Positions 1-64,000 of a stretch of DNA of 64,000 nt are shown here, in pieces (the first letter of the stretch is position 1; each line of letters starts with the position of its first letter). The stretch lies in IMG/VR virus record IMGVR_UViG_3300042558_003926, positions 1 to 64,000 of that record; one strand, given 5' to 3'. The position numbers and the translations under genes were made by a program. The DNA comes from a virus. Below the pieces are notes generated by a model that was not told where the DNA came from, made no database searches, and saw nothing but the letters and a program-made list of their open reading frames with translations.

Positions 1-1
1 A

Positions 2-670
2 GGTTCATCAGGATCTTCAGGAGCTAGTGGATCTTCAGGATCATCTGGAACAAGTGGGTCTGCAGGATCTAGTGGTTCATCAGGATCTTCAGGTTCATCA
101 GGAGCTAGTGGATCATCAGGAACAAGTGGATCTAGTGGATCTAGTGGTTCATCAGGATCTTCAGGTTCATCCGGAGCTAGTGGATCTTCAGGATCTTCAG
201 GAACAAGTGGATCTAGTGGTTCATCAGGATCTTCAGGATCTAGTGGATCTTCAGGAACAAGTGGATCTAGTGGTTCATCAGGAGCTAGTGGATCTTCAGG
301 ATCTTCAGGAACAAGTGGATCTAGTGGTTCATCAGGTTCATCAGGTTCATCAGGTTCATCAGGTTCATCAGGTTCATCAGGTTCATCAGGTTCATCAGGA
401 GCTAGTGGATCCTCAGGAACAAGTGGATCTAGTGGTTCATCAGGTTCATCAGGTTCATCTGGAGCTAGTGGATCTTCAGGAACAAGTGGATCTAGTGGTT
501 CATCAGGTTCATCAGGAGCTAGTGGATCATCAGGAACAAGTGGATCTAGTGGATCTAGTGGTTCATCAGGATCTTCAGGTTCATCAGGTTCATCTGGAGC
601 TAGTGGATCTTCAGGAACAAGTGGATCTAGTGGTTCATCAGGTTCATCAGGTTCATCAGGTTCATCAGGA
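2..670 (+). repeat. Collagen-like Gly-X-Y coding repeat (9-nt unit of ggttcatca type)
   Basis: Nearly perfect 9-nt units (ggttcatca, ggatcttca, ggagctagt, ggaacaagt) run in tandem in the fibre frame. A pure block of ggttcatca copies lies near 322-400. Such DNA is prone to copy-number slippage in multiples of 9 nt, which would lengthen or shorten the fibre shaft without shifting the frame. The same DNA gives a long open frame in phase 3 (27-743, rich in Val-His-Gln-Asp-Leu), which is an artefact of the repeat. Confidence 0.9.
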
Positions 671-2923
671 GAAAACGGATCTTCGGGTTCATCAGGAACT
701 TCTGGAACAAACCTTGAGGTTAAAGACGAAGGAACTTCTTTAACTACCGCTGCATCCTCAATGAATTTCGTAGGTGCGGGCGTTACTGCAACTGCATCAG
801 GTAGTGCCGTTACTGTTACTATACCGGGTGGATCTATACCTGGATCTAATAATCAAGTAATTACATCTGACGGTGCAGGTGGTGCTGTTGCGGAATCCCT
901 ATTGACATTCGATGGAACTATAACATCCCCTTATCTTAATGTTAATTCAGTAACAGTAGGTAGAGGAGGTAATAACGTTTCCACTAACATATCAGTAGGA
1001 CAGTTAGCTTTCTCTGCCTCTACATCGGGTGGATATAACGTTTCTGTTGGTAGATTAGCATCTATAAATGTAACAGAAGGTGCATTCAATGTTGGGATAG
1101 GTGCAAGAGCTATAAATTCACTAACAACTGGATGTTCAAATGTAGCTATAGGTAGGTCTACATTACAAAATGCTACTAGTGCATGTGATAGTATAGCCAT
1201 AGGAACATATTCCCAGCAATCTTATACTCCTTCAGGTGTTATAGCAATAGGCACATCCGCTTTAGGATGTAATCAGATATCGAATATAGTAGGTATAGGT
1301 AGATCGACACTATTCCCTAACAGAGGATTTCTTAACACAGCAGTAGGACATTTTTCTTTAAGTACAAACGCAACGGGTTCGTATAACACAGCATTTGGTT
1401 ACGCCCCTCTCAAAGCGGTAACCTCCGGATCTAAAAACACGGCAGTAGGTGGTGGATGCGTTTGTCCTCAGATTCTTACTTCAACAAATCTTCCACCATT
1501 ATTCTCTAATATTTATGGAAGTCAAAGCGTAGCTATAGGTACTGCTGCTTTAGCTAAAGGAACAAACTTGAATGAGCTTGTAGCAGTGGGTGTTGGTGCT
1601 TTATATAATAATACATCAGGAACACAAAATACTGCTGTTGGTACTTTAGCTCTTGCTAAAAATTTAAACGGGGTATGTAATATAGCTATTGGTAATAAAG
1701 CTTTAGCAGGTAACAATTCCGGTGGATGTAACATAGCTATAGGATTTGAGGTTCTGTGTTTTAACCAAACTGGAGGTAGTAATATTGGTATAGGTGCAGC
1801 CAATCTCGTTAACAACTGTGTTGGTAGCCACAACGTTGCATTAGGTAGATCTGCACTATACACTAACACTTCGGGATGCGGTAATATCGCTATCAGTAGA
1901 AGAGCATTAGCTTATAATACATACGGTAGTTACAATATAGCAATGGGTAGAGGAGCTATGTACTGCAATACAACAGGATGCCATAACATTGCAATAGGTA
2001 GATCAGCTTTATATACTAACTGTACTGCATGCTTCAATATTGGTATTGGTTACAGAGCTTTAGCTAACAATGACTATAATGGTTATGGAGGTAATAGAAA
2101 TATTGCAATAGGGGTCAAAGCATTGTATAGTGCCCAAGTTACATCCGGAGCAATTGCAATAGGCTATTGTGCTCTGTTTAGCTCTTCGGGAGGAGGTAAT
2201 CTTGCTATAGGTGATTGTTCTCAGGCGTTAACTATAGGAGGAGATAGTAACGTTTCTGTTGGGGGACTCTCCTTATGTGGAAATTTAACTGGTAGTGCTA
2301 ACGTTGCAATAGGTAATAAATCATTTAAAAATAATCAATACGGACAACAAACGGTTGCGGTTGGTCATAATGCTATAGCATACGGATCGGGTCCTTATAC
2401 AAACCAATTAACAGCAGTTGGATACCGTGCGGGTTATTATTTTAGCCAGGTATATCAAATAGCGGTAGGTGCTAATGCTCAAACTTCTAACCAGGCATAT
2501 CACACTGTATGGGGTGCTGCTGCAAACAGCGTTTATAACTGTGTATGGGCAGCATGGACAACAGTATCTGACGCCAGAGATAAAGCCAACATCGAGCCAC
2601 TATCTAGGAATCTTGGTCTTAGTCTCATAAACAAGCTAAACCCAGTCTCATTTAAATGGGATCAGAGACAAAGATACGTAGATAAATGTGGATTTGAGTA
2701 TGGTGAAAAAGATGGCACATTAATTACTGCTCATAGAGAATATGGACTTATAGCTCAAGAACTTAAACAGGCTTTAGATGAATTAGGGGAACAATTTGAT
2801 GCTCTTAAATATAATAGTACACAGGATTCCTATAGATTAACTTATGAAGGATTAATAGCTCCTATAATTAAATCTATTCAGGAACTATCTGCTAGAGTCG
2901 AGTCAATAGAGAAAAAGCTATAA
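2..2923 (+). CDS. Tail fibre / receptor-binding protein, 5'-truncated by the window edge (collagen-like repeats, YadA-head-like repeats, S74 chaperone)
   Basis: The frame that contains the ATG at 761 stays open back to base 2, so the gene begins outside the window. Bases 2-670 encode uninterrupted Gly-X-Y triplets, mostly Gly-Ser-Ser with Gly-Ala-Ser and Gly-Thr-Ser, a collagen-like shaft. A short linker follows, including LTTAASSMNFVGAG, common in phage fibres. From about 930 to 2560 there are many repeats of the type NIAIGRSAL and NTAVG, resembling the head of YadA-type trimeric adhesins. The C-terminus begins with SDARDKANIEPL and NPVSFKWD, the signature of the S74 intramolecular chaperone, which trimerises the fibre and cleaves itself at the Ser-Asp step in known members. 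The likely role is trimeric, host-contacting fibre. The repeat head is unusually rich in cysteine. Confidence 0.88.
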   Translation, partial: GSSGSSGASGSSGSSGTSGSAGSSGSSGSSGSSGASGSSGTSGSSGSSGSSGSSGSSGASGSSGSSGTSGSSGSSGSSGSSGSSGTSGSSGSSGASGSSGSSGTSGSSGSSGSSGSSGSSGSSGSSGSSGSSGASGSSGTSGSSGSSGSSGSSGASGSSGTSGSSGSSGSSGASGSSGTSGSSGSSGSSGSSGSSGSSGASGSSGTSGSSGSSGSSGSSGSSGENGSSGSSGTSGTNLEVKDEGTSLTTAASSMNFVGAGVTATASGSAVTVTIPGGSIPGSNNQVITSDGAGGAVAESLLTFDGTITSPYLNVNSVTVGRGGNNVSTNISVGQLAFSASTSGGYNVSVGRLASINVTEGAFNVGIGARAINSLTTGCSNVAIGRSTLQNATSACDSIAIGTYSQQSYTPSGVIAIGTSALGCNQISNIVGIGRSTLFPNRGFLNTAVGHFSLSTNATGSYNTAFGYAPLKAVTSGSKNTAVGGGCVCPQILTSTNLPPLFSNIYGSQSVAIGTAALAKGTNLNELVAVGVGALYNNTSGTQNTAVGTLALAKNLNGVCNIAIGNKALAGNNSGGCNIAIGFEVLCFNQTGGSNIGIGAANLVNNCVGSHNVALGRSALYTNTSGCGNIAISRRALAYNTYGSYNIAMGRGAMYCNTTGCHNIAIGRSALYTNCTACFNIGIGYRALANNDYNGYGGNRNIAIGVKALYSAQVTSGAIAIGYCALFSSSGGGNLAIGDCSQALTIGGDSNVSVGGLSLCGNLTGSANVAIGNKSFKNNQYGQQTVAVGHNAIAYGSGPYTNQLTAVGYRAGYYFSQVYQIAVGANAQTSNQAYHTVWGAAANSVYNCVWAAWTTVSDARDKANIEPLSRNLGLSLINKLNPVSFKWDQRQRYVDKCGFEYGEKDGTLITAHREYGLIAQELKQALDELGEQFDALKYNSTQDSYRLTYEGLIAPIIKSIQELSARVESIEKKL

Positions 2924-2933
2924 AAAATAAATA

Positions 2934-3755
2934 ATGTCAGTACAAAAAATATTTTATAACGCATCGCTTCCGAGGTCTGGATCAACTTTGCTTCAGAATG
3001 TGATGATGCAGAATCCAGACATCTATTCTACTCCAACTTCCGGGGTTGGTGAGCTATTATTGTCTGCGAGAACTATCTATTCAAACGGTGATGCCTTCAA
3101 AGCTCAGGATCCAGAAGAAATGAAGAAAGCTTTTGGTGGATTCTGTAAGGGTGGGATTTATGGATATTTTAATGCTCTTACGGATAGACCTTATGTTCTG
3201 GAAAAAAGTAGAGCATGGTTAGGTCACAGATCTTTTGTAGACTTTTTCGACGAAAATCCTAAGATCATAGTAATGGTTAGGGATTTGAGAAGTGTATTTT
3301 CATCTATGGAAAAAAACTTTAGAAAAAATCCGCATAAGGATCCCCTGATAGTTAACGGAGCCGAATTGAAAAATATGACTACTCCTGCGAGGATAGATCA
3401 TTTTTCTGTTTCCCCTCCTATTGGTCCTTCTTTAGAGTGGCTGTTCGAATCTGTTCACCAAGGATATGATAAAGACATTCATTTTATTAAATTCGAGGAC
3501 TTTTCTATTGATCCAGAGACAGAGATCAAGAAGATATACAACTATCTAAATCTACCATATTTTAAACACGATTTCGAAAATGTTCAGCAACTAACCCACG
3601 AGAATGATGTGATTCATGGAATATTCGGGGATCATAAAATATCTCCTAAAGTTAGACCAGTTCCCGAAGATTATATTGATATATTGGGTAAAGTAGAGTC
3701 AGATAGATTAAGAAACCACTATGATTGGTTTTATAAAAGATTCAAATATATATAA
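2934..3755 (+). CDS. PAPS-dependent sulfotransferase-like protein
   Basis: The N-terminus carries SLPRSGSTLLQ (residues 11-21), the 5'-phosphosulfate-binding loop of sulfotransferases. IVMVRDLRSVFSSM further on resembles the 3'-phosphate-binding motif with its Arg and Ser. The length, 273 aa, suits the family. The expected role is transfer of sulfate from PAPS to a hydroxyl or amine of a glycan or other acceptor; the acceptor cannot be read from the sequence. It lies 10 nt after the tail fibre and upstream of an APS kinase, so donor synthesis and use are encoded together. The acceptor could be host surface glycan or the phage's own fibre; this is inference. Confidence 0.75.
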   Translation: MSVQKIFYNASLPRSGSTLLQNVMMQNPDIYSTPTSGVGELLLSARTIYSNGDAFKAQDPEEMKKAFGGFCKGGIYGYFNALTDRPYVLEKSRAWLGHRSFVDFFDENPKIIVMVRDLRSVFSSMEKNFRKNPHKDPLIVNGAELKNMTTPARIDHFSVSPPIGPSLEWLFESVHQGYDKDIHFIKFEDFSIDPETEIKKIYNYLNLPYFKHDFENVQQLTHENDVIHGIFGDHKISPKVRPVPEDYIDILGKVESDRLRNHYDWFYKRFKYI

Positions 3756-3758
3756 GAT

Positions 3759-4358
3759 ATGCCAGATCCTAAAATCATAGAATTGGAATCTAAGATAGCT
3801 AAGTTAGCAGCTATTATAAATGATCCTACCCCTTTATATAAGGAATACATCTACAAGGATGATGAAAAAAGAATCAAGCCCAATCTTAAATTAAAGCATG
3901 TTGATGAGTTAAATGAAGCTCTAATAAGACAGGCTAATGACGTGGAAGAATTTGTAAATTCAATAAAAGAAGAGATTGAGATACCAGGAGAGATTAAACA
4001 ATCTTTTGAGAATTCTATTAAGGAAAAAGAAACATTCATAAGCAAAGGAAGTGTTAACTGGAAACCAGATGACGGATTCGATCAGCCATCTTTTTATATA
4101 GAAAACAATGCACTTTACTTCAAATTCAAGACAGAAGAACCTATAGATTATGTTGAGATTAATGAAATCTCACCCAAAGGGAAGAGTATTATCACAACCC
4201 AAGGAGGAACAGTAGGGGATGGCGAATTTTTAAAGGTTCCGGTTCTAGTAGATTATCTAGAAAAAGGATCTGCTGGAAACAAATATACATTAGTTATAGT
4301 TCTAGGATCGAATCCGGGTAACCAGAGAAAGGGATTTTTTACTTACGTTTATAAATAA
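3759..4358 (+). CDS. Hypothetical protein, helical N-terminal half and beta-rich C-terminal half
   Basis: I do not recognise this 199-aa protein. The first about 90 residues are charged and probably helical or coiled-coil, with many Glu, Lys and Ile. The rest (from about NWKPDDGF) alternates hydrophobic and polar residues and ends in TYVYK, like a small beta domain. It lies 3 nt after the sulfotransferase and 5 nt before the APS kinase, so it is almost certainly co-transcribed with the sulfation genes. It may be a fibre-associated or accessory protein; nothing in the sequence settles this. Confidence 0.75.
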   Translation: MPDPKIIELESKIAKLAAIINDPTPLYKEYIYKDDEKRIKPNLKLKHVDELNEALIRQANDVEEFVNSIKEEIEIPGEIKQSFENSIKEKETFISKGSVNWKPDDGFDQPSFYIENNALYFKFKTEEPIDYVEINEISPKGKSIITTQGGTVGDGEFLKVPVLVDYLEKGSAGNKYTLVIVLGSNPGNQRKGFFTYVYK

Positions 4359-4363
4359 ATATT

Positions 4364-4816
4364 ATGATTTATTGGTTTACTGGGCAACCGGGACATGGAA
4401 AGACCGTTTTAGGAAAACTTCTCGTAGAGAAAATTGGAGATGATACGTTTCATATTGATGGAGATCACCTCAGGGAGATATTCAACAATAAGGATTATTC
4501 CGAAACTGGAAGAAGAAAAAATATAGATCTAGCACAAAAGATTGCACATTATTTAGAAAATCAGGGTAAGGATTCAGTGGTTTCCCTTGTCTCTCCTTAC
4601 TTGGATCAAAGAGAGGAGTTTAAAAGAATAATGGGAGATAAACTAGTTGAGATTTATGTCCATACTGAAGAGAAAAGAGGAAGGGAGGAATTCCACGTGG
4701 AAAATTACGAGCCACCCACCGAAAATTTTATAGACATTGATACTACAATAGATAATCCTGAAGATAGTATCATTAAAATAATGTCCAATGAAAAATTACA
4801 TAGCAAAGGCAGATAA
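4364..4816 (+). CDS. cysC: Adenylylsulfate (APS) kinase-like protein
   Basis: This 150-aa P-loop protein has Walker A GQPGHGKT (7-14), then DGDHLREIF (32-40), RRKNIDLAQKIAHYL and VSPYLDQRE (76-84). These match the order in APS kinase: P-loop, DGDxxR, NIxR-type helix, SPYxxxR. The family phosphorylates adenosine 5'-phosphosulfate to PAPS. It is slightly shorter than the usual roughly 200 aa, with a compact C-terminus. Together with the upstream sulfotransferase it suggests phage-directed PAPS supply. A related small kinase of another substrate is possible, but the DGD and SPY motifs favour APS. Confidence 0.72.
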   Translation: MIYWFTGQPGHGKTVLGKLLVEKIGDDTFHIDGDHLREIFNNKDYSETGRRKNIDLAQKIAHYLENQGKDSVVSLVSPYLDQREEFKRIMGDKLVEIYVHTEEKRGREEFHVENYEPPTENFIDIDTTIDNPEDSIIKIMSNEKLHSKGR

Positions 4817-5186
4817 AAAAACATCATCAAACAGTTTACAGTATTCGATGTTTGTTGGTAGGTGGCAACCTTTACACGAAGGACACCAATGGCTTTTTAA
4901 CCAGTCGTTAGAGGAGGGTAAGAACGTTCTGATCTGCATAAGAGATGTTGAGCCAGATGAAAAAAATCCATTTAAACCAGATGAGGTAAAAAGAAATATA
5001 GAGGAATTTTATTCTCATCTGGTTGAATCTAAGAGAGTTAAGGTTATGATTATACCTGATATAGAATCTATAAATTATGGTAGGGGGGTTGGTTATGATG
5101 TCATAGAGCACGTTCCACCATCTGAGATATCAGATATTTCTGCTACTAAGATAAGAGAATCTTTAAAGTCGGAGGGGAAATTATGA
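4788..5186 (+). CDS. HIGH-motif nucleotidyltransferase (cytidylyltransferase-like)
   Basis: GRWQPLHEGHQ (24-34) is the HxGH-type nucleotide-binding motif, and ISATKIRE near the C-terminus is the matching ISSTxIR-type motif. The fold family includes NMN adenylyltransferase, cytidylyltransferases and ATP sulfurylase. The frame overlaps the APS kinase end by 29 nt; an internal Met at residue 21 (4848) just before FVGRWQ is another possible start. Its place between the APS kinase and the DUF2061 gene suggests it might make the APS consumed by the kinase, in place of a full ATP sulfurylase. The substrate is unproven; nucleotide-sugar or NMN activation is also possible. Confidence 0.7.
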   Translation: MKNYIAKADKKTSSNSLQYSMFVGRWQPLHEGHQWLFNQSLEEGKNVLICIRDVEPDEKNPFKPDEVKRNIEEFYSHLVESKRVKVMIIPDIESINYGRGVGYDVIEHVPPSEISDISATKIRESLKSEGKL

Positions 5187-5632
5187 GTAATAAATTCAAG
5201 AAATATCATATTAGATTTAACACCGTATCTAGATCTGAAGACGATAGATGGAGACTAATTGACGAAGAAGGAAAGGAGACATTGGTTTCCTCCGTAGTTG
5301 TTAATGGTTATTCATATACCACCAAAAACTGGATAGATGAAATAGGTGAATATAAATGGCACGTATCATGTGAAGGATACTGTACCATCACTGATAATGT
5401 AGCTAGAATAGAGACAACTAAGAATGAATCCGCATTAACTAGACATATATTAAAAACGGTATCATATAGAATACTCGGAACTTTAACGACAGTGATAGTT
5501 GCATATTCTTTAGGTGTTCCTTTAGAAATATCTTCCATGCTGGGAATCGGCGAACTTTTGCTGAAACCTGTAATTTATTTCTTGCACGAGAGAGCGTGGT
5601 ATAAATGGATTAGAATAGGAATTAAAAAATAA
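5183..5632 (+). CDS. DUF2061-like membrane protein with extra N-terminal domain
   Basis: The C-terminal half (about residues 85-145) reads SYRILGTLTT, a hydrophobic stretch, then IGELLLKPVIYFLHERAWYKW, which matches the DUF2061 small membrane family (two transmembrane segments, HERxW end). The first about 80 residues are soluble and not typical of the family. The start codon overlaps the previous stop (ATGA). DUF2061 genes often sit near sulfate-assimilation or APS kinase genes in bacteria, by general knowledge, which fits this neighbourhood. A role in transport or membrane anchoring for the sulfation pathway is inference. Confidence 0.7.
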   Translation: MSNKFKKYHIRFNTVSRSEDDRWRLIDEEGKETLVSSVVVNGYSYTTKNWIDEIGEYKWHVSCEGYCTITDNVARIETTKNESALTRHILKTVSYRILGTLTTVIVAYSLGVPLEISSMLGIGELLLKPVIYFLHERAWYKWIRIGIKK

Positions 5633-5636
5633 ATAA

Positions 5637-6512
5637 GTGGAAAGTTATTTAGTGTGGCACATAGAAGGTGGATTGGGAAAAAACATAGCAGCTACCTCTC
5701 TTATAGAGTCTTTGCATGATAGATACCCGGATCGGAAGATAATTATTGTAGCATCATATCCTGATGTTTTTTTAAATCACAGATTGATCTATAGAGTTTA
5801 CCGAATAGGAAACACACAGTATTTCTATGACGACTACATTAAAAATAAGGACACTTTAGTTTTTAGACATGAAGCTTATTACGAGAGTAATCATATCTCG
5901 AAGAGAAAGCATATAATAGATAGCTGGTGTAAATTAATGGATCTGGAATATAAGAATCAGATGCCAGTTATTAATTTCAATCTGGTTCAGCAGAGAAGTT
6001 CACAGAAATGGATTAGAGAGAAACCAATTTTTTTAATTCAAACAAACGGCGGACCCTTCAATTCAGAATCTGCATATTCGTGGGCCAGAGATATTCCTTT
6101 TGATATTTCTCTTAAAATAGCAGAGAGCATGATTAAGGATTATCACGTAATTCAGATATGTAAACCCTCTTCTAGACAAATCCCAGGTGCCGAAGTAATA
6201 TCCGATCAACTATCACCCATCGACCTTTTTCTTTTGCTAGCTCTTAGCGAAAAAAGACTTCTCATAGATTCTTGTTTACAACATGCTGCATCGGCTTTAA
6301 ACTTACCTTCCGCCGTACTTTGGATAGCTACTTCTCCCGCTAATTTTGGTTATACCCTACACAAGAATATAATTGCAAATCCACCAGAGATTGAACCTAA
6401 ATTACCTAATTCATATCTCTTCGATTATTCTTTTGATGGGGTTGCTTATGAATGTCCATATTATTCTACCGATGAAATGTTTAATGTTGGTGAGATAATA
6501 AAATCAATCTAA
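5637..6512 (+). CDS. Glycosyltransferase family 9-like (heptosyltransferase-type GT-B)
   Basis: This 291-aa protein starts with GTG at 5637. WHIEGGLGKNIAATSLIESL at the N-terminus and the C-terminal half with SPIDLFLLLALSEKRLLIDS, HAASALNLPSAVLW and a final loop resemble the two Rossmann domains of GT9 enzymes. In heptosyltransferases the N-terminal Gly-rich loop binds the acceptor side and the C-terminal domain binds the ADP-sugar. It closes the cassette of surface-modifying genes after the tail fibre. Possible jobs are altering host LPS (superinfection exclusion) or decorating virion proteins. Donor and acceptor are unknown. Confidence 0.65.
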   Translation: MESYLVWHIEGGLGKNIAATSLIESLHDRYPDRKIIIVASYPDVFLNHRLIYRVYRIGNTQYFYDDYIKNKDTLVFRHEAYYESNHISKRKHIIDSWCKLMDLEYKNQMPVINFNLVQQRSSQKWIREKPIFLIQTNGGPFNSESAYSWARDIPFDISLKIAESMIKDYHVIQICKPSSRQIPGAEVISDQLSPIDLFLLLALSEKRLLIDSCLQHAASALNLPSAVLWIATSPANFGYTLHKNIIANPPEIEPKLPNSYLFDYSFDGVAYECPYYSTDEMFNVGEIIKSI

Positions 6513-6558
6513 TCCGGAACTTTAACCCGATAAAAACTATAAAATAAAAAAACAAAAA

Positions 6559-6834
6559 ATGGAAGAAACTATTAAATTGCCAGAAGAATTGGTATTGGAA
6601 GTTCAGGCTCTTAAAGATGAACTGATGGATAATGTTATTAAAGTTGGAAGACTTAGTGTACAGAAATCTTTTTATGAAAAAGATCTTGAAATGATTAACT
6701 CCCAGCTGGATAATCTTCATGACCAAGCCGCTTTAATATACCAGAAGGAGGAGGAATTACAGAAAAAGGTAATCTCCGAATATGGTAACGGTAAACTGGA
6801 TTTTGAGTCCGGTATTTTTACTAAAAACTCCTAA
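6559..6834 (+). CDS. Small coiled-coil hypothetical protein
   Basis: This 91-aa acidic protein is mostly helix-forming, with heptad-like spacing of Leu, Val and Ile from residue 5 to 75, and ends GKLDFESGIFTKNS. The start lies behind an A-rich leader (aaaaaaacaaaaaatgg), typical of translation starts here that lack a Shine-Dalgarno. No function is recognised. It is separated by 46 nt from the glycosyltransferase and is followed by the hairpin and late box that drive the next large virion gene. Confidence 0.7.
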   Translation: MEETIKLPEELVLEVQALKDELMDNVIKVGRLSVQKSFYEKDLEMINSQLDNLHDQAALIYQKEEELQKKVISEYGNGKLDFESGIFTKNS

Positions 6835-6847
6835 CCTAAACATAAAA

Positions 6848-6926
6848 AGCTCGTTCTGCTTTAGGTACTATTCTTCCTTTATTTTTTAAGGATATATAGA
6901 GAAAGTACTTAATGCAGAATGAGCTT
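6848..6926 (+). promoter_or_regulatory. Long inverted repeat enclosing a late promoter and hiding the start codon of the next gene
   Basis: Bases 6848-6870 (aagctcgttctgc...) and 6904-6926 (...gcagaatgagctt) are reverse complements at 20 of 23 positions; in RNA two of the three mismatches become G-U pairs. The 33-nt loop holds the GGATATATAGA box. The downstream arm contains the ATG at 6919. RNA reading through from upstream genes could fold and block translation; RNA started just after the box would lack the upstream arm. A nested cctaaa/tttagg repeat (6835-6840 and 6860-6865) might compete. Confidence 0.75.
6890..6900 (+). promoter_or_regulatory. Late promoter box GGATATATAGA
   Basis: TATATA at 6893-6898 lies 21 nt before the ATG at 6919, which suggests a start site near 6905 and a very short leader. 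The same box recurs upstream of many late genes in the window. Confidence 0.75.
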
Positions 6927-9408
6927 CTATCCGGAGAATAAATTTCCTAAAGACGGATCCCCAGTCAGAAACACAAACGGGGAGCAATATAATTTATCTA
7001 ATCAGAGATATAATTATCACGATGGACTTCAGAATACTTCTAAAGTTAAGAATTCATCTGTAGATAATCTTTTTTCCACCACTGGAGCAGCAGAAGCTAG
7101 ATCCAAACAAATAGGCTGTGGTGGATATCACCAAGTTACAGTAGATGGTAAAACATTCTATAAGCCATGCGAAACAGCTGAGTACTATGATCTAAGAATA
7201 GAACAGCTAGAAAGTGCATTAAACTTCACGTATATAGGTAATTACCGTGTTTTAACATGGGATAAACCATTTGAATATGTTACTTCTTTTAACGGATGGA
7301 TAATAGATGCCTCCAATAGTAACAACACGGCATCTATATTAAACGGGAATGATATATCTATAGATTTCAGATATAGTATAGATGGCACAACTTGGTCTTT
7401 ATGGACAAATGTAGGTACAGCTTTAGGTGGGTTAACCAATGAGTATTCTGAGCTTTTTGATATACCTTTAGATCCTAATAATAAGTTTTATCCCGAATTT
7501 AGATTTACGTGTGTTCTAGTTAATGACGACGGAACAATAGTTTATAACACGGAAGAGCCTATAGATCCTTCTATAGTTATAGTTAACTTCGAATTGGATT
7601 TGACCTATCAGGTTGCTCCGGAAGTGGTGATATACAGACCAGCACCGATATGTACTGATGAGGTTTCTACTAGACCTATACTTTTCTCCAACTGTAATTT
7701 TACCTTTAATCCTTATGCTGTTAATAGAGCATTAAACATGTATCAGGATTTAAGTTTAATGGTTAATAATGTTTTTGGACTAGAAGTTAATTATTATTCG
7801 GTACAACCTCAAGCTAGAGGAAAAGATGTGGTACTTAAAGAGTATACCATATTCGACGTAGTTGACGAGAAATGTATAAAGGCACTAGTTCCTCAAAATC
7901 AATTCCCGGATAATAAAATAAACTTTGATCCATTCGGTCTACAATTCGAAGAACCCTTTGAAATACAAATAGATAAGAGATACTTCGAATCTATATTCGG
8001 AAGAGGATCACAGCCAAGGAAAAGAGATATTATCTACTTCCCTCTAACTAACAGAATATATCAGATTAACTCTACTTATCTCTTCAGGGACTTTATGAAC
8101 GCTCCTGTTTATTTTAAGATAGAGCTTAAAAAATATACACCAAGATCTAACACTTATTTCCAAGATCCAGCATACAAGGAAGAGCTTGATGGTATATCTC
8201 TTACTACTAGTGATCTCTTTGGTGAGGAAGTTCATGCGGAGGAGATCAAAAGTTCAAAACCACAACAATATGCTACAACAATAACACAGATGTCTCAGGA
8301 CCCGATTAGATCTTATGTTTATAAGGATCTTTCTATTATAGAGTATGATTTAAATAATAACTGGACTATAGTCCTGAATAATTATTATGATTTGTACCAG
8401 TCTTTTGCTGATGATTATGAATTTACCTATGATCCTGGTAGATATAGAAATGCTGTTAGATATAAGGTGTTACCTAAATCAGATTCAACAACAGAACTGG
8501 CTTATACATGTTGGTTTAGTCTTAAGAATTTTTACGATAATCAACAACTTGCAAGAAGATCGTATCCGGTTATAAATCTAACCCTGGAGTCATCAACTGA
8601 TGAACTATTATATTTCAATAGCTACCCAAGAAAACATAATTTACAAGTTTGGCAATCCTATGATTCCAATCCTGAAGGATATGTTGCAATCAAGGGAGAC
8701 AAACTGCACTCTGGCGGATACGAGGTTAGAACGGTTATAGACGATTATCGATTTGCAGTAGATAACAATTCAACCGATTTCTCATTAGGAACTATCATTT
8801 GGAAAATGCAGAAAGCACAGAGCAGAAACTTAATTAGTGGATTATACCTTAATGATTTAGAAGAAATAAAGGGAATTAGAATAGATTTAATCCATTCCGG
8901 AGTTATGGATGAGTTAACAAATAATTTCCTAGAAGAAGGAAGTATAGTCATCCGCTTGAATGACACCATAATAAATTCTCCACTACAGTTTGTACCAGAG
9001 TTTGGTGATTGGTATGGGGTGGTCGTCAACTTCTCTAATGTTTATAAACAGATATCCGCAAATATTTGGGAGATGACATACGATCCAACAGATCCGAACG
9101 AGCAAACTAGTAAGCTTAAGAAAGTTCATGAATCGGTTAGAATGTTTACAAATAATATAATATTCGAAGCACCTACCGATGTGGTAACTGATACGCTTAG
9201 TCCTTTCTATGAAACTGATAACAATTCTTATAAAATCTACACCGGTCCTATATGGCTTAGTAATGTTAGATTATTTAAGAATATGATAGATATAGATACG
9301 CAATCCACTGTATTGAATCAAAATACGGTGAGAGATGCACAGTTAGCTCATATTATTGATAACGCAAAACCGCTTCTGAATATTCCGAAGTTTGCAAGAA
9401 ACAGATAA
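6919..9408 (+). CDS. Large virion structural protein, function unassigned
   Basis: This 829-aa protein has a soluble, beta-rich composition with many Asn, Asp and Tyr residues and no obvious transmembrane segment or coiled coil. A short Cys-containing segment CGGYHQVTVDGKTFYKPC lies near residues 67-84. It is driven by a late box and lies directly upstream of the small and large terminase genes, where T4-like phages keep neck and tail-completion genes. I cannot match it to gp13, gp14 or gp15. A neck, whisker or baseplate-associated role is possible; only virion structural is defended here. Confidence 0.7.
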   Translation: MSFYPENKFPKDGSPVRNTNGEQYNLSNQRYNYHDGLQNTSKVKNSSVDNLFSTTGAAEARSKQIGCGGYHQVTVDGKTFYKPCETAEYYDLRIEQLESALNFTYIGNYRVLTWDKPFEYVTSFNGWIIDASNSNNTASILNGNDISIDFRYSIDGTTWSLWTNVGTALGGLTNEYSELFDIPLDPNNKFYPEFRFTCVLVNDDGTIVYNTEEPIDPSIVIVNFELDLTYQVAPEVVIYRPAPICTDEVSTRPILFSNCNFTFNPYAVNRALNMYQDLSLMVNNVFGLEVNYYSVQPQARGKDVVLKEYTIFDVVDEKCIKALVPQNQFPDNKINFDPFGLQFEEPFEIQIDKRYFESIFGRGSQPRKRDIIYFPLTNRIYQINSTYLFRDFMNAPVYFKIELKKYTPRSNTYFQDPAYKEELDGISLTTSDLFGEEVHAEEIKSSKPQQYATTITQMSQDPIRSYVYKDLSIIEYDLNNNWTIVLNNYYDLYQSFADDYEFTYDPGRYRNAVRYKVLPKSDSTTELAYTCWFSLKNFYDNQQLARRSYPVINLTLESSTDELLYFNSYPRKHNLQVWQSYDSNPEGYVAIKGDKLHSGGYEVRTVIDDYRFAVDNNSTDFSLGTIIWKMQKAQSRNLISGLYLNDLEEIKGIRIDLIHSGVMDELTNNFLEEGSIVIRLNDTIINSPLQFVPEFGDWYGVVVNFSNVYKQISANIWEMTYDPTDPNEQTSKLKKVHESVRMFTNNIIFEAPTDVVTDTLSPFYETDNNSYKIYTGPIWLSNVRLFKNMIDIDTQSTVLNQNTVRDAQLAHIIDNAKPLLNIPKFARNR

Positions 9409-9411
9409 TTT

Positions 9412-10206
9412 ATGCCTAGAAGAAAACCGAAACCAGAGAAAGTTGTCGAGGAAAAAATAAAGGAAAGTCTCGATTCTATAATAATGCAGGAGGCCCTTGA
9501 GAATATACTTCCTGACAGCGACGAACTACCAAGATTAAAGACAACGGATTTAATGGATTTTTCAGGAGAAAAATCTACTGCTTTATCTGATGCTAAGGCT
9601 TTACTTGATACTATAACAAAATTCTACATGGACGACACGAGCATGAGCGAGGCCTCGCACGTGGAGTTTAAAAAGAAGGTTGATGCGATGAATTTATCAT
9701 CGATGATGTTTCAGCTTAAAAGTGCTCAGCATGCTATAACAAAAATACTAGAGGAGATAGATCTTGGTAATATGCACCCTAGACTTTTTGAAGTTCTGGC
9801 TCAATTGCAATCGCAGATCATGCAGATGCCTAAAGACTACCAGGCATATCTCGAAAAGATGGAACAGAACTATAAGAAGACAAGGATAGAAGTTGATGAG
9901 AAAAAGCATTCTCAGGGTATAGTAATGGACCAATCCTCAGGAGATTCGGGATTTTATGTTAGTAACACTGCGGTTACACAAGACGGAGGACTTAAATCCA
10001 GAGGAACACGTGGAATTATGGAGGGACTGAGAGATATTATAGGTTCCGAGGTGGTGGACGTAAAACCCGAGGTACTTGATCCGAATGCCGTAGTAAATGC
10101 TAGAGAAAAGAAAATATTGGATTCGCAGAATCCTAATAATAAATCACATTTTAACGAGGAAGATCAGGAGGAAGATTTTTCTATAGAAGATGATATACTA
10201 GAATAA
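9412..10206 (+). CDS. 16: Terminase small subunit (gp16-like)
   Basis: This 264-aa protein has a central helical region (about residues 65-165) including MNLSSMMFQLKSAQHAITKI and a MHPRLFEVLAQLQSQIMQMP segment, followed by a long charged helix and a disordered acidic tail. That is the pattern of T4-type gp16, which forms the DNA-recognition ring that regulates gp17. Its stop overlaps the start of the large terminase at 10206, and the fixed 16-17-18-19 order supports the call. The sequence is too divergent to be certain without profile comparison. Confidence 0.7.
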   Translation: MPRRKPKPEKVVEEKIKESLDSIIMQEALENILPDSDELPRLKTTDLMDFSGEKSTALSDAKALLDTITKFYMDDTSMSEASHVEFKKKVDAMNLSSMMFQLKSAQHAITKILEEIDLGNMHPRLFEVLAQLQSQIMQMPKDYQAYLEKMEQNYKKTRIEVDEKKHSQGIVMDQSSGDSGFYVSNTAVTQDGGLKSRGTRGIMEGLRDIIGSEVVDVKPEVLDPNAVVNAREKKILDSQNPNNKSHFNEEDQEEDFSIEDDILE

Positions 10207-12026
10207 TGGAGACCGGAATAGAAAAGGTTGAACAGATAGAAACTAACCACTGGTCTACTTCCAGGGTAGAGGAATTATTAAGAAAAGTTGATGAAGAGGG
10301 ACTGGACTATAAGTCCGTTGATAATCCTTTTCATGACAATGACCCAGAATTAAAAAGATCTAATATTCTTTGGGAATATACCAGAGAGGAAATATTGGAA
10401 ATGAAAAAATGTGCTGAGGATGTCAGCTATTTCGCCAAGTATTGTAAAGTAATGACCGATACTGGTTTAGATTACATAAGGCTGAGAGACTACCAAACAT
10501 CGGTACTAAGAGAATATCAGAATCATAGGTTTAATATATTTCTAGCCCCCAGACAGGTTGGTAAATCCATCACATCATCAATAATACTAGTTTGGTATCT
10601 CTTATTCAATCACGATAAAAATGCGATGATTCTTGCCAACGTAGGGGATACTGCGGAAGAGCTAATGGATAAGATTAAGGCTATTATTAAAGGTCTTCCT
10701 TTTTATATGAAACCGGGTATGTTGGTTAACAACGTGATGACCATGAGATTTGATAATGGATGTAGGGTATTAGCTAAAACTACTACCAAAACTTCCGGTA
10801 TTGGTTTTACCATCCACTTCTTATACATGGATGAGTTTGCTCATATTAATTCTAACTTTATAGAGGCTTTCTTTAGATCAACATACCCTACTGTATCTTC
10901 ATCTAAGGTTTCTAGAATTATCATCACATCAACTCCGAATGGGATGAATAAATTTTATGAGATCTATCAAGGAGCACTGACAGGAGAAAATAGTTTTAAT
11001 CCAATAAGAGTAGACTGGTGGCAGGTTCCAGGAAGGGACGATGAGTGGAAGAAGAGAGAAATAGGTAACTTAGGAAGCGAGGAGCTTTTTAATCAAGAAT
11101 ATGGCAACCAATTTCTTAGTTCTTCCAGCCTTTTACTGGGATCTGATGAACTCAGAAAAATAAGGAATAACGAAGTAGAATACGCTTGGAGAGAGATCTC
11201 CAATCTCCATTATGCTGATGTCAATTACGAGAATCTTATATGGCATCCGAAATTTGATTTAGATAAGGCAAATCTACCAGGTAAGAAGTTTGTTTTTTCG
11301 GTGGACCTTAGTAGTGGTGCAAAGGGTGATTTTACAGTAATAAACATATTTAAGGTTACTCCACTTCCTAGAGCTGTTATTGAAAAAATGGAAGAATTTG
11401 AAGATGAAGCAGACTTTTTTGGACTGATTCAAGTTGGAGTTTTTAGAGACAATGAGATTAAACTTGAGGATATTACTAAGCTTCTACAGATACTATGTTC
11501 GGAGGTTTTTGAAGTTGATAGGGTTAAAATCGCTCTGGAAATGAACTACAAAGGTGAGTTGGTTTACGATAAACTCTCACAGAGGGATGACTTTTATGAC
11601 GAGATGTTTCTTTTTACTAAGCATACCGAATCTGCAAGGGTGCTAAAGCCAGGAATTAAATACAACGAGAAGAACAAAATGAAATATTGTGAGCTTCTTA
11701 GAAGTCTGATGAGGAGGGATAGAATCATGGTTAACGATAAAAAATGGACCATCCCCGAATTATTCACTTTTGGACTAAATAATTCTGGAACATATTCAAG
11801 TCAGAGCGGACACGATGATGTTGCTATGACTCTTGTAAATTTACCTGGATTGTTTGATGGCTATGATTTCAATCAGATAGTAGGTGAGGTATTTGATGAA
11901 TTAGAGGACAATTCATACAAAGACATGATTATCAAAAAATTAGAATCTGGATTTAGAGGAGAGGAAGAAAAAGGATACTCCACTAAAGATGGTAAAAGCT
12001 ATGGAGATTTCAACAATCTACTATAA
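10206..12026 (+). CDS. 17: Terminase large subunit (gp17-like packaging ATPase and nuclease)
   Basis: The ATPase domain shows Walker A APRQVGKS (114-121), Walker B FLYMDE (205-210) and coupling motif TSTPNG (241-246). The C-terminal RNase H-like nuclease domain has VDLSSGAKGD near residue 367, an acidic residue in LEMNYKGE, and GHDDVAM near 535. The 606-aa length matches T4 gp17. It pumps DNA into the prohead through the portal and cuts the concatemer. It is translationally coupled to gp16 and followed by an 81-nt gap with the tail sheath late promoter. Confidence 0.95.
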   Translation: METGIEKVEQIETNHWSTSRVEELLRKVDEEGLDYKSVDNPFHDNDPELKRSNILWEYTREEILEMKKCAEDVSYFAKYCKVMTDTGLDYIRLRDYQTSVLREYQNHRFNIFLAPRQVGKSITSSIILVWYLLFNHDKNAMILANVGDTAEELMDKIKAIIKGLPFYMKPGMLVNNVMTMRFDNGCRVLAKTTTKTSGIGFTIHFLYMDEFAHINSNFIEAFFRSTYPTVSSSKVSRIIITSTPNGMNKFYEIYQGALTGENSFNPIRVDWWQVPGRDDEWKKREIGNLGSEELFNQEYGNQFLSSSSLLLGSDELRKIRNNEVEYAWREISNLHYADVNYENLIWHPKFDLDKANLPGKKFVFSVDLSSGAKGDFTVINIFKVTPLPRAVIEKMEEFEDEADFFGLIQVGVFRDNEIKLEDITKLLQILCSEVFEVDRVKIALEMNYKGELVYDKLSQRDDFYDEMFLFTKHTESARVLKPGIKYNEKNKMKYCELLRSLMRRDRIMVNDKKWTIPELFTFGLNNSGTYSSQSGHDDVAMTLVNLPGLFDGYDFNQIVGEVFDELEDNSYKDMIIKKLESGFRGEEEKGYSTKDGKSYGDFNNLL

Positions 12027-12064
12027 GAATGATATTTATCCAACCTCCCCAATAATTCCGATTT

Positions 12065-12096
12065 TATTTTTGATATATAGTCTAGAAGCAAAAATA
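12065..12096 (+). promoter_or_regulatory. Late promoter box inside an 8-bp inverted repeat, upstream of tail sheath
   Basis: TATATA at 12074-12079 (box GATATATAG at 12072-12080) is 29 nt before the ATG at 12108. The perfect arms tatttttg (12065-12072) and caaaaata (12089-12096) flank it. An 8-bp repeat in AT-rich DNA may be chance, but the arrangement is like that at 6848-6926 and 39649-39685. Confidence 0.6.
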
Positions 12097-12107
12097 TCTT
12101 TAATGTA

Positions 12108-15100
12108 ATGGCAAATAAGGTAAAAATAGATTACTCTCAGTTTAGAGCATCCGGAGTCTACACCCTAGAATTTGATGCGTCCCAGAACGTAATCCTGACA
12201 TCACAGACAATACGTCTTGTTGTAGGATTTTCCAATAAGGGACCTTTCAATACACCGGTTTATATCCCAGATGTAACTACGCTAATTTCTATTTTTGGTG
12301 ACATCGATAGATCATTAGAAAATAAAGGATCTTTTTTCCAAAGATCTATATTAACATGTTTAAATGCAGGCCCAGTGTTTGCTTTAAATCTTTTAAGATT
12401 AAACGATGATACGGATTCAGCTAACCCTGATGAGGTTGATTACCAAGCATACTCACTTGACACCGAAGAGTATAATGGTGTTGTAACAAGCAGACTATAT
12501 TCATCCTACTATAATAAGGAAAGATTCTGGTTTGCTGATCCTAACTATTTCTTGGCTACACTTAGTGTTTCTGACCAGGGTAAATTGTTTAGCTTAGTTA
12601 ATCTAGGTAAATCACCTATGAGTATTATAGTTAGAAAATCTACGGATTCATCTAAGCCACTTAAGGGATATGACATATTCGCTATAGATTGGTATGGAGC
12701 TAACAATGTTCCTACTTTCATGCATCCATTTGACTACATGTCAGATTACTTTATTGATGTTATAGCAGTTTATGGAGATTGGACGAATTATCAGGCACTC
12801 TCTATAGATCCACAGTGGAGCACTTATTTTACCGAAAATGGATTTATTAAAAGCAGAATAGACAGCTTTTTATCTGAACCTGATGTTTCTATCGTTACAT
12901 CAGTAACAGGATGTATTATACCGGATTTCGTAGATCTTAATGGTGTTAATCAATATGTACAAACTCTGATTAATAATAGCACTCCATCTACTGGGTTATT
13001 CTGTGCTATAGACGAACAAGCATTTGATGATATTTGTGCTAATGGATCTAAAATAGATCTAGTCGGAAATCACCTTATCGACGAATTAACGGGAGATAGC
13101 GATTTACCTAGTCCTAGAATTAATTTCTTAAGCTACGATCAAGTTTTAGTTGCTGACTACCTATATACACAAAACGTAGTTGGAGTAACTGGAGCAACTG
13201 GATTTGTTAGTGCTACTGGTGCTACTGTTTATACATCAGGGGCAAAAGTTGGTACCTTATATACATTAACTGGAGTAACTGGTGCAACTGCAGGGGTTGT
13301 TTATCAATCTTTCGCTAATTACGACCCTAATGCTTATGATGGCGGATTACACTATCTTCAGACTTCTGGTACAGGCGGTACCGCTGGATATTTACAAACA
13401 GCTGCTCAGAAAAATGAACTTAAGACATTCTTAACTGTAACATCATCTAACGACCAGAAGTTCATTTTAGGTGTTGTATCTGGATATACCGGAGGTTTAA
13501 CTGGAGGATTGATAAATCAGTTTGCAGAGGGTGATTTAGTTAAGTTAAAAGTAACAGGAACTAAGGACGTATCTGGAGAATTAAGGATATTCTTCACCCA
13601 CCCATTAGATACCGGATTCTACCGATCACAAGGTATTACTGTAACACCGACATACAACTTAACTTCTTACAATACAGGAGCATCTGGAAGTAATCAACCT
13701 TTCTATACGGATGCTTATCAATTTGGTAATTCTGATTATGTTGATATCGTTAGCACATCTACACCTAATGGTGTAACTGGACCTAGCGCACCTCTCGGAG
13801 TTTCTAACGTATTAGTTGGATATAATGCTTCTTCTCTTTACCAGGATAACAAGTATGCTGAGATTACAGATGGCGATATCATCTGGACTAACAGTAGTGG
13901 ATCTAACGTTCAATATTTAGGGTTCGAACAAACTGTGGATAAGGATCAGTTCAATTATGTTAATACTAGAGCATTTACCAATGTTTCTTTAGCTGATACG
14001 ACAATAACAAATATAGCTGCATTCGGTACACCTTACGCATCTAACAACGTAGGTTTACCTGTAGGAACACAGAATACTGATATAGTTTCTCAGGAAGGTG
14101 CAATAAATGAATTTGTAGATTGTTCAAGAATCGACGTAACAACATTCTTGGTAACTCAAGATTCTAACGGAAACGCCCCTTTCTCGGTTGGAGATTTGGT
14201 GGTTTCAACTGACCTTGATATATGTGAGCCTTCTACCGGAAACAGACAAAATAGATTAGCTAAAATCACTACAGTTTCTGCTACAACTACTGCTGGAACT
14301 TTCAGAGTAACTTCAGCTAGACCGGTTCTTTATTATACTTCAGGATCTGGAGTTAGAGTTCAGAAATTTAAATCGATAGCTCAGTTTACAAGATCCTTTG
14401 ATTTTACATATCTGAGTGGATTCACAATGACAGACTGGCACAGACCTAATGGAAGTGATGCTAGAATATCTGAGATTCTTGATGTTATGTATAACACGAA
14501 TATTGCTAAGACATTAGCAGCTAAGGATGTTATATCTTACCGATACATCATTGATACATTCTCTGGGCAGATTTTACCAAACTCTAAATACCAGCTTTCT
14601 AGATTGGCTATGTTAAGACAACAGGCTTTGGCGATTATAAACGCTCCTTCTATGGCGCAATTTAGAGCTAGTACAGATCCAAGATTTACTGATGCTCCTA
14701 CTGCAGCTAATCCTTATCCGAGATTAAATACTGCTTATATAGCAGATGGCGGTAACTTATCTTTAAATCCGTCTTACACATTTAGCTTACCTTCAGAAGC
14801 TGATGGAGCTAAGTACGCAGCATTCTATTCTCCTTATATTACTGTAAGAGAAACTAATAGAAACGTTGAGGTACCACCTGCAGCATACGTTTCTAATAAC
14901 TTCCTTAGAAAATTCGCTAACGGAGAACCTTATGCTATTATAGCAGGTCAGAAACGTGGAGTAATTAGCGGAGGTAATATAGTAGGTGTTGAATATGACT
15001 TTACTGAAGAGGACAGAGGAAACTTAGAACCTTTCGGAATCAATCCAATCATCAAAAGAAGAGGAATTGGAGTAGTTATCTTCGGTAACCAAACTGCTTA

Positions 15101-15458
15101 TCAGCAAGTTAATTCAGCATTTAATCTTGTTCACGTTAGAGATCTATTGATTAGTGTAGAAAACGACGTTCAAGAGATCTTGGCTAACTACCTATTTGAT
15201 TTCAACGAAGATTCAATCAGACTAGAAATCAAAACATTAGTAGACAACTACCTAGATGGTGTTAGAGCTGGTGGTGGTATTTACGCTTACCAAACAATTA
15301 TGGATGCTTCTAATAATACCCCTGCAATCATAGATATGAACATGGGTATAATTGACGTCATAATAGAACCAGCAAGAGGAATCCAGAAGTTCATTAATCG
15401 AATCACGGTTACAAGAACTGGAGGAATTGCTTCTGGAGGATTCATACAATTTGTATAA
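12108..15458 (+). CDS. 18: Contractile tail sheath protein (gp18-like)
   Basis: The C-terminal about 300 residues carry the conserved sheath core, including RRGIGVVIFGNQTAYQ, a GVRAGGGIYAYQTIMD segment and DVIIEPARGIQKFINRI, which forms the interlocking arm in T4-type sheaths. At 1116 aa it is much longer than T4 gp18 (659 aa). The extra length is a central insertion with low-complexity Thr-Gly-Ala runs (GATGFVSATGATVYTSG, about residues 360-400) and beta-rich domains, probably displayed on the outside of the tail. It lies between terminase and tail tube, the normal T4-like order. Confidence 0.92.
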   Translation: MANKVKIDYSQFRASGVYTLEFDASQNVILTSQTIRLVVGFSNKGPFNTPVYIPDVTTLISIFGDIDRSLENKGSFFQRSILTCLNAGPVFALNLLRLNDDTDSANPDEVDYQAYSLDTEEYNGVVTSRLYSSYYNKERFWFADPNYFLATLSVSDQGKLFSLVNLGKSPMSIIVRKSTDSSKPLKGYDIFAIDWYGANNVPTFMHPFDYMSDYFIDVIAVYGDWTNYQALSIDPQWSTYFTENGFIKSRIDSFLSEPDVSIVTSVTGCIIPDFVDLNGVNQYVQTLINNSTPSTGLFCAIDEQAFDDICANGSKIDLVGNHLIDELTGDSDLPSPRINFLSYDQVLVADYLYTQNVVGVTGATGFVSATGATVYTSGAKVGTLYTLTGVTGATAGVVYQSFANYDPNAYDGGLHYLQTSGTGGTAGYLQTAAQKNELKTFLTVTSSNDQKFILGVVSGYTGGLTGGLINQFAEGDLVKLKVTGTKDVSGELRIFFTHPLDTGFYRSQGITVTPTYNLTSYNTGASGSNQPFYTDAYQFGNSDYVDIVSTSTPNGVTGPSAPLGVSNVLVGYNASSLYQDNKYAEITDGDIIWTNSSGSNVQYLGFEQTVDKDQFNYVNTRAFTNVSLADTTITNIAAFGTPYASNNVGLPVGTQNTDIVSQEGAINEFVDCSRIDVTTFLVTQDSNGNAPFSVGDLVVSTDLDICEPSTGNRQNRLAKITTVSATTTAGTFRVTSARPVLYYTSGSGVRVQKFKSIAQFTRSFDFTYLSGFTMTDWHRPNGSDARISEILDVMYNTNIAKTLAAKDVISYRYIIDTFSGQILPNSKYQLSRLAMLRQQALAIINAPSMAQFRASTDPRFTDAPTAANPYPRLNTAYIADGGNLSLNPSYTFSLPSEADGAKYAAFYSPYITVRETNRNVEVPPAAYVSNNFLRKFANGEPYAIIAGQKRGVISGGNIVGVEYDFTEEDRGNLEPFGINPIIKRRGIGVVIFGNQTAYQQVNSAFNLVHVRDLLISVENDVQEILANYLFDFNEDSIRLEIKTLVDNYLDGVRAGGGIYAYQTIMDASNNTPAIIDMNMGIIDVIIEPARGIQKFINRITVTRTGGIASGGFIQFV

Positions 15459-15497
15459 TTTATGATTTTTAAAGAAGGCAGATAAATATAAGTAATT

Positions 15498-16052
15498 ATG
15501 GCAGGATTATCTCACTTTTCAAATTCGTTATCAGCAATAAATAGGTTTGAACCTGTTTATCTGAATCAATTCGAAGTTACTATTATACCACCAGCAGCAG
15601 TTGCCGGAGGTGAAATTTTACTTCAGCACGTATCCAAAGTAAGCGGTCTTTCTTTAGATAAGAACCCAGGACTTGCTACTCAGAAATTTAAGTTTGCTAA
15701 AAGAAATTACGCTGGAGCTAAGCCAGATCAGACATTCATGGATCTTAGTGTTAGTTTTTCTGTTAACTTGAACGATGATAACTCAATGTACGTTTTCAAA
15801 ACTCTGAGACAGTGGTCTGATTTAATTTACAATCCACTAACAGGAGCGATGGGATTAAAGAATGACTATGTAGGAACTATAGTAGTTAACATCTTTAATA
15901 AACAAGGTGATGTTTTTAGAAGGATTACTTGTAAAGATTGCTTTCTTACAAAGCCAATCTCTCCGATGAACCTAAACTATACATCAACTGACCTATACAA
16001 GATAGATGATATGGTATGGGCGGTGGACTACTGGGAGGATTTATTCCTATAA
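15498..16052 (+). CDS. 19: Tail tube protein, copy 1 (gp19-like)
   Basis: This 184-aa protein has the T4 gp19-type pattern: an N-terminal FEPVYLNQFEVTI strand, RQWSDLIYNPLTGAMGLKND and VNIFNKQGDVFRRITCKDCF, then a C-terminal WAVDYWEDLFL. It forms the inner tube inside the sheath. A gataaatataag element (15482-15493) 5 nt before the ATG at 15498 is probably too close to be a standard late promoter. A closely similar paralogue follows at 16070. Confidence 0.88.
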   Translation: MAGLSHFSNSLSAINRFEPVYLNQFEVTIIPPAAVAGGEILLQHVSKVSGLSLDKNPGLATQKFKFAKRNYAGAKPDQTFMDLSVSFSVNLNDDNSMYVFKTLRQWSDLIYNPLTGAMGLKNDYVGTIVVNIFNKQGDVFRRITCKDCFLTKPISPMNLNYTSTDLYKIDDMVWAVDYWEDLFL

Positions 16053-16069
16053 AAAAAGAATTTAAATAA

Positions 16070-16645
16070 ATGGCAGGACTACCACATTTTACCAATTCAA
16101 AAGCAGCTATAAGTAACTTCGAACCGGTTTATTTAAATCAGTTTGAGGTTATAATAAATCCACCTGCTGGTATAGTAGACGCCGCTACTACCTTTAACGG
16201 TGAGGGGATATTAGCTCAACAAGTTAAATCCATAACGGGTTTAGCAGTAGATATTTCTCCTGCAGCAACAATAGAGCAGAACTATAAGTTTGCTACAAGA
16301 AGATATGCAGGGGGTGAACCATCTACCACGGATATGACTCTTTCGATGGAATTTGAGGTCAATCTTAATGATCAAAATTCCATGACTGTTTATAAAATAC
16401 TAAGACAGTGGTCGGATCTAATTTACAACCCTCTAACTGGAGCTATGGGGATTAAATCAGATTATGTTGGATCTATGGTTATTCAGGTATTTAACAAAAG
16501 AGGTGACGTTTTTAGAAGAATAAGAATACCTTCTTGCTTTTTAAGTGAAGCTATAAATGCAATGGAGTTAGATTATGAGACCCCAGCAATATATAACCTT
16601 ACTGCTAGTTGGATCTGTGATTACTGGGAAGATACCTTCTTATAA
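16070..16645 (+). CDS. Tail tube protein paralogue, copy 2 (gp19-like)
   Basis: This 191-aa protein aligns along its whole length with the preceding gene: shared FEPVYLNQFEV, RQWSDLIYNPLTGAMG, NKRGDVFRRI and WICDYWEDTFL. It differs by a short insertion after NPPAG (VDAATTFNGE) and many substitutions. It could be a second tube subunit, a tube initiator or cap (T4 gp48 and gp54 also derive from the tube fold), or a specialised end ring. A strong terminator follows at 16673-16699, so this gene closes the sheath-tube unit. Confidence 0.85.
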   Translation: MAGLPHFTNSKAAISNFEPVYLNQFEVIINPPAGIVDAATTFNGEGILAQQVKSITGLAVDISPAATIEQNYKFATRRYAGGEPSTTDMTLSMEFEVNLNDQNSMTVYKILRQWSDLIYNPLTGAMGIKSDYVGSMVIQVFNKRGDVFRRIRIPSCFLSEAINAMELDYETPAIYNLTASWICDYWEDTFL

Positions 16646-16672
16646 ATACTTTTATATAAAAAAAATATGAAA

Positions 16673-16699
16673 AAAAAGAGGCCAAATTGGCCTCTTTTT
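16673..16699 (+). terminator. Rho-independent terminator after tail tube genes
   Basis: Palindromic stem aaaaagaggccaa / ttggcctcttttt ending in a T-run, 27 nt after the stop of tube copy 2. The symmetric A and T flanks would let it work on both strands. Confidence 0.9.
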
Positions 16700-16709
16700 C
16701 TGTTTCCTG

Positions 16710-16720
16710 TTATATAATAG
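16710..16720 (+). promoter_or_regulatory. Probable late promoter TTATATAATAG
   Basis: TATATA at 16711-16716 is 20 nt before the ATG at 16736 and just after a terminator, the same spacing as the canonical late boxes, but it lacks the leading GG. Confidence 0.5.
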
Positions 16721-16735
16721 AAAAAATATAATCTT

Positions 16736-17848
16736 ATGGAAAATGGACTATCCCCTGAGGAGATCTTAAGAATGAAAGAAATAGAAGGGGGAATTGAATA
16801 TGATGACCCGATAAGTAAAGAGCAATCTTCAGTAGTCACGATAGAAAAAGAGGCTGATCCTAAACCGGAGGAAGTCAATAAACATGATTCAAATAATACC
16901 GAGCCAAAAAAAGTACAATCACCCGATCAGAAATTAAACGTGGTAGATCTGAATCAAAGCTTAAGTAAGAATTCTTTTGGTAAGGCTCAGAGTGTTCCTG
17001 AATCACCATCCTTTGATAGTGGATGGAAGAATCTACCTGTTAATATACTACCTTCTAAAGGCATGTTCTATCCGGATAAAACAAGGATTGCAATAAGAGC
17101 TGCGGAGGTAAGAGAGATTAGACATTTTTCTACTATAGACGAGGATGATAATTTAGATATCGAGGAGAAACTTAGTTATATCTTAGATAGATGTTTTAGA
17201 ATGGAATTCCCGGGAGAGGGAGTAGTTTCATATAAGGATCTAAAACAGGAGGATAGATTCTTTGTTATTATGGCCATAAGGGATTTAACATTCGTAAGGG
17301 GTGAAAATTCTATTATACTTAAAACGAAGAAAAAATGTAAACAAACACCAGAATGTCCATTCAACGAAGGTTTGGAATTGAGAACCGGTGTTTTAAGTTC
17401 ATATGATATAAACCGAGATATCCTAAAATATTACAATCAGGAGACAAGGAGTTTTATCTTTACCGTTAAAAAAACGGGTAAAACTATAGAGATGACAGTT
17501 CCTAGTATAGGAGTTACCCAAGCCATTTCTGATTTTGTTCGAAATGAATACAAGGGGAACAACCCTGTAGACGAGGGATTTATTCAAATAGCTCCCTTCA
17601 TCTTTAATGAATGGAGAAATTTAACTCCAGACAAGATTAGAATAAAATTAAAGGAATCTGATTTCTGGACCAAAGAAGAATACAGCTTATATTTTGGTCT
17701 TTCAGAAAAAATTAAAATAGGAACCACGCTAGAGGCAAAACAGAAATGTCATATTTGCGGTGATGAGGAGGTCACCGCTGATATTACCTTTCCCGGCGGG
17801 ATCAGATCTCTTTTCCTTATTTCAGATATCTTTAGAGAACTTCTTTGA
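16736..17848 (+). CDS. 26: Baseplate hub assembly protein, gp26-like (PF12322 type), ending at a CUU-UGA stop
   Basis: This 370-aa protein has a disordered acidic N-terminus (about 90 residues), then LPSKGMFYPDKTRIAIRAAE and EVREIRHFST, resembling the T4 baseplate protein gp26 family, which is needed to assemble the central hub. Two Cys pairs, CKQTPEC near residue 205 and CHICG near residue 339, could bind zinc. The last codons are GAA CTT CTT TGA. The gp51-like frame lies at +1 and stays open across this stop, so a +1 slip on CUU-UGA would add about 58 residues. T4 gp26 is shorter (208 aa). Confidence 0.72.
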   Translation: MENGLSPEEILRMKEIEGGIEYDDPISKEQSSVVTIEKEADPKPEEVNKHDSNNTEPKKVQSPDQKLNVVDLNQSLSKNSFGKAQSVPESPSFDSGWKNLPVNILPSKGMFYPDKTRIAIRAAEVREIRHFSTIDEDDNLDIEEKLSYILDRCFRMEFPGEGVVSYKDLKQEDRFFVIMAIRDLTFVRGENSIILKTKKKCKQTPECPFNEGLELRTGVLSSYDINRDILKYYNQETRSFIFTVKKTGKTIEMTVPSIGVTQAISDFVRNEYKGNNPVDEGFIQIAPFIFNEWRNLTPDKIRIKLKESDFWTKEEYSLYFGLSEKIKIGTTLEAKQKCHICGDEEVTADITFPGGIRSLFLISDIFRELL

Positions 17849-18023
17849 TATTAAATTTAGACTTTGGTATGAGCATAAGCTAGATCCAAATTGGCTAGAA
17901 TCTATACCTTTCTATGAATATCAAATATGGATCGATAAACTGAACGATACCATAGAAAAAGAAAATGCTGAAGCTCAGGCTGAGGGAGGGGTTACCCAAT
18001 TATTTAGTTTTACATCTAAGTAA
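17760..18023 (+). CDS. 51: gp51-like hub assembly protein frame (+1 relative to gp26; possible frameshift product)
   Basis: The conserved-looking part begins after 17847: DIKFRLWYEHKLDPNWLESI, PFYEYQIWIDKLN, then an acidic tail. The only in-frame starts are GTG 17760 and ATG 17763, 89 nt inside the gp26-like gene, and the peptide they add looks like out-of-frame coding. No ATG, GTG or TTG lies nearer. A +1 slip at CTT TGA (17843-17848) would read REL-L-DIKFRLW and fuse gp26 and gp51, which are adjacent hub-assembly genes in T4. Independent initiation at 17760 remains the alternative. Confidence 0.65.
   Translation: MMRRSPLILPFPAGSDLFSLFQISLENFFDIKFRLWYEHKLDPNWLESIPFYEYQIWIDKLNDTIEKENAEAQAEGGVTQLFSFTSK
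17840..17851 (+). promoter_or_regulatory. Candidate programmed +1 frameshift site CTT-TGA
   Basis: In the gp26 frame the bases are ctt ctt tga tat; skipping one t after the second ctt continues as gat att aaa ttt. CUU-UGA is the slip site used in bacterial release factor 2 mRNA. No strong Shine-Dalgarno-like stimulator is visible just upstream (cttta gagaa). Confidence 0.5.
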
Positions 18024-18042
18024 GACTTAAATATATACAGAT

Positions 18043-19584
18043 ATGTCAGATCCTAAACTAACAGCTCAAATGTTAGATCTCAGTAGAAATATTGAGAAGC
18101 TAACAGGTGCAGTAAAAACTAATACCGAAAGCACAGATCAACTACAGAAAGCTAATTCCGATTCAGATAAGGGACTCAAGGATGTTGTTTCCAATTTGAA
18201 AGACCTAAATTTCAAAGAGATATCTAAAGAATTTAAGGACATATCCAAAAACATAAAGGATTTAGATTTTAAAAAAATAGGAGAAGATTTTAAGGGCGTA
18301 ACTAAATCTTTTGGAGATATCGGAAAAAGCATAGGCGATATAAAAAGTTTAAAAGATATACCCAAAAGCTTTGGTGATATATCTAAATCTCTAGGAGGGA
18401 TAAAGGATCTTGGTAAAGATTTTAAAGGTATAAAGGATCTGGGTAAAAACATTGGGGACGTAACCAAGGACCTCAAGGGAGTTGGTAAAATCAAGGATAT
18501 AGTATCGGGAGGCGTCGGGAAAAAAATACTAGGTGCTTTTGCTGACGGAGGTCCTGTTGATGAAACCGGCAGCTATCTTGTTGGTGAAAGGGGACCGGAG
18601 GTTGTTAAGTTAAACGAAGGTAGTAACGTTATACCTAATGAAAAGTTAGTTAGTGCAGACCAAAAACTTAGTGAAAAAAAGGGTCCTACAGAAAAGCAAA
18701 TATCTAGGTATAAAGATTATCTGCTTTGGGAGTATCCAGACCACTATGAGGAATTCCCTGAATTTCTAGAGAGTGATGTCAAGGATTGGATGGACAGTAT
18801 GAGATATCATTCTCCGGAGGTCATAGATAGTTTATTGGAGGGTAGGGGCGGAACATTTACTAAGGAGGATGTAGCTAAACTAACTTCTCCGACAAAAACA
18901 GAATTACCAGATACACTTACTGCAGAAGGTGAATTATCGAAAAAAGATAAGAGAAAAAAAGAGAAGGGAGAAGAGAGAATAGCTAAGGATAAAGCCAGAG
19001 CTGAAAAAAAAGAAGCTAACCTAGAAAAGAGTGCAGAAAGAAAGGAGAAGTTTAGCGGTCTAATAGGGAACATAAAAGAATCGGGTAAGAGTGCTTTAGA
19101 GGGTAAGAATATTTCTAAAGTTACAGGCTTAGGAGCTGGATTACTATCTAAAAATATAAAGACCGATAATCCTCTATTAAAAAAAGCAGCGGATATCGGT
19201 ATTAAAACATCTGCGGATAAATTAGGGAAATCTTTAGAAAATCCGGAACTGCTTTCCAATGTGCTCCCTCTTAAAAAAGCCCCGAATAAAAAGATGGAGA
19301 AGGAAGAAAAGAAATCGGAAATATCTGAATCCATCGAACCTAAAAAAGCAGAACAACCAAAAGCATCTACCACCGAAGCTTCTACAGTTAAGAGCGAAAC
19401 CGTAGCATCAGATAAATCGGAGTCAGCAGCAGGAAAAAGTTCAGAAAAATCCGAAACAAATCTATCAAAAGCCGATATAGATGATATGAAATCGGCATTA
19501 TTTAGAATGGTATCCCTATTGGAGGGAACATTAATGGTATCTACTATAGAATCACCATTCCGACCAAATTCAAAAAGAATCTAA
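18043..19584 (+). CDS. Tape-measure-like / tail hub protein with GERGPEVV motif
   Basis: This 513-aa protein has residues about 45-165 made of irregular short repeats (DI/DL-x-K, FGDIGKS, LGKDFKG) predicted helical. Residues about 165-205 read FADGGPVDETGSYLVGERGP then EVVKL and GSNVIPN, a motif typical of the C-terminal region of phage tape-measure proteins. The rest is highly charged, Lys/Glu/Ser-rich and probably disordered. Its place after gp26/gp51 fits the T4 hub operon, where gp29 is the tape measure. It is short for a tape measure, so a hub-associated role is possible. An aaatatatacag element lies only about 10 nt before the ATG. Confidence 0.55.
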   Translation: MSDPKLTAQMLDLSRNIEKLTGAVKTNTESTDQLQKANSDSDKGLKDVVSNLKDLNFKEISKEFKDISKNIKDLDFKKIGEDFKGVTKSFGDIGKSIGDIKSLKDIPKSFGDISKSLGGIKDLGKDFKGIKDLGKNIGDVTKDLKGVGKIKDIVSGGVGKKILGAFADGGPVDETGSYLVGERGPEVVKLNEGSNVIPNEKLVSADQKLSEKKGPTEKQISRYKDYLLWEYPDHYEEFPEFLESDVKDWMDSMRYHSPEVIDSLLEGRGGTFTKEDVAKLTSPTKTELPDTLTAEGELSKKDKRKKEKGEERIAKDKARAEKKEANLEKSAERKEKFSGLIGNIKESGKSALEGKNISKVTGLGAGLLSKNIKTDNPLLKKAADIGIKTSADKLGKSLENPELLSNVLPLKKAPNKKMEKEEKKSEISESIEPKKAEQPKASTTEASTVKSETVASDKSESAAGKSSEKSETNLSKADIDDMKSALFRMVSLLEGTLMVSTIESPFRPNSKRI

Positions 19585-19589
19585 TAAAA

Positions 19590-19621
19590 TTTTTTTTTCT
19601 CCAGACGTATAGTTACATTTG
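19590..19621 (+). promoter_or_regulatory. Metabolic-class promoter: T-tract/CTCC and TACATTTG
   Basis: A run of nine T followed by ctcc (19590-19602) and TACATTTG (19614-19621), a perfect TAnnTTTG Bacteroidota -7 element, precede the dCMP deaminase. The same pair of elements lies before the DNA ligase, exonuclease and nucleotide kinase genes. Confidence 0.7.
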
Positions 19622-19634
19622 GCAGCTATACTGA

Positions 19635-19639
19635 AGGAG
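19635..19639 (+). promoter_or_regulatory. Shine-Dalgarno AGGAG, unusual for this genome
   Basis: gaaggaga lies 7 nt before the ATG at 19647. Nearly all other starts here have only A/T-rich leaders, so this site stands out. It supports the long N-terminal form of the deaminase. Confidence 0.6.
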
Positions 19640-19646
19640 AATTTAT

Positions 19647-20213
19647 ATGCGCAAGGAAAAAGCTATTAAGGAGTTTAAGTTTAAAGATCTGTCATTTCTA
19701 GAGGATCGGTTTTTTAATAATTCTAATTGGAGGATTGTAAAATTTACAGATTCTAACGATTTATTTCACTATAGGGTATTTACTTCTGATGATTCTGACC
19801 TTATAATTGATCATAGGAGCGATAAGATATACTTAGAAATGGCGCAAACTTGGGCAAAAAATTCTTACTGCGAAAGAAAAAAAGTAGGTTGCTTGATAGT
19901 AAACAATAGAGCGGTGATTTCGGATGGATATAACGGATCACCTACTGGATTTCCTAATAGGTGTGAAATTAATGATGTAACATTACCTTACGTACTTCAC
20001 GCAGAGGCTAATGCCATAACAAAATTAGCTAGAGGAACTCAAAGTTCAGATGGGTCGGTTTTGTATGTTACTTTATCTCCTTGTTACGAATGTTCAAAAC
20101 TTATTATACAATCTGGTATAAAAAGAGTAGTTTTTAATCAGATTTACAGAAAAACTGAATCGATATCCTTTCTTGCTGAAGCTGGGATAGAGATAATAAA
20201 AATAAATATTTAA
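19647..20213 (+). CDS. cd: dCMP deaminase
   Basis: The zinc-dependent deaminase core runs from about residue 65: YCERKKVGCLIV, DGYNGSPTGFPNRCE, LHAEANAI (zinc His and catalytic Glu) and SPCYECSKLI (zinc Cys pair). It converts dCMP to dUMP for dTTP synthesis. Its first about 60 residues are an extra N-terminal region not usual in the family; a good Shine-Dalgarno before 19647 supports that start. It heads a cassette with a sigma factor and a nuclease under the metabolic-class promoter. Confidence 0.9.
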   Translation: MRKEKAIKEFKFKDLSFLEDRFFNNSNWRIVKFTDSNDLFHYRVFTSDDSDLIIDHRSDKIYLEMAQTWAKNSYCERKKVGCLIVNNRAVISDGYNGSPTGFPNRCEINDVTLPYVLHAEANAITKLARGTQSSDGSVLYVTLSPCYECSKLIIQSGIKRVVFNQIYRKTESISFLAEAGIEIIKINI

Positions 20214-20220
20214 TTACTGC

Positions 20221-20829
20221 ATGGAGAAAAATATACAGAAACTAGCCGAGGATTTTATGGAGACAAGATCAGATAGAGAATTTCAACCGTTATTTGACAG
20301 ACTTAGACCCGGCGTATTAAATCACTGTTTCCTTATTGTGAAGGAGAACGAATTAGCACAAGATGCTTTTATAAACACAATGGCTAAGATCTGGTTGAAG
20401 ATAGATCAATACGATAAGGAAAGAGGTAATTTTTCAACCTGGTGTTATAACATAGCAAGGAATGAATCTTTACTTTTATTGAAATCAAGAAAAAGATATT
20501 TTTCTCATAATGAATCAGAGCTAGATTTTCTGTCCTCCAAAAATTCAATCGGTGATCTGGGCGGAGTGTATCTTATGGAAGAGGATCCATGTAATTTTAT
20601 ATTTGGCGAGGAAAATAGTGTCGACGAGATATATGAGTCGGTACTCGATGAGATTAGAGATCTACCCGACCTTTATCGGGATATTATGATAGATAGGGAG
20701 ATCAATAATATGAAATATAAGGATATCGCTGAAAAGTACGGGATCAAGAAAAGATCCATAGCAACCCGTATTAGGAGGGCCAGAGGTAAAATCCGTAAAA
20801 AGATGGGCGGGAACAATAAACCCCATTAG
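20221..20829 (+). CDS. ECF-like RNA polymerase sigma factor
   Basis: This 202-aa protein has sigma region 2 at about residues 8-92 (DAFINTMAKIWLKIDQYD, then GNFSTWCYNIARNESLLLL) and region 4 at about 142-195 (LPDLYRDIMIDREINNMKYK, DIAEKYGIKKRSIATRIRRA, RGKIRKKM). A short acidic linker replaces region 3, as in ECF sigma factors. It should redirect host RNA polymerase to a phage promoter class. Its target could be the TATATA box or the T-tract/TAnnTTTG class; the gp55-like protein at 27693 is the better late candidate. It lies 7 nt after the deaminase. Confidence 0.85.
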   Translation: MEKNIQKLAEDFMETRSDREFQPLFDRLRPGVLNHCFLIVKENELAQDAFINTMAKIWLKIDQYDKERGNFSTWCYNIARNESLLLLKSRKRYFSHNESELDFLSSKNSIGDLGGVYLMEEDPCNFIFGEENSVDEIYESVLDEIRDLPDLYRDIMIDREINNMKYKDIAEKYGIKKRSIATRIRRARGKIRKKMGGNNKPH

Positions 20830-20849
20830 CATATAATATAGAAAGAAGT

Positions 20850-21284
20850 ATGTTTAGGATTTTTAAAGTTATAAAGGAAATACGGCTCTACAGAGAGTAC
20901 ACCAGGATCGTAAAAAAAGAGGAGAAGGATTCTCAAATGTGGAAGAGAAGAAACTTAAGAAGAGACTATTTAAATAGGATTTATACCGTTATCAATCTCC
21001 CCTTACAGGTTCTTGCTTCTGTGGATTTACCTAGGGAATCCAGGCCTTCCTTTGTAGTACAAGAAATAAAACCAATAAACGAATATCTTAAATCCCTTAA
21101 TCTGGAAGAAATTATAACAATGTGGGTAGAGCCAGTTAAGGGGACAGACGAAGAATCATATCTGGTCGTTTATCAATTTCTTTTTAGATATATTACCTGG
21201 CTTTGGATTTTAAGGTTTATTTTGGAGATAGTCCTCATCTCCCTGGCTATTTATTATAGAGGTTTTTTATTTTCTTTCTTCTAA
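20850..21284 (+). CDS. Hypothetical membrane protein
   Basis: This 144-aa protein is basic and soluble at the N-terminus (EYTRIVKKEEK, KRRNLRRDYLNRIY). The last about 35 residues form hydrophobic segments (FRYITWLWILRFILEIVLIS, LAIYYRGFLFSFF), a C-terminal membrane anchor with one or two helices. No family is recognised. It is co-transcribed with the sigma factor upstream and the nuclease downstream. Confidence 0.65.
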   Translation: MFRIFKVIKEIRLYREYTRIVKKEEKDSQMWKRRNLRRDYLNRIYTVINLPLQVLASVDLPRESRPSFVVQEIKPINEYLKSLNLEEIITMWVEPVKGTDEESYLVVYQFLFRYITWLWILRFILEIVLISLAIYYRGFLFSFF

Positions 21285-21295
21285 TCTAGTTTATA

Positions 21296-22099
21296 ATGTC
21301 TGAAGAGTTAATATTATTAAAGAAGAGGGAAATAGAGGAGAAGTTGAGAATCTATGAGGATTCTAACTTTACGTTTCATGAGGAGTCGCATGTTTATAGA
21401 TATTCAGGAGTAAAGTATGATTCAGTTACTACTTTTCTTAAGATATTCAAAGTTCCTTTTGATCGAGAATATTGGTCGAAAAGAAAAGCTGAGGAAAGGG
21501 GAGTGGATGTTTCCGTTATATTAAACGAATGGGAAACTAAGGGGGATGTGTCAAGAAACTTAGGGACTTTAGTCCATAAGTTCATAGAGGACTTTTGGTC
21601 GGGTGAAAATCCGGAAATTCCTGATGATGTGGATGTTAAGGATAGAGTCTTAAAATTTATGGAGGTCTATAATAAAAGACTACATAAGCTAACCCCATTA
21701 AAATCAGAGCTAAAGATATTTTCTAAAAAATGGAGGCTTGCTGGAACAATCGACCAGCCATTACTTTTATTCGATCCATCAACAGAAAGAGTACATTTAA
21801 TAATAGGAGACTGGAAAACCAACGGTGAATTTAAGGATGATAAACACCCTAAGGGGAGATTTAAAAAATTACTCAGACCTTTCAATAATCTATATGAGAA
21901 TGACCATAATGAATATTCAATTCAGATAAGTCTATATCGTCTTATATTAGAGGAGATTGGTATTGAGACCGAGAGCGGGTTCCTTCTTCATTTAGGTCCA
22001 GAGGATCCTAAGATTTACCCAGCTAAGGATCTCAGGGAACCACTAAGAGCATACCTTAATCAAAATAGAACAGAGTTTGATATTTTTAAAATAGATTAG
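21296..22099 (+). CDS. PD-(D/E)XK nuclease (RecB/Cas4-like)
   Basis: This 267-aa protein has the motif order of RecB-type nucleases: GTLVHKFIEDFW (His93), SELKIF (Glu138), AGTIDQP (Asp153), IIGDWKT (Asp172, Lys174) and YSIQISLYRLIL (Gln210, Tyr214). The family binds two metals and cuts single-stranded DNA ends. Here it may act in recombination-dependent replication, DNA end processing or host DNA breakdown. It ends the deaminase-sigma cassette. Confidence 0.8.
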   Translation: MSEELILLKKREIEEKLRIYEDSNFTFHEESHVYRYSGVKYDSVTTFLKIFKVPFDREYWSKRKAEERGVDVSVILNEWETKGDVSRNLGTLVHKFIEDFWSGENPEIPDDVDVKDRVLKFMEVYNKRLHKLTPLKSELKIFSKKWRLAGTIDQPLLLFDPSTERVHLIIGDWKTNGEFKDDKHPKGRFKKLLRPFNNLYENDHNEYSIQISLYRLILEEIGIETESGFLLHLGPEDPKIYPAKDLREPLRAYLNQNRTEFDIFKID

Positions 22100-22143
22100 A
22101 AACAAAAACGTAAAGAATAACTAAAAAATAAAAAATAAACAAA

Positions 22144-22683
22144 ATGACAAAGAAAAAAGCACAAGAAATGAACACGGAGCAAATTGAAATGCCAGGTGGA
22201 TCTTCAATGGTTGATTTTGAAAACACTCAGTCTGGATCTTTCGAAAATAGTGTAATTGTTGATTCTGAATTGGTTGAATCTATAGAGAAGCAAATACACG
22301 ACAAAAAGGAAGAACTTAAGAGTAAGGTATATGCAGTAACTTGCTCTGAGTCTGTATTTACCGAATACGAGACCTTCATGAGAGAGAAAGCAGAATGGAA
22401 TTCTACTGAAGCTCTAGGTGTAATTGAAATCAATAAACAAATTGCTAGAATCAAGAAAGAAGGCATCAAAGATGGCGTGATCTATCTTGGTGCACTTCCT
22501 TTAGAGGCAAGCCATTACTTCCTTAGCAAATCAAAAGGAACTGGACTTAATAGTGCGGAGAGTTTTATCAAAATGTACAAAGTTTTCGATCAGGCATTAA
22601 ATGATGCTAAAGCGGATGCTTCGAGTATCAAAGAGCTAGAAAAACAATTGGCTGCTGCTATGCAGGGTATAACCTTAGGTTAA
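22144..22683 (+). CDS. Hypothetical protein, probably abundant
   Basis: This 179-aa protein starts behind an A-rich leader (22100-22143). Residues 1-35 are flexible; the rest is mostly helical with EKQIHDKKEELKSKV and ELEKQLAAAMQGITLG. There is no recognised domain. It has its own strong terminator at 22696-22724, which with the A-rich leader suggests a discrete, well-expressed unit. A DNA-binding or scaffold-like role cannot be judged from sequence. Confidence 0.7.
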   Translation: MTKKKAQEMNTEQIEMPGGSSMVDFENTQSGSFENSVIVDSELVESIEKQIHDKKEELKSKVYAVTCSESVFTEYETFMREKAEWNSTEALGVIEINKQIARIKKEGIKDGVIYLGALPLEASHYFLSKSKGTGLNSAESFIKMYKVFDQALNDAKADASSIKELEKQLAAAMQGITLG

Positions 22684-22695
22684 TCTAAAAAATAT

Positions 22696-22724
22696 AAAAA
22701 GCTAGCTACATGCTAGCTTTTTTT
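22696..22724 (+). terminator. Rho-independent terminator
   Basis: Stem aaaaagctagc / gctagcttttt with loop tacat and a T-run, 13 nt after the stop of the preceding gene and 22 nt before a late box. Confidence 0.92.
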
Positions 22725-22745
22725 GTACGCCATAGTTTTTGAATT

Positions 22746-22756
22746 GGATATATAGA
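22746..22756 (+). promoter_or_regulatory. Late promoter box GGATATATAGA
   Basis: TATATA at 22749-22754 is 22 nt before the ATG at 22776 and directly follows a terminator. Confidence 0.75.
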
Positions 22757-22775
22757 TAGTAAAAATTATTTAATT

Positions 22776-23072
22776 ATGAAAATAGTAGAAAAAATTAAAG
22801 CTAATTATTGGGCGATCCTGCTTTTATTAATGCTCGTTATTCTTCTTAGACAGTGTGGTATTAGAAGAGATATAGACCGGATTGAAAAAAATGTAAAGAC
22901 AGTAACGGGGAAAACCGATTCTATTCAGAACACGATGGTTACAAGGGAGCAGGTTAAATACGAGATGAATGAATCAATGTTTAATTTCCTTATTTACGAG
23001 GATGATTTTGATAAAGGAAGAGCATCTCTATCAGATATAAAAAATAAAATCAATACCGATGAAGCGAAGTAA
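22776..23072 (+). CDS. Small single-pass membrane protein with periplasmic or cytoplasmic coiled coil
   Basis: This 98-aa protein has a transmembrane helix at about residues 12-25 (YWAILLLLMLVILL) followed by a charged helical region (RRDIDRIEKNVKTV). It overlaps the next membrane-protein gene by 14 nt, so the two are probably made together. Late expression of two membrane proteins would suit a lysis, entry or exclusion role, but no holin, spanin or Imm motif is certain. Confidence 0.7.
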   Translation: MKIVEKIKANYWAILLLLMLVILLRQCGIRRDIDRIEKNVKTVTGKTDSIQNTMVTREQVKYEMNESMFNFLIYEDDFDKGRASLSDIKNKINTDEAK

Positions 23073-23697
23073 TCTAGTTCGTGGATTTATCATAACGACA
23101 TTCGTTAGCTTATATCTGGTTGTTTCCATAATTTCTACGATACACGTTATTGATTTCTTTAAGCTTTCTAACCCTGATTGGTTGGCAATATCTCTAGCTA
23201 TTGCTTTTGAGATAGGAGCGGCTGCTTCGTTAGCTAGTCTTATAGCTTTGGATAAGATGAATAAAACGATGGTTTGGTTTCTTTTCGTCCTTCTAACTGC
23301 TATGCAGGCAATGGGGAATACTTATTACGCATATACGCATCTCGATAACTTTAATTCATGGATTGAACTTTTTGGACTAGTTGATGAAGAGCTGATCTAT
23401 CAGAAAAGAATATTGTCGATAATAAGTGGTGCAATTCTTCCTCTAGTAGCTCTTGGGTTTATTAAGTCTCTAGTTGATTATATTAAGCCAGATGAATCCG
23501 CCGGAATAGTTCAAGAAGAGGAGATAAATATAGATAATATAAGCGGAGATGAAAGTGAAAATACTGCAGAAGAGCAAGAGGTGAAGACAAGCGAGGTGAT
23601 TAAAGAAGAGATTTTGAACAATCAAGAACCTCAGCCTGATCCCGTTCAAAAAAGCAGAAATAACTTCATATACGAGGATCCGACCAGATTAAAATAA
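23059..23697 (+). CDS. Polytopic membrane protein (about four transmembrane helices)
   Basis: This 212-aa protein has hydrophobic segments at about residues 10-30, 42-65, 70-88 and 118-138, then an acidic, disordered cytoplasmic-like tail (EEEINIDNISGDESENTAEE) ending RNNFIYEDPTRLK. There is no recognised family. It overlaps the preceding single-pass protein and is followed after 9 nt by virion genes. Possible roles are late membrane remodelling, lysis timing or ejection; none is proven. Confidence 0.7.
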   Translation: MKRSNLVRGFIITTFVSLYLVVSIISTIHVIDFFKLSNPDWLAISLAIAFEIGAAASLASLIALDKMNKTMVWFLFVLLTAMQAMGNTYYAYTHLDNFNSWIELFGLVDEELIYQKRILSIISGAILPLVALGFIKSLVDYIKPDESAGIVQEEEINIDNISGDESENTAEEQEVKTSEVIKEEILNNQEPQPDPVQKSRNNFIYEDPTRLK

Positions 23698-23706
23698 TAA
23701 AGAAAC

Positions 23707-24375
23707 TTGGCAGATAACCAGAATAATAATTTTTATGGTGGAAGTGCTTCCGATATAGGATCTGAACTTTTTGCAGGAGGTAGCGCAGCATATCCGATGG
23801 ATCCTTTAGGTGGATCTACCGGTGGGTTTGTTACCCGATATACTAACATAGCTGAAATAACTCGGGATCTTGAGAGAGTTGAGGCAACTTTTAAAAGATT
23901 TAATGATCCGACAGAAATAAAATTCATAAAGGAGTCATTCCGTGTAACACAGCAGTCACAGACACTAAATTACGTAGATTTAGTAGATTTTTTCCATCCT
24001 CTCCAGGATTTCTCTGAATTTCAGAAAGTCTCAATGGTTATCGGTCCTAGATCATCAGCAAATCTAGATCCCGGATCTTTCTACGGAACTACGGGTGAGG
24101 TTTCCATGTTAATAGCAAGAGCATATTATCTTCCAGAAACACCGGAAGATCAGAAGGTTCTTTTCTGGGATTATAAGGCAAACGAGAGAAATATAATGGG
24201 AGAATTTATGGTCTTAACAGGAGCGGTTAAGAACGGGTCTCAATGGAGAGGATGGGACGTGGATCCTTTCTCTACTTACGGACACACAGGTAATGCTAAT
24301 AGCTCTGATGGTGGATTTATATTCACCAACCCCACTGACTACAACGTCAAGTTAACAGTAATAGCAGCAAACTAA
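23707..24375 (+). CDS. Virion protein, paralogue A of a tandem pair
   Basis: This 222-aa protein starts with TTG at 23707 (aacttggcagat), giving MADNQ like the MAG/MAT starts of neighbouring genes. Its C-terminal half (ARAYYLPETP, FWDYKANERNIMGEFMVLTG, DGGFIFTNPTDYNVKLTV) is homologous to the next gene. The Gly/Ser-rich N-terminus (YGGSASDIGSELFAGGS) is specific to this copy. It is probably a small head or tail decoration protein made late; the function is not recognised. Confidence 0.65.
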   Translation: MADNQNNNFYGGSASDIGSELFAGGSAAYPMDPLGGSTGGFVTRYTNIAEITRDLERVEATFKRFNDPTEIKFIKESFRVTQQSQTLNYVDLVDFFHPLQDFSEFQKVSMVIGPRSSANLDPGSFYGTTGEVSMLIARAYYLPETPEDQKVLFWDYKANERNIMGEFMVLTGAVKNGSQWRGWDVDPFSTYGHTGNANSSDGGFIFTNPTDYNVKLTVIAAN

Positions 24376-24376
24376 G

Positions 24377-24862
24377 ATGGCAACACAACCAATAACATGC
24401 CCATATGATGTACTGGAAGGATTTAGATTCAACCGAGGAAATCTCGTACTTGATACAGGTAGAACTAATAACCCACAGCAATACCTAAGTATGTCTGATC
24501 TTTCCTGGGAGATCCAGAATTTTGCTAGGAACAGAGCAATGCTAAATGAATCTTCTTGCTATCTTTTAAGTCAGCCCGATGTAGCTGATGAATATGGATT
24601 TGTTTCCTTTATTGCTATAAAAGCAATATTTCCTAGTAATATAGTAGAGTCAAAAAAATACTTAACTTGGACATACCAGGGAAAAACATATTACATGGGT
24701 GAGCTTATGATTTTAAGCGGTAAAAGAATATCCACTGTTGATGCTGGTCACGAGGGATGGAATCTAAGTAAGCCAGGAACAACTCAGCAGGATGGGGGAA
24801 TTACTTTCTGCAATCCACACACTGATATAAAAATAAGGTTAGAGATGCTAATCGGACAGTAA
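24377..24862 (+). CDS. Virion protein, paralogue B of a tandem pair
   Basis: This 161-aa protein shares with the preceding gene the C-terminal pattern FPSNIVESKKYLTWTYQGK, YYMGELMILSGK, EGWNLS, DGGITFCNPHTDIKIRLEML. It starts 1 nt after the previous stop. The shared domain suggests duplication and divergence of one structural subunit. A weak aaccc/gggtt hairpin and a taaatatatac element follow at 24862-24886, before the next late box. Confidence 0.65.
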   Translation: MATQPITCPYDVLEGFRFNRGNLVLDTGRTNNPQQYLSMSDLSWEIQNFARNRAMLNESSCYLLSQPDVADEYGFVSFIAIKAIFPSNIVESKKYLTWTYQGKTYYMGELMILSGKRISTVDAGHEGWNLSKPGTTQQDGGITFCNPHTDIKIRLEMLIGQ

Positions 24863-24910
24863 AACCCGCATTGGGTTAAATATATACTGTAAAAGTTTTG
24901 TATTCTGTTT

Positions 24911-24920
24911 GGATATATAA
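24911..24920 (+). promoter_or_regulatory. Late promoter box GGATATATAA
   Basis: TATATA at 24914-24919 is 22 nt before the ATG at 24941. A second similar element, taaatatatac, lies upstream at 24876-24886. Confidence 0.7.
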
Positions 24921-24940
24921 TTTGAAAAAAAAATTTAACT

Positions 24941-27571
24941 ATGGAATTCTTAAACCAGGTAAAAAAGCTAAAAGACACAACAAAATCTGCTGAAGTCAAA
25001 GCTCTTTGCGAAAATTTCCTTAATGGTGGATCTGTTTCTAAGGAGTTATTGATTGAATCTTTAGAGAATCACAATATATCTAATGATACCGTGAGCAATG
25101 TACAAAGCCACGTAGATGCTATAAGAAACGAAGAAATGGAAGCTTCAAGAAGAGTAGCAGAGTCAATTATGGAGTCTTGGGGCGGAATAAACAATAACAA
25201 ATCATTGGGTAATGCTGGATCATATGGCTCATTAAACGAGGCAGAAATGACAGATCCTGCTGCAGTAGAGAAAGCTTATAAGACAATAAAGAAAGGCGAG
25301 AAAGGGGAAAGAGTAAAAGAATTACAAATCTATCTTGCTGTACCAAATCCAGATGGTATTTTTGGACCAGCCCTAGAAACTAAAGTTAAGGAATTCCAAA
25401 AAGCTAATGGATTAACCACAGATGGTATGGTTGGAATTGCCACAATGAAAAAAATCATTGAGGTCTTAGGTAAGAAAAAGACTTTGGTTGACCAGATAAA
25501 AGAGATAGGAAAGAAATTCATTAGTGCTATAACTTCTGTAAAGGAAGAGGAATCATTCTTACAGGAGCTTGGAAGAGTAAGTTCGATTGATGGATCTGCA
25601 CAAGGGTTTTTAAAATCAAACGAGATTAATAATCTTGGTGTATTAGAATCTATTGGTATGATAAAAACATCATCCATCTATACATACCCTAAAGCTAGAA
25701 TTATATGCGAGCAATATCAGAATCTTATAGTAAATAAGAGAATACCTGAATTCGCATTAGTTCATAATTTTTTGAATGATATTCAACCTCTAAACTGGGA
25801 CGATACTGTTAAAGGAGTTTCCTCGGGTCTTATGGAAAAAGCAGAGACACTTTCAAGAGAGATCGAGGTTTCTAAAGTTATTGAATCAATAAAAAACACA
25901 GGAAGCTCCGCTTTCTATTCCGATCTTAATGATATTCTTAATGAGTGGTTAGTTTCCGAGAGTAAATCAAATGCCCTATTAGTTAAAAATATTTCTAAGT
26001 GGTCATTTAATCCAGTTGTTAGAAACTTAATCAACTTTATAAATGTAAATGAGAACACAGATAATAGAAGATTGGAAATTCCTACTATAGCTCAAGGAGA
26101 ATCTAGTGTATCTAGAGTTTTCTCTCCTGTTATGTTAGGGAGTCATAAATCTATCTTCTATCTAGGAGGAAACGTTTTTGAATCTAATTCTGCTGACATT
26201 AAGAAGCTAACAAGAAAAGAAGTTGCTGGCTTATCTAGCGATTATATTCAATTGATAGAATCTTTCAACAGACAATACGTTAGAGTTAACGAGGAAGGGA
26301 TTTTCGTTCAGTTAGGTAAAAGCACTGTTAGAATAATAGAGGAAGGAGAGGAAGTATCAGTTTATTTAGGAAAGAGAAAACTTAAATTTGGCGATCCTTC
26401 TGGATTAGCTAAAATATTAGGCTTAGAGTCAGCTACATATTTTGGAGTAAATGAAACTCAGGTCGTATCAGATATTATGAGACTTTACACTAACTACCAA
26501 AATATAGTTGAACTTGATTTCGCCAAGAGCATAGAATCAAATGTATTTGAAGGACTTGCTATCAATCTAATTAAATGGAATAATCAAATTTATCTTCAGA
26601 AGATTAACCAAGGAATGAATGAAAATTCAATCTATAAGGTTACTGGAAATCAGGCAGTATCAATGGTTAAGGAATTTATGAGATATGATATCTCTGAGGG
26701 ATTAACAGAATTTTTAGTTGGAGAAAATAGGGTTAAATCTATTATGGTAAATGACAGAAACAAGGTTATTGAGAACATTTCCAAAGTAGAGGAACAAATA
26801 AACAAGTTAGAAACATTAATGTCAACTAACCCTCTATATTCTGCTTCGCCTGAGATTATGTCAGCTAAAAAACTATTAGAGAATGAGCTTAACGTTCTTA
26901 GAGAGAAGTGGAACCAAATTAATATAGAGATATCTTCAGCTGAATCAACTATAGAATTGGAGAATTCTTTAGAAATCTTTGAAGATGAGAAATTTAACAT
27001 TGGCGATTTTATTAAAGTTAAAGAATCGGGAGATACTGGTAAGATAATTTCTATAGATGCTACTTCGGGAAGATACACGGTTCTTCTAGATACCGGTAAA
27101 ACTTCAGATTTTCTAATCAGTGAAATTACTGATTTAGAAGAGGCTCTTAGTCAAGCAGCTGAAGATAATGCTGATTCTTCGGATGAGGACGATTCAGAAG
27201 AGGAAGTAAAAGAGAACTTTGATATGTTAAGCGGTAACGGAAACAAACTTAACAAATCAGAAATGCCTCTATCAGATCAGAAGAAACTTTTGACTGATTT
27301 TTCAAAAGGGCATGGATTTTCTAAAGCCCCTGGAGATCATAAAGGAACAATCGACATGAAGATGGATTCGCTACATGGGTACAATTCAACGATGAATGAA
27401 GATGAGGGCTCAAAAAAAAACCCCAGTCGTAACTTCTACTTCGCTCCAAAATCAGAAGATCAGAATAAAAAAGGAAACCCTTTCGTCCAATCCTCTAAAG
27501 GAAAACTAAGCAAGGCACCAACAGGAAAAAACATAGTAGAAGAAGAGGAAGAGGGAGGAGAAAAGGAATAA
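24941..27571 (+). CDS. Large late protein with peptidoglycan-binding domain, probably packaged in the head
   Basis: This 876-aa protein has an N-terminal helical region of about 100 residues ending GSLNE-AE (98-102), a likely prohead-protease site. A PG_binding_1-like domain follows at about 114-170 (GEKGERVKELQIYL, GIFGPALETKVKEFQ, DGMVGIATMKKI). The long middle is helical. Near residues 685-715 an SH3/KOW-like stretch reads FNIGDFIKVKESGDTGKI, and the tail is acidic then Lys-rich. It has a late promoter and a terminator of its own. It may be an internal head protein injected with DNA, or a virion-associated cell-wall protein. Confidence 0.65.
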   Translation: MEFLNQVKKLKDTTKSAEVKALCENFLNGGSVSKELLIESLENHNISNDTVSNVQSHVDAIRNEEMEASRRVAESIMESWGGINNNKSLGNAGSYGSLNEAEMTDPAAVEKAYKTIKKGEKGERVKELQIYLAVPNPDGIFGPALETKVKEFQKANGLTTDGMVGIATMKKIIEVLGKKKTLVDQIKEIGKKFISAITSVKEEESFLQELGRVSSIDGSAQGFLKSNEINNLGVLESIGMIKTSSIYTYPKARIICEQYQNLIVNKRIPEFALVHNFLNDIQPLNWDDTVKGVSSGLMEKAETLSREIEVSKVIESIKNTGSSAFYSDLNDILNEWLVSESKSNALLVKNISKWSFNPVVRNLINFINVNENTDNRRLEIPTIAQGESSVSRVFSPVMLGSHKSIFYLGGNVFESNSADIKKLTRKEVAGLSSDYIQLIESFNRQYVRVNEEGIFVQLGKSTVRIIEEGEEVSVYLGKRKLKFGDPSGLAKILGLESATYFGVNETQVVSDIMRLYTNYQNIVELDFAKSIESNVFEGLAINLIKWNNQIYLQKINQGMNENSIYKVTGNQAVSMVKEFMRYDISEGLTEFLVGENRVKSIMVNDRNKVIENISKVEEQINKLETLMSTNPLYSASPEIMSAKKLLENELNVLREKWNQINIEISSAESTIELENSLEIFEDEKFNIGDFIKVKESGDTGKIISIDATSGRYTVLLDTGKTSDFLISEITDLEEALSQAAEDNADSSDEDDSEEEVKENFDMLSGNGNKLNKSEMPLSDQKKLLTDFSKGHGFSKAPGDHKGTIDMKMDSLHGYNSTMNEDEGSKKNPSRNFYFAPKSEDQNKKGNPFVQSSKGKLSKAPTGKNIVEEEEEGGEKE

Positions 27572-27590
27572 AAATCATAAAAAAATCATA

Positions 27591-27627
27591 AAGGAATGTA
27601 GCTCTAATGGGCTACATTCTTTTTTTG
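27591..27627 (+). terminator. Rho-independent terminator
   Basis: Stem gaatgtagc (27594-27602) / gctacattc (27611-27619) with an 8-nt loop and a T-run, 20 nt after the 876-aa gene. Confidence 0.9.
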
Positions 27628-27692
27628 AAATCTTTTTCTGTTCTATCAGTAGAATAGATAACAAACAAACAAACAAAAATAATTAAACCTTA

Positions 27693-28052
27693 ATGGCTAA
27701 AGATTATGTAAAAAATAGTGAATTGTTGGCCGCGGTAGTGGAATCCAAACAAAAGGGACATTTAACCCCAGATACTATAGAGATGTTTAATCTAATGATA
27801 CACGGGATATCCAAAAAAATGTCATATAAAGATCCGGAAGACAGGGAAGATTGTATGGCCTTTGCCATGGAAGATCTTTGCAAGTATTGGAATAGATTCA
27901 ATCCCGATAAATCGAATAATCCATTTGCTTATTTCACACAAATAGCTAAGAATGGTTTTGCTAAAGGATGGAAGAAAATACATCCACCTAAGAGTCCAAG
28001 AACTATACCTTTTAGCTACATTACAGGAGAGGATAATACATATAACGTATAA
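27693..28052 (+). CDS. 55: Late transcription sigma factor, T4 gp55-like
   Basis: This 119-aa protein resembles T4 gp55 across its core: an N-terminal YVKNSELLAAVVESK (compare VNNKELLQAI in T4), IEMFNLMIHGISKKMSY, EDCMAFAMEDLCKYWNRFNP and NNPFAYFTQIAKNGFAKGWK (compare NPHAYITQACFNAFV). In T4 this sigma-region-2-like protein directs host polymerase to late TATAAATA promoters. It is much shorter than T4 gp55 (185 aa) and lacks the C-terminal SLDFLYE-type motif that binds the sliding clamp. It is therefore the leading candidate for reading the GGATATATAGA boxes here. Confidence 0.8.
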   Translation: MAKDYVKNSELLAAVVESKQKGHLTPDTIEMFNLMIHGISKKMSYKDPEDREDCMAFAMEDLCKYWNRFNPDKSNNPFAYFTQIAKNGFAKGWKKIHPPKSPRTIPFSYITGEDNTYNV

Positions 28053-28063
28053 AATTCTTTTTA

Positions 28064-28549
28064 ATGGTTGATATTAAGAAAGTAAAACCTAACGGAGAAT
28101 ATCGGTCAGGTAAATATGAACCCAGAAATCCGGAAAAGTACATAGGTGATATACACAATATCATATACAGATCCTCGTGGGAGTATAGATTCTGTACTTA
28201 CTGTGATACAAACGAATCGATTTTAAAATGGAGTTCTGAACCAGTATCGATAGATTACTACAATCCATTAGACAAGAAGGATCATAAATATAATGTTGAT
28301 TTCTATATAAAGGTTCTAAAGGAAAGTGGGGAAGAGCAAGATTGGATCATTGAAATAAAACCAGAGAATCAGACAAAAAAACCTATTTATGAGGGTGTAA
28401 ATACTCTGAGTAAGCTAAAATCTTATAATAGAAATATGCAGATTTGGATAACAAATCAGGCTAAGTTTAAGGCAGCTAAAGAATGGGCATCGAAGAGAGG
28501 ATTTAAATTTGGTGTGATAGATGAAAATTTTCTTTTTAGAAGTAAATGA
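28064..28549 (+). CDS. 4: Head-completion nuclease, T4 gp4-like
   Basis: This 161-aa protein has YRSSWEYRFCTYCDTNESIL, KWSSEPVSIDYYNP, KYNVDFYIKV and WIIEIKPENQT. This matches the T4 gene 4 head-completion family, a Vsr-like PD-(D/E)XK nuclease fold with catalytic Asp in the VDFY strand and Glu-x-Lys in IEIKP. In T4 it trims DNA ends or finishes filled heads before tail joining. The stop overlaps the next start by 4 nt. Confidence 0.82.
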   Translation: MVDIKKVKPNGEYRSGKYEPRNPEKYIGDIHNIIYRSSWEYRFCTYCDTNESILKWSSEPVSIDYYNPLDKKDHKYNVDFYIKVLKESGEEQDWIIEIKPENQTKKPIYEGVNTLSKLKSYNRNMQIWITNQAKFKAAKEWASKRGFKFGVIDENFLFRSK

Positions 28550-29148
28550 GTTTCAAGGATCTAGTTTTAGAATACCGGGATAAGATAGGTACTAATAAAA
28601 ACATCTTCAGGGAGACTGATGAGTATTTTCTAAAAGAGTATTTTAAAAACGATAAGAAATTTCTACCTCAACCGATTTCAATAATACCCGGAAAAATTTA
28701 CTACTTTAATTATTCAACCGATTCTAAAATTACCAAAGAAAGGAAGTTTATAGATAGATTTCCTGTAATTTTATGTACAGATTTTTTTGAAACCGGAGGA
28801 TTTAAAATAATGAAAGGTATAGATCTAGTAACTACCCCAATGAAATACAGAATGGAAATTATAAGCAGAATTTTTGATTCATTCGAGCAGACAATAAAAG
28901 ATAACGGCATTTCCGAATCAGAAGGTGGAATAGCTTCTCCTTTAAATTTAAAGGATTCTGAATTAAATAAAATTTTAGGAGACACCGGATATAAGTCTTC
29001 TCTCTTTGGATTTAAAACGTCTTTCATAAAGAATGCTGGATCGATTATTTATAAGGATTGGTCTAAACTACCCTATCTAACCGTTAATCTGGTCGAGGGG
29101 TTAAATATATCAGGGATATATAGTGAATATGAATCGAAATTAAAATAG
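28546..29148 (+). CDS. Conserved phage protein, function unassigned
   Basis: This 200-aa protein contains PGKIYYFNYSTDSK, then FIDRFPVILCTDFFETGGFK and TTPMKYRMEII. The PGKIYxFxY...DRFPVIL pattern looks like a family present in many T4-like phages beside head-completion genes, but I cannot name it with confidence. It is translationally coupled to the gp4-like nuclease and its 3' end contains the late promoter of the portal gene. Confidence 0.65.
   Translation: MSFKDLVLEYRDKIGTNKNIFRETDEYFLKEYFKNDKKFLPQPISIIPGKIYYFNYSTDSKITKERKFIDRFPVILCTDFFETGGFKIMKGIDLVTTPMKYRMEIISRIFDSFEQTIKDNGISESEGGIASPLNLKDSELNKILGDTGYKSSLFGFKTSFIKNAGSIIYKDWSKLPYLTVNLVEGLNISGIYSEYESKLK
29114..29123 (+). promoter_or_regulatory. 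Late promoter box GGATATATAG within the end of the preceding gene
   Basis: TATATA at 29117-29122 is 48 nt before the portal ATG at 29170 and lies inside the coding end of the 200-aa gene. The match to the late box is exact up to the final G. Confidence 0.6.
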
Positions 29149-29169
29149 TATTTCGATCTAGAATTAAAA

Positions 29170-30843
29170 ATGGCTGGATTCGTCGAAAATAATAATCCCG
29201 GACAAACCCCTGTTATTCAGAGGATCAGGGATTCAGTAAGAAAATTAAGTACCTTCGGTATGAAGTACGATGACATGGTCATTCGTAACTCCCAAGCTGT
29301 TGGTGTAACTGAGGCATCGTTCCTTAATAAGAATAAATCCAATGTAGAGGATGAGAGCATGCTTTGGACCCTTGCTAAGCAAGATATATCTTCTAAACAA
29401 TTTATCGGGTACTTTGATAAGGACTATAAGGGTAAAAGAGATTATTTAAGAAAGTTTTCTCTTAATCCTGAAATAGAGTGGGTTTTAGATACGATATGCG
29501 ACGAGTCTATTTCTTATGATCCCTCTAATTTTTTCGCATATCCCGATTTTATAGATCTCAGTGATATTAACGAAAAGCTGAAGGATGATTTATATGAGAC
29601 ATTCAAGAAGCTTTATGATATATGGGGATTCTCCGATGATATTACCGCATGGCAATATTTCAGACAATTCATAGTTGATGGGTTTTTAGCTTTTGAGATT
29701 ATCTATGATGATAAAGGAAAGGAGATAGTTGGATTTAAAGAATTAGATCCAATATCTTTAATACCCAGTGTAGAAAAACAAATAGACGGATCCTTTATTA
29801 ATACATGGACTCAGTATCCTCAAGATCCTAAGAAAAAAAGAGTCCTTTATGACCCTCAGATAATTTACATTTCATACGCTAAGGGTAATGCTGTATCAAG
29901 AGTAAGCTACATAGAGAGATTAATAAGACCTTATAATATTCTTCGAATTATAGAATATACGAGAGTAATTTGGTCTGTAATGAACGCTTCATTTAAGCTA
30001 AAAATGACGGTTCCTATTGGTAGTAAATCCCAACAAAAGGGTATGCAAACACTGGGAGAACTAATGAGCATTTATAAGGAGGATATTCAATTGAATGACG
30101 ATAGTGGAGAATTAAGTATAGACGGAAGGCCTAAGATACAATTTTATAAAAACTACCTAATGCCTTCTGGCGTTAACGGAACGCCTTCTATAGAACCTAT
30201 AACAACAGATGGACCTAACCTTAACGACCCAGCTCCTCTAGCGTATTTCTTTGATAAATTTATACTTGAATCTAAAGTCCCTCCTTCAAGATTTCATAAC
30301 CCAGACGGAGGTACAACTTCTCCATATTCTAACGGGGCTGAGGGGTTAGACAAAGAAGAAATAAGATTTGCTAAGTTTATTTCTAGATTGAGATCAATAT
30401 TCCAGGAAATAGTAACAAAACCACTCTGGATACAAATGGTGAAGAAGTATCCTAAACTGGAGGATGATTTTATGTTTAAGAGTCAATTAGGACTTGATTA
30501 TTTCTCGGATAACCCATTTAAGTTAAATCAAGAAATTGATATAATAAACAAAAGAAAAGAGGCGGTAGCTGCTTTAGGTGGAATCATGGGAGATGAGGAA
30601 AAACCCTTTTTCTCTAATGCTTTCCTAATAGAAACATACCTAGGAATTTCTAAGCAAGATATTGATGCTAACAAGGAGGCATTAAAAAGGAAAGAGAAAG
30701 AGAAGAAGGAAAAAGAGAAAGAAGGAGAAGCTGGAGAAGAAGGAGGAGAAGCTGGAGCAGAATCCTCTACTGAAACAGCAGAGGAAACCCCTCCTGCAGA
30801 GGGAGAAGAAAAAACTACTGAAGAAACACCTCCTGCAACCTAA
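29170..30843 (+). CDS. 20: Portal vertex protein, copy 1 (gp20-like)
   Basis: This 557-aa protein carries T4-type portal features: RDYLRKFSLNPEIEWVLDTI, FKELDPISLIPSVEKQ, IIYISYAKGNAVSRVSYIER, ELMSIYKEDIQLNDDSGELS, GRPKIQFYKNYLMPSG and RLRSIFQEIVTKPLWIQMV. Twelve subunits form the ring through which DNA is packaged and to which the tail binds. The C-terminal about 50 residues are a Glu/Ala/Thr-rich low-complexity tail. A clear paralogue follows. Confidence 0.92.
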   Translation: MAGFVENNNPGQTPVIQRIRDSVRKLSTFGMKYDDMVIRNSQAVGVTEASFLNKNKSNVEDESMLWTLAKQDISSKQFIGYFDKDYKGKRDYLRKFSLNPEIEWVLDTICDESISYDPSNFFAYPDFIDLSDINEKLKDDLYETFKKLYDIWGFSDDITAWQYFRQFIVDGFLAFEIIYDDKGKEIVGFKELDPISLIPSVEKQIDGSFINTWTQYPQDPKKKRVLYDPQIIYISYAKGNAVSRVSYIERLIRPYNILRIIEYTRVIWSVMNASFKLKMTVPIGSKSQQKGMQTLGELMSIYKEDIQLNDDSGELSIDGRPKIQFYKNYLMPSGVNGTPSIEPITTDGPNLNDPAPLAYFFDKFILESKVPPSRFHNPDGGTTSPYSNGAEGLDKEEIRFAKFISRLRSIFQEIVTKPLWIQMVKKYPKLEDDFMFKSQLGLDYFSDNPFKLNQEIDIINKRKEAVAALGGIMGDEEKPFFSNAFLIETYLGISKQDIDANKEALKRKEKEKKEKEKEGEAGEEGGEAGAESSTETAEETPPAEGEEKTTEETPPAT

Positions 30844-30865
30844 GGAGAATATAATATTATAACTA

Positions 30866-32476
30866 ATGGCAGGATTTTTAGATTTTTTAAAACCAAATCA
30901 ATCAGCTTTAGGAAATATCCTAAAGAACCTTTCCAATGTTGCAAAATTTGGAATGCAATATGATGATATGGTTGTTAGAAACTCTCAGGCTATTGGTAAA
31001 ACTGAGGGATATTTTTTCAATCAAGAGAGCACTGGTTTTACTCAAAATGATGCCTTTCAGTGGACCGCTTCCTATCAAGATACCAAGGTAAGAAAATATA
31101 TTGCTTATTTTGACAAGGATTACATCGAGAAAAGAAATTATTTAAGAAAATTTTCTTTAAATGGTGAGATAGAGTTCATTCTAGATACCATAACGGATGA
31201 ATCGATCGTATACGACGATCGTAATTATTTCGCTCAGCCATCTTTTGTTAATCTTGACTTAAAGGACAAGATCAAAGATAAACTTGCTTCGCATTACAAT
31301 AGAATATACAATGTATTTGGATTTCAAAATACAATTCTTGCATGGCAATACTTTAAGCAATTTTTAATTGATGGATTTTTAGCATTTGAAATAATTTACG
31401 ATAACAAAGGAAGAGAGATAATAGGATTTAAGGAACTAGACCCAACCTCACTTCAGCCTGTGGTAGAGAAGGTAGCAGAAAATGAATATAGACAGTTTTG
31501 GATTCAGTACCCGAAGAATCCACAAATGACAAGAAAGCTAACCAATGAGCAGGTGATCTATATTTCTTATGCTAAGGGAAATACCATTTCAAGAGTTAGC
31601 TATATAGAAAGACTGGTTAGATCATACAATATTCTAAGAATAATGGAAAATTCCAGAGTTATCTGGAACGTAATGAATGCTTCCTATCGACTAAAATTCA
31701 TCATACCTATAGGTAGTCAATCTCCGCAAAAAGCCATGCAAACATTAGGACAGTTGATGTCCAATTATAAGGAGGATATTTCTATTAACGATTCTTCTGG
31801 TGAATTAACAATAAACGGAAGACCAAAGGTACAATTTTATAAGAACTATCTCTTTCCTGAAAAAGATGGACAGAGCCCAGATATATCATCTCTTAATTCG
31901 GCAGGTCCAGATTTTAACGTAATGGAGAATGTCGTATATTTTTTCAATAAATTAAAAATGGATTCTAAGATTCCCTATGCTAGATTTGCTTCTAAAAATA
32001 CTACGCCGGGAAATTATCAGACTAGCATAGATCAGCTAGAGAGGGATGAGATAAGATTCGAGAAATTTTTAAGAAGATTAAGATCCATATTCCAGGAGAT
32101 TCTAGTAAAACCCCTCTATATTCAAATGTGTTTAGATTACCCTGAACTATCCAGGGATAAAGGATTCAAAGCAAATATAGGATTAAATTATAATAGAGAT
32201 AGTGAGTTCGAGGAAATGGTAGAACTTGCTGGGTTTACAAAAAGGACCGAGTTTATAAACGGGTTAAAAGAATTGAAAGTTAAAATAGGAGAGGAAGAAA
32301 AAGGATACTTCGATCCGGATTTCTTGATTCAAAGATTCCTAGGCATGAATCCAGACCAGATAAAAATGAATCAAAAGTACAAAGAGAAAGAGGAGAAGGA
32401 GGCAGAAAAAGCTAAAGAAGAAGGTGGAGGAGAAGGCGAAGAATCCGGAGGTGGGGGTCAAACCGTTACTCTATAA
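30866..32476 (+). CDS. Portal vertex protein paralogue, copy 2 (gp20-like)
   Basis: This 536-aa protein is collinear with copy 1: RNYLRKFSLNGEIEFILDTI, FKELDPTSLQPVVEKV, VIYISYAKGNTISRVSYIER, GRPKVQFYKNYLFPE and RLRSIFQEILVKPLYIQM. Both copies are full length with all visible blocks intact, and both end in low-complexity acidic or Gly tails. Either could be the working portal, or the ring could be mixed. The start lies 22 nt after copy 1. Confidence 0.9.
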   Translation: MAGFLDFLKPNQSALGNILKNLSNVAKFGMQYDDMVVRNSQAIGKTEGYFFNQESTGFTQNDAFQWTASYQDTKVRKYIAYFDKDYIEKRNYLRKFSLNGEIEFILDTITDESIVYDDRNYFAQPSFVNLDLKDKIKDKLASHYNRIYNVFGFQNTILAWQYFKQFLIDGFLAFEIIYDNKGREIIGFKELDPTSLQPVVEKVAENEYRQFWIQYPKNPQMTRKLTNEQVIYISYAKGNTISRVSYIERLVRSYNILRIMENSRVIWNVMNASYRLKFIIPIGSQSPQKAMQTLGQLMSNYKEDISINDSSGELTINGRPKVQFYKNYLFPEKDGQSPDISSLNSAGPDFNVMENVVYFFNKLKMDSKIPYARFASKNTTPGNYQTSIDQLERDEIRFEKFLRRLRSIFQEILVKPLYIQMCLDYPELSRDKGFKANIGLNYNRDSEFEEMVELAGFTKRTEFINGLKELKVKIGEEEKGYFDPDFLIQRFLGMNPDQIKMNQKYKEKEEKEAEKAKEEGGGEGEESGGGGQTVTL

Positions 32477-32508
32477 TTTTTTATCCCCGTAAGTTTTTGG
32501 TATTTTTA
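32477..32508 (+). promoter_or_regulatory. Metabolic-class promoter before DNA ligase
   Basis: TTTTTTATCCCC (32477-32488) and TATTTTTA (32501-32508), 24 nt apart start to start. Nearly the same elements precede the exonuclease at 38922 and the kinase at 52066. Confidence 0.65.
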
Positions 32509-32521
32509 TGAAAAAATATCA

Positions 32522-33853
32522 ATGAGAAAAGAACTTCAATTATTCAAAGATCTAGAATCGCTAACTGGCGAGGGATCTCAAAAGGCTAAACAAAAGATAA
32601 TTTCGGAAAATCAGAGCGAGAGATTTTTATATCTTTTGGACATCTGTTTTAATCCTTTTGTTACCACTAAACTTCATAAGATCTCTTTTAATGAGTCTTT
32701 ATCTGAAATTAATCATAACCACTGGGATAATTTTAAAGATCTCGTAGAGGAGCTAAAAAGAGTGCCAGCTGCAAATGATTTACTTAGAAAAAGAGCACAG
32801 GATATAGTTTCTTTCCGGATATCTGATGATGAACCAGAGGATCTTCAACTTAGAGAAGTTTTAATGAAGATTATCACAAAGAGGATGAATATAGGGATAG
32901 GTGCTAAGCTTATCAATAAAGCAATCGGCAAGGAAATAATACCCGATCCCTCCCTCATGTTAGCTACCGACGATCACGAAACGATAGAAAAATGGGATCG
33001 TATTTATTGCGAGGAAAAATATGACGGGGTAAGAGTTATTGCCCTTTGGAAGGATCGTAAATTTTCTTACTTTACAAGGGCTTTTAATGAGTTAGACTCC
33101 GCTTGCTTCCCCCAATTATCTAAATCTTTAGAAACAGCAATAGAATCTAGCGGTATGACTGGGGATTTTTTCTTCGATGGAGAGCTTACCGATTTAAATA
33201 GAAAATCAGTTAGCGGAAAGGTAACGCAGATTCTTAAAGGTAAGGTTGATTCTAAGATAGAAGAGGGAATGATATTTAATGTTTTTGATTTAGAGTCTAG
33301 CGATGTACTAGTTAAGGGAAGGGGTTCTAAAAAATATAAAGAAAGAAGAGAAGCTTTAGAGAATGTTCTGAAAAACATCCCGGATGGATCCAATGTAACG
33401 TTAGCTCAAATGTGGGAGATTGATAGTCCAGATCAAATAACTCCTATCTATAAAAATATAGTAGATCAAGGGGGAGAGGGTGTTATATGTAAGAATGACG
33501 AGGTTTATGAGTGCAAGAGATCAAAATCTTGGGTAAAATTTAAGGAAGTTAATGAATGCGACTTAGTAATAACTGGATGGTATCCAGGAGAGGGTAAAAG
33601 AGAGGGACTGATAGGTGGATTTATCTTGACTGATTCCTCCGGGACTCTTCACGTAAGGGTGGGAGCAGGATTTACCGATCAGGATCTAAAAGATCTAAGT
33701 TCGGACCCAGATTCACATACTGGTAAGATAGTAGCAGTCCAATATAATGTCACAATTACTGATAAGCATGGAAACAGATCTCTTTTTCTTCCTAGATTTG
33801 TTGATATAAGAAATGACAAGAATTGTGCTGATGATCTTTCCAAATTATTTTAG
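32522..33853 (+). CDS. 30: ATP-dependent DNA ligase (T4 gp30-like)
   Basis: This 443-aa protein has the adenylation motif EEKYDGVRV with nucleophile Lys166, then FFFDGELTD (motif III region), a GEGVICKND segment, KRSKSWVKFKE (motif V) and a C-terminal OB-like domain with LIGGFILTD. It seals nicks in DNA during replication and recombination. It heads a replication cassette under the metabolic-class promoter, directly after the portal genes. Confidence 0.94.
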   Translation: MRKELQLFKDLESLTGEGSQKAKQKIISENQSERFLYLLDICFNPFVTTKLHKISFNESLSEINHNHWDNFKDLVEELKRVPAANDLLRKRAQDIVSFRISDDEPEDLQLREVLMKIITKRMNIGIGAKLINKAIGKEIIPDPSLMLATDDHETIEKWDRIYCEEKYDGVRVIALWKDRKFSYFTRAFNELDSACFPQLSKSLETAIESSGMTGDFFFDGELTDLNRKSVSGKVTQILKGKVDSKIEEGMIFNVFDLESSDVLVKGRGSKKYKERREALENVLKNIPDGSNVTLAQMWEIDSPDQITPIYKNIVDQGGEGVICKNDEVYECKRSKSWVKFKEVNECDLVITGWYPGEGKREGLIGGFILTDSSGTLHVRVGAGFTDQDLKDLSSDPDSHTGKIVAVQYNVTITDKHGNRSLFLPRFVDIRNDKNCADDLSKLF

Positions 33854-33885
33854 AAACACTTTCATATCCATCTGATAAAAAATAT

Positions 33886-34830
33886 ATGATACAAGAATTG
33901 CTAACAGAGAAGCTTAGACCTAGAGAGCTAAGACATATGATACTCCCGTCTAGGATAACTAAGATATTCGAAAATGGATTAAATCACAATGTTCTTTTGA
34001 GCGGATCACCAGGGTGTGGAAAAACAACACTTGCTAAAATACTAGCTGCCCCCTTTCCACATTTATTTATAAATGTTTCTGACGAGAGCTCAGTAGAAAC
34101 CATAAGGGTTAAGATAAATGATTTCTGCTCGACTATATCAATAATGGACGGCAAATCTTCTAAGAAAGTAGTTATACTGGATGAGTTTGATGGCGCATCC
34201 GATCAATTCTACAAGGCTTTAAGAGGAACAATAGAGAAGTTTGCTGGGAATGCAAGATTCATAGCCACTTGTAACTACATAAATAAGGTGCCTGAAGCTA
34301 TCCAGAGCAGATTTGAAGTTATAGATTTTAATCCGGTTTCAAGTCAGGAGGAGGAATCTCTTAAACTAGAATGGAACAATAGAGTAAGACTTATCCTAAA
34401 TAAGACGGGCATTGAAATAGATGATGACTCCTTAATGGAATTCCAGAAAAACTATTATCCCGATTTTAGATCGGCATTAAATCGAGTTCAGACATGGATG
34501 ATCGAAGGGGTTAAGGTAATTGACACCAACAAGATAAATGAATTTGGGTGGTCATATGAGGATATCTACAATCTAATTGTTTCTTCTAAGGATCCCGTTA
34601 AAAACTACCAGAATATATCTGGAGAATATCAGGGTAAGGTTGATGATATAATGTCAGCTTTAGGGACTGAGTTTATTGATTGGCTGATAAAAAATAAACC
34701 CGATCTTTCTAATATCATCCCGGGTGTTGTGGTTCTTGTTGCTGATCATCAATCTCAAAGGACCCAGGTAATCGATCCGATGGTATCTCTTCTCTCATTA
34801 GTTTTTAGCATACAAAAACTAATACCGTAA
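33886..34830 (+). CDS. 44: Sliding clamp loader ATPase subunit (gp44-like)
   Basis: This 314-aa AAA+ protein has Walker A GSPGCGKT (40-47), Walker B VVILDEF (95-101), sensor 1 ATCN (127-130) and the SRF arginine finger (141-143). The opening LTEKLRPRELRHMILP is typical of RFC/gp44 loaders. With a small partner it loads the sliding clamp onto primed DNA. The clamp itself (gp45) is not in the window. Confidence 0.92.
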   Translation: MIQELLTEKLRPRELRHMILPSRITKIFENGLNHNVLLSGSPGCGKTTLAKILAAPFPHLFINVSDESSVETIRVKINDFCSTISIMDGKSSKKVVILDEFDGASDQFYKALRGTIEKFAGNARFIATCNYINKVPEAIQSRFEVIDFNPVSSQEEESLKLEWNNRVRLILNKTGIEIDDDSLMEFQKNYYPDFRSALNRVQTWMIEGVKVIDTNKINEFGWSYEDIYNLIVSSKDPVKNYQNISGEYQGKVDDIMSALGTEFIDWLIKNKPDLSNIIPGVVVLVADHQSQRTQVIDPMVSLLSLVFSIQKLIP

Positions 34831-34841
34831 TTTACCGTATA

Positions 34842-35351
34842 ATGAATTATAAAAGGGTTATCATAGCAGGAAAGGGTGGATCAGGTAAGGACTATTTGAG
34901 AAAGATGTTAGTACAGAATGGATTCGTGTATTGCGTTTCTCATACCTCCAGACCGATTAGGGAAGGGGAAACCGAAGGTGAGGATTATTATTTTGTTACT
35001 GAAAAATATTTTCACACGGTCCCTTTTTATGAGACTGTAGTTTTTAATACATGGCACTATGGAACATCGATTGAGGAATTTAATAATTCCGATCTTTTTA
35101 TAATGACTCCATCTGGTTTATCTAAAATGTCTCCAGAAGACAGGAAACAATCCTACGTTATTTACATAGATATAGACGAGAACACCCGGAGAGAAAGACT
35201 ATCTGGAAGAAGAGACGCAGATGACGTCGAAAGAAGATTAAGAGCTGATGAATCGGATTTTGAAAATTTTTATGATTTTGATCATATAATAACAAATCCC
35301 AATTTTGGGCTGGACGAATTAGAGGTAATAAAAAAAGGAACAGATGGTTAA
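34842..35351 (+). CDS. Guanylate kinase-like nucleotide kinase
   Basis: This 169-aa protein has P-loop GKGGSGKD (10-17) and the guanylate kinase GMP-binding segment SHTSRPIREGETEGEDYYFV (33-52), then RRERLSGRRDADDVERRL as lid. It should phosphorylate GMP or dGMP for DNA precursor supply. It overlaps the next gene by 8 nt. Compared with cellular Gmk (about 200 aa) the core is slightly compact. Confidence 0.85.
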   Translation: MNYKRVIIAGKGGSGKDYLRKMLVQNGFVYCVSHTSRPIREGETEGEDYYFVTEKYFHTVPFYETVVFNTWHYGTSIEEFNNSDLFIMTPSGLSKMSPEDRKQSYVIYIDIDENTRRERLSGRRDADDVERRLRADESDFENFYDFDHIITNPNFGLDELEVIKKGTDG

Positions 35352-36480
35352 TATATTGATAGACGGGAATTACATCTTTCACAAGACCTTTGGGGTTTTT
35401 GGAGGATATGGAAATGTTGATCCGGGTAAAATACTTAAGGACAAGAAAGAGCAATCAGCTTTTATTAGAAAAATATCTACTGATCTTTGCGCTTCTTTAA
35501 AAATGTTACCACAGGGCGGAAGAATGATATTTACCTCTGACAGCAGAAGCTGGAGAAAGGATGTCGAAATAGAAGACGGCGGATATAAATCAGGCAGAGT
35601 TAAGGACGAGAATGTCGACTGGACAATCTTTTTTGATCTGATGAAATCTTTTGGAGATCACTTAGAAAAAACTGGTTTTATTTTTTCTAAGGTAGAAGGT
35701 GCAGAGGGGGATGACCTATTAATGTTCTGGTCTAATTATTTCAATCAAAGGAATGAAAATTGTCTGATCATAACAGGCGATAAGGATCTCCATCAGCTAG
35801 CAGGAATAACAGAAAACTCCTGGACTGTAGTATGGAATAATAATCAGAAGAAAAACACATTATTTGTTCCCGAAGGGTGGAAGGATCAATGGTTAGATAG
35901 AGACGAATCAATAAGTATTTTCAATATGGCATCCGCAATTTCTCCGGAGAAGGAGAGATTTAAAACTTTCCTTAAAAAGGCAACTATAGAGGAAGTTGAA
36001 AGTAGATCTTTTATTTTTACCAAGATACTAATGGGAGATAAGGGAGATTCTGTACCCAGCGTATGGGAGCAGACTTCCGGGACAAGGATTATGGGATTCA
36101 CCCAGAAAAAGGCTGATAGTGTATTTGAATCATTTTCTTCCTCCGAGTGGTCAGATATCGAGTTTTCTCAAATGCTCAACGACGAGGGTTACCTAAACTG
36201 GGTTAGTGGTATGGTACTAAGAACAGCAAAATCGGTAGACAGTACAGAAAACAGAAATAAGGTAAAAGAAAATATAATCAGGAACTTTAAGCTAATGTGG
36301 CTTAATTCGGAGGTAATCCCCGATTTTGTAAAAGATTCTTGTCAAGAGGAGATAGAGAGAGGTATATCACTGGATAAAAAATCGGTTACCTTGGATAGAA
36401 TTAAGATACTAGAAGGTACTGAATGGGTTACCGTAAACTACCAACCTAAGGGATTCGATCCATTTGAAAATTTTATTTAA
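35344..36480 (+). CDS. rnh: RNase H / 5'-3' flap exonuclease (T4 Rnh-like, FEN-1 family)
   Basis: This 378-aa protein has NILIDGNYIFHKT at the start, SDSRSWRK, EGAEGDDLLM, ITGDKDLHQL and KILMGDKGDSVPSV, which are the acidic metal-binding clusters of the FEN-1/T4 RNase H family. It removes RNA primers and flaps from lagging-strand fragments. It sits between nucleotide kinase and the proposed clamp-loader small subunit, all on one transcript. Confidence 0.9.
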   Translation: MVNILIDGNYIFHKTFGVFGGYGNVDPGKILKDKKEQSAFIRKISTDLCASLKMLPQGGRMIFTSDSRSWRKDVEIEDGGYKSGRVKDENVDWTIFFDLMKSFGDHLEKTGFIFSKVEGAEGDDLLMFWSNYFNQRNENCLIITGDKDLHQLAGITENSWTVVWNNNQKKNTLFVPEGWKDQWLDRDESISIFNMASAISPEKERFKTFLKKATIEEVESRSFIFTKILMGDKGDSVPSVWEQTSGTRIMGFTQKKADSVFESFSSSEWSDIEFSQMLNDEGYLNWVSGMVLRTAKSVDSTENRNKVKENIIRNFKLMWLNSEVIPDFVKDSCQEEIERGISLDKKSVTLDRIKILEGTEWVTVNYQPKGFDPFENFI

Positions 36481-36481
36481 C

Positions 36482-36910
36482 ATGGAATTATTTGATATAA
36501 TTAAAAATATATTTTCTCAGGATCCTAAAAAATGGTCCCAGATATCTAAAAACGATAAGTCTAGGAATTTTTTCATGATTAATCGTATTATGGCTATACA
36601 ATTTCCACATATAGCTAACCAATTTAATAAAATAAAGATAAATCCAGATGCTACGGTTGACTGGTGGAGAAAAAACCTTTCTTCCAGATATGCTAAAACA
36701 CCCACGTGGATTTACACTAAAACTATTAAAAAGGAGAATAAAATCAAGAAGGATGCGTCAGCTTCTTGGGAAACTGTTGAACTTTTCGTTAGAGATAGAT
36801 ATAATGTATCCAAGAGGGATCTTTCAGATTTAAAGAGATTTTATCCCATGAAATATGATTTATGGATGAAGGATATATCTGATCAAATAGGGATAAAAAA
36901 TAATTCTTGA
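36482..36910 (+). CDS. Possible clamp loader small subunit (gp62-like)
   Basis: The 142-aa reading starts at ATG 36482; an upstream TTG (36464) would add six residues inside the previous gene. It has NFFMINRIMAIQFPHIANQF, WWRKNLSSRYAKTPTWIYTK and a helical C-terminus ELFVRDRYNVSKRDLSDL. This loosely resembles gp62 proteins of T4-like phages, which pair with gp44. The call rests on weak pattern likeness and on the neighbourhood of ligase, gp44 and RNase H. Confidence 0.45.
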   Translation: MELFDIIKNIFSQDPKKWSQISKNDKSRNFFMINRIMAIQFPHIANQFNKIKINPDATVDWWRKNLSSRYAKTPTWIYTKTIKKENKIKKDASASWETVELFVRDRYNVSKRDLSDLKRFYPMKYDLWMKDISDQIGIKNNS

Positions 36911-36911
36911 C

Positions 36912-37484
36912 ATGAAGAACAAACATTCTAAAATTATAGATAAAGTCATTGCAAGCCTAGATTGGGATTCCATCTTCGAAGTAAATAAATGCTTTAAACA
37001 TGGTGTAGGAGAGGGAACCTCTGCTATACCCGGAGTAAAGAGAAAACCATTCTCCGACGGAATAACTAAGAATGACATTAAAAGTGAACTTAGAGGACTT
37101 CTTAAATATGTGGTTGAGAACGACTATGCTGAGTTAATCTATGGGTATTGGATGATATTCTGGAATAATTCGGAGTGGGCGGAAGAGGATCTTAAGAAGA
37201 TTAAAGAAGAAATGGGAGACGAAGAAGATGCCGTAGATCTAAGCGAAATATCTATAGATAACAGTCTCGAGGTTATTTATTCCCCTCAGAGGACATTTAT
37301 AGTAGAGGCCAGGAGATCTGATGGATCTTCTGATATTGAGGATAAGGATGTGATTAATCTAGAACTTATGCTAAAAAAAGCTTTGGAGTCGGAACAGTAC
37401 GAGCTAGCTTCTAAAATAAGAGATGTTATAAAGCTCCAAAAAAATCAGACAGATTCGGATACATATTCTGATGAAGTACATTAG
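36912..37484 (+). CDS. Hypothetical protein with UVR-like C-terminal motif
   Basis: This 190-aa acidic protein begins 1 nt after the preceding stop. Its C-terminus LMLKKALESEQYELASKIRD then VIKLQ matches the UVR motif found in UvrB, UvrC and clamp-type ATPase regulators, which mediates protein pairing. The rest includes FWNNSEWAEEDLKKIKEEMG and a beta-like stretch LEVIYSPQRTFIVEARRSDG. It overlaps the next start by 14 nt. It may be a replication or repair accessory; the function is unknown. Confidence 0.6.
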   Translation: MKNKHSKIIDKVIASLDWDSIFEVNKCFKHGVGEGTSAIPGVKRKPFSDGITKNDIKSELRGLLKYVVENDYAELIYGYWMIFWNNSEWAEEDLKKIKEEMGDEEDAVDLSEISIDNSLEVIYSPQRTFIVEARRSDGSSDIEDKDVINLELMLKKALESEQYELASKIRDVIKLQKNQTDSDTYSDEVH

Positions 37485-37950
37485 ATCCATAAACGAATTT
37501 GACGCGGGAGCGTTCGGAGACACGTACGGGTACGGAGGAGCGAACGGGGTTCTTAAGATAAACTATAAGCCATTTAACGACCTTTCTGTTTCTGTTGGCC
37601 CAGATCCTAATATTGAAAGAACAGTAAAAGGATCAGAATTTCAGATCGGCGATGTTGTTATAGCTCAACCTCTAAAATCCAAAGATAAAGTAATAGGTGT
37701 TATCGTTAGATCTTTTAGAAACCCAGATAATCAAGAATATAGATACTTTATACAGGTTTACAATAAAGGTAAAGAGACTGAGAGAGTTATAGAAGTTAAA
37801 TCAGATTCCATCCAATTTGCAGAAGGAGGAGATCACGGTAATATTGAATCTAAGTCTAAGTATAAAAACAACGATATTCCTAGCTCAGCATTTAATTCTA
37901 AGACAGTTTACAATTCTAGCGAGCTTGGATTGGAAACAACAGGAGGATAG
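37471..37950 (+). CDS. Hypothetical protein with INE-type N-terminus
   Basis: This 159-aa protein starts MKYIRSINEFDAG, the short LNE/INE-type leader seen on many late proteins here. Residues about 60-115 (GDVVIAQPLKSKDKVIGVIV, then YFIQVYNKGKETERVIEV) look like a small SH3-like beta barrel. The tail is polar. It overlaps the UVR-motif gene by 14 nt. No function is recognised; its leader suggests it could be packaged. Confidence 0.6.
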   Translation: MKYIRSINEFDAGAFGDTYGYGGANGVLKINYKPFNDLSVSVGPDPNIERTVKGSEFQIGDVVIAQPLKSKDKVIGVIVRSFRNPDNQEYRYFIQVYNKGKETERVIEVKSDSIQFAEGGDHGNIESKSKYKNNDIPSSAFNSKTVYNSSELGLETTGG

Positions 37951-37986
37951 AAACCTAAATGCTGCAATCGGGTATAATAAGTAAAA

Positions 37987-38886
37987 ATGATATCCGATAA
38001 TAACCCATTAATTTCTTATTTAGGCATACCTAAAACATGGGCAAGCGAGGGATTTAGAATATCCTCGCATAAGGATCTTTTAAATCTAGTTACCGATCTT
38101 TGTAAGTTCAATTCATCAATTAAGTGCAAATCCGTTTGTATAGATTCGGGGGAGATTGATTTTGATCCATCGGTGTTTAATTCTGTAATAGACGAGACGG
38201 ACAGCGAAACTTCATCTATGCTCTTAGAAATCCAGGAAATAACACGAAGGGAAAATCTTAAGATATATTTTCTAGTTACCAAGGATTATTTTTTAGGAAG
38301 CCAGATCGACAACATTTTCACATCGACAAATAGATTTTTAAGCTTTATTGGAGGATTTCTTGAATCTATTGGTGTTACATATCCTTCCATAATAGTAAGG
38401 GTGGGATCTGCTTACGGGAACAGAAAGGATTCCATGAAGATTTTTTGCGAGAGAGTAAGAAGTCTCGATACTGTAGTTTCTTCCAAGTTGTGCGTTATGA
38501 ATGACGACAAGCCTAGCCTTTTTTCTGTTACTGATCTACTAACTGGAATATACTACGATGCAGGACTTCCTATATGTTTTAGAACATTAGCTCATCATTT
38601 TAATGACGGCGGATTAACCATAAGGGAAGCTCTATATTTGGCTTCAACTACTTGGACTGAAGGTAATTCACCACTAATGATCCATTCGGAATCCAGGGAT
38701 ATTAACAGCGACGGGATTTTTCTTAGTCCTCTTCCCTCTGATGAATTAACTATGAGGATTCCAACATTCGGTCTCCGCTGTGAAATTATCTTAGACTCTC
38801 TGGGAAAGGAACTATCATACATTAATTATTTAAAAAACCATAAGGCTTTACCCCCTATTGTTATTAACAGAATATCCGGGAAATAA
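37987..38886 (+). CDS. UV-damage endonuclease (UvsE/UVDE)-like TIM-barrel protein, metal ligands altered
   Basis: This 299-aa protein follows the UvsE pattern: an N-terminal barrel strand KIYFLVTKDYF, IIVRVGSAYGNRKDSMKIF, KLCVMNDDKPSLFSV, an AHHFND block and PLMIHSES. In active UVDE these places carry metal ligands (His in the first strands, Glu in ENDD, Asp before HH). Here the Glu is Met171, a strand His is Arg138 and the Asp is Leu201, while His203, His204 and His233 remain. It may have lost nuclease activity or changed substrate. The family match is by pattern only. Confidence 0.6.
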   Translation: MISDNNPLISYLGIPKTWASEGFRISSHKDLLNLVTDLCKFNSSIKCKSVCIDSGEIDFDPSVFNSVIDETDSETSSMLLEIQEITRRENLKIYFLVTKDYFLGSQIDNIFTSTNRFLSFIGGFLESIGVTYPSIIVRVGSAYGNRKDSMKIFCERVRSLDTVVSSKLCVMNDDKPSLFSVTDLLTGIYYDAGLPICFRTLAHHFNDGGLTIREALYLASTTWTEGNSPLMIHSESRDINSDGIFLSPLPSDELTMRIPTFGLRCEIILDSLGKELSYINYLKNHKALPPIVINRISGK

Positions 38887-38917
38887 TTTTTTATCCCGGT
38901 GATTTTAATTATCTTTA
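38887..38917 (+). promoter_or_regulatory. Metabolic-class promoter before exonuclease
   Basis: TTTTTTATCCCGG (38887-38899) and TATCTTTA (38910-38917), 5 nt before the ATG at 38922. Such a short leader is unusual and may mean near-leaderless translation. Confidence 0.6.
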
Positions 38918-38921
38918 CAGC

Positions 38922-39623
38922 ATGTTTAAAGAGGAACTAATTAAGAAATATCTTTACTTTGATGTAGAGACTGCTAGTGGATATGAATCATATGATGATC
39001 TTTTGTATCGAAACGAAAGACTAGCTCTATTGTGGGATAAAAGGTGTAAGTACTATAGATCCTCCTTTCCGGAGCTAGCCGAAGCAGATGAATCTAAAAT
39101 ATATGATGAAAAATCTCCGTTAGAGCCAGAATTTGCAAAGATCGTTTGCGTATCGTTTGGATCTTTTGATGAGGATGGCTTAGAGAGGTTCATTTCATTT
39201 AACGGTGAGGATGAGATTGATATATTATCTAAAGCAAATAAGGTTTTCAATAACGCACATGCTAAGGGATGGAAACTTTGTGGGCATAACATTAAAGCTT
39301 TTGATGTTCCTTGTCTAGGAAAAAGAATGCTATACCAATCAATAAATCCTTCCCCTAATATACAGATATGGGACAAAAAACCATGGGAAATACCCTATAT
39401 AGATACTTCTGAAGTTTTTTCTTTCGGAAGCTGGGTACAACAAAAATATCTAAGCTTAGATTTAGTTTCATGTATGTTTGGTGTAGAATCACCTAAAGTA
39501 TCTATGGATGGATCCCAGGTAAGTAATGTTTTTTGGAAAGATGGGGACCACGATAAGATAAAGGGGTACTGTGAAAATGATGTTCGTACGGTTATGGAGA
39601 TTATGAAAAAATCTTGCTTTTAG
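38922..39623 (+). CDS. 3'-5' exonuclease, DnaQ/PolB-exonuclease-like
   Basis: This 233-aa protein has Exo I YLYFDVETASG (Asp14, Glu16), Exo II LCGHNIKAFDVPCLGKR and Exo III GYCENDVRTVMEIM, the three motifs of DEDD exonucleases, most like the stand-alone predicted polymerase-B-type exonucleases (PF10108). It may proofread, trim ends or degrade host DNA. It forms a one-gene unit between a metabolic-class promoter and the terminator at 39649-39685. Confidence 0.85.
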   Translation: MFKEELIKKYLYFDVETASGYESYDDLLYRNERLALLWDKRCKYYRSSFPELAEADESKIYDEKSPLEPEFAKIVCVSFGSFDEDGLERFISFNGEDEIDILSKANKVFNNAHAKGWKLCGHNIKAFDVPCLGKRMLYQSINPSPNIQIWDKKPWEIPYIDTSEVFSFGSWVQQKYLSLDLVSCMFGVESPKVSMDGSQVSNVFWKDGDHDKIKGYCENDVRTVMEIMKKSCF

Positions 39624-39648
39624 AAAAAAATAAAATAAGCTAACATAT

Positions 39649-39685
39649 AAAGCTTTTCTTTGATATATAGAGAAAAGCTTTTTTT
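39649..39685 (+). terminator. Terminator hairpin whose loop contains the next gene's late promoter
   Basis: Perfect 11-bp arms aaagcttttct (39649-39659) and agaaaagcttt (39671-39681) followed by T's to 39685. The loop, 39660-39670, is ttgatatatag, the late box itself. RNA arriving from the exonuclease gene should end here, while late initiation starts on the 3' arm. Confidence 0.85.
39662..39672 (+). promoter_or_regulatory. Late promoter box GATATATAGAG
   Basis: TATATA at 39664-39669 is 17 nt before the GTG start at 39686 and lies in the terminator loop. Confidence 0.7.
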
Positions 39686-40483
39686 GTGGCCAGAGTTTTA
39701 GATTACATATCATTCAATAATAATGTTAATGAGGCAGAAACTCCTTATTACCACGAGTCTCTTAATCCTGTATTCTGGGAAAAAAAGAAGGATCGTAAAG
39801 GTGATATAAAATGGGTTTTCGATCAGAGGGTGAGAAGAAAGCTAGTAAGGATAGCCAAGGAATTCTACACTAAATATGAGGACATATTAGGAGAAAGAGC
39901 AATTAAAGATATCGTATTAACAGGATCTCTTGCTAATTTCAACTACACTAAATACTCTGATCTTGATGTTCATATTCTAGTAAATCTAGATGGCATCGAC
40001 GATGAAAATCCCAAGATATTAAAATCAGCTATAGATGGGGTTAGATTCATATGGAACCTCAGACATGATATAAAGATTAGAAATTATGATATGGAGGTAT
40101 ACCTTCAGGATGATGACGAGGAGCATAACTCTTCCGCTGTATTTTCACTATTAGATAATGAATGGATTAAGAAACCTGTTTATGATCTTCCTGAGATTGA
40201 TGACCAGCAGGTAAATAAAAAATACGAATCCATAGTTTCAGATATAGAAAACATGCACACAAGGCTCATGATATCAGGAAACATGCCAAGCAATGCAAGA
40301 CAGCTCCATAAAAGATGTGAGAAAATAAAGAAAAAAATATTTAAGATGAGAAGAGAATCTCTAACTAAAGGAGGAGAGATGTCAGTGGGCAATCTTGTCT
40401 TTAAAAAACTGAGGAACGAGGGATATATAAAGCAGTTAATAGATATTATTTCTAAATCCTACGACAAAATTTACACGGAATAA
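39686..40483 (+). CDS. Pol-beta-type nucleotidyltransferase, probably late and packaged
   Basis: This 265-aa protein starts with GTG. TGSLANFNYTKYSDLDVHI (79-97) is the GS...DxD active site of the polymerase-beta nucleotidyltransferase superfamily, and YDMEVYL further on supplies a likely third carboxylate. The N-terminus reads MARVLDYISFNNNVNE-AE, with an NE site like other late proteins. A late promoter drives it, and it lies just upstream of head genes. It could modify a host protein or RNA by nucleotidyl transfer after injection, as T4 Alt does by ADP-ribosylation; the target is unknown. Confidence 0.75.
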   Translation: MARVLDYISFNNNVNEAETPYYHESLNPVFWEKKKDRKGDIKWVFDQRVRRKLVRIAKEFYTKYEDILGERAIKDIVLTGSLANFNYTKYSDLDVHILVNLDGIDDENPKILKSAIDGVRFIWNLRHDIKIRNYDMEVYLQDDDEEHNSSAVFSLLDNEWIKKPVYDLPEIDDQQVNKKYESIVSDIENMHTRLMISGNMPSNARQLHKRCEKIKKKIFKMRRESLTKGGEMSVGNLVFKKLRNEGYIKQLIDIISKSYDKIYTE

Positions 40484-40490
40484 TTTAATT

Positions 40491-43208
40491 ATGATAATTA
40501 TTTTACCAAAGAACACAGAATATAATCTAGGGAACGATTTTCCCTTGATTACCATACCTATGACCATGGAGAATGCTGAATCAGCATCGTTTGAAGATTT
40601 CCAGTGGTGGTCGTATTCTAAGGATTTTAGAAATTGGTTGAAAGCAAATCCAAGACAATGGGTAGCAGACTCCGAGGATCTCTCTAAATATTCAGGTAGC
40701 TTAACTGAATACCTAAGAGAGTGTATGGAAAGATATGATGAGGAGTCCTTACTATCAGAATCTAGCGTTATATCTTTTGAAGATTTTGAAAGGATGCTCT
40801 CAGAAAATGAAAATCTTTTCGAGGATGATGGGGATTCGGGAGCAGCTAGTGTGGACGACCAAGCTACTGTAAAAGAAGCGGTAAAATTTCACTTTGCATA
40901 CAATAAATTAAAAAGTGATGGAACTTTAAAAGAATCTGCTACTGCTGATCAAATAGCTACAGGCGACGATAAAGCGGTATTTTTAGTTTTAGAAGATCCT
41001 GAGAGTAAGGAAAATCTTTTAGAGACTTTAAAAGCATTTAGAATGAAAGGATTCACCGATACCGCAGCTGAATCTAAATTTACATTAATAAATGTTACTG
41101 AGATGGTTCCTGGTGGACCGGTTGCAGAAGATGACTCCCCTGAAAATGTCGTGGGTAAGATAGTTCAGGATGCTACAATTTTAGCAACAACTGCTGGTGC
41201 GGGGGTTCTTATCTTTGGTGCTCTTAAAGTAGCTGGTGGAGCTTTAGGAACACAGGCTTTGTTAAAAACAATCAGGGGATTCTCCCCTAGTGCAGCTGCT
41301 AAAGCGGCTTCCACCGCAGCTAAACCTGGCCTTTGGAGTAAAGCAGGAAAATTTACAGCAGGTAAACTCAAGAGTATCTGGGGTATAGCCAAAGAAATGG
41401 CTACACTTAAAAATACAAGGATAGCAGCTCAGGGTGCAGCAAGAGGTTTCAGAGGAGCTAAAGCCGCTTTCATGCTAGGAAAACAGGGAGTAGGTGGAGC
41501 GATTAAAGCTTTCGGTAAAGGATTCGCTAGAGGATTTTCTAAAGCAGGAGGTAAAGCAATACCTTTCGTAGGTGAGGTACTTATGGTTATCGATGCTGTG
41601 GGTTCTACTTGGAACTGGTTTAGTTCCAATCAGGCACCTAGATATGGCGAGGTTGATAGTTTTGCGCACAACTCATTAGATCCTGCATCAATACCGGTTG
41701 GAGTTCCTATCACTATATGCTGGTCACAGCCTGCAGGTGGATGGGGTGGAGCTGCAGTAAGCTTTTTCTTCAGTAATGAAACTAGAACTACATGCGAGCT
41801 TGTAAAGATTGGAGTTAGAGATAACTATTCAATATTCATATTAACTCAGGTTAACTCTGCAGAGGTTCAGAAACAGCTAGCATCTCACGATCTAGTTTTG
41901 ATTGCTTTGGATAACAGCGATAAAGTTAATGAGCAACCAGAGGATGCGGGAAATATACTTACAAAAGCTGCTAAATACGTTCAGAGAACATTTGACAACG
42001 AGGATATGGACTTTAAAATGTCTTTTGTTGATGGAATCGATAAGATTGCAGCATTATTCAATTTCCAGGGTATGTGCGATTGGAACACATTCATATCGGA
42101 ATACAATAACGCATCAGACCAGTTAATAATAGCTGACGAAAACGCTCCTGCAACATATCAGTTTTATTATACAGATTCAGAGGATAATATTATTAACGTA
42201 GCGGGAAGACTATTAACCAGCGAAGAATTAGCTACTACTTCAGATACGGATATAGAAAAGATATTTTACCCTATAGAAGGAGGTGAGGATGTCTTCGGTA
42301 AAGTTAAGAAAAGAGGGGAAGGTGAAGTAGCAGAAGAATCCGAGGGATTTGATTCTTATGGACTAAACATATTGATGGAATCATCCGGAGTTATAACTAG
42401 CTTTTCTGATTTCAATTCATCTTTAACAAAGGCTAATTTGGGAATTTTTGAGGCTGGAGGATCTTCTGGAAATCCCGATGAGGGATCAGGAGACCCAGAT
42501 TCACAGGGAGTAGGCGCAAGTACTGCTGATCTTAGCCCAGATGATAAAATGGAGCCTGCAAAGGTAGCAATCTATAAGGTAACCGATAGAGAATATGCAA
42601 ATCCAGAGCTTAGAAAATATAAAGCAGGAGTATTTACCCAATTTATTCTTACGGAGGAATCTTTTGATGCTAAAGCTAATGAATCGATTGGTGTAGACGT
42701 TAATACTACAGGGGAGGACCTAGAAGATCCTAGAAGAGGGGTTTATGCTTATAAGAGAAAAGAAGATACACCGAAACCTCCGGTTGATCCTGATAAGGAT
42801 AAGGATAAAGATAAAGATAAGGAAGAAGACGTAAAAAGGGACCAACAGCCTGACGTCGAAAAAACGGAGGATGACTACTTCTTAAAAGTTAATCCTAAGG
42901 ATGTAGAGATTAAAGATAAAAGAAATTCTACAGTTATTAGAGATAAGAGCGTAGAAGGTGGTATAAACATCTTAGACGAGTTCTTAGATGCTAAGAAAAA
43001 AGAGATATTAGGTATCTCAGATTGGAAAGCAATTACTTTCGCTAAATCGATGTTAGATGCTAAAGGAGAAGTTACTGAAGTTAAATTAAAGAACAGATTT
43101 GCTCCGTTTGGTGATAAGATAAGAAAATATAGAGTTACTGATGGCGAATCATTCGAGATAGCTAAGAAATTTGCTGAAGATGTTGAAGCCAGAATAAAAT
43201 ATGAATAA
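40491..43208 (+). CDS. Large late virion protein with Gly/Ala-rich hydrophobic core
   Basis: This 905-aa protein has residues about 225-385 that are strikingly rich in Ala, Gly and Lys with hydrophobic runs (TAGAGVLIFGALKVAGGALG, then KAIPFVGEVLMVIDAVGSTW), like amphipathic, membrane-active or ejection proteins. Later parts are soluble, with a Lys-Asp run (DPDKDKDKDKDKEEDVK) near residue 765 and a mixed helical end. The early part contains repeated SE/SEN sites (LLSESS, MLSENEN). It lies between the nucleotidyltransferase and the protease-scaffold gene, so an internal head or DNA-ejection protein is plausible. No family is recognised. Confidence 0.65.
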   Translation: MIIILPKNTEYNLGNDFPLITIPMTMENAESASFEDFQWWSYSKDFRNWLKANPRQWVADSEDLSKYSGSLTEYLRECMERYDEESLLSESSVISFEDFERMLSENENLFEDDGDSGAASVDDQATVKEAVKFHFAYNKLKSDGTLKESATADQIATGDDKAVFLVLEDPESKENLLETLKAFRMKGFTDTAAESKFTLINVTEMVPGGPVAEDDSPENVVGKIVQDATILATTAGAGVLIFGALKVAGGALGTQALLKTIRGFSPSAAAKAASTAAKPGLWSKAGKFTAGKLKSIWGIAKEMATLKNTRIAAQGAARGFRGAKAAFMLGKQGVGGAIKAFGKGFARGFSKAGGKAIPFVGEVLMVIDAVGSTWNWFSSNQAPRYGEVDSFAHNSLDPASIPVGVPITICWSQPAGGWGGAAVSFFFSNETRTTCELVKIGVRDNYSIFILTQVNSAEVQKQLASHDLVLIALDNSDKVNEQPEDAGNILTKAAKYVQRTFDNEDMDFKMSFVDGIDKIAALFNFQGMCDWNTFISEYNNASDQLIIADENAPATYQFYYTDSEDNIINVAGRLLTSEELATTSDTDIEKIFYPIEGGEDVFGKVKKRGEGEVAEESEGFDSYGLNILMESSGVITSFSDFNSSLTKANLGIFEAGGSSGNPDEGSGDPDSQGVGASTADLSPDDKMEPAKVAIYKVTDREYANPELRKYKAGVFTQFILTEESFDAKANESIGVDVNTTGEDLEDPRRGVYAYKRKEDTPKPPVDPDKDKDKDKDKEEDVKRDQQPDVEKTEDDYFLKVNPKDVEIKDKRNSTVIRDKSVEGGINILDEFLDAKKKEILGISDWKAITFAKSMLDAKGEVTEVKLKNRFAPFGDKIRKYRVTDGESFEIAKKFAEDVEARIKYE

Positions 43209-43243
43209 TCGCAGAAATGATAAAAAATATCTGAACGATTGTT

Positions 43244-43251
43244 GATATATA
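43244..43251 (+). promoter_or_regulatory. Late promoter box GATATATAA
   Basis: TATATA at 43246-43251 followed by aatgac; 26 nt before the protease-scaffold ATG at 43277. Confidence 0.65.
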
Positions 43252-43276
43252 AATGACATAAAAAAGAAAAAATAAA

Positions 43277-45307
43277 ATGCCAACAACTCAAAGACTTAAT
43301 GAAGAATTGGTTTTCATTCTTGAAAGACAAGAACTTTTCCTTGAATCCAAAAAGGAGGGATCTAGCGATTATGTTCTAGAGGGTATTGCTGCTGTTTTCG
43401 GTAAAGAAAATAACAATAATCGAATCTACGAGGAAAAAGAATATCTACCTCACTTGGATTACCTTAGAGATAAGATCAAGCAGAGAAGATTAGTTGGTGA
43501 ATTAGACCACCCTGAAAAATTCGACGTTTCACTTAAGAACATTTCTCATATCATAGAGAAGCTAGATTACGATAAGGGAAATAGACAACTTAAAATTAAA
43601 GTTAGATTATTGGACACCCCTGCTGGAAAAATAGCTAAGAATTTAGTTGATGCTGGAGTTCCTTTATCTATATCTTCTAGAGCTGCTGGATCAGTTGGTG
43701 GAGATAAGAAAGTACAGATTAAAAAGATATTCACTTACGATCTAGTTGCAGATCCTGGTTTTCAAGACGCACAGTTAGAAAGAGTATATGAGAGTGCAGG
43801 TTTCACTTATGAAGAATTCTTCGCAAAGAGAAATAACACTATCCTAAACACACTAACTTGCTTAAATGAATCTCTAGGTCTGGAAAACGAATCCCCAGTG
43901 AAGATATATAGAGTTGAAAACAACGAAGAATTTAATAAACTCGTGAAAACAGACAAAAATAAAACATCCCTTATGGAGAATAATGAATTTGTTACCGCTG
44001 ATGAATTGAATCAATATTCCATCTTTCTTAAGAAGGAAATGGATTCGATGAAAAATGAGCTGACAACTATTAGACAACAAAGAAATTCTATTACTGAATC
44101 TAATAGCGATTATTCTAAATCTTTGGTTAGCCAACTTGAGAATAGAGTAGCTAAGTTAGAGAAATATTCAGAATATCTTGCTGAGAATTTAGATAACGCA
44201 ATTAAATACGGAGAATATCTTGCTGAGAATTTAGATCAGAGCATTAATTACAGTAAGTATTTAGCTGAGAACTTAGATAAGAATATTTCTTATTCTAAAT
44301 ATCTTTCTGAAAACGTAGATAAAAACATTTCTTATTCTAAATATCTTGCTGAGAACGTAGATAAGTCAATCAGCTATACTGAGTATGTAGCAGAGAACGT
44401 AGATAGAAATATCGAATACTCTAAATACTTAGCTGAAAAATTAGACCACTCTATCCAATATTCTGAATATTTAGCTGAAAACGTTGATAACAACATCGCA
44501 TACAGCGAGCATATTGCAGAAAATGTTAATAGCGGAATTGCTTATACCGAGTATGTAGCTGAAAAACTAAACGACGGTATTGAATACAGTGAGTATCTTG
44601 CTGAGAATTTGAGTAAAACTATTTCTTATACTGACTATTTAGCAGAAAATCTAAATAGAGGTTTAGATTACTCGGAGTACTTAGCTGAAAAAGTTAAAAG
44701 AGGTATTGATTACACAGAATACATCGCAGAAAGCATTAATGGCTCAGCATCTGGATTAGATATGGGTACATCTTCTGTTCCTCACGTAGGCAACTTAAGA
44801 GAAAATGTTGATGTTAGCTATCATGCAGGACTAAACGAGTCTGGATTTGCTGGAAGCTACGACAATCTTACTTCAAGAATAGATAATTTGATTGAATCGG
44901 TTAAAACACAAAAAACCGAGTCAAATATAAACGAGGCTGCTTCTAGATTTCAGTCTCAAGCCAATACACAAAAGGCTCAAACAGGTGTTCTAAATGAATC
45001 AATTAACGAAGGAGCAACAGGTCTTAAATTTATTGATGAAATGCCAGAGGAATACACTTCAATTTGGGAGTCTCTAAACGAAGGGCATAAGCAATCAATC
45101 ATTGCTCAAAGCCACTTCTACAGATTAGATACTGCATACCAAATTAAGAATTTCTGGTCTACTCGTCAATTAGGAGCTAAAACTTTCGGAGTTCAAAAAT
45201 TGGACGAGAACGAGAATCTAAATGAAAATAACGCTACGCAAGGCTACTCAAGTGATTATATGAATTACATAGCTTCAGCGTTAGAACAAAAATTTCAAAA
45301 AAGGTAA
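43277..45307 (+). CDS. Prohead protease-scaffold fusion (gp21 + gp22-like)
   Basis: In this 676-aa protein, residues 1-182 resemble the T4-type prohead protease: GELDHPEKFD with His78, PLSISSRAAG with Ser131-134, and YDLVADPGF. A linker with Met233 follows. Residues 296-491 are fourteen 14-residue repeats of YSEYLAENLDxxI type. The C-terminus, YTSIWESLN, then QSHFYRLDTAYQIKNFWSTR, resembles the capsid-binding end of gp22 scaffolds. T4 has protease and scaffold as separate genes. ATG 43973 (Met233) could start a scaffold-only product. Many LNE/INE sites lie in the linker and tail, where the protease could cut. Confidence 0.85.
   Translation: MPTTQRLNEELVFILERQELFLESKKEGSSDYVLEGIAAVFGKENNNNRIYEEKEYLPHLDYLRDKIKQRRLVGELDHPEKFDVSLKNISHIIEKLDYDKGNRQLKIKVRLLDTPAGKIAKNLVDAGVPLSISSRAAGSVGGDKKVQIKKIFTYDLVADPGFQDAQLERVYESAGFTYEEFFAKRNNTILNTLTCLNESLGLENESPVKIYRVENNEEFNKLVKTDKNKTSLMENNEFVTADELNQYSIFLKKEMDSMKNELTTIRQQRNSITESNSDYSKSLVSQLENRVAKLEKYSEYLAENLDNAIKYGEYLAENLDQSINYSKYLAENLDKNISYSKYLSENVDKNISYSKYLAENVDKSISYTEYVAENVDRNIEYSKYLAEKLDHSIQYSEYLAENVDNNIAYSEHIAENVNSGIAYTEYVAEKLNDGIEYSEYLAENLSKTISYTDYLAENLNRGLDYSEYLAEKVKRGIDYTEYIAESINGSASGLDMGTSSVPHVGNLRENVDVSYHAGLNESGFAGSYDNLTSRIDNLIESVKTQKTESNINEAASRFQSQANTQKAQTGVLNESINEGATGLKFIDEMPEEYTSIWESLNEGHKQSIIAQSHFYRLDTAYQIKNFWSTRQLGAKTFGVQKLDENENLNENNATQGYSSDYMNYIASALEQKFQKR
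44162..44749 (+). repeat. Fourteen tandem 42-nt coding repeats (14 residues each) in the scaffold
   Basis: The units read KYSEYLAENLDNAI, KYGEYLAENLDQSI, NYSKYLAENLDKNI, through DYTEYIAESINGSA. Each is two heptads, so the array should form one long coiled coil of about 196 residues. The DNA copies differ at many silent positions, so the protein pattern is kept by selection and not by recent duplication alone. Confidence 0.92.
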
Positions 45308-45325
45308 AAAAAATAGAAAACAATC

Positions 45326-47065
45326 ATGAAACTGATTAACGAACAAGAAATCTATGATACCTGGTCTCCGATTATCGAGAGCAAAGCTGGTATCACAGAA
45401 GAAAGCAAAAAAGGTTGGTTGACTAAATACTGTCACTACCATTCATTAAACGAATCTGCTGGAGCTTATAACACTCTTGGTGTTGTAAACGGTATGGGTA
45501 ACGTTGCCCCACCAGCATTCCCTGGTGCTACTATTGGTGGTACTTCATTCTCAACAGGCGCTAACGCTGGTTTCTACAACACAGCTTGGCAAGGATCTGG
45601 AGATAAATTCCCTTCACTTCTTCCATTGGCTATTCAGGTAGCTGCGAAGACTGTAGGTTTTGATATCGTTCCAGTTATTCCTATGTCTGGTCCTACTGGT
45701 ATCTTGTCTTACTTAGACTACGTATACGCAGGTGGTAAAACTAACGCTGCTACTGCTGCTACATCTGGAGACAGTTTAGCAAAAGCTCCAGCTATGATTA
45801 AATTCCCAGTTTATCAAACTGCTTTAGGTACTGGTGTTACTGGTGCTACTGCAGGTACATTTACTGTTGGACAAAATTACGCTCTTACTAACGGTGGTAC
45901 AATAAACTTATTGTTTGTTGGTCTATCAAGAATTGACGGTTTCCCTATATTCGAGATCAATCCTTCTACAGTTGGTGGTGTAACTGGTATAACTGATGGC
46001 TATAACGTAGCTGGTATCATCAACGGTACTCCTGCTCAAGTAGGTTCTAGCGGATTCTATACTGGTGCTACTTCAGTTAACTACTTAGCTCAGTTAGTTA
46101 AAGGTCTAGAAGATCACATCCAAGGTTTCTCCGGTGCTGGTTTCAATAACACCGACGCTTGGCAAGGTCCTTACGTAGATGGTACTAAGACTTACAACCC
46201 GATGTTAAGAGGTGTTGGTGAGTCTACTTACTACAACTCAATGGGTCTATCGACTTTCACTAAGTTCGTAGAAGCTGAAACTTTCCAAGTAGCTGCTTCT
46301 GTTACAACTGAGCAAATCCAAGACCTTAACAAACAATTCGGTATCGACGTTATCTCAATGATCGAGAACGCATTGGTTAATGAGGTATCTCAGTCTATTA
46401 ACAAGCACATCCTTTCTAGAGCATTCGCTTTAGGTTGGTCTAACCACATCCAGTTCAACAATGTTGAAAACCAAAACTTGAACTTGAACTTGGTAATCGG
46501 TGGTGGTTCTGGTACTACATCAGCTTACGTTAAGAAAGACGATACTACTGGAACTATGGTTATCCCTGGTGGTCCTGCTTCAGGAGGTTACGAGAACTTG
46601 TCAACTTTACAAAGAAGACTATTCTCAAGAATCCTTGCAGCTGCAAACGTAGTAGCTAACAGAGGTCGTAGAGGTCCTGCTAACTTCATCGTTACTAACG
46701 CTGCAGTAGCAAGTGCACTTCAAGATATCTCTCAGTTCACTTTCGCTCCATTCTCTAACACGTTAACTCAAAATAACGGTACTTTATACCCTGTAGGTTC
46801 ACTTGCTGGTATGACCGTTTACGTAGATCAGAACATGAGATACGACGATACACGTGTATGTATTGGTAGAAAAGGTGGTGACGATGAGCCAGGATTGAAA
46901 TTCATGCCTTACATGATGGCTGAGTCAATTCAGACTATCTCTGAAGGTACAATGTCACCTAAAATCGCGGTTAAATCAAGATACGCTCTAGTTGAAGCTG
47001 GTTTCTTACCAGAGACTATGTACTTGACATTCTATGTTAACGTACCTGCTGGAGGTTTAGCTTAA
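45326..47065 (+). CDS. 23: Major capsid protein (gp23-like)
   Basis: This 579-aa protein has an N-terminal segment (MKLINEQEIYDTWSPIIESK ... YHSLNESAGAYN) that mirrors T4 gp23, whose first 65 residues are removed at LTE-AEIGG. Here cleavage is expected after Glu43 in SLNE-SAG. MSGPTGILSYLDYVYAGGK, then the HK97-fold body and FVTNAAVASAL-type blocks (NFIVTNAAVASALQDI), are typical. Codon choice is smoother and more GC-ended than its neighbours, as expected for the most abundant protein. A strong terminator follows. Confidence 0.93.
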   Translation: MKLINEQEIYDTWSPIIESKAGITEESKKGWLTKYCHYHSLNESAGAYNTLGVVNGMGNVAPPAFPGATIGGTSFSTGANAGFYNTAWQGSGDKFPSLLPLAIQVAAKTVGFDIVPVIPMSGPTGILSYLDYVYAGGKTNAATAATSGDSLAKAPAMIKFPVYQTALGTGVTGATAGTFTVGQNYALTNGGTINLLFVGLSRIDGFPIFEINPSTVGGVTGITDGYNVAGIINGTPAQVGSSGFYTGATSVNYLAQLVKGLEDHIQGFSGAGFNNTDAWQGPYVDGTKTYNPMLRGVGESTYYNSMGLSTFTKFVEAETFQVAASVTTEQIQDLNKQFGIDVISMIENALVNEVSQSINKHILSRAFALGWSNHIQFNNVENQNLNLNLVIGGGSGTTSAYVKKDDTTGTMVIPGGPASGGYENLSTLQRRLFSRILAAANVVANRGRRGPANFIVTNAAVASALQDISQFTFAPFSNTLTQNNGTLYPVGSLAGMTVYVDQNMRYDDTRVCIGRKGGDDEPGLKFMPYMMAESIQTISEGTMSPKIAVKSRYALVEAGFLPETMYLTFYVNVPAGGLA

Positions 47066-47088
47066 TCTTAACCACATAAGCACATATT

Positions 47089-47118
47089 AAAACCCTAGGC
47101 TCAGCCTAGGGTTTTTTT
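47089..47118 (+). terminator. Strong Rho-independent terminator after capsid gene
   Basis: 12-bp stem aaaaccctaggc / gcctagggtttt with loop tca and a T-run, 23 nt after the capsid stop. Confidence 0.95.
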
Positions 47119-47127
47119 GTGTAGATG

Positions 47128-47138
47128 GGATATATAGA
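47128..47138 (+). promoter_or_regulatory. Late promoter box GGATATATAGA
   Basis: TATATA at 47131-47136, 25 nt before ATG 47161 and 10 nt after the capsid terminator. A longer frame starting at 47125 would run through the promoter and is not used here. Confidence 0.75.
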
Positions 47139-47160
47139 GAGTAGAAAAGTATTACACCAT

Positions 47161-48324
47161 ATGAAAAATATACCATCATTTAAAGAATTTAATCAGTATT
47201 CGGACTATATCGAAACAACTAACGAAAGCACGTTAAACGAGCTTAGAAATTTAGAAGGTGCAGATCCTATACATTCGGTTAACGAGGGCCACGTAATGAA
47301 CGCAGCCAAAAATTTTCTTTCCAAGTTTTTTCTAGGTCCTCTTTCTAGAGTAGGAGCTATAGATCAGGCTAGAAAAATAATTCTTGAATTGGAATTAGAT
47401 CTTATAGAAAAAAGAAACGATTTTGAGCTTGAGATGGAAGAGATAGAGAATAAAATCGATGAGTTAATAAAGATAAACGATAAAGAAAAAATAGTTTCTT
47501 TAGAAAGAGAAAGAGAGCTAAAAGCTAAACAAATGGATGCTTATGTTAAAGCACAAAAACTTAAGCTTGAAAAATCAAAAGATGTTGCAAGAAAAATAGT
47601 AGACGGTAATGCTAGAAGAAAAGAATACTTAGAAGCTGGGTATGCTGAGGATGAAATAGCTATAGCTGAACTTGAATATAAGTTAGCTTCCCAGAGAATC
47701 GAAGATAAATCCGAACTTGGCGAATACGAAGCAAAAGTTAAGAAGGCTAAAGAAGAAGCAGATGCTAAGGCAGCTCAAATGAAAGATAATGCAGAAAAGG
47801 ATGCAGGGAAGAATGCAGGAAAAACTGGATCTTCCGAAGATGAACCAGAGGACCTATCTTTAGATCCTCAGGAAGAGAAGAAAAAAGTTGCTGGTAGAAA
47901 ATATAAGGATATTATAACCAGAAAAAATGAGCTAACAAAGGAGATTGCCGATCTTAGATCTGATTTGGAGAGGAAATTAAGTAAATTCAAATCGAGAGTT
48001 TCTGGAAATGCTGCTGCGGGTAAGAAGGAATCTAAATATGCTGAATCGATTAAGATTGAGTTATTAGAGATTTGTTCAGCTCTTGATTCGAAAATAAATC
48101 TTCTTACGACCCTTAGAAATCTAGGTAAAACCGAGAGGGAAATAGATAGAAAATTAGGTAAAGAATCAGAATTTACCCAACTAGCAGATAAGATCAATCA
48201 GAGTATCTTGGATGGTGAAGATGCAAATTCAGGGACAAAGAAAATTATTTCTGATTTATTTGGATCGTCCCAAGTTACCCCTCAATCTATAGAAGAGGCT
48301 ATGAGAAAAATAACCGAAAATTAA
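47161..48324 (+). CDS. Coiled-coil late protein, probably internal head protein
   Basis: The start is set at ATG 47161 because 47125 lies in the promoter. The N-terminus MKNIPSFKEFNQYSDYIETT has NE/LE sites (TTNE, TLNE, NLE-G, SVNE-G) in the first 50 residues. Then come a short hydrophobic helix (AKNFLSKFFLGPLSRVG) and a very long Lys/Glu coiled coil (about residues 65-300). It resembles the next gene in plan: leader, hydrophobic helix, coiled coil. It is likely packaged with DNA and processed by the prohead protease; the function is not recognised. Confidence 0.65.
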   Translation: MKNIPSFKEFNQYSDYIETTNESTLNELRNLEGADPIHSVNEGHVMNAAKNFLSKFFLGPLSRVGAIDQARKIILELELDLIEKRNDFELEMEEIENKIDELIKINDKEKIVSLERERELKAKQMDAYVKAQKLKLEKSKDVARKIVDGNARRKEYLEAGYAEDEIAIAELEYKLASQRIEDKSELGEYEAKVKKAKEEADAKAAQMKDNAEKDAGKNAGKTGSSEDEPEDLSLDPQEEKKKVAGRKYKDIITRKNELTKEIADLRSDLERKLSKFKSRVSGNAAAGKKESKYAESIKIELLEICSALDSKINLLTTLRNLGKTEREIDRKLGKESEFTQLADKINQSILDGEDANSGTKKIISDLFGSSQVTPQSIEEAMRKITEN

Positions 48325-48334
48325 TTCTCTTAAT

Positions 48335-49225
48335 ATGACATTACTTAAATTTAAAGATTGGGATAACCTGAACGAAGCTAATGTTTTTGATAAAATCAAA
48401 ACATGGTTTAGCACTAATTTTGGTGGAGTTCTTTCAAGGATCGAGGATCTTTTAAGCGAATATAGATCGGCAGAAACTGATTACGTAGATGAATGGGGGA
48501 AGATTGTCGAAGAAATTGACAAACTGGAACTTCAGAGAGCTCAAACTAAATCCGATCCTGCGGAGGTTAAAAAAATAGACCGATACATTCAAAGAAATCG
48601 TCAGTTAATTGAGGATATGAAAAAAGCTCATGTTAAAAAGATAGATCACTTGATGGTGAAGGTCAAAAAAGAAATAGCAGATAGCAGAAAGCTTCAAAGC
48701 TATTGGGAAGTTAATAAAACAAGGATTGACGCCGAGGTTGCTGATGATATGCTAAAAAGATCTAAACAGCTGGCTAATGTCGATCTTTCTGGATCTCTTT
48801 ATTCTAAATACAAAGAAGCTGTTATGAAAGCTAGAGAGAAGGATCTCGAATTTAAAGAAAAATACGGGGATCTTTTGGCTGGACAGAAAAAACCACAAGC
48901 TACTCCGTCTTCTAAGACGAGCAAGAGTGGTTTCAGTGAAGCTGCATTGGATCTTTACATTTCAATGTCTCTAAGTGATTTTACTAAGGAAGTGGAGGAT
49001 TTAGATTCAAAGGAAAAGAAAGAGGTAACTTCATACCTTCTTAAACAAAGGAATGATCTGTATGTCCAGATGGAAATGGAGAAAGAATCAGCTAATTTAA
49101 TGTTTACCAATGATGAGATCAAAAGAGATGAACTAGGTAAAATGCTTAAGGAAATCAGAGAAAAATATATGGATCAAATTAGAGATCTTAGATCAAAAAT
49201 AACTATATCTAGGAAAAATGCTTAG
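48335..49225 (+). CDS. Coiled-coil late protein, second of a related set
   Basis: This 296-aa protein starts MTLLKFKDWDNLNE-ANVFDK, a short leader with an LNE-A site. An amphipathic segment (KIKTWFSTNFGGVLSRIEDL) precedes long charged helices, matching the layout of the preceding gene. It overlaps the next gene by 8 nt. It is proposed as a minor internal head protein. Confidence 0.62.
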   Translation: MTLLKFKDWDNLNEANVFDKIKTWFSTNFGGVLSRIEDLLSEYRSAETDYVDEWGKIVEEIDKLELQRAQTKSDPAEVKKIDRYIQRNRQLIEDMKKAHVKKIDHLMVKVKKEIADSRKLQSYWEVNKTRIDAEVADDMLKRSKQLANVDLSGSLYSKYKEAVMKAREKDLEFKEKYGDLLAGQKKPQATPSSKTSKSGFSEAALDLYISMSLSDFTKEVEDLDSKEKKEVTSYLLKQRNDLYVQMEMEKESANLMFTNDEIKRDELGKMLKEIREKYMDQIRDLRSKITISRKNA

Positions 49226-49475
49226 TTTTTATGATTTCATGAACGAGGACGATAGCGAAAAAACTAAAGTTCAACAGATAAAGTTAGATCTTGCTAAAAA
49301 GTTTGATGCAATAGGGATTGCTAAAAATGAAAAAAAGCCAGACGATATCAATTCAGAGATTAAGAGTATAGATAAGCAAGCAGCTCTTTATTTGGAGATT
49401 TCCAACATGATGAAATTATTATCTGCGGAAATTAAGAAAGCTGGTACCACTAAAAAATCAACCAATATATACTAA
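49218..49475 (+). CDS. Small late protein with MNE leader
   Basis: This 85-aa protein starts MLSFYDFMNE-DDSEKT, again a hydrophobic leader ending in NE. The rest is a Lys/Ile-rich helix (VQQIKLDLAKKFDAIGIAKN, then NMMKLLSAEIKKAG). It lies between coiled-coil genes. A tatata element at 49466-49471 sits 13 nt before the next ATG and might be a weak promoter. Confidence 0.62.
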   Translation: MLSFYDFMNEDDSEKTKVQQIKLDLAKKFDAIGIAKNEKKPDDINSEIKSIDKQAALYLEISNMMKLLSAEIKKAGTTKKSTNIY

Positions 49476-49483
49476 AAGAATAT

Positions 49484-51994
49484 ATGAAAAATCCTTATTT
49501 AAATAATCTAGTAGCTAGCAGAATATTCGAAGGTCACTATACAAAACTATTCGAAAATGAGAAAGTTGATTCTCTAGCAAGCAAGCTAGCTGACAATGCT
49601 CTTAATGTTTTTAAGGTATTAACTTTCGATCTTGCTCCTAAAAGGGATAGAAACCCTGATGTTATTAGGGTTAAGTTATCAGATATTGCTAATTCGGATA
49701 GCGTTAAACAAATGACTGCTAAGCTACTTGATTATGCCGACGATAATGAATTGGTTAATGCTAAATACGCTGAATCTAAAAGACTCTATCTTGAGTGTTT
49801 AAAAAAGCTATGTGATGCTTTAGAAAGAATAGCGGAGATAAGCAAGGAAAAAGGAGAGACGATTATTAAAGGATTTAAGCTATCCCCTACCAAATTACAG
49901 AACATCATAGATAATATAGCAAAACAAGCAGAGGAAGAAACTAAGCTTAAAGCTGCTAATGAATCTGATCTATATGATTACTATGAGGATATTAACGAAT
50001 CTATTTTAGTTGGGTACAGAGGCAGAATAGAAAAAATCAAGAAGCTATTAACCAACCTTATTACTTCCGCTGAAGGAAAGGACCAGAAAAATGGATACGG
50101 AAGGGACTGGAAAAGAACTTTTATAGACCTTGACGAGAAAAGAAAAGTATTAGATATAACTAGATCGGGATTCGGTGAAAAGGACAAGAAAACTCTAGAT
50201 GACCTAGAAAAGCAGGTAACTAAATACCAAACGGAATTTAATGATGCCCTTTTGCAGGCTGCTAATAGATCTCTACAATCACTAGAAGACGACGAGGAGG
50301 TTTATAAACTCTATTCCGATGTAACTGAGCTTGCAACCGAGGCTTTGGATCTACTTACTAGAGCAAAATCCCAGTATGAAATAGCATACAAAGAAATCTT
50401 AGATCAGCACGAAGTTGAGGAGAGCACATTCCTTAAATCTCTATTCCCACTAAAAAGAGGAGACAAAGATACTAATCCTAAAATAAAAGGAAGCAATTTG
50501 ATATATTCCATTCAACTTGCTTTATGTCACGGTATCCCATCTGCTGATAAGCTTATTAAATCTAAAAAAGGACCTAATGGTATTTATGGACCGGCAACTA
50601 CTGCTGTGGTAGCCAGTCTTCAAAAATTATCGGGGAATAAAAATACAAACGGTCAGCTTGACAAGGCTCTTCTAGATTCAATTTTAGCCTCTGATTGGGT
50701 TCAAGTAAAAGACAAGAAAGCGATCGAGAGTGCTTTAGAAATAATTAGATCAAAGACCAACGAGTCCGAATTCTATGGGTATCAGGATAACGTGATGAGC
50801 ATGGATTATTTTCTATCGATTAATGAAAGCAAGATCGTTATAAACAATTCAGAATTTGAGAAGGAGCTTACTTCTCAATATAAAACGGCTTCCGCTGCTC
50901 CTAGCACGGAGGGATCTTCTAAAGGGTCTTCATCTTCTAAAAAAAATGCTGGCTCTAGTGTTAAGGAATTAGCTAAAAAACTTAGAACCGTTTATGGTAT
51001 GAAAATAGAATCTGACGATTTTGTTAAGACCGACGGGACACTGAAATCATCATATACCCCCGGGTTTGTAAGTGCATGGACAAAAGCAATAGATAAAGTA
51101 GGGGAATCTGCTAAAGAATACGGATACTTCTTTTATGATGGCGGACTATATCCTATTAAAAGTAAATACTCTTCTCTGAAAAGACCAAGCAATTGGGAAA
51201 AATGGTCTGTTGTCAGACAAGCAAAATCATTTAATTCTGAGGATGCCTCGGACTTTCTATCTGATTATATGAAATCATGGAAAAGTTTTGGTAAGGTTAA
51301 AGGGGAGGAAAGATACCAGGCAATCAAATCTATTATCAAAAAGAGAGGGGATTCCGATTTAGCAACAGCATATGAATTGATGGACTCTTCAATTCTAAAT
51401 AAAAGCATACCCTATATTGACTTTGATGATCTAAAAGGAAATATCACCAAGGCATTTAATATAGCCCTACAGAAGGGAGAAAAATCCCCAGATCTAGGAG
51501 CTGAAGATTTTTGTGCAGTCAACGATTTCCTTATTATGATTTCTAGTGCAGTTTCTTTCGATGGCAAGAAATTTATAAGCTGTGTTAAATGGATACATGA
51601 CCATGTTCTGGGAGAGGTTACAGCTAAGAGAATAGCTAATGATTCTATTATATTCCTTAAGACTGGAGGTTTCTCCGGTGTAGACGAGATTCTTTCCTAT
51701 AATAGTACAGGTATAATTCTTAGAGACGTAACCACCAAATCTGGAATAAAATCTTTAATCGACAGAGTAAGAAAATTAATTCTAAAGGATCCTACTAAGG
51801 ACTTACCCGGATTTAAGTATCTTATAGACATGGATGATGACGACGATCTAGGAAAAAGTACTCTTTCTTTGAATTGTAAATACATTGCGTGTGAGATTTA
51901 TCCAATAGTAAATTCTCACGTAAAAAGGATGAATGCAAATTCCTTCGAAAAAGTTCCGCAGTCTAAATTCGGCAAGTGCGTAGATATTAGCTAA
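49484..51994 (+). CDS. Large late protein with a second peptidoglycan-binding-like domain
   Basis: This 836-aa protein has a leader MKNPYLNNLVASRIFE-GHYT containing an IFE-G site, then helical regions. Near residues 335-405 there is a PG_binding_1-like unit (LIYSIQLALCHGIPS, GPNGIYGPATTAVVASLQ, NGQLDKALLDSIL). A Ser/Lys linker (STEGSSKGSSSSKK) near 480 separates a C-terminal globular region with YGYFFYDGGLYPIKSKYSSL. It resembles the 876-aa protein at 24941 in combining leader, PG-binding unit and long helices. Cell-wall binding during ejection is possible. Confidence 0.62.
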   Translation: MKNPYLNNLVASRIFEGHYTKLFENEKVDSLASKLADNALNVFKVLTFDLAPKRDRNPDVIRVKLSDIANSDSVKQMTAKLLDYADDNELVNAKYAESKRLYLECLKKLCDALERIAEISKEKGETIIKGFKLSPTKLQNIIDNIAKQAEEETKLKAANESDLYDYYEDINESILVGYRGRIEKIKKLLTNLITSAEGKDQKNGYGRDWKRTFIDLDEKRKVLDITRSGFGEKDKKTLDDLEKQVTKYQTEFNDALLQAANRSLQSLEDDEEVYKLYSDVTELATEALDLLTRAKSQYEIAYKEILDQHEVEESTFLKSLFPLKRGDKDTNPKIKGSNLIYSIQLALCHGIPSADKLIKSKKGPNGIYGPATTAVVASLQKLSGNKNTNGQLDKALLDSILASDWVQVKDKKAIESALEIIRSKTNESEFYGYQDNVMSMDYFLSINESKIVINNSEFEKELTSQYKTASAAPSTEGSSKGSSSSKKNAGSSVKELAKKLRTVYGMKIESDDFVKTDGTLKSSYTPGFVSAWTKAIDKVGESAKEYGYFFYDGGLYPIKSKYSSLKRPSNWEKWSVVRQAKSFNSEDASDFLSDYMKSWKSFGKVKGEERYQAIKSIIKKRGDSDLATAYELMDSSILNKSIPYIDFDDLKGNITKAFNIALQKGEKSPDLGAEDFCAVNDFLIMISSAVSFDGKKFISCVKWIHDHVLGEVTAKRIANDSIIFLKTGGFSGVDEILSYNSTGIILRDVTTKSGIKSLIDRVRKLILKDPTKDLPGFKYLIDMDDDDDLGKSTLSLNCKYIACEIYPIVNSHVKRMNANSFEKVPQSKFGKCVDIS

Positions 51995-52026
51995 TTTTTT
52001 AGTCCCGTTTATCTTTATTATATTTG
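51995..52026 (+). promoter_or_regulatory. Metabolic-class promoter before nucleotide kinase
   Basis: TTTTTTAGTCCCG (51995-52007) and TATATTTG (52019-52026), a perfect TAnnTTTG element, 24 nt apart start to start. Confidence 0.7.
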
Positions 52027-52065
52027 CTGTATGAAATCTATAGTGGTTTCTGCAATATAATTTTT

Positions 52066-52635
52066 ATGATTTATGTATTTGAGGGTGCTAGAAATAGTGG
52101 TAAAACCTATTTAAGCAATTACGTATCTAAAAAATATAACATCCAGCGTTTTCAATTTAACTTTGGGGGTTACTTTAATCTTCTTGGATTAAAAAGTAGT
52201 GACAATAGGGAAGCTCATTCGTTTTCTATGGGAAAGGAATTAATGCTTCTTCAATTAGCTAGAGAGTTTTCTTTTGAATTTCCCGACTTTATTCACGATA
52301 GAGGGATAGTCACAGTGTTAGCCTGGGGATTATATGAGAATAGGATCACTAAGGACGATCTCATAAACCAGATTGACTACATCGAAAAAAATAATCTTCT
52401 GGACGGAATTTATATAATTAGGATTAAGGGTAAAAACCCGAATCGTGCAGATAGAGATAAAGATCAATGGGACTTTGCCGATTCAGATAACGGCGAATCT
52501 GAATGCTTTGAAATGGTTTTTAGTGAATTAGAAAAAAGAAAGATATTCAAGGTTTTTACCGTCAATAACACATTTGATTCGGATGGACTAAGAGAGATTG
52601 ATAACCTATTTAATTTTATAAATACAACAGAATAA
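52066..52635 (+). CDS. Thymidylate kinase-like nucleoside monophosphate kinase
   Basis: The start is taken at ATG 52066; a frame from TTG 52024 would overlap the promoter. P-loop MIYVFEGARNSGKT opens the 189-aa protein. FPDFIHDRGIVTVLAWGLYE carries the DRx motif of thymidylate/deoxynucleoside kinases, and KNPNRADRDKDQWDF looks like a lid. It should phosphorylate a dNMP; which one is unclear. It is followed after 1 nt by the asparagine synthetase. Confidence 0.72.
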   Translation: MIYVFEGARNSGKTYLSNYVSKKYNIQRFQFNFGGYFNLLGLKSSDNREAHSFSMGKELMLLQLAREFSFEFPDFIHDRGIVTVLAWGLYENRITKDDLINQIDYIEKNNLLDGIYIIRIKGKNPNRADRDKDQWDFADSDNGESECFEMVFSELEKRKIFKVFTVNNTFDSDGLREIDNLFNFINTTE

Positions 52636-52636
52636 A

Positions 52637-54046
52637 ATGTGTGGAATAATTTTAACTACAGGGGCAAGTAAAACCCCAGAAATACTTGACTCGATAAAGC
52701 ACAGAGGAATAGAAAGAAGTGAAGTAGATTTTAACGGGGTAACCCTTTGTCATCATCGATTACCAATACAGACTTCAGATGGTGATGAATGGAGTCAACC
52801 AATTGAGATATCCGATGGAATATACCTCATGTTCAATGGTGAGATATTTAATTATGATCGGGATAGATTTGGATCAGACACTGAGTACTTAATAAATCTA
52901 TTCTCTCCATATAAAGGTGCATCCAATCTGGAATTTTTCTGTGCAATGTACATTCCACATATAGTTAAATGGGATGGATTTTGGGCCATAGTAATATATG
53001 ACGTTAAAACCGGAGATGTTATTTACTTCACGGATCCTCTGGGTAAAAAGTCTCTATATCGTAACGAGTTAGGAGAGATCTGCTCGGAGATAAAGGGATT
53101 GTACACACAAAATTCTAATATAGATGAATCGTATATTAGCTCAGTAAGAAAATGGGGATATAATAAGGACGAAAGAACACCCTATACTAATATCAAAAGG
53201 GTTCTTCCTAATAACATTTATATGCACAATATAAGCTCACCTTTATTCAGTAAAGTTTATAACGGGTACTATAGAATATGGGAAACCCCAATTCCGGAGC
53301 TAAAAGAAGCCTCATACGAGGATCACATGGAATGGCTATGGGACAAAATGGTCGAGAGTGTAGAGAACAGATTGGTTTCTAAAGATTACCCGATATCTTT
53401 ACTTGTATCGGGTGGACTGGATTCTGCAATAATAGCTGGACTTCTCAAAGGAATGGATGCTGATGTTAAATGGTTTAGTATAGAGAATGGAGAAACCCAG
53501 TTTGTTAGTGATTTAGAAGCTCATTTAGACGTTAAAACTAATTTTCTAGACTATTCTATGGATAGCGAAAAAAACGCTCTTATATACGCTAAATGGAACG
53601 AAAGCCCAATCGATCTGGGATCTGTAATACCCCAGTATCATCTTTTCGAGGCTATTAGAAAAAATAGCGACTATAGGATAGTTCTTAGCGGGGATGGATC
53701 AGATGAACTATTTGGCGGATATTCAAGAATTCATGAATACGACTCACAGAAATCTGACATATTCGAGGAACTTACTTTCTACCACCTTCCTAGACTCGAC
53801 AAGATGTCAATGGCCCACACACTGGAGCTTAGAAACCCTTTTCTTAATCTGGATATAGTTAGATTCGCCATGCACCTTCCTTTAGAATGGAGAACCGATA
53901 AAAAAATCCTAAAAGACACGTTTGGTCCTATGCTTCCTGATAGTATAGTCAACAGAAAAAAAGAGGCTCTTAAAAATCCAGAGATAAAACAGGATAGAAT
54001 AGCATATAGATATAAAGCGATAGAATTATTTCTCTCAATAGCTTAG
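52637..54046 (+). CDS. asnB: Asparagine synthetase (glutamine-hydrolysing), AsnB-like
   Basis: This 469-aa protein has class II glutamine amidotransferase Cys2 (MCGIIL), SIKHRG and MFNGEIFNYD, then the synthetase PP-loop VSGGLDS (257-263), LSGDGSDELFGGY and MSMAHTLELRNPFLNLD. The enzyme makes asparagine, or another amide by the same chemistry, from an ATP-activated carboxylate and glutamine ammonia. It is shorter than E. coli AsnB (554 aa). As a phage gene it may top up asparagine for virion synthesis or act on a nucleotide precursor; asparagine synthesis is the default. Confidence 0.85.
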   Translation: MCGIILTTGASKTPEILDSIKHRGIERSEVDFNGVTLCHHRLPIQTSDGDEWSQPIEISDGIYLMFNGEIFNYDRDRFGSDTEYLINLFSPYKGASNLEFFCAMYIPHIVKWDGFWAIVIYDVKTGDVIYFTDPLGKKSLYRNELGEICSEIKGLYTQNSNIDESYISSVRKWGYNKDERTPYTNIKRVLPNNIYMHNISSPLFSKVYNGYYRIWETPIPELKEASYEDHMEWLWDKMVESVENRLVSKDYPISLLVSGGLDSAIIAGLLKGMDADVKWFSIENGETQFVSDLEAHLDVKTNFLDYSMDSEKNALIYAKWNESPIDLGSVIPQYHLFEAIRKNSDYRIVLSGDGSDELFGGYSRIHEYDSQKSDIFEELTFYHLPRLDKMSMAHTLELRNPFLNLDIVRFAMHLPLEWRTDKKILKDTFGPMLPDSIVNRKKEALKNPEIKQDRIAYRYKAIELFLSIA

Positions 54047-54067
54047 ATTAAAATAGAAATCTTAGTT

Positions 54068-54077
54068 GGATATATAC
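54068..54077 (+). promoter_or_regulatory. Late promoter box GGATATATAC
   Basis: TATATA at 54071-54076 is 20 nt before the ATG at 54096. Confidence 0.65.
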
Positions 54078-54095
54078 TAGAAATAAAATTCCGAA

Positions 54096-54746
54096 ATGAC
54101 TAAAATAGTTAAGCTAGATGAATTTGAACACGTAAACGAGGAGTTATCGATGAGTGAAATACTATTCGGTAAAGTTCTTCCTTTTATGGGTGAGGGATTT
54201 ATTAAAACACTAAAGCAGAAGATAGCTGCTATCCTAATGGAGAAAATAGGGATTTTGGAAGATTCTAAATTTTCTATTATCATACAGGAGCTTGTTGATG
54301 CAATTCCAGTAAAAGATATACCTGGATTAATGACAGGGGAAAAGGCTAATGCTGAATATTTAGCTCCTAAGTTAGCTCAGGCTTGTCAGGAGTATATCCA
54401 AAGAAAGGGGCTTGATTCTCTATTTGAACCATTTGGTATAGATCCTAACGGATGGTTAGCTTCTACAGTGAGAGAGGGTTTACAAAGCGAGATCGGACAG
54501 GAAAGATTGGAAGCATTTTTCATAGCCGCATTAGGAGGAGAAAAATTGTTATCTGGAGCACTTTCTAAGCTAGATCCAGAAGACAAAAGAGCAGTAGACA
54601 GTGCACTCGTACAACAAGCTGCTAAATTATATCCATCTAAAGTAAAAAAAGATTCTGGTTCAGGTAACAGTGGATCAGGAGGAGGAGGCGTGATGGATAC
54701 ATTAAGTGCAATATGGGGCGGACTCCTATCAGGAGCCTCTAAATAA
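54096..54746 (+). CDS. Late protein with VNE leader, function unknown
   Basis: This 216-aa protein starts MTKIVKLDEFEHVNEELSM, with a VNE site at residues 13-15. The body is helical with hydrophobic stretches (ILFGKVLPFMGEGFIKTLKQ) and a Gly/Ser-rich linker (DSGSGNSGSGGGGV) before a final hydrophobic segment (MDTLSAIWGGLLSGA), which could insert in a membrane or bind a partner. Its late box and leader suggest a packaged protein. Confidence 0.62.
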   Translation: MTKIVKLDEFEHVNEELSMSEILFGKVLPFMGEGFIKTLKQKIAAILMEKIGILEDSKFSIIIQELVDAIPVKDIPGLMTGEKANAEYLAPKLAQACQEYIQRKGLDSLFEPFGIDPNGWLASTVREGLQSEIGQERLEAFFIAALGGEKLLSGALSKLDPEDKRAVDSALVQQAAKLYPSKVKKDSGSGNSGSGGGGVMDTLSAIWGGLLSGASK

Positions 54747-54758
54747 AAATTAAAAGAT

Positions 54759-55118
54759 ATGGACGTACAAAACGTTGGAAAAAGAGAAATATTGGACTAT
54801 AAGCAATTTTTAGGAAAGGTCCATGACGATACCTATAAGCCATTTGCTCCTGACAATCAGAAAGTTCAGAGAGAGAAAACTGGCCTATCGACTATACAAA
54901 GGCAACCAGCTTTTGATTTTGTTGGTTATGCTGATTCTGTATTTGGTCATACCTCTAAGATGGATGTACCAGGATATAGAACATCATCTCCCGATGGAAA
55001 ATTTATGGCAGATGCTGGATCTTTCGGAAACGTGTTTAATATGAATACTAGTGAATCTGAAAATTATAATTCCCTCTATACTGGTGATAATTATATAAAG
55101 AAATTAAGCGATTTTTAA
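54759..55118 (+). CDS. Hypothetical small late protein
   Basis: This 119-aa protein begins 12 nt after the preceding gene and is probably co-transcribed. It is polar, with few long hydrophobic runs, many Asp, Tyr and Ser, and reads like an extended structural or decorating protein (PAFDFVGYADSVFGHTSKMD). No family is recognised. It ends at the bidirectional terminator. Confidence 0.65.
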   Translation: MDVQNVGKREILDYKQFLGKVHDDTYKPFAPDNQKVQREKTGLSTIQRQPAFDFVGYADSVFGHTSKMDVPGYRTSSPDGKFMADAGSFGNVFNMNTSESENYNSLYTGDNYIKKLSDF

Positions 55119-55137
55119 TCGGATATTTTAGAATCGG

Positions 55138-55165
55138 AAAAGGGATCTTATAGATCCCTTTTTTT
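55138..55165 (+). terminator. Bidirectional terminator between convergent genes
   Basis: Stem aaaagggatc (55138-55147) / gatccctttt (55153-55162) with A's before and T's after. It serves the + gene ending at 55118 and the - gene ending at 55164. Confidence 0.92.
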
Positions 55166-55886
55166 ATGATATTTTTTCTATGAATTTTTCCTTTGCCATC
55201 TTGAGAATTTCTGAGTTTTCGTTATAATTCTCATATATCTCTATAACATAAAGATCTGGAGATTTCTTTTTCTCCTGTGAGGATTCTTCTAAAATTTCAT
55301 GGTAGATGTATTCATAATTTATCGAGAATACCCTGTTCTTAAGAGGTATTCTTTTCATTATACATACCTCTTTATCCCCATCTGCTGTTTTTAAGATAAC
55401 CGATCCTTGCCATCTATATGCTTCTATTGCATCGGTAACCATATTTCTTATGATCAATATACCGGAATTAGATTTATCGGGTTGTAGTAACGATTCTGGC
55501 TCTACTCTAAAGATTTTAATCTTTGATTCTTCTTCCTTCAATATTTCCAAACAAACCTCTGAATAGTCATACAAAGTATGTAGTGATGCCTCTATTATTT
55601 CTTCCAGAGTAGATTTTGAATCTGGATCCAGATTTTTAAATTGGAAATTTTGAAGATATTCCCGGTCATCTTTTTTAAGACCCTTCAGGATGTCCGGATT
55701 TACCACCTTTCTTTCCTTGAAGTCATTTAAAACCTTTACTATTCGAGATATTTCTCTAAGTACAGAATATGAGGTCTTAGTATTTAATTTTTTGGTAAGT
55801 GACTTAAGATAGTCCAGCAAGACATATTCTTTGTGCTCTGGATCGATCGGATCCTGTATAAACCACAGGGGATTAAAATTCTTCAT
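55164..55886 (-). CDS. Hypothetical protein, the only minus-strand gene in the window
   Basis: This 240-aa charged protein has helical stretches (SYSVLREISRIVKVLNDFKE, DYSEVCLEILKEEESKIKIF) and a beta-like middle (GSVILKTADGDKEVCIMKRI). There is no recognised domain. It converges on a bidirectional terminator and diverges from the next late gene, with its own ttaaatatataga element 27 nt upstream of the start. Its isolation and orientation suggest separate regulation or later acquisition. Confidence 0.75.
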   Translation of the reverse strand: MKNFNPLWFIQDPIDPEHKEYVLLDYLKSLTKKLNTKTSYSVLREISRIVKVLNDFKERKVVNPDILKGLKKDDREYLQNFQFKNLDPDSKSTLEEIIEASLHTLYDYSEVCLEILKEEESKIKIFRVEPESLLQPDKSNSGILIIRNMVTDAIEAYRWQGSVILKTADGDKEVCIMKRIPLKNRVFSINYEYIYHEILEESSQEKKKSPDLYVIEIYENYNENSEILKMAKEKFIEKIS

Positions 55887-55912
55887 CTTTTTAAATTGAG
55901 AAGTGTATAATC

Positions 55913-55922
55913 TATATATTTA
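55913..55922 (-). promoter_or_regulatory. Minus-strand TATATA promoter, divergent
   Basis: On the minus strand the sequence reads ttaaatatataga about 27 nt before the ATG of the 240-aa gene. It resembles the late box without the GG and stands back to back with the plus-strand late box at 55944. Confidence 0.5.
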
Positions 55923-55943
55923 ACCTTTGAAAAAATCATTACT

Positions 55944-55953
55944 GGATATATAC
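55944..55953 (+). promoter_or_regulatory. Late promoter box GGATATATAC
   Basis: TATATA at 55947-55952 is 17 nt before ATG 55969. A longer frame from TTG 55927 would span this promoter and is set aside. Confidence 0.65.
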
Positions 55954-55968
55954 ACTAAAACAATAAAA

Positions 55969-56415
55969 ATGGCAAGAATATACGATTATAATTCTTTTCA
56001 GGACGGAAACAAAGGAGCAAACCAAAATGATTTTAAATTTGGAGATGAGATTAAGTATATTAACATCGATATACACAATACTCCGGAGGAATATGATGAT
56101 ATAACGGACGCGAAAGTTTATGTCGAATACTCAGTTAGGTTTATTCTTAAAAAAGGAGGAATCGACGATCTTATATTCTCTGTAGATTCGGTTGAGTTAG
56201 AATTTCAGGTAGATGACTATCCGAATGACTATCCAAAAGAATTTGACATCGAGTTAATCCCAGGAAAGACCATAGATTATAGCCAGCTTAAAGCAGAGAG
56301 AGAAGCGGTTATCGTACCAACTTACCCTGATAGAATAGAAATCAATATGAACAAATCAACGGAGCCTAGGAACTTTGATGTAACTGTTTATTTTGGAACC
56401 GATAGCAAATATTAA
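55969..56415 (+). CDS. Hypothetical late protein
   Basis: The start is set at ATG 55969 (MARIYDYNSFQDGN), after the promoter. The 148-aa product is acidic and beta-rich (DAKVYVEYSVRFILKKGGID, ELEFQVDDYPNDYPKEFDIE) and ends FDVTVYFGTDSKY. Its MARxxDYxSF opening matches the start of the nucleotidyltransferase at 39686, suggesting a shared head-targeting leader. No family is recognised. Confidence 0.65.
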   Translation: MARIYDYNSFQDGNKGANQNDFKFGDEIKYINIDIHNTPEEYDDITDAKVYVEYSVRFILKKGGIDDLIFSVDSVELEFQVDDYPNDYPKEFDIELIPGKTIDYSQLKAEREAVIVPTYPDRIEINMNKSTEPRNFDVTVYFGTDSKY

Positions 56416-56418
56416 TAT

Positions 56419-57375
56419 ATGAGAATTTTAAATTTTTCGGAGTTCGCTCTAAATGAGTCAGATGATTTAAACCAGGAGGATTTTTATAAAGTTCCTGGGG
56501 TAAAGAATTTTATAGACGATGGATATGAAATATCTGCAGAAAATTGTATAGACTCCGAAGACTATCCATCTTTTAAAATATCAGCTATGGAGGAAAATCC
56601 TACTTCCATAAGGATATGCTATTGTGACGAGCACGGGAACGTCGTAGAAGATATGTGGATACCTAAAGATTCGGTTGATATCAAGGATGACGGAGAAGAT
56701 GTCATTACAATAACTATTCACCCAGAGTGCAGATGGATAAACAACCCAGAAAACAGGGAAAAGCTAGAGGAATTTATAGAGAATTTCGATAGTATCAGGA
56801 CCGAAGAGGGGGAGAAAGAAGATAGAAGAATAGAATCGATAAAGGATGATCTGGAGAATTTTCTCGAAGCTATTGGATTTGAATTAATGGTAACTGATGT
56901 AAATAAGATCGGAGAAAATGAATATGAGATCTATCTGGACAATAACATATGTGCTAACGTAAAAAAGAGAAACTCAGCCGATATAATAGGAAAAATCAGT
57001 TTGTATAAGGATAAAGTTATAGGCGACCCCGGAATAGAGTTATCAGGCAATAAAGACGGCATTTTAATGATATCGAAGATACCGGATCTTTTTACTAAGG
57101 AGGTTGAATGTCAGATAGACGACTTCGAGGAAAATCCTTACCTAAGATATCTTCTCAGAAAGCCATTAGATATGGATAGAAATTCCGATAGAGAGAATTT
57201 ATTATCATATTACATAGACACCCATGATAGCCACGATAAAGACCGGTACGAATCTAGCGATGAAAAAATTAGAGACTCATCCAGAGAAGAATCATATCAC
57301 ATAAAGGATCTTAGAAAAATGCTTTCTCAATTCTTGAGCGAGGAAAGGCTAAGAAAAATATCAGCTGATTATTAA
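56419..57375 (+). CDS. Hypothetical late protein with LNE leader
   Basis: This 318-aa protein starts MRILNFSEFALNE-SDDLNQ, one of the clearest examples of the hydrophobic-leader-plus-LNE pattern. The body is very acidic (many Asp-Glu-Asn) with beta-like and helical stretches; the C-terminus has KIRDSSREESYHIKDLRKML. It starts 3 nt after the preceding gene. No domain is recognised. Confidence 0.65.
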   Translation: MRILNFSEFALNESDDLNQEDFYKVPGVKNFIDDGYEISAENCIDSEDYPSFKISAMEENPTSIRICYCDEHGNVVEDMWIPKDSVDIKDDGEDVITITIHPECRWINNPENREKLEEFIENFDSIRTEEGEKEDRRIESIKDDLENFLEAIGFELMVTDVNKIGENEYEIYLDNNICANVKKRNSADIIGKISLYKDKVIGDPGIELSGNKDGILMISKIPDLFTKEVECQIDDFEENPYLRYLLRKPLDMDRNSDRENLLSYYIDTHDSHDKDRYESSDEKIRDSSREESYHIKDLRKMLSQFLSEERLRKISADY

Positions 57376-57411
57376 CAGAAACATTTTACTAGTTTCAAGC
57401 TACAAATATTT

Positions 57412-57696
57412 ATGGATCTGAATGCTGATTTTCAATTAAATCACGGTGAGATAATAATAATGTCTAAGGTCAAAGGATTTACGGTGATTGAATTAAAAAG
57501 GCACACTGACCCTATCTTGGATAATATAGTAGAGGTTTGGCAATATGATAACAGAAAGAAAACTGCCAAGTCTAAGGGAGAATCTAGTTGGATTATACTC
57601 AAGGATTTACCCTGTCACTTAAGATATTATAAAAGTTTAGGATTTAATCAGATCTCATTGGAAACAAAAGACCAGAAAAAATCTAAAACGAAATAA
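57412..57696 (+). CDS. Small hypothetical protein
   Basis: This 94-aa product runs from ATG 57412; an internal ATG at 57460 (MSKVKGFTVIEL) is an equally plausible start because the first 16 residues look unstructured. The core is a small alpha/beta-type sequence with VWQYDNRKKTAKSKGESSWI and a basic C-terminal end. It is linked to the next gene by 2 nt. Function unknown. Confidence 0.6.
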   Translation: MDLNADFQLNHGEIIIMSKVKGFTVIELKRHTDPILDNIVEVWQYDNRKKTAKSKGESSWIILKDLPCHLRYYKSLGFNQISLETKDQKKSKTK

Positions 57697-57698
57697 AG

Positions 57699-58337
57699 AT
57701 GAGAAAAATTCTGTCTTTTTTTAACAGGGAACCCAAAAAAAGTCTAAAAATGGACATAACAGATCAAACCGTAGAGGAGATAAGAGATAAATTTAAATCC
57801 ATGGAATTTCAATGGATTAAAGGTGAATATCTTTCAACCACCGAAAATTATAAAAATGCTGTTTCTAATGGAGATGCTATTTTTATAGAGTTTTCCAGTG
57901 GCAGAAGAATCAATATGGATTTATTGGACGAGTATCTTGTTTACTTTCCAGCTCAGCCTAAAGTTCCTCAGCCGGAACAGCCGGTAGTTAATCAAGCTCA
58001 GGTTAAAAGAGACTCAACTGTAACCGCTATTGTATATGACGACCAGCCGAAAAATTCTAATGAAGATTCCCCGATATATAAGCTACTTAGAAAGCAGAAG
58101 AAAAATTTAGTTGAGGTTTCGATTAAACTTAAATTAAATCTTCCTTCCAAAGAACTTTATGGTGTTCTTTCTACGTCCTTTGAAGATGCGGATAAAGAGA
58201 TTATAGAATTTGTTTTAGATGGTGTTGATATAGAAGATATTAAGGCATCTTTAGCTCAATCTATCAGATCCAACTATTATTCTATAGAGGAAAAGAAAAA
58301 GCCAGTAGCAACAACAAATAGAAATAGCAAACAATGA
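57699..58337 (+). CDS. Hypothetical protein with flexible middle
   Basis: This 212-aa protein has a small N-terminal domain (MDITDQTVEEIRDKFKSMEF, then EFSSGRRINMDLLDEYLVYF), a Pro/Gln/Val linker (AQPKVPQPEQPVVNQAQV) and a helical C-terminal domain (KNLVEVSIKLKLNLPSKELY, AQSIRSNYYSI). No family is recognised. Its stop overlaps the Nudix start by 4 nt. Confidence 0.65.
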   Translation: MRKILSFFNREPKKSLKMDITDQTVEEIRDKFKSMEFQWIKGEYLSTTENYKNAVSNGDAIFIEFSSGRRINMDLLDEYLVYFPAQPKVPQPEQPVVNQAQVKRDSTVTAIVYDDQPKNSNEDSPIYKLLRKQKKNLVEVSIKLKLNLPSKELYGVLSTSFEDADKEIIEFVLDGVDIEDIKASLAQSIRSNYYSIEEKKKPVATTNRNSKQ

Positions 58338-58924
58338 AAGAGGAAAACGAAGATAAAATCCTATACGAAGCACCAAAATTCAACGTTGTTGAAAGAGGGG
58401 GCAAACCTGGAATAGTATCTACGGTTGAAACTGTAATGGTTCTTCCTTTTATATCTGACGATAGGGGATTACCTCTAATGATTGGCGTGCTAAAAGAAAG
58501 AAATCTTTTTAGAGAAGGCGGATATTCCATGAGCTTAATAACTGGGACATGTGAAGAGGAAGATCCTGATTATTTAAGCACCGCAAAAAGAGAACTTTTA
58601 GAAGAGGGAGGATTTGAAGTTGAAGAGAATGATAGATGGTTTTTTCTGGGTACCGTTACGGGAACAAAATTTGTTGAAAAAGAATATCCTTGTTTTGCTG
58701 TTGATGTGACTGGTATTAAAAAAGGAGAAGCAGAAACGGATGGATCTAAACAGGAAGAATTATCAAGCTTCCATTTCATTCCTGCAAACGACGTAGTTAA
58801 GGCTCAGGACGTATACATACCCGCTTTATTTCTTAAGCTCTTTAAATTTGTAGTTGGCATGGATCTATATAATAGAGATGATTCAGTTTTTGGTAAGTCT
58901 AAAGGATTTAGTGTAGAGATATAA
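58334..58924 (+). CDS. Nudix hydrolase
   Basis: This 196-aa protein has a Nudix box-like segment GTCEEEDPDYLSTAKRELLE then EGGF, with REL-x-EE-G intact and the Gly-to-Arg spacing one residue longer than the classic box. VLPFISDDRGLPLMIGVLKE and FLGTVTGTKFVEKEYPCFAV are typical core strands. Such enzymes split nucleoside diphosphates linked to another group (ADP-ribose, dNTP, capped RNA). T4 NudE is a phage precedent. Substrate unknown. Confidence 0.8.
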   Translation: MKEENEDKILYEAPKFNVVERGGKPGIVSTVETVMVLPFISDDRGLPLMIGVLKERNLFREGGYSMSLITGTCEEEDPDYLSTAKRELLEEGGFEVEENDRWFFLGTVTGTKFVEKEYPCFAVDVTGIKKGEAETDGSKQEELSSFHFIPANDVVKAQDVYIPALFLKLFKFVVGMDLYNRDDSVFGKSKGFSVEI

Positions 58925-58934
58925 ATAATAGTTT

Positions 58935-59237
58935 ATGAGCAATTCAAGAAGAGAGAAAAGAAAGCTTATGAGGCAATTCGGAGTTATGGACTCTATTAAG
59001 AAGAAAAGTTTTTCTGAAAGAATAGAGGAAGGAAAAAAAACTCAGAGAGAAAACCTACAGAGAATAAAAAATGAATCTATAAAAAGAGAAATAGAACGAG
59101 GATCTGGAGTAGATACAAATCCAGATTTTCCTATTTATAGAGGTATAGATAACGAGTATTCATTTTTTGGAAATTTTCTAAATTCTAAAAATTGGGAAAT
59201 ATTAGAATCTAATGGAGACGATGGAGTCGAGGACTAA
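58935..59237 (+). CDS. Small basic helical hypothetical protein
   Basis: This 100-aa protein has a very Arg/Lys-rich, helical N-terminal 60 residues (MSNSRREKRKLMRQFGVMDS, RIEEGKKTQRENLQRIKNES), then an acidic end. It could bind nucleic acid or act as an assembly factor. It overlaps the next gene by 26 nt. Confidence 0.6.
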   Translation: MSNSRREKRKLMRQFGVMDSIKKKSFSERIEEGKKTQRENLQRIKNESIKREIERGSGVDTNPDFPIYRGIDNEYSFFGNFLNSKNWEILESNGDDGVED

Positions 59238-59550
59238 GGTAGATTTCTATATAACTAAGTATTCCCCAAAGGAAGCTAAAAAAAGATCCGAGGTGGGACA
59301 GTATCTATATGTTGTCGATATCTCTAAAATAATCAGGGATCTAGGGTATACCACAGATGTATTAACTAGAGAATCTGAATTTATTATAAACTACACCATT
59401 CGTAAGAAAATAATCCAGGGAATATATAGTACAAAGTGCGAGGGTATACTTGTGTGCTATAAGAACATCTCTCAGGAGTTTATAGAAAACCTGGAAACGT
59501 TTTTAGAAGAACATACAGAAACTTTAGAGTATACCATTAGCGATCTTTAA
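59212..59550 (+). CDS. Small hypothetical alpha/beta protein before the baseplate genes
   Basis: This 112-aa product runs from ATG 59212; ATG 59221 would reduce the overlap with the previous gene. It alternates strands and helices (VGQYLYVVDISKIIRDLGYT, FIINYTIRKKIIQGIYST, EGILVCYKNISQEFIENLET). No family is recognised. It directly precedes the baseplate block. Confidence 0.6.
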   Translation: METMESRTKVDFYITKYSPKEAKKRSEVGQYLYVVDISKIIRDLGYTTDVLTRESEFIINYTIRKKIIQGIYSTKCEGILVCYKNISQEFIENLETFLEEHTETLEYTISDL

Positions 59551-59569
59551 AAAAAAGACTAATTGGTAG

Positions 59570-61453
59570 ATGCCAACTCAAGCAAATCCGGTAAACTCGG
59601 CTAATTACGTGGAGAGACTCCAGCAAGGAGCATCCAATGATATCGTCGAGAGGTACAGTAATCTAAATTCCATAAATCCTTTTAAGGGACCAACTGCAAG
59701 AAGCTTATTTTATGAAGCTGGGAAAAGAAACCCAGGAAAGTATGGGCAATTCCTTTTTTATTCTCTGGGTAATAATGAGAATGATTTTATCGATGCCTAT
59801 TACAGATCAGAGTCAGCAGATTTCAATAGAAACGTATCCTCCCTTAAATCTAAAAATCCCTCTGCTGGATTTTTAGTAAGACAAACAGCAGATTTAGATA
59901 GAATAGCATCTAGTGCTACTAATGATATATTGGGTTTGCCTTCGACATTTGAACAGGATATAGTAGGTGGATTATCCGCTCCTTATTATTGGAAAGATTT
60001 TTTATATTGTAAATATTACGGGACAATCCCCAATAATTACATGATAACTCTTAGAAGATTTCCTACACCAATACTAGATAATCTGTCGATACCAGATTCT
60101 GTTAAACAATCTGATTCTTACTCTAAGGAAGGTGCTGGTAGACCGGTTGCCCAAGCTGTTACTTGGTTTGGTGGAAACACTGGAAATACTCTTAGTACCT
60201 TAATACAGTTCACAACAGGACTTTCGTGGGAGCCCAAAACACAGGATCAAGCTAAAGAAACAGAGGCCTTCTCTAAGGGATTTTTCCAAGATTTACCTTA
60301 TCAATGGTTTTCCGCAGCCGCTAGGGCAGCAACCGGTAACGAGGATATTGCATCTGGAATATCTAGCATCGCTGAGGGTACAGCAGTTGCTTTCGATCCA
60401 AATAATCAAACTATAGAGGGACTAAGATTCCAACAACTTAGGGATAGAGCCAAAGATGGAACACTCGGTGTAATGAGTGAATTTATTTGGGTACCTCTTG
60501 ATGTAGTACAGAACACAAAAGTTAGAGGGGTAGGGTTATCGTTTACTGGGGGAACCCTTGATATCGTTTTCGAATATGAGCTTACCTCTGTAGGTGAGGT
60601 CAATACTAAGGCTGCTATGTTAGATATAATGGCAAATCTTCTTTCGATAGGTACGAATTACGGTAATTTTTTGACACCGGAAACTAGATACAAGTCTACA
60701 TTTCCTGCTTTTGGATTTCCAGGTGGAGATGATGGTCTTGCTACATTCTATAGAAATCCTTTGCAATTTCTTTTAAAGTATGGCGATAAATTAGTAAACC
60801 CAGTGGGAAATGCTGTTTCAGCACAGGATGATGTAGTTAGTAACGGTGAAGTCGGCGAGGGCACTGATGCAGCTACTGATTCTCAGAGCGCTTTAACTGA
60901 ACTTAGGGGTATACTTGAAAAATTAAACACAGAGGGCTTGGATTTGGAAAAAGTAAAAGACCTTGCTTCCAAATTCGGAACTGGATTTTCGAGACTTCTA
61001 AAATTATCAGTTACTAAAGAATTTACTGATAATTGGCAGGTTCCTGCTAGTTTACTTACCGGGGCTCCTATTGGAGAATGGCATCTAACTATAGGCAATC
61101 CATGTAACCCCATAGCAATGATAGGTAATCTAGTTTGCAGTAACGTAAAAATAGAATTTGGAGACGTACTAGGTCCAGATGATTTCCCGACTTTATTAAA
61201 AGCAACATTTACTTTAGAACACGGAAGGGATAGAGAAAGGGGCGAAATCGAGAGCATGTTCAATAGAGGAGATGGAAGATTATATTCTTCTAGTGCATCA
61301 ACTTCCTCATCTGTTCAGTCATTCAGCGCATTCTCTGATGTTAATGGCAATGTGCTTAGTGAAAATCTGGCTAATCAGTATATGCAGGGAGATGCCTTCA
61401 ATACAACGTATGGTCTGGAAGAACAACTCGGACCTATAAATACAGAAGAATAA
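59570..61453 (+). CDS. Baseplate or tail-tube-associated structural protein
   Basis: This 627-aa protein has NYMITLRRFPTPILDNLSIP, FTGGTLDIVFEYELTSVGEV, then a C-terminal domain with GEWHLTIGNPCNPIAMIGNL, VKIEFGDVLGPDDFPT and TLEHGRDRERGEIESMFNRG. The last block looks like a tube-fold domain. In T4 the tube initiators gp48 and gp54 have such folds and lie among baseplate genes, so a tube-initiator or baseplate cap role is likely but not proven. It is followed by gp53- and gp27-like genes. Confidence 0.65.
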   Translation: MPTQANPVNSANYVERLQQGASNDIVERYSNLNSINPFKGPTARSLFYEAGKRNPGKYGQFLFYSLGNNENDFIDAYYRSESADFNRNVSSLKSKNPSAGFLVRQTADLDRIASSATNDILGLPSTFEQDIVGGLSAPYYWKDFLYCKYYGTIPNNYMITLRRFPTPILDNLSIPDSVKQSDSYSKEGAGRPVAQAVTWFGGNTGNTLSTLIQFTTGLSWEPKTQDQAKETEAFSKGFFQDLPYQWFSAAARAATGNEDIASGISSIAEGTAVAFDPNNQTIEGLRFQQLRDRAKDGTLGVMSEFIWVPLDVVQNTKVRGVGLSFTGGTLDIVFEYELTSVGEVNTKAAMLDIMANLLSIGTNYGNFLTPETRYKSTFPAFGFPGGDDGLATFYRNPLQFLLKYGDKLVNPVGNAVSAQDDVVSNGEVGEGTDAATDSQSALTELRGILEKLNTEGLDLEKVKDLASKFGTGFSRLLKLSVTKEFTDNWQVPASLLTGAPIGEWHLTIGNPCNPIAMIGNLVCSNVKIEFGDVLGPDDFPTLLKATFTLEHGRDRERGEIESMFNRGDGRLYSSSASTSSSVQSFSAFSDVNGNVLSENLANQYMQGDAFNTTYGLEEQLGPINTEE

Positions 61454-61463
61454 AATAATTACG

Positions 61464-62054
61464 ATGGGACTTTTACTTATAGACACATTAAAAAAGAACA
61501 AGTCAGTATTTAATCCAGAACCAGGACTGGATTCTAGCAAATATGGTATTTGGGACTTAACGAAATCATCGATCACCTATAATAACTTGGATATAAAAAT
61601 AGACGATTTCTTTTTTGTCAAGGATATCTATCAAATGAGACCTGATCTTATTGCTGCTATTAAATTAGGGGATCAAGCCAAGGTTGGGTCTTTACTAAAA
61701 ATAAACGGAATAAGTAATCCGTTTGCATTAAAAGAGGGCAGATTTATTCTTATCCCATCAGACAATACTGTTGAAAGATCTTTTGATATTAAAAAAATCA
61801 AAAATCAGGCTTCTACATCCTCTAACACCAACACAAACCCTAACGAGGCTTTCAGAAAAAATCAGGAACAAAAGAAATTCAAGGTTTCTGATGGCAGAAA
61901 AAAATTCTTAGCTAGCAAAGTCAAAAATCAACCTGAGATGGTTCTTCCGCCTAACGTCATGCAGCCAAGCCAAAGATCTATTCTTAAGAAAGATGGATTC
62001 CTCATCTTTGCACCAGATGCTGGAGGCGGAGGATCTAATAAACCTTCTAACTAA
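61464..62054 (+). CDS. 53: Baseplate wedge protein with LysM-like motif (gp53-like)
   Basis: This 196-aa protein has a central FFFVKDIYQMRPDLIAAIKL then LLKINGISNPFALKEGRFIL and IPSD, the LysM-like helix-strand unit used by T4 gp53 to join wedges in the baseplate. The C-terminus is a Lys/Asn-rich flexible tail ending GGGGSNKPSN. Its position between the tube-like and hub-like genes supports the call. Confidence 0.65.
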   Translation: MGLLLIDTLKKNKSVFNPEPGLDSSKYGIWDLTKSSITYNNLDIKIDDFFFVKDIYQMRPDLIAAIKLGDQAKVGSLLKINGISNPFALKEGRFILIPSDNTVERSFDIKKIKNQASTSSNTNTNPNEAFRKNQEQKKFKVSDGRKKFLASKVKNQPEMVLPPNVMQPSQRSILKKDGFLIFAPDAGGGGSNKPSN

Positions 62055-62062
62055 TTTTTTAA

Positions 62063-63616
62063 ATGACAGTAGATTCGACTAAAATAGTAACTCTGGCTCT
62101 TAATAATATGAAGCTGGATGAGTTAGTTCAGAACGACAGGACTAATGGTTCTAATAACCCGGATACACAGAGAGAACTAGGCGCTGGTCAGGATAAATCA
62201 ACTGGTCTCAATTCACCCTTCATGTCGATCAATGGGTATAGTGTATCTAAGTATCTGGATTCGTTTTCTTTGGATCTTAGCGGATTTCTACCAATAATAA
62301 GATTTTCCTTTACGCCGACCGAAACTGTGTTCATATCAGTAAACTACCCTAAGGACGGTGACATAGTTTCCACTTATATGAGATCCCCTGGTGATTTCTA
62401 TAATCCCCTGAGAATGGATTTCAAAGTTCTAAGTGTTTCTGGTGATGTTTCAAGTAAGTATTCACCAAGCGGAACAGATTCTAATGGCACTACGTTTAGA
62501 TTTCACATAGTTGCCGAAGCTTATATTCCGGGGTTATATTCCCCGAAGATTAAGTCTTTCAGTAAAATGAATTCAGCAGATGTTTTATTAGACGTTTCTC
62601 AGGAATTAAATCTTGGATTTGCAACAAACGAGAAAACAACTAATGACTCTATGACGTGGATATGTCCTAATTATTCATATTATGACTTTATCCAGGAGGT
62701 TTGTCTTAGATCGTACAAGGACGACGAGCAAAGTTTTTTTGACTGCTGGATAGATCCATATTACAATCTGAACTTCGTAAACATGGGAAGTCAATTTGCT
62801 TTCGAAGGTGACCCTAAGCAGGAGGTTCTTATTATTCCTGGATATGCAGACGGTGGTCTAAAAATGGATTCAGCTATTCCAGGAACTCCAACCCCAAGTC
62901 CAGCTAAAGTACCATTAGTAATAACCAACGCAATAGGAGCCGGTGTTACCCCCTTTTTCATAAATGGATACACGCTAACCTCAAGAGCAGGGAATAATAC
63001 CAATGAGTTTGGCTACATAACGGAGGTTGGCTTTTATGACGAAGAATCAGAGGAGGGAGGTTTAGATGGCAAATATGTTAAATATGAGATAGAAACGCAA
63101 ACAACGGATAATGTAAGACCCGGAGCTATACTTCAAAAAGGAAGAGCTAGAGATAATGAATACAAAAACGAAACGAGAAGGGAATGGTTTGGTGTTCTGA
63201 ATTATTCCCCTGACTTAAACGATGGGGTTCATCAGAACTATTATCATGCTACTGTTCAGAATACTATAAATATTAGCGATGTTTCTAAAATGACTTTGGA
63301 AGTAGAGCTTTCCTCGTATTTTCCTGGAATTATAAGAGGAATGGTTTTACCTGTTTCTATTTATGTTTTCGACGGTGGATTAAGACAGCAGAATTCAGGG
63401 AATCTCTCCAATAAAGATAAGAATACAGGACTCAATCCAACCATCGATAACTTCCTATCTGGAAGTTATGTTGTTACCGGAATGGAGGTTTATTGGTCTA
63501 AGTTTTCAGGTGGAATGAAGCAGAAACTTTCTCTATCTAAAAGGACGTGGACTGCTAACTCTTCCGGAACTATTCCGAAGGCTTTCCCTATTTCTATTCA
63601 AACGGGACAATTCTAG
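62063..63616 (+). CDS. Baseplate hub protein (gp27/gpD-like)
   Basis: This 517-aa protein has hub-type blocks: FRFHIVAEAYIPGLYSPKIK, MNSADVLLDVSQELNLGFAT, DSMTWICPNYSYYDFIQEVC and FFDCWIDPYYNLNFVNM. In contractile tails such proteins form the trimeric ring that carries the spike and starts the tube. A Pro/Thr-rich loop (AIPGTPTPSPAKV) lies mid-protein. The C-terminal part reads SGSYVVTGMEVYWSKFSGGM and KQKLSLSKRTW, typical of the hub end. Divergence from T4 gp27 is high, so the name is withheld. Confidence 0.72.
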   Translation: MTVDSTKIVTLALNNMKLDELVQNDRTNGSNNPDTQRELGAGQDKSTGLNSPFMSINGYSVSKYLDSFSLDLSGFLPIIRFSFTPTETVFISVNYPKDGDIVSTYMRSPGDFYNPLRMDFKVLSVSGDVSSKYSPSGTDSNGTTFRFHIVAEAYIPGLYSPKIKSFSKMNSADVLLDVSQELNLGFATNEKTTNDSMTWICPNYSYYDFIQEVCLRSYKDDEQSFFDCWIDPYYNLNFVNMGSQFAFEGDPKQEVLIIPGYADGGLKMDSAIPGTPTPSPAKVPLVITNAIGAGVTPFFINGYTLTSRAGNNTNEFGYITEVGFYDEESEEGGLDGKYVKYEIETQTTDNVRPGAILQKGRARDNEYKNETRREWFGVLNYSPDLNDGVHQNYYHATVQNTINISDVSKMTLEVELSSYFPGIIRGMVLPVSIYVFDGGLRQQNSGNLSNKDKNTGLNPTIDNFLSGSYVVTGMEVYWSKFSGGMKQKLSLSKRTWTANSSGTIPKAFPISIQTGQF

Positions 63617-63650
63617 AAATTAGGATAAATATGAAAAATAAAATAACCTT

Positions 63651-64000
63651 ATGTCTTTAGGAGCAACCGATAGGGAAAGGAGTTTATTTCTTAAGGGATT
63701 TAAATTATCTAAACAGGGAAATTACGAGGATCCAACATACCTTGGATTTAAGATAGTATTTGACTTCGGTACACTACCTATAAGTCCGGAAGATGGTATT
63801 CCTCCTAGTCCACTGTTTAAGGACAGAAGCTATTTTTTTGAATCTGGTGGAGCTTTCGCAGCTTCCAATCCATTCTCACAACCTCAATATGATTATAGAA
63901 ATCCATCTGCAGATGGTATGGTCCAATTTTATTCAGCAGCATCCTATTTAGAACAAAGGGAATTTGATTTCGATTATGGTCCTAAGAGAGCTGATATGTT
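63651..64000 (+). CDS. Baseplate-region protein, truncated by the window end
   Basis: An open frame begins at ATG 63651 (MSLGATDRERSLFLKGFKLS) and has no stop to base 64000, giving at least 116 residues. It includes YLGFKIVFDFGTLPISPEDG and SPLFKDRSYFFESGGAFAAS. It follows the hub gene by 34 nt and is probably a further baseplate protein. An ATG at 63631 opens only a 9-codon frame and is not used. No family is recognised from the fragment. Confidence 0.75.
   Translation, partial: MSLGATDRERSLFLKGFKLSKQGNYEDPTYLGFKIVFDFGTLPISPEDGIPPSPLFKDRSYFFESGGAFAASNPFSQPQYDYRNPSADGMVQFYSAASYLEQREFDFDYGPKRADM

Follow-up and report, generated by a model that had tools for sequence, protein, structure and literature searches.

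Gene order and reading frames at the locus

The window, which is the whole stretch of 64,000 nucleotides analysed here, belongs to a virus record of 289,651 bases (IMG/VR record IMGVR_UViG_3300042558_003926). The features that concern this study all lie on its plus strand:

12108..15458, +, tail sheath protein (context)
15498..16052, +, tail tube protein, copy 1 (context)
16070..16645, +, tail tube protein, copy 2 (context)
16736..17848, +, gp26-like ORF encoding the short form, 370 aa, of the PF12322/T4 baseplate-hub-chaperone type, from PF12322 matches in relatives and from fold matches
17757..17778, +, 5' hairpin GCGGTGAT-GAGGAG-GTCACCGC, with a stem of 8 bp in the window and its end 10 nt ahead of the proposed shift site
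17789..17794, +, proposed +1 shift site TTT CCC (UUU to UUC slip, or CCC to CCN), invariant in the core lineages
17790..18023, +, +1 frame from the proposed shift site to TAA: gp51-type C-terminal domain of the predicted 428-aa long form (P0003), from phrog_634, a profile match and a structural model
17795..17848, +, dual-coded stretch, in which the 0 frame gives the short form C-terminus and the +1 frame the start of the extra domain, from codon-level conservation
17846..17848, +, TGA at which the short form ends, rejected as the shift site
18043..19584, +, candidate tape measure protein immediately after the locus, with PHROG tape measure matches as good as 2.5e-6

The gene order is therefore sheath, two tube genes, gp26-like gene and tape measure candidate, and a sizeable ORF lies directly downstream of the locus in 45 of 46 relatives. 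Other long-tailed phages have their frameshifted tail assembly chaperone, G/GT, encoded in the interval between the tube and tape measure genes (PMC5009743). The parallel with tail assembly chaperones that an earlier note on the window had drawn agrees with the gene's position between tube and tape measure genes. As a side observation, the duplication of the tail tube gene resembles that of a portal-type ORF pair in the same window, where two adjacent and similar ORFs are found at 29170-30843 and 30866-32476; the first matches the portal family (phrog_213) and the second is, by eye, an apparent duplicate.

The gp26-like ORF terminates with the codons AGA GAA CTT CTT TGA, exactly where the earlier note had placed them (TGA at 17846-17848), and gp51-like sequence indeed runs on behind it in the +1 frame as DIKFRLWYEHKLDP..., closing at the TAA at 18021-18023. 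This +1 ORF has 58 aa after the TGA, beginning with DIKFRLWYEH. TGA ends 5 of the 57 genes of the window, and CTT TGA ends the gp26-like ORF only. The earlier note had proposed a +1 programmed frameshift joining the two frames; from the constraint on the +1 frame and the gene context, such a frameshift is very probable.

Position of the proposed frame change and the upstream hairpin

A search of viral contigs and phage records provided 281 loci that include the end of the gp26-like gene. Of these, 101 are unique; several isolates among these related jumbo phages infect Bacteroidota. The gp51-like motif is present in the +1 frame in 96 of the 101 unique relatives and in other frames in none (0/101). 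The remaining five (two Lak phages, LR745206, LR756502 and LR756504) lack the exact motif, yet the +1 reading continues in them. The +1 continuation across relatives is not a matter of chance. In one of the loci, Lak-B5 (L083), an in-frame TAG lies in the +1 domain after the gp26-like stop, so that the domain stays open only if TAG codes for an amino acid, which agrees with the alternative code of Lak phages. An ATT just past the TGA was considered as a non-canonical start and rejected, the codon not being conserved (CTT, CTG and GTT are also seen).

The +1 frame is under protein-level selection well before the TGA, from about 50 nt upstream of it, in 51 diverged lineages. Synonymous variation is almost lacking in the final 17 codons of the 0 frame, while their +1 translation is also conserved and reads SDLFSLFQISLENFF, followed by DIKFRLW after the TGA. 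In a core set of 48 lineages, clustered at 90% identity, entropy at the three codon positions of the 0 frame averages 0.57/0.63/0.95 just upstream of TTT CCC, 0 at TTT CCC itself, 0.62/0.21/0.27 and 0.44/0.02/0.17 between TTT CCC and the TGA, and 1.14/0.47/0.14 directly after the TGA. The pattern thus flips at TTT CCC, which indicates that a second frame is read, since the first position of the 0 frame is the third position of the +1 frame. Moreover, pairwise differences that change the 0-frame residue and are silent in the +1 frame amount to 4.5-5.2% before TTT CCC and to 46% and 39% after it, the level for comparison being 37% in the region coding in the +1 frame only. The match to phrog_634 (gp51) likewise begins upstream of the TGA. 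A stop codon at -62..-60 relative to the TGA, just before TTT CCC, shuts the +1 frame in 27 of 90 loci, and together with the constraint from about -50 this places the shift at or next to TTT CCC (17789-17794).

This hexamer, which starts 54 bases before the CTT-TGA put forward in the earlier note, is invariant in all 48 core lineages, though CCC makes up only 11% of the Pro codons in these genes. It is also found in phages of about 20-35% protein identity, namely PAU, LR745206, LR756502, LR756501 and the isolate pT24. Other phages carry TTT followed by another codon starting with C, which is CCT in L251 and L254, CAA in LR756500 and the Lak phages, and CGA in MaF61. UUU_C is the element that they have in common; in MA9V, PTm1 and LR756504 UUU_C is absent. 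From these comparisons, the switch point is likely to be TTT CCC.

The earlier note had placed the shift at CUU-UGA (17843-17848) and ascribed it to a slip of the kind used in the release factor 2 gene, and had suggested looking for CUU-UGA in homologues. The motif is in fact kept, as CTT-TGA or TTT-TGA, in 82 of the 101 unique relatives, the gp51-like sequence does continue in +1, and AGAGAA or GGAGAA three nt upstream of CTT recalls the spacing in prfB (motif in PMC12421855). The conservation of CTT-TGA, however, is a by-product of +1 coding, because its bases (TTC TTT GAT) encode Phe-Phe-Asp in that frame. A shift at this site cannot account for +1 coding upstream of the TGA, and it would leave the invariant TTT CCC and the hairpin without a role. 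Nor is the stop codon conserved throughout: the stop after CTT is absent in L039 (CTT GGC) and in L048 and L207 (CTT CGA), where the +1 reading and TTT CCC upstream of it are nevertheless retained, and TAA replaces TGA in L082, L251, L254 and L280 with the +1 reading intact. No phage-encoded release factor, such as an RF2 that might tune a stop-dependent shift, was found in the virus record. We therefore regard a shift at CUU-UGA as very improbable, and the REL-L-DIK peptide proposed as its signature should then not be made; the junction is expected to read ...ADITFP-AGSDLFSLFQISLENFFDIK.

Another reading is that translation of the gp51-type domain begins independently within gp26, at a codon such as GTG 17760 or a non-AUG codon, and yields a separate protein, with the GAGG of the hairpin loop as ribosome binding site. 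The earlier note had correctly located the +1 starts of the window inside gp26, but at 89 nt, whereas the only listed start is GTG 17760, 86 nt before the TGA; the +1 peptide upstream of the TGA, which it considered atypical, is actually conserved and part of the gp51-type domain. An almost invariant GAG GTC upstream resembles a Shine-Dalgarno core, many loci have GTG at -86 or ATG at -83, and MaF61 has ATG codons at -8/-5. The GTG and ATG bases, though, follow from the conserved Cys-Gly-Asp codons of gp26, no candidate start is conserved across lineages, and the conserved +1 peptide of MaF61 already begins upstream of its ATG codons. Furthermore, the +1 stop codon seen in 27 of the 90 loci falls between the GTG/ATG candidates and TTT CCC. 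Ordinary internal initiation is excluded in 31 of the 90, as these loci have no ATG, GTG or TTG in the +1 frame anywhere from the closest stop upstream to -48. An internal start is thus improbable, if somewhat less so than a shift at CUU-UGA.

The same frame could also be reached by a -2 slip, or by a +1 slip at neighbouring codons (NNN or GGG after CCC). The sequences confine the shift only to about -59 to -48, GGG is found at -48 in 42 of the 48 core lineages, and -2 shifting is known in phage Mu (PMC5009743). But TTT CCC alone is invariant, and by inspection a -2 slip offers no plausible re-pairing for tRNA-Phe or tRNA-Pro, which makes these routes very unlikely beside a +1 slip at TTT CCC.

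A stem of 6-8 bp lies upstream of TTT CCC. At least 4 bp can be formed at this position in 47 of 48 lineages, against a median of 7 at other positions. With the register fixed, 81% of the pair cells are formed; sliding the arms gives at most 59%, and none of 5000 arm permutations reaches the observed pairing. When synonymous codons were shuffled within each gene, 48 of 50 lineages folded better than their shuffles at p<=0.05 and 35 at p<=0.01, counts that come from related lineages and hence do not represent independent tests. The stem also shows compensatory changes, to AGTG/CACT (L040), GATG/CATC (L061) and AATG/CATT (L207), and distant phages form the same stem with other letters (GTGTGG/CCACAC in LR745206, ACTGTGAC/GTCGCAGT in L254). 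L047, L220, PAU (four pairs) and MaF61 (not found) have a weak hairpin or none, and GAGG occurs in the loop of nearly all lineages. Indeed, the hairpin is conserved beyond what the protein needs.

In synthetic constructs, an upstream hairpin stimulates +1 and lowers -1 shifting on 70S ribosomes (PMC6321510). The hairpins assayed in vitro in that study were adjacent to the E site; that of the window is at a greater distance from the slip site, and for this reason its stimulatory role is one that we infer. As regards a downstream stimulator, the helices that RNAalifold proposes in the dual-coded stretch lack any change on both sides and are uninformative. The purine-rich loop (17765-17770) is partly complementary to UUUCCC (17789-17794), making an alternative or tertiary pairing possible; such a pairing appears in some single-sequence folds (L207, L091).

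Protein family and its counterparts in T4 and cyanophages

The short form of the window has itself no match to PF12322, but among 28 aligned relatives 10 do match this family, the best at 3.4e-8. For the +1 domain, there is a match to phrog_634 (8.5e-5) and a profile match to the C-terminus of cyanophage and T4 gp51 (E 5.1e-8). Profile comparison of alignments A1 and A2 with single T4 gp26 or gp51 sequences yielded nothing strong, and the family link to T4 rests on Pfam and PHROG profiles together with the comparison of alignments A5 and A6.

The model of the long form (P0003, 428 aa) has a mean pLDDT of 70.9 and displays a helical C-terminal domain at 366-416, whose first helix spans the position of the TGA. 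In the alignment used for the model (A3), the short-form rows are misaligned in their last ~20 residues, and the switch region, with pLDDT of about 49-59, is unreliable. Foldseek retrieved T4-type baseplate hub proteins, such as those of SP-15 (8e-9) and CP220 (4e-4), while known tail assembly chaperones (G or T) appeared only at E 0.8-1.2, which is not significant; no PDB fold match was found.

In T4, gp26 and gp51 are listed as hub assembly chaperones, with no gp51 in the particle (PMC3004832). Each has a PF12322 match (8.8e-64 and 3.9e-52), they match each other weakly, and gp51 carries an additional phrog_634 C-terminal domain. They are paralogues of one family, PF12322, encoded by the following genes:

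6803-8229 of the T4 locus (L094), opposite strands, T4 genes 26 and 51, PF12322 paralogues

The earlier note rightly described the two genes as adjacent, but they do not share a strand. Campylobacter phage CP220 has two PF12322 matches, like T4.

A further arrangement is found in P-SSM2, S-PM2, HTVC008M, Cr30 and phiM12, where a single PF12322 gene is followed by a gp51-type domain in the -1 frame at its end. The cyanophage-type loci examined comprise L293, L294, L297 and L298 (P-SSM2, S-PM2, Cr30 and phiM12), L296 (HTVC008M) and L304-L383. The -1 slippery heptamer TTTTTTC is present at the gp26 end in 66 of 66 unique cyanophage-type loci, and HTVC008M, Cr30 and phiM12 carry TTTTTTT there. U_UUU_UUC or U_UUU_UUU before the gp26 stop is thus a candidate -1 frameshift site; an ATG also follows this stop, making reinitiation possible. 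Cyanophage gp51 has been described without the first ~200 residues of T4 gp51 (Sullivan et al. 2010, PMC3037559), an absence that a -1 fusion would explain.

Proposed mechanism and its relation to known systems

We read the locus as the gene with which a T4-related jumbo phage encodes a tail assembly chaperone in two forms, and in which a +1 slip at UUU_CCC would be promoted by the hairpin; from the sequence comparisons we assign this reading a probability of about 0.83. Most ribosomes would translate the gp26-like ORF as far as the TGA at 17846, giving the 370-aa short form, and a fraction would slip by +1 at UUU_CCC and produce the 428-aa long form with its extra helical C-terminal domain. 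The peptidyl-tRNA-Phe could move from UUU to UUC during a pause at the rare CCC codon, or the peptidyl-tRNA-Pro could move from CCC to CCN, with the same product. The hairpin, refolding behind the ribosome, would probably promote the slip. Lambda G/GT would suggest, by analogy, a role in coating the tape measure protein for the short form and one in recruiting tube subunits for the long form. The expected tryptic junction peptide of the long form is CHICGDEEVTADITFPAGSDLFSLFQISLENFFDIK.

Like lambda G/GT (PMC5009743), the gene lies between the tube or major tail protein gene and the tape measure gene, and has a predicted short and a predicted long form with a common N-terminus. It differs in the direction of the shift, +1 instead of the usual -1, and in belonging to another, PF12322-like family, without significant fold match to G or T. 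Other directions have been listed for such genes, with the haloarchaeal myovirus HSTV-2 as very likely +1 and Mu as -2 (PMC5009743).

The putative slip codon has its closest counterpart in the influenza A PA-X site, UCC_UUU_CGU (PMC3498833), as in both UUU is followed by C, so that tRNA-Phe can re-pair on UUC, and the A-site codon is presumably slow (CCC in the window); the window differs by the bacterial ribosome and the upstream hairpin. With prfB CUU_UGA (PMC12421855) the locus shares the +1 direction, and in both an upstream duplex may push the ribosome forward (SD:anti-SD in prfB, the hairpin in the window), but the shift proposed for the window involves no stop codon, and the CTT-TGA nearby is rejected as its site.

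With respect to T4 (PMC3004832), the short form is gp26-like and the extra domain is related to the gp51 C-terminus, whereas T4 has two paralogous genes on opposite strands, with no frameshift between them. The cyanophages (P-SSM2, S-PM2 and others) share the single PF12322 gene with an out-of-frame gp51-type domain at its end, and differ in having this domain in the -1 frame after U_UUU_UUC/U. We consider it fairly probable, though less so than the reading of the locus itself, that a two-product chaperone of the T4 superfamily is realised in three ways: by +1 shifting at UUU_CCC with a 5' hairpin in the window and related jumbo phages, by -1 shifting at U_UUU_UUC/U in cyanophages and their relatives, and by duplication into a short gp26 and a long gp51 in T4 and CP220. 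G-T frameshifting has been reviewed as widely conserved except in T4 (Atkins et al., PMC5009743), and T4 may have replaced tail-chaperone frameshifting by gene duplication.

The frameshifted tail chaperone is known as a kind; the novelty would lie in a UUU_CCC site for +1 shifting accompanied by a selected 5' hairpin, in the family of the protein and in the link to T4. Our search of the open-access literature found no report of frameshifting in gp26/gp51.

In several isolates, the second ORF is annotated as a separate gene: PAU gp94 (L091), BPT24_131 of pT24 (L384), MA9V1_007 (L088), ORF-023 of PTm1 (L092) and ORF156 of MaF61 (L093). The annotated starts in these five phages fall inside or after the conserved +1 peptide, and are probably artefacts that are not used. 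If our reading is true, the annotation of the second ORF would be corrected in isolates such as PAU, pT24, PTm1 and MA9V-1, and the +1 site with its upstream hairpin would constitute a bacterial model open to direct assay. Moreover, gp26 and gp51 would gain a testable function as tape-measure chaperones in short and long form, and the exception of T4 would become a gene duplication of the same tail-chaperone system.

Follow-up and report, generated by a model that had tools for sequence, protein, structure and literature searches.

A gene fusing a prohead protease to a probable scaffold, with a predicted nested start and an array of 14-residue repeats bearing candidate cleavage sites, in T4-related giant phages

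In phage lambda (C/Nu3), a scaffold-only product is encoded in frame and 3'-coterminally with the protease–scaffold gene. The same nesting is described for herpesvirus UL26/UL26.5 (PMC4498786), and gpO of phage P2 combines an N-terminal protease and a C-terminal scaffold in one chain (PMC7552001). In phage T4, the protease gp21 and the scaffold gp22 are encoded by separate genes, as in KVP40-like, Ackermannviridae and cyanophage records; a short separate protease was found in PAU. The T4 gp21 gene has an internal start of its own (Met45). T4 gp21 cleaves after L/I-x-E, fragmenting gp22 into small pieces (PMC9026906); copy numbers are 576 for gp22 and about 100 for gp21 (PMC5694885). No description of a protease–scaffold fusion in T4-like phages was found within the open literature searched. 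Fusion is already known from P2 gpO, and nesting from lambda C/Nu3 and herpesvirus UL26/UL26.5; new in the present case are a fusion belonging to the T4 superfamily, its wide occurrence among giant phages and the coupling of a helical repeat to a candidate cleavage site.

The window, a stretch of 64,000 nucleotides from a linear virus record of 289,651 bases, contains one gene that joins a prohead protease to a probable scaffold, and the next gene directly 3' of it encodes a gp23-like capsid protein (Table 1). With T4 gp21/gp22 the locus shares the protease family and fold, the slot before gp23, a cleavage motif of the L/I-x-E type and, as proposed below, extensive digestion of the scaffold. 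It differs from T4 and the other phages with separate genes in the fusion and in the lack of detectable homology to gp22, and T4 gp22 has no 14-residue array. P2 gpO, although similar in plan, belongs to the P2 lineage with its own capsid and has a short scaffold and no repeat array; it is set apart here by its published description. Lambda C/Nu3 and herpesvirus UL26/UL26.5 have the nesting that is predicted here, but their proteases are of different sequence families, and a cut-site array is absent from both.

Table 1. Features of the locus in coordinates of the window (an arrow marks a putative cut).
Feature	Coordinates	Strand	Basis
Fused prohead protease–scaffold gene, long product of 676 aa	43277..45307	+	Single uninterrupted ATG-to-stop ORF; 139 distinct complete relatives fused, 0 split
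T4 gp21-type protease domain, about residues 31-175	43367..43801	+	Pfam, phrog_207, HHalign, AF2, Foldseek, invariant columns
Linker, variable and disordered in part, containing the putative cut site LNE198↓S	43802..43972	+	AF2, alignment, motif and base composition
Predicted nested start codon, ATG (Met233)	43973..43975	+	Met conservation amid variable flanks; start-like upstream context
Predicted scaffold-only product, 444 aa, net charge -31	43973..45307	+	Inferred from nested start
Predicted N-terminus of scaffold-only product, (f)MENNEFVTADELNQYSIFLK or (M)ENNEFVTADELNQYSIFLK	from 43973	+	
Helix after conserved block FVTADELNQYS, residues 241-272	43997..44092	+	AF2; alignment
Helical array of 14 x 14 residues, residues 297-492, candidate [LIV]xE↓ site per copy	44165..44752	+	Lag-14 identities, alignments, AF2
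Linker with several [LI]xE[SANG] sites (LNES521, INEA553, LNES574, INEG578)	44753..45025	+	Motif search
Conserved helical domain at the C-terminus, residues 584-630, a candidate for binding the capsid protein	45026..45166	+	AF2 pLDDT about 90; invariant F626, W627
gp23-like major capsid protein, presumed partner/substrate	45326..47065	+	Pfam Gp23, E=2e-41

A single-protein search found 120 relatives in IMG/VR, and many more were found by alignment searches. The best GenBank matches were metagenomic huge phages of 462-735 kb, followed by Lak phages and then by cyanophage proteases. Distinct complete proteins in which the protease motifs and the C-terminal motif occur together comprise 139 fused and no split cases; natural split versions, sought in all loci analysed, were not found, and the sole apparent exception (locus L049) is due to ambiguous bases (X) in the DHP motif. 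The fusion of enzyme and scaffold in one gene, proposed in the preliminary description of this DNA, is supported, and these relatives exclude a chimera, a frame error or the sequencing error raised there as a possible cause. A separate gp22 gene, the other circumstance held there to speak against the fusion, was not found either: the gp22 profile phrog_237 and the scaffold profiles phrog_23627 and phrog_38259 had no matches in the 290-kb record, and phrog_237 had none in 18 genomes from phages with the fused gene or from their relatives, with gp22 detected in all five T4-like genomes used as a positive control.

The same fused plan was found in three cultured phages, namely PTm1 (564 aa) and pT24 (527 aa) of Tenacibaculum and MA9V-1 (1347 aa) of Chryseobacterium, where the gene lies upstream of that of a related capsid protein and is annotated only as protease or scaffold. 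Their products share the C-terminal domain with the window protein, but the 14-residue YxEYLAE array is absent. In MA9V-1 (L106:1708-5751), many (L/I/A)NE↓S sites are distributed throughout the middle of the protein. Lak phages (Prevotella, 540 kb) encode a fused protein of 584 aa with a similar protease and a C-terminus similar by inspection, but an acidic low-complexity linker replaces the array, and a tblastn search with the C-terminus gave no cross-match to that of the window protein.

The T4-type protease domain anticipated at the N-terminus was confirmed by profile matches and by fold. The N-terminal part matches Pfam Peptidase_S77 (32 bits against a cut-off of 27), Peptidase S80 (31 bits against a cut-off of 23) and phrog_207 (E=9.5e-39), and HHalign comparison with gp21 gives a probability of 99.7%. 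The AF2 model, with pLDDT mostly 85-96, matches the solved structure of T4 gp21, 5jbl, with a Foldseek E of 9e-10 and a target-normalised TM of 0.69-0.71; herpesvirus proteases form the next group in the fold search and match much more weakly. Residues H78, H91, S133, S134 and D155, including the candidate catalytic His and Ser, are invariant among 79 sequences. Motif enrichment suggests that this protease may cut after Glu at sites of the L/I-x-E type.

The motif [LI]xE[SANG] occurs 23 times in the fused protein, for which composition predicts 3.4, an excess far above that of any other protein of the window, and four times in the capsid protein against 1.0 expected. The latter carries a putative cleavage site SLNE↓S at about residue 43, and this [LI]NE↓N/S position is kept in relatives. 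The scaffold part of the fused protein contains 24 [LI]xE sites. Together with its location between the protease and gp23, its acidity and its helices in the AF2 model, this richness in cleavage motifs gives the scaffold part the traits of the gp22 type.

The central array is represented by exactly 14 copies with the consensus YSEYLAENLDxxIx, helical in the AF2 monomer model at low to middling confidence. Lag-14 identities number 108 of 176 (mean of 2000 shuffles 15, maximum 27), and a 14-residue periodicity is present in 141 of 166 proteins of fused size. Neighbouring copies show an identity of 59% at the amino acid level and 66% at the nucleotide level, which indicates that the array is old and kept at the protein level; the fourteen repeats of the preliminary description thus stand, but not their characterization as near-perfect. 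In several loci, including L174, L181, L190 and L210, the middle of the fused protein is occupied by other repeat types, namely IEDWSEHVTETVTG units in L181 and glutamine-rich, acidic or glutamate-rich stretches elsewhere.

Each of the 14 repeats in the window contains [LIV]-x-E, in the form [LIV]-A-E, matching the T4 cleavage motif. Across 153 arrays, phased on Y1 and I13 only, variability is lowest at Glu7 (0.60 bits, 93% E), and L, V or I occupies position 5 in 98%; P3 is V in 22% of repeats, and V falls outside the strict L/I motif of T4. The residue following the repeat Glu is Asn in 47% and Lys in 28%, and Asn also follows Glu at the conserved site of the capsid protein. Full digestion at the array sites would, by computation, give thirteen successive 14-residue peptides.

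The evidence for an internal start comes from an alignment of 79 diverse fused proteins with 28-92% identity to the window protein. Residue 233 is Met in 77 of the 77 rows with a residue there, whereas at positions 224-232 and 234-237 the most frequent residue reaches only 0.18-0.54, with gaps. Residues 228-238 are predicted to be disordered (linker pLDDT <50 in the AF2 model), so a structural reason for the fixed Met is unlikely. In 112 of 119 unique sequences a Met precedes the conserved block by at most nine residues, where the composition of the linker would predict about 12%; misplacement by the search pattern accounts for most of the seven exceptions, and all these counts come from sequences related by descent and are therefore not independent. 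A role of Met233 as P2 of a cleavage site (LME↓N) was rejected, since P3 and P1 around it are not conserved.

The linker DNA just 5' of the codon is A-rich and G-poor. In the 20 bases upstream of Met233, the frequency of A is 0.62 and that of G 0.07, with A 0.71 and T 0.00 at -3. The same measures are A 0.63 and G 0.07, with A 0.54 and T 0.19 at -3, for ORF starts, and A 0.39 and G 0.19, with A 0.30 and T 0.18 at -3, for 597 other internal Mets. Synonymous codons just upstream of Met233 are likewise biased towards A (AAA 0.92 versus 0.69 elsewhere; GAA 0.92 versus 0.75), and this bias, together with the A-rich context free of T at -3, points to present selection on the DNA. A Shine-Dalgarno sequence is absent upstream of Met233, as it is at true starts here. 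In Flavobacterium johnsoniae, starts are determined by A at -3, -6, -12 and -13 and low U at -3, and not by Shine-Dalgarno pairing (PMC6847099); Bacteroidota are predicted as hosts of apparently related phages (PMC9723584, PMC12619734). The context of Met233 thus looks like a start in a Bacteroidota phage, judged by determinants from F. johnsoniae. PTm1, pT24, MA9V-1, L189 and a few others lack Met233 or showed no equivalent of it, and the nested start is therefore not shared by every member of the fused class. As the preliminary description had suggested, a second start at Met233, which would give scaffold without protease, is strongly supported by the comparative evidence.

The C-terminal domain is common to PTm1, pT24 and MA9V-1 and was recognized in Lak phages by inspection only. 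In the fold search it matched only fused proteins of the same kind and one uncharacterised protein of 389 aa, with no PDB candidate. The latter protein, BFVD A0A7S9SUJ9 (Virus NIOZ-UU157), may be a stand-alone scaffold or an incomplete gene. Against a gp22 profile of 11 members, the C-terminus gave an HHalign probability of 0.4%, and neither the whole-region nor the domain comparison was significant, so that the earlier designation of a gp22-like C-terminus is not confirmed. A core-only comparison in the register L-x-E-x-x-K gave P=0.008 and a probability of 4.8%, but its region was chosen after inspection, and the match is therefore not claimed. The C-terminus would fill the role of gp22, but the name gp22 is not warranted for it.

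Several other genes of the window were noted. Positions 29170-30843 and 30866-32476 contain tandem, intact, full-length portal genes (557 and 536 aa, phrog_213, 51% identical). The pair is also present in all eight near relatives of 230-434 kb, and only one full-length copy was found in the 462-735-kb phages, Lak, PTm1 and pT24; it would be unusual for a portal ring to consist of two paralogues. At 15498-16052 and 16070-16645, two genes resembling those of tail tubes (phrog_32623, weak tail-tube profiles) lie in tandem. At the left end (1-720), collagen-like GSS/GAS/GTT repeats with a period of 9 and its multiples were found. The gene at 24941-27571 encodes a protein of 876 aa with an internal endolysin-like domain and nine [LI]xE[SANG] motifs (4.6 expected).

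The interpretation we consider probable is that of a nested prohead protease–scaffold gene with two products. In the long product, a flexible linker would connect the gp21-type protease to a long helical rod of negative charge, followed by the C-terminal domain, and the start at Met233 would supply the same scaffold minus the protease, in excess over the long product. Both would co-assemble as the prohead core, so that the enzyme would enter tethered to the scaffold and at a sub-stoichiometric dose. The stoichiometric delivery of protease suggested in the preliminary description is probably the reverse of what happens, since a nested start would put scaffold in excess, as in T4. Analogy with the herpesvirus scaffold (PMC4498786) makes it probable that the C-terminal domain binds the capsid protein. 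After closure of the shell, the protease would cut after Glu at [L/I/V]-x-E sites, and with one site per 14-residue unit the rod would fall into 14-residue peptides, small enough to leave the head and free room for DNA. The wider proposition has, in our estimate, an even chance of being correct: that in a widespread lineage of Bacteroidota phages one nested gene replaced gp21 and gp22, its scaffold being a self-destructing rod of identical 14-residue helical units, each ending in a protease site, which one activation would convert to uniform 14-mers.

The array might instead be a purely structural coiled coil, with Glu7 serving helix packing or capsid binding and cleavage confined to the LNE and INE sites outside it. 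The hydrophobic periodicity of the array, which peaks at 3.5 residues, is consistent with this, as is the divergent 462-kb phage L086, where the 14-residue period is kept and the Glu is lost in many units. However, conservation at Glu7 exceeds that of the tyrosines and leucines on the hydrophobic face, and PTm1 has a different, unrelated-looking array with a period of 16 that also carries LSE or LCE in each unit; a structural role as the whole explanation is doubtful. Somewhat less credence is given to a fused gene with a single product, which would place a protease on every scaffold subunit and in which Met233 has been retained for some other reason or is the relic of a scaffold gene that was once separate. 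P2 gpO, a single protease–scaffold chain (PMC7552001), is a precedent for it, and Met233 stands at the head of the conserved scaffold block, as expected of a relic start. This is nevertheless unlikely, because Met233 alone is fixed within a disordered stretch of variable sequence, is not part of a cleavage site and lies in a DNA context implying present selection.

Two further explanations concern the place of the protein in the head. It could be a protease extended by a tether or an inner-body segment, with the main scaffold encoded elsewhere, for instance at 47125-48324 or 48335-49225, 3' of the capsid gene. Both of these neighbours encode charged, helix-prone proteins with no family match in the profile search, which are candidates for further core proteins, and the product of 48335-49225 begins with a possible capsid-targeting propeptide ending in LNE↓A. 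Still, the fused gene occupies the 21-22-23 slot and its scaffold part is rich in [LI]xE sites, and comparable genes directly 3' of the capsid gene are absent from L084, L085 and L088, which makes a main scaffold outside the fused gene distinctly improbable. The idea that the number of repeats is a ruler setting head size, also present in the preliminary description, finds some encouragement in a copy number held near 12-16 in the large array group. There are 14 copies in the 230-290-kb range, 13 in the ranges of 343-434 kb and 634-642 kb, and about 13 at 735 kb (12-13 over 634-735 kb), with about 5-9 in two contigs of 236-238 kb and none in the 540-kb Lak phages; these sizes are lower bounds, as the contigs are linear and often incomplete. 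Copy number shows no trend with genome size, and a ruler is very improbable.

The gene provides a candidate for the scaffold of many T4-related giant phages, a large group with genomes of up to 735 kb. Its conserved nested start is clearly predicted, and present genome annotation overlooks it. The proposed scaffold, with one cleavage site per 14-residue unit, would be a simple and testable design, that of a scaffold built for erasure.
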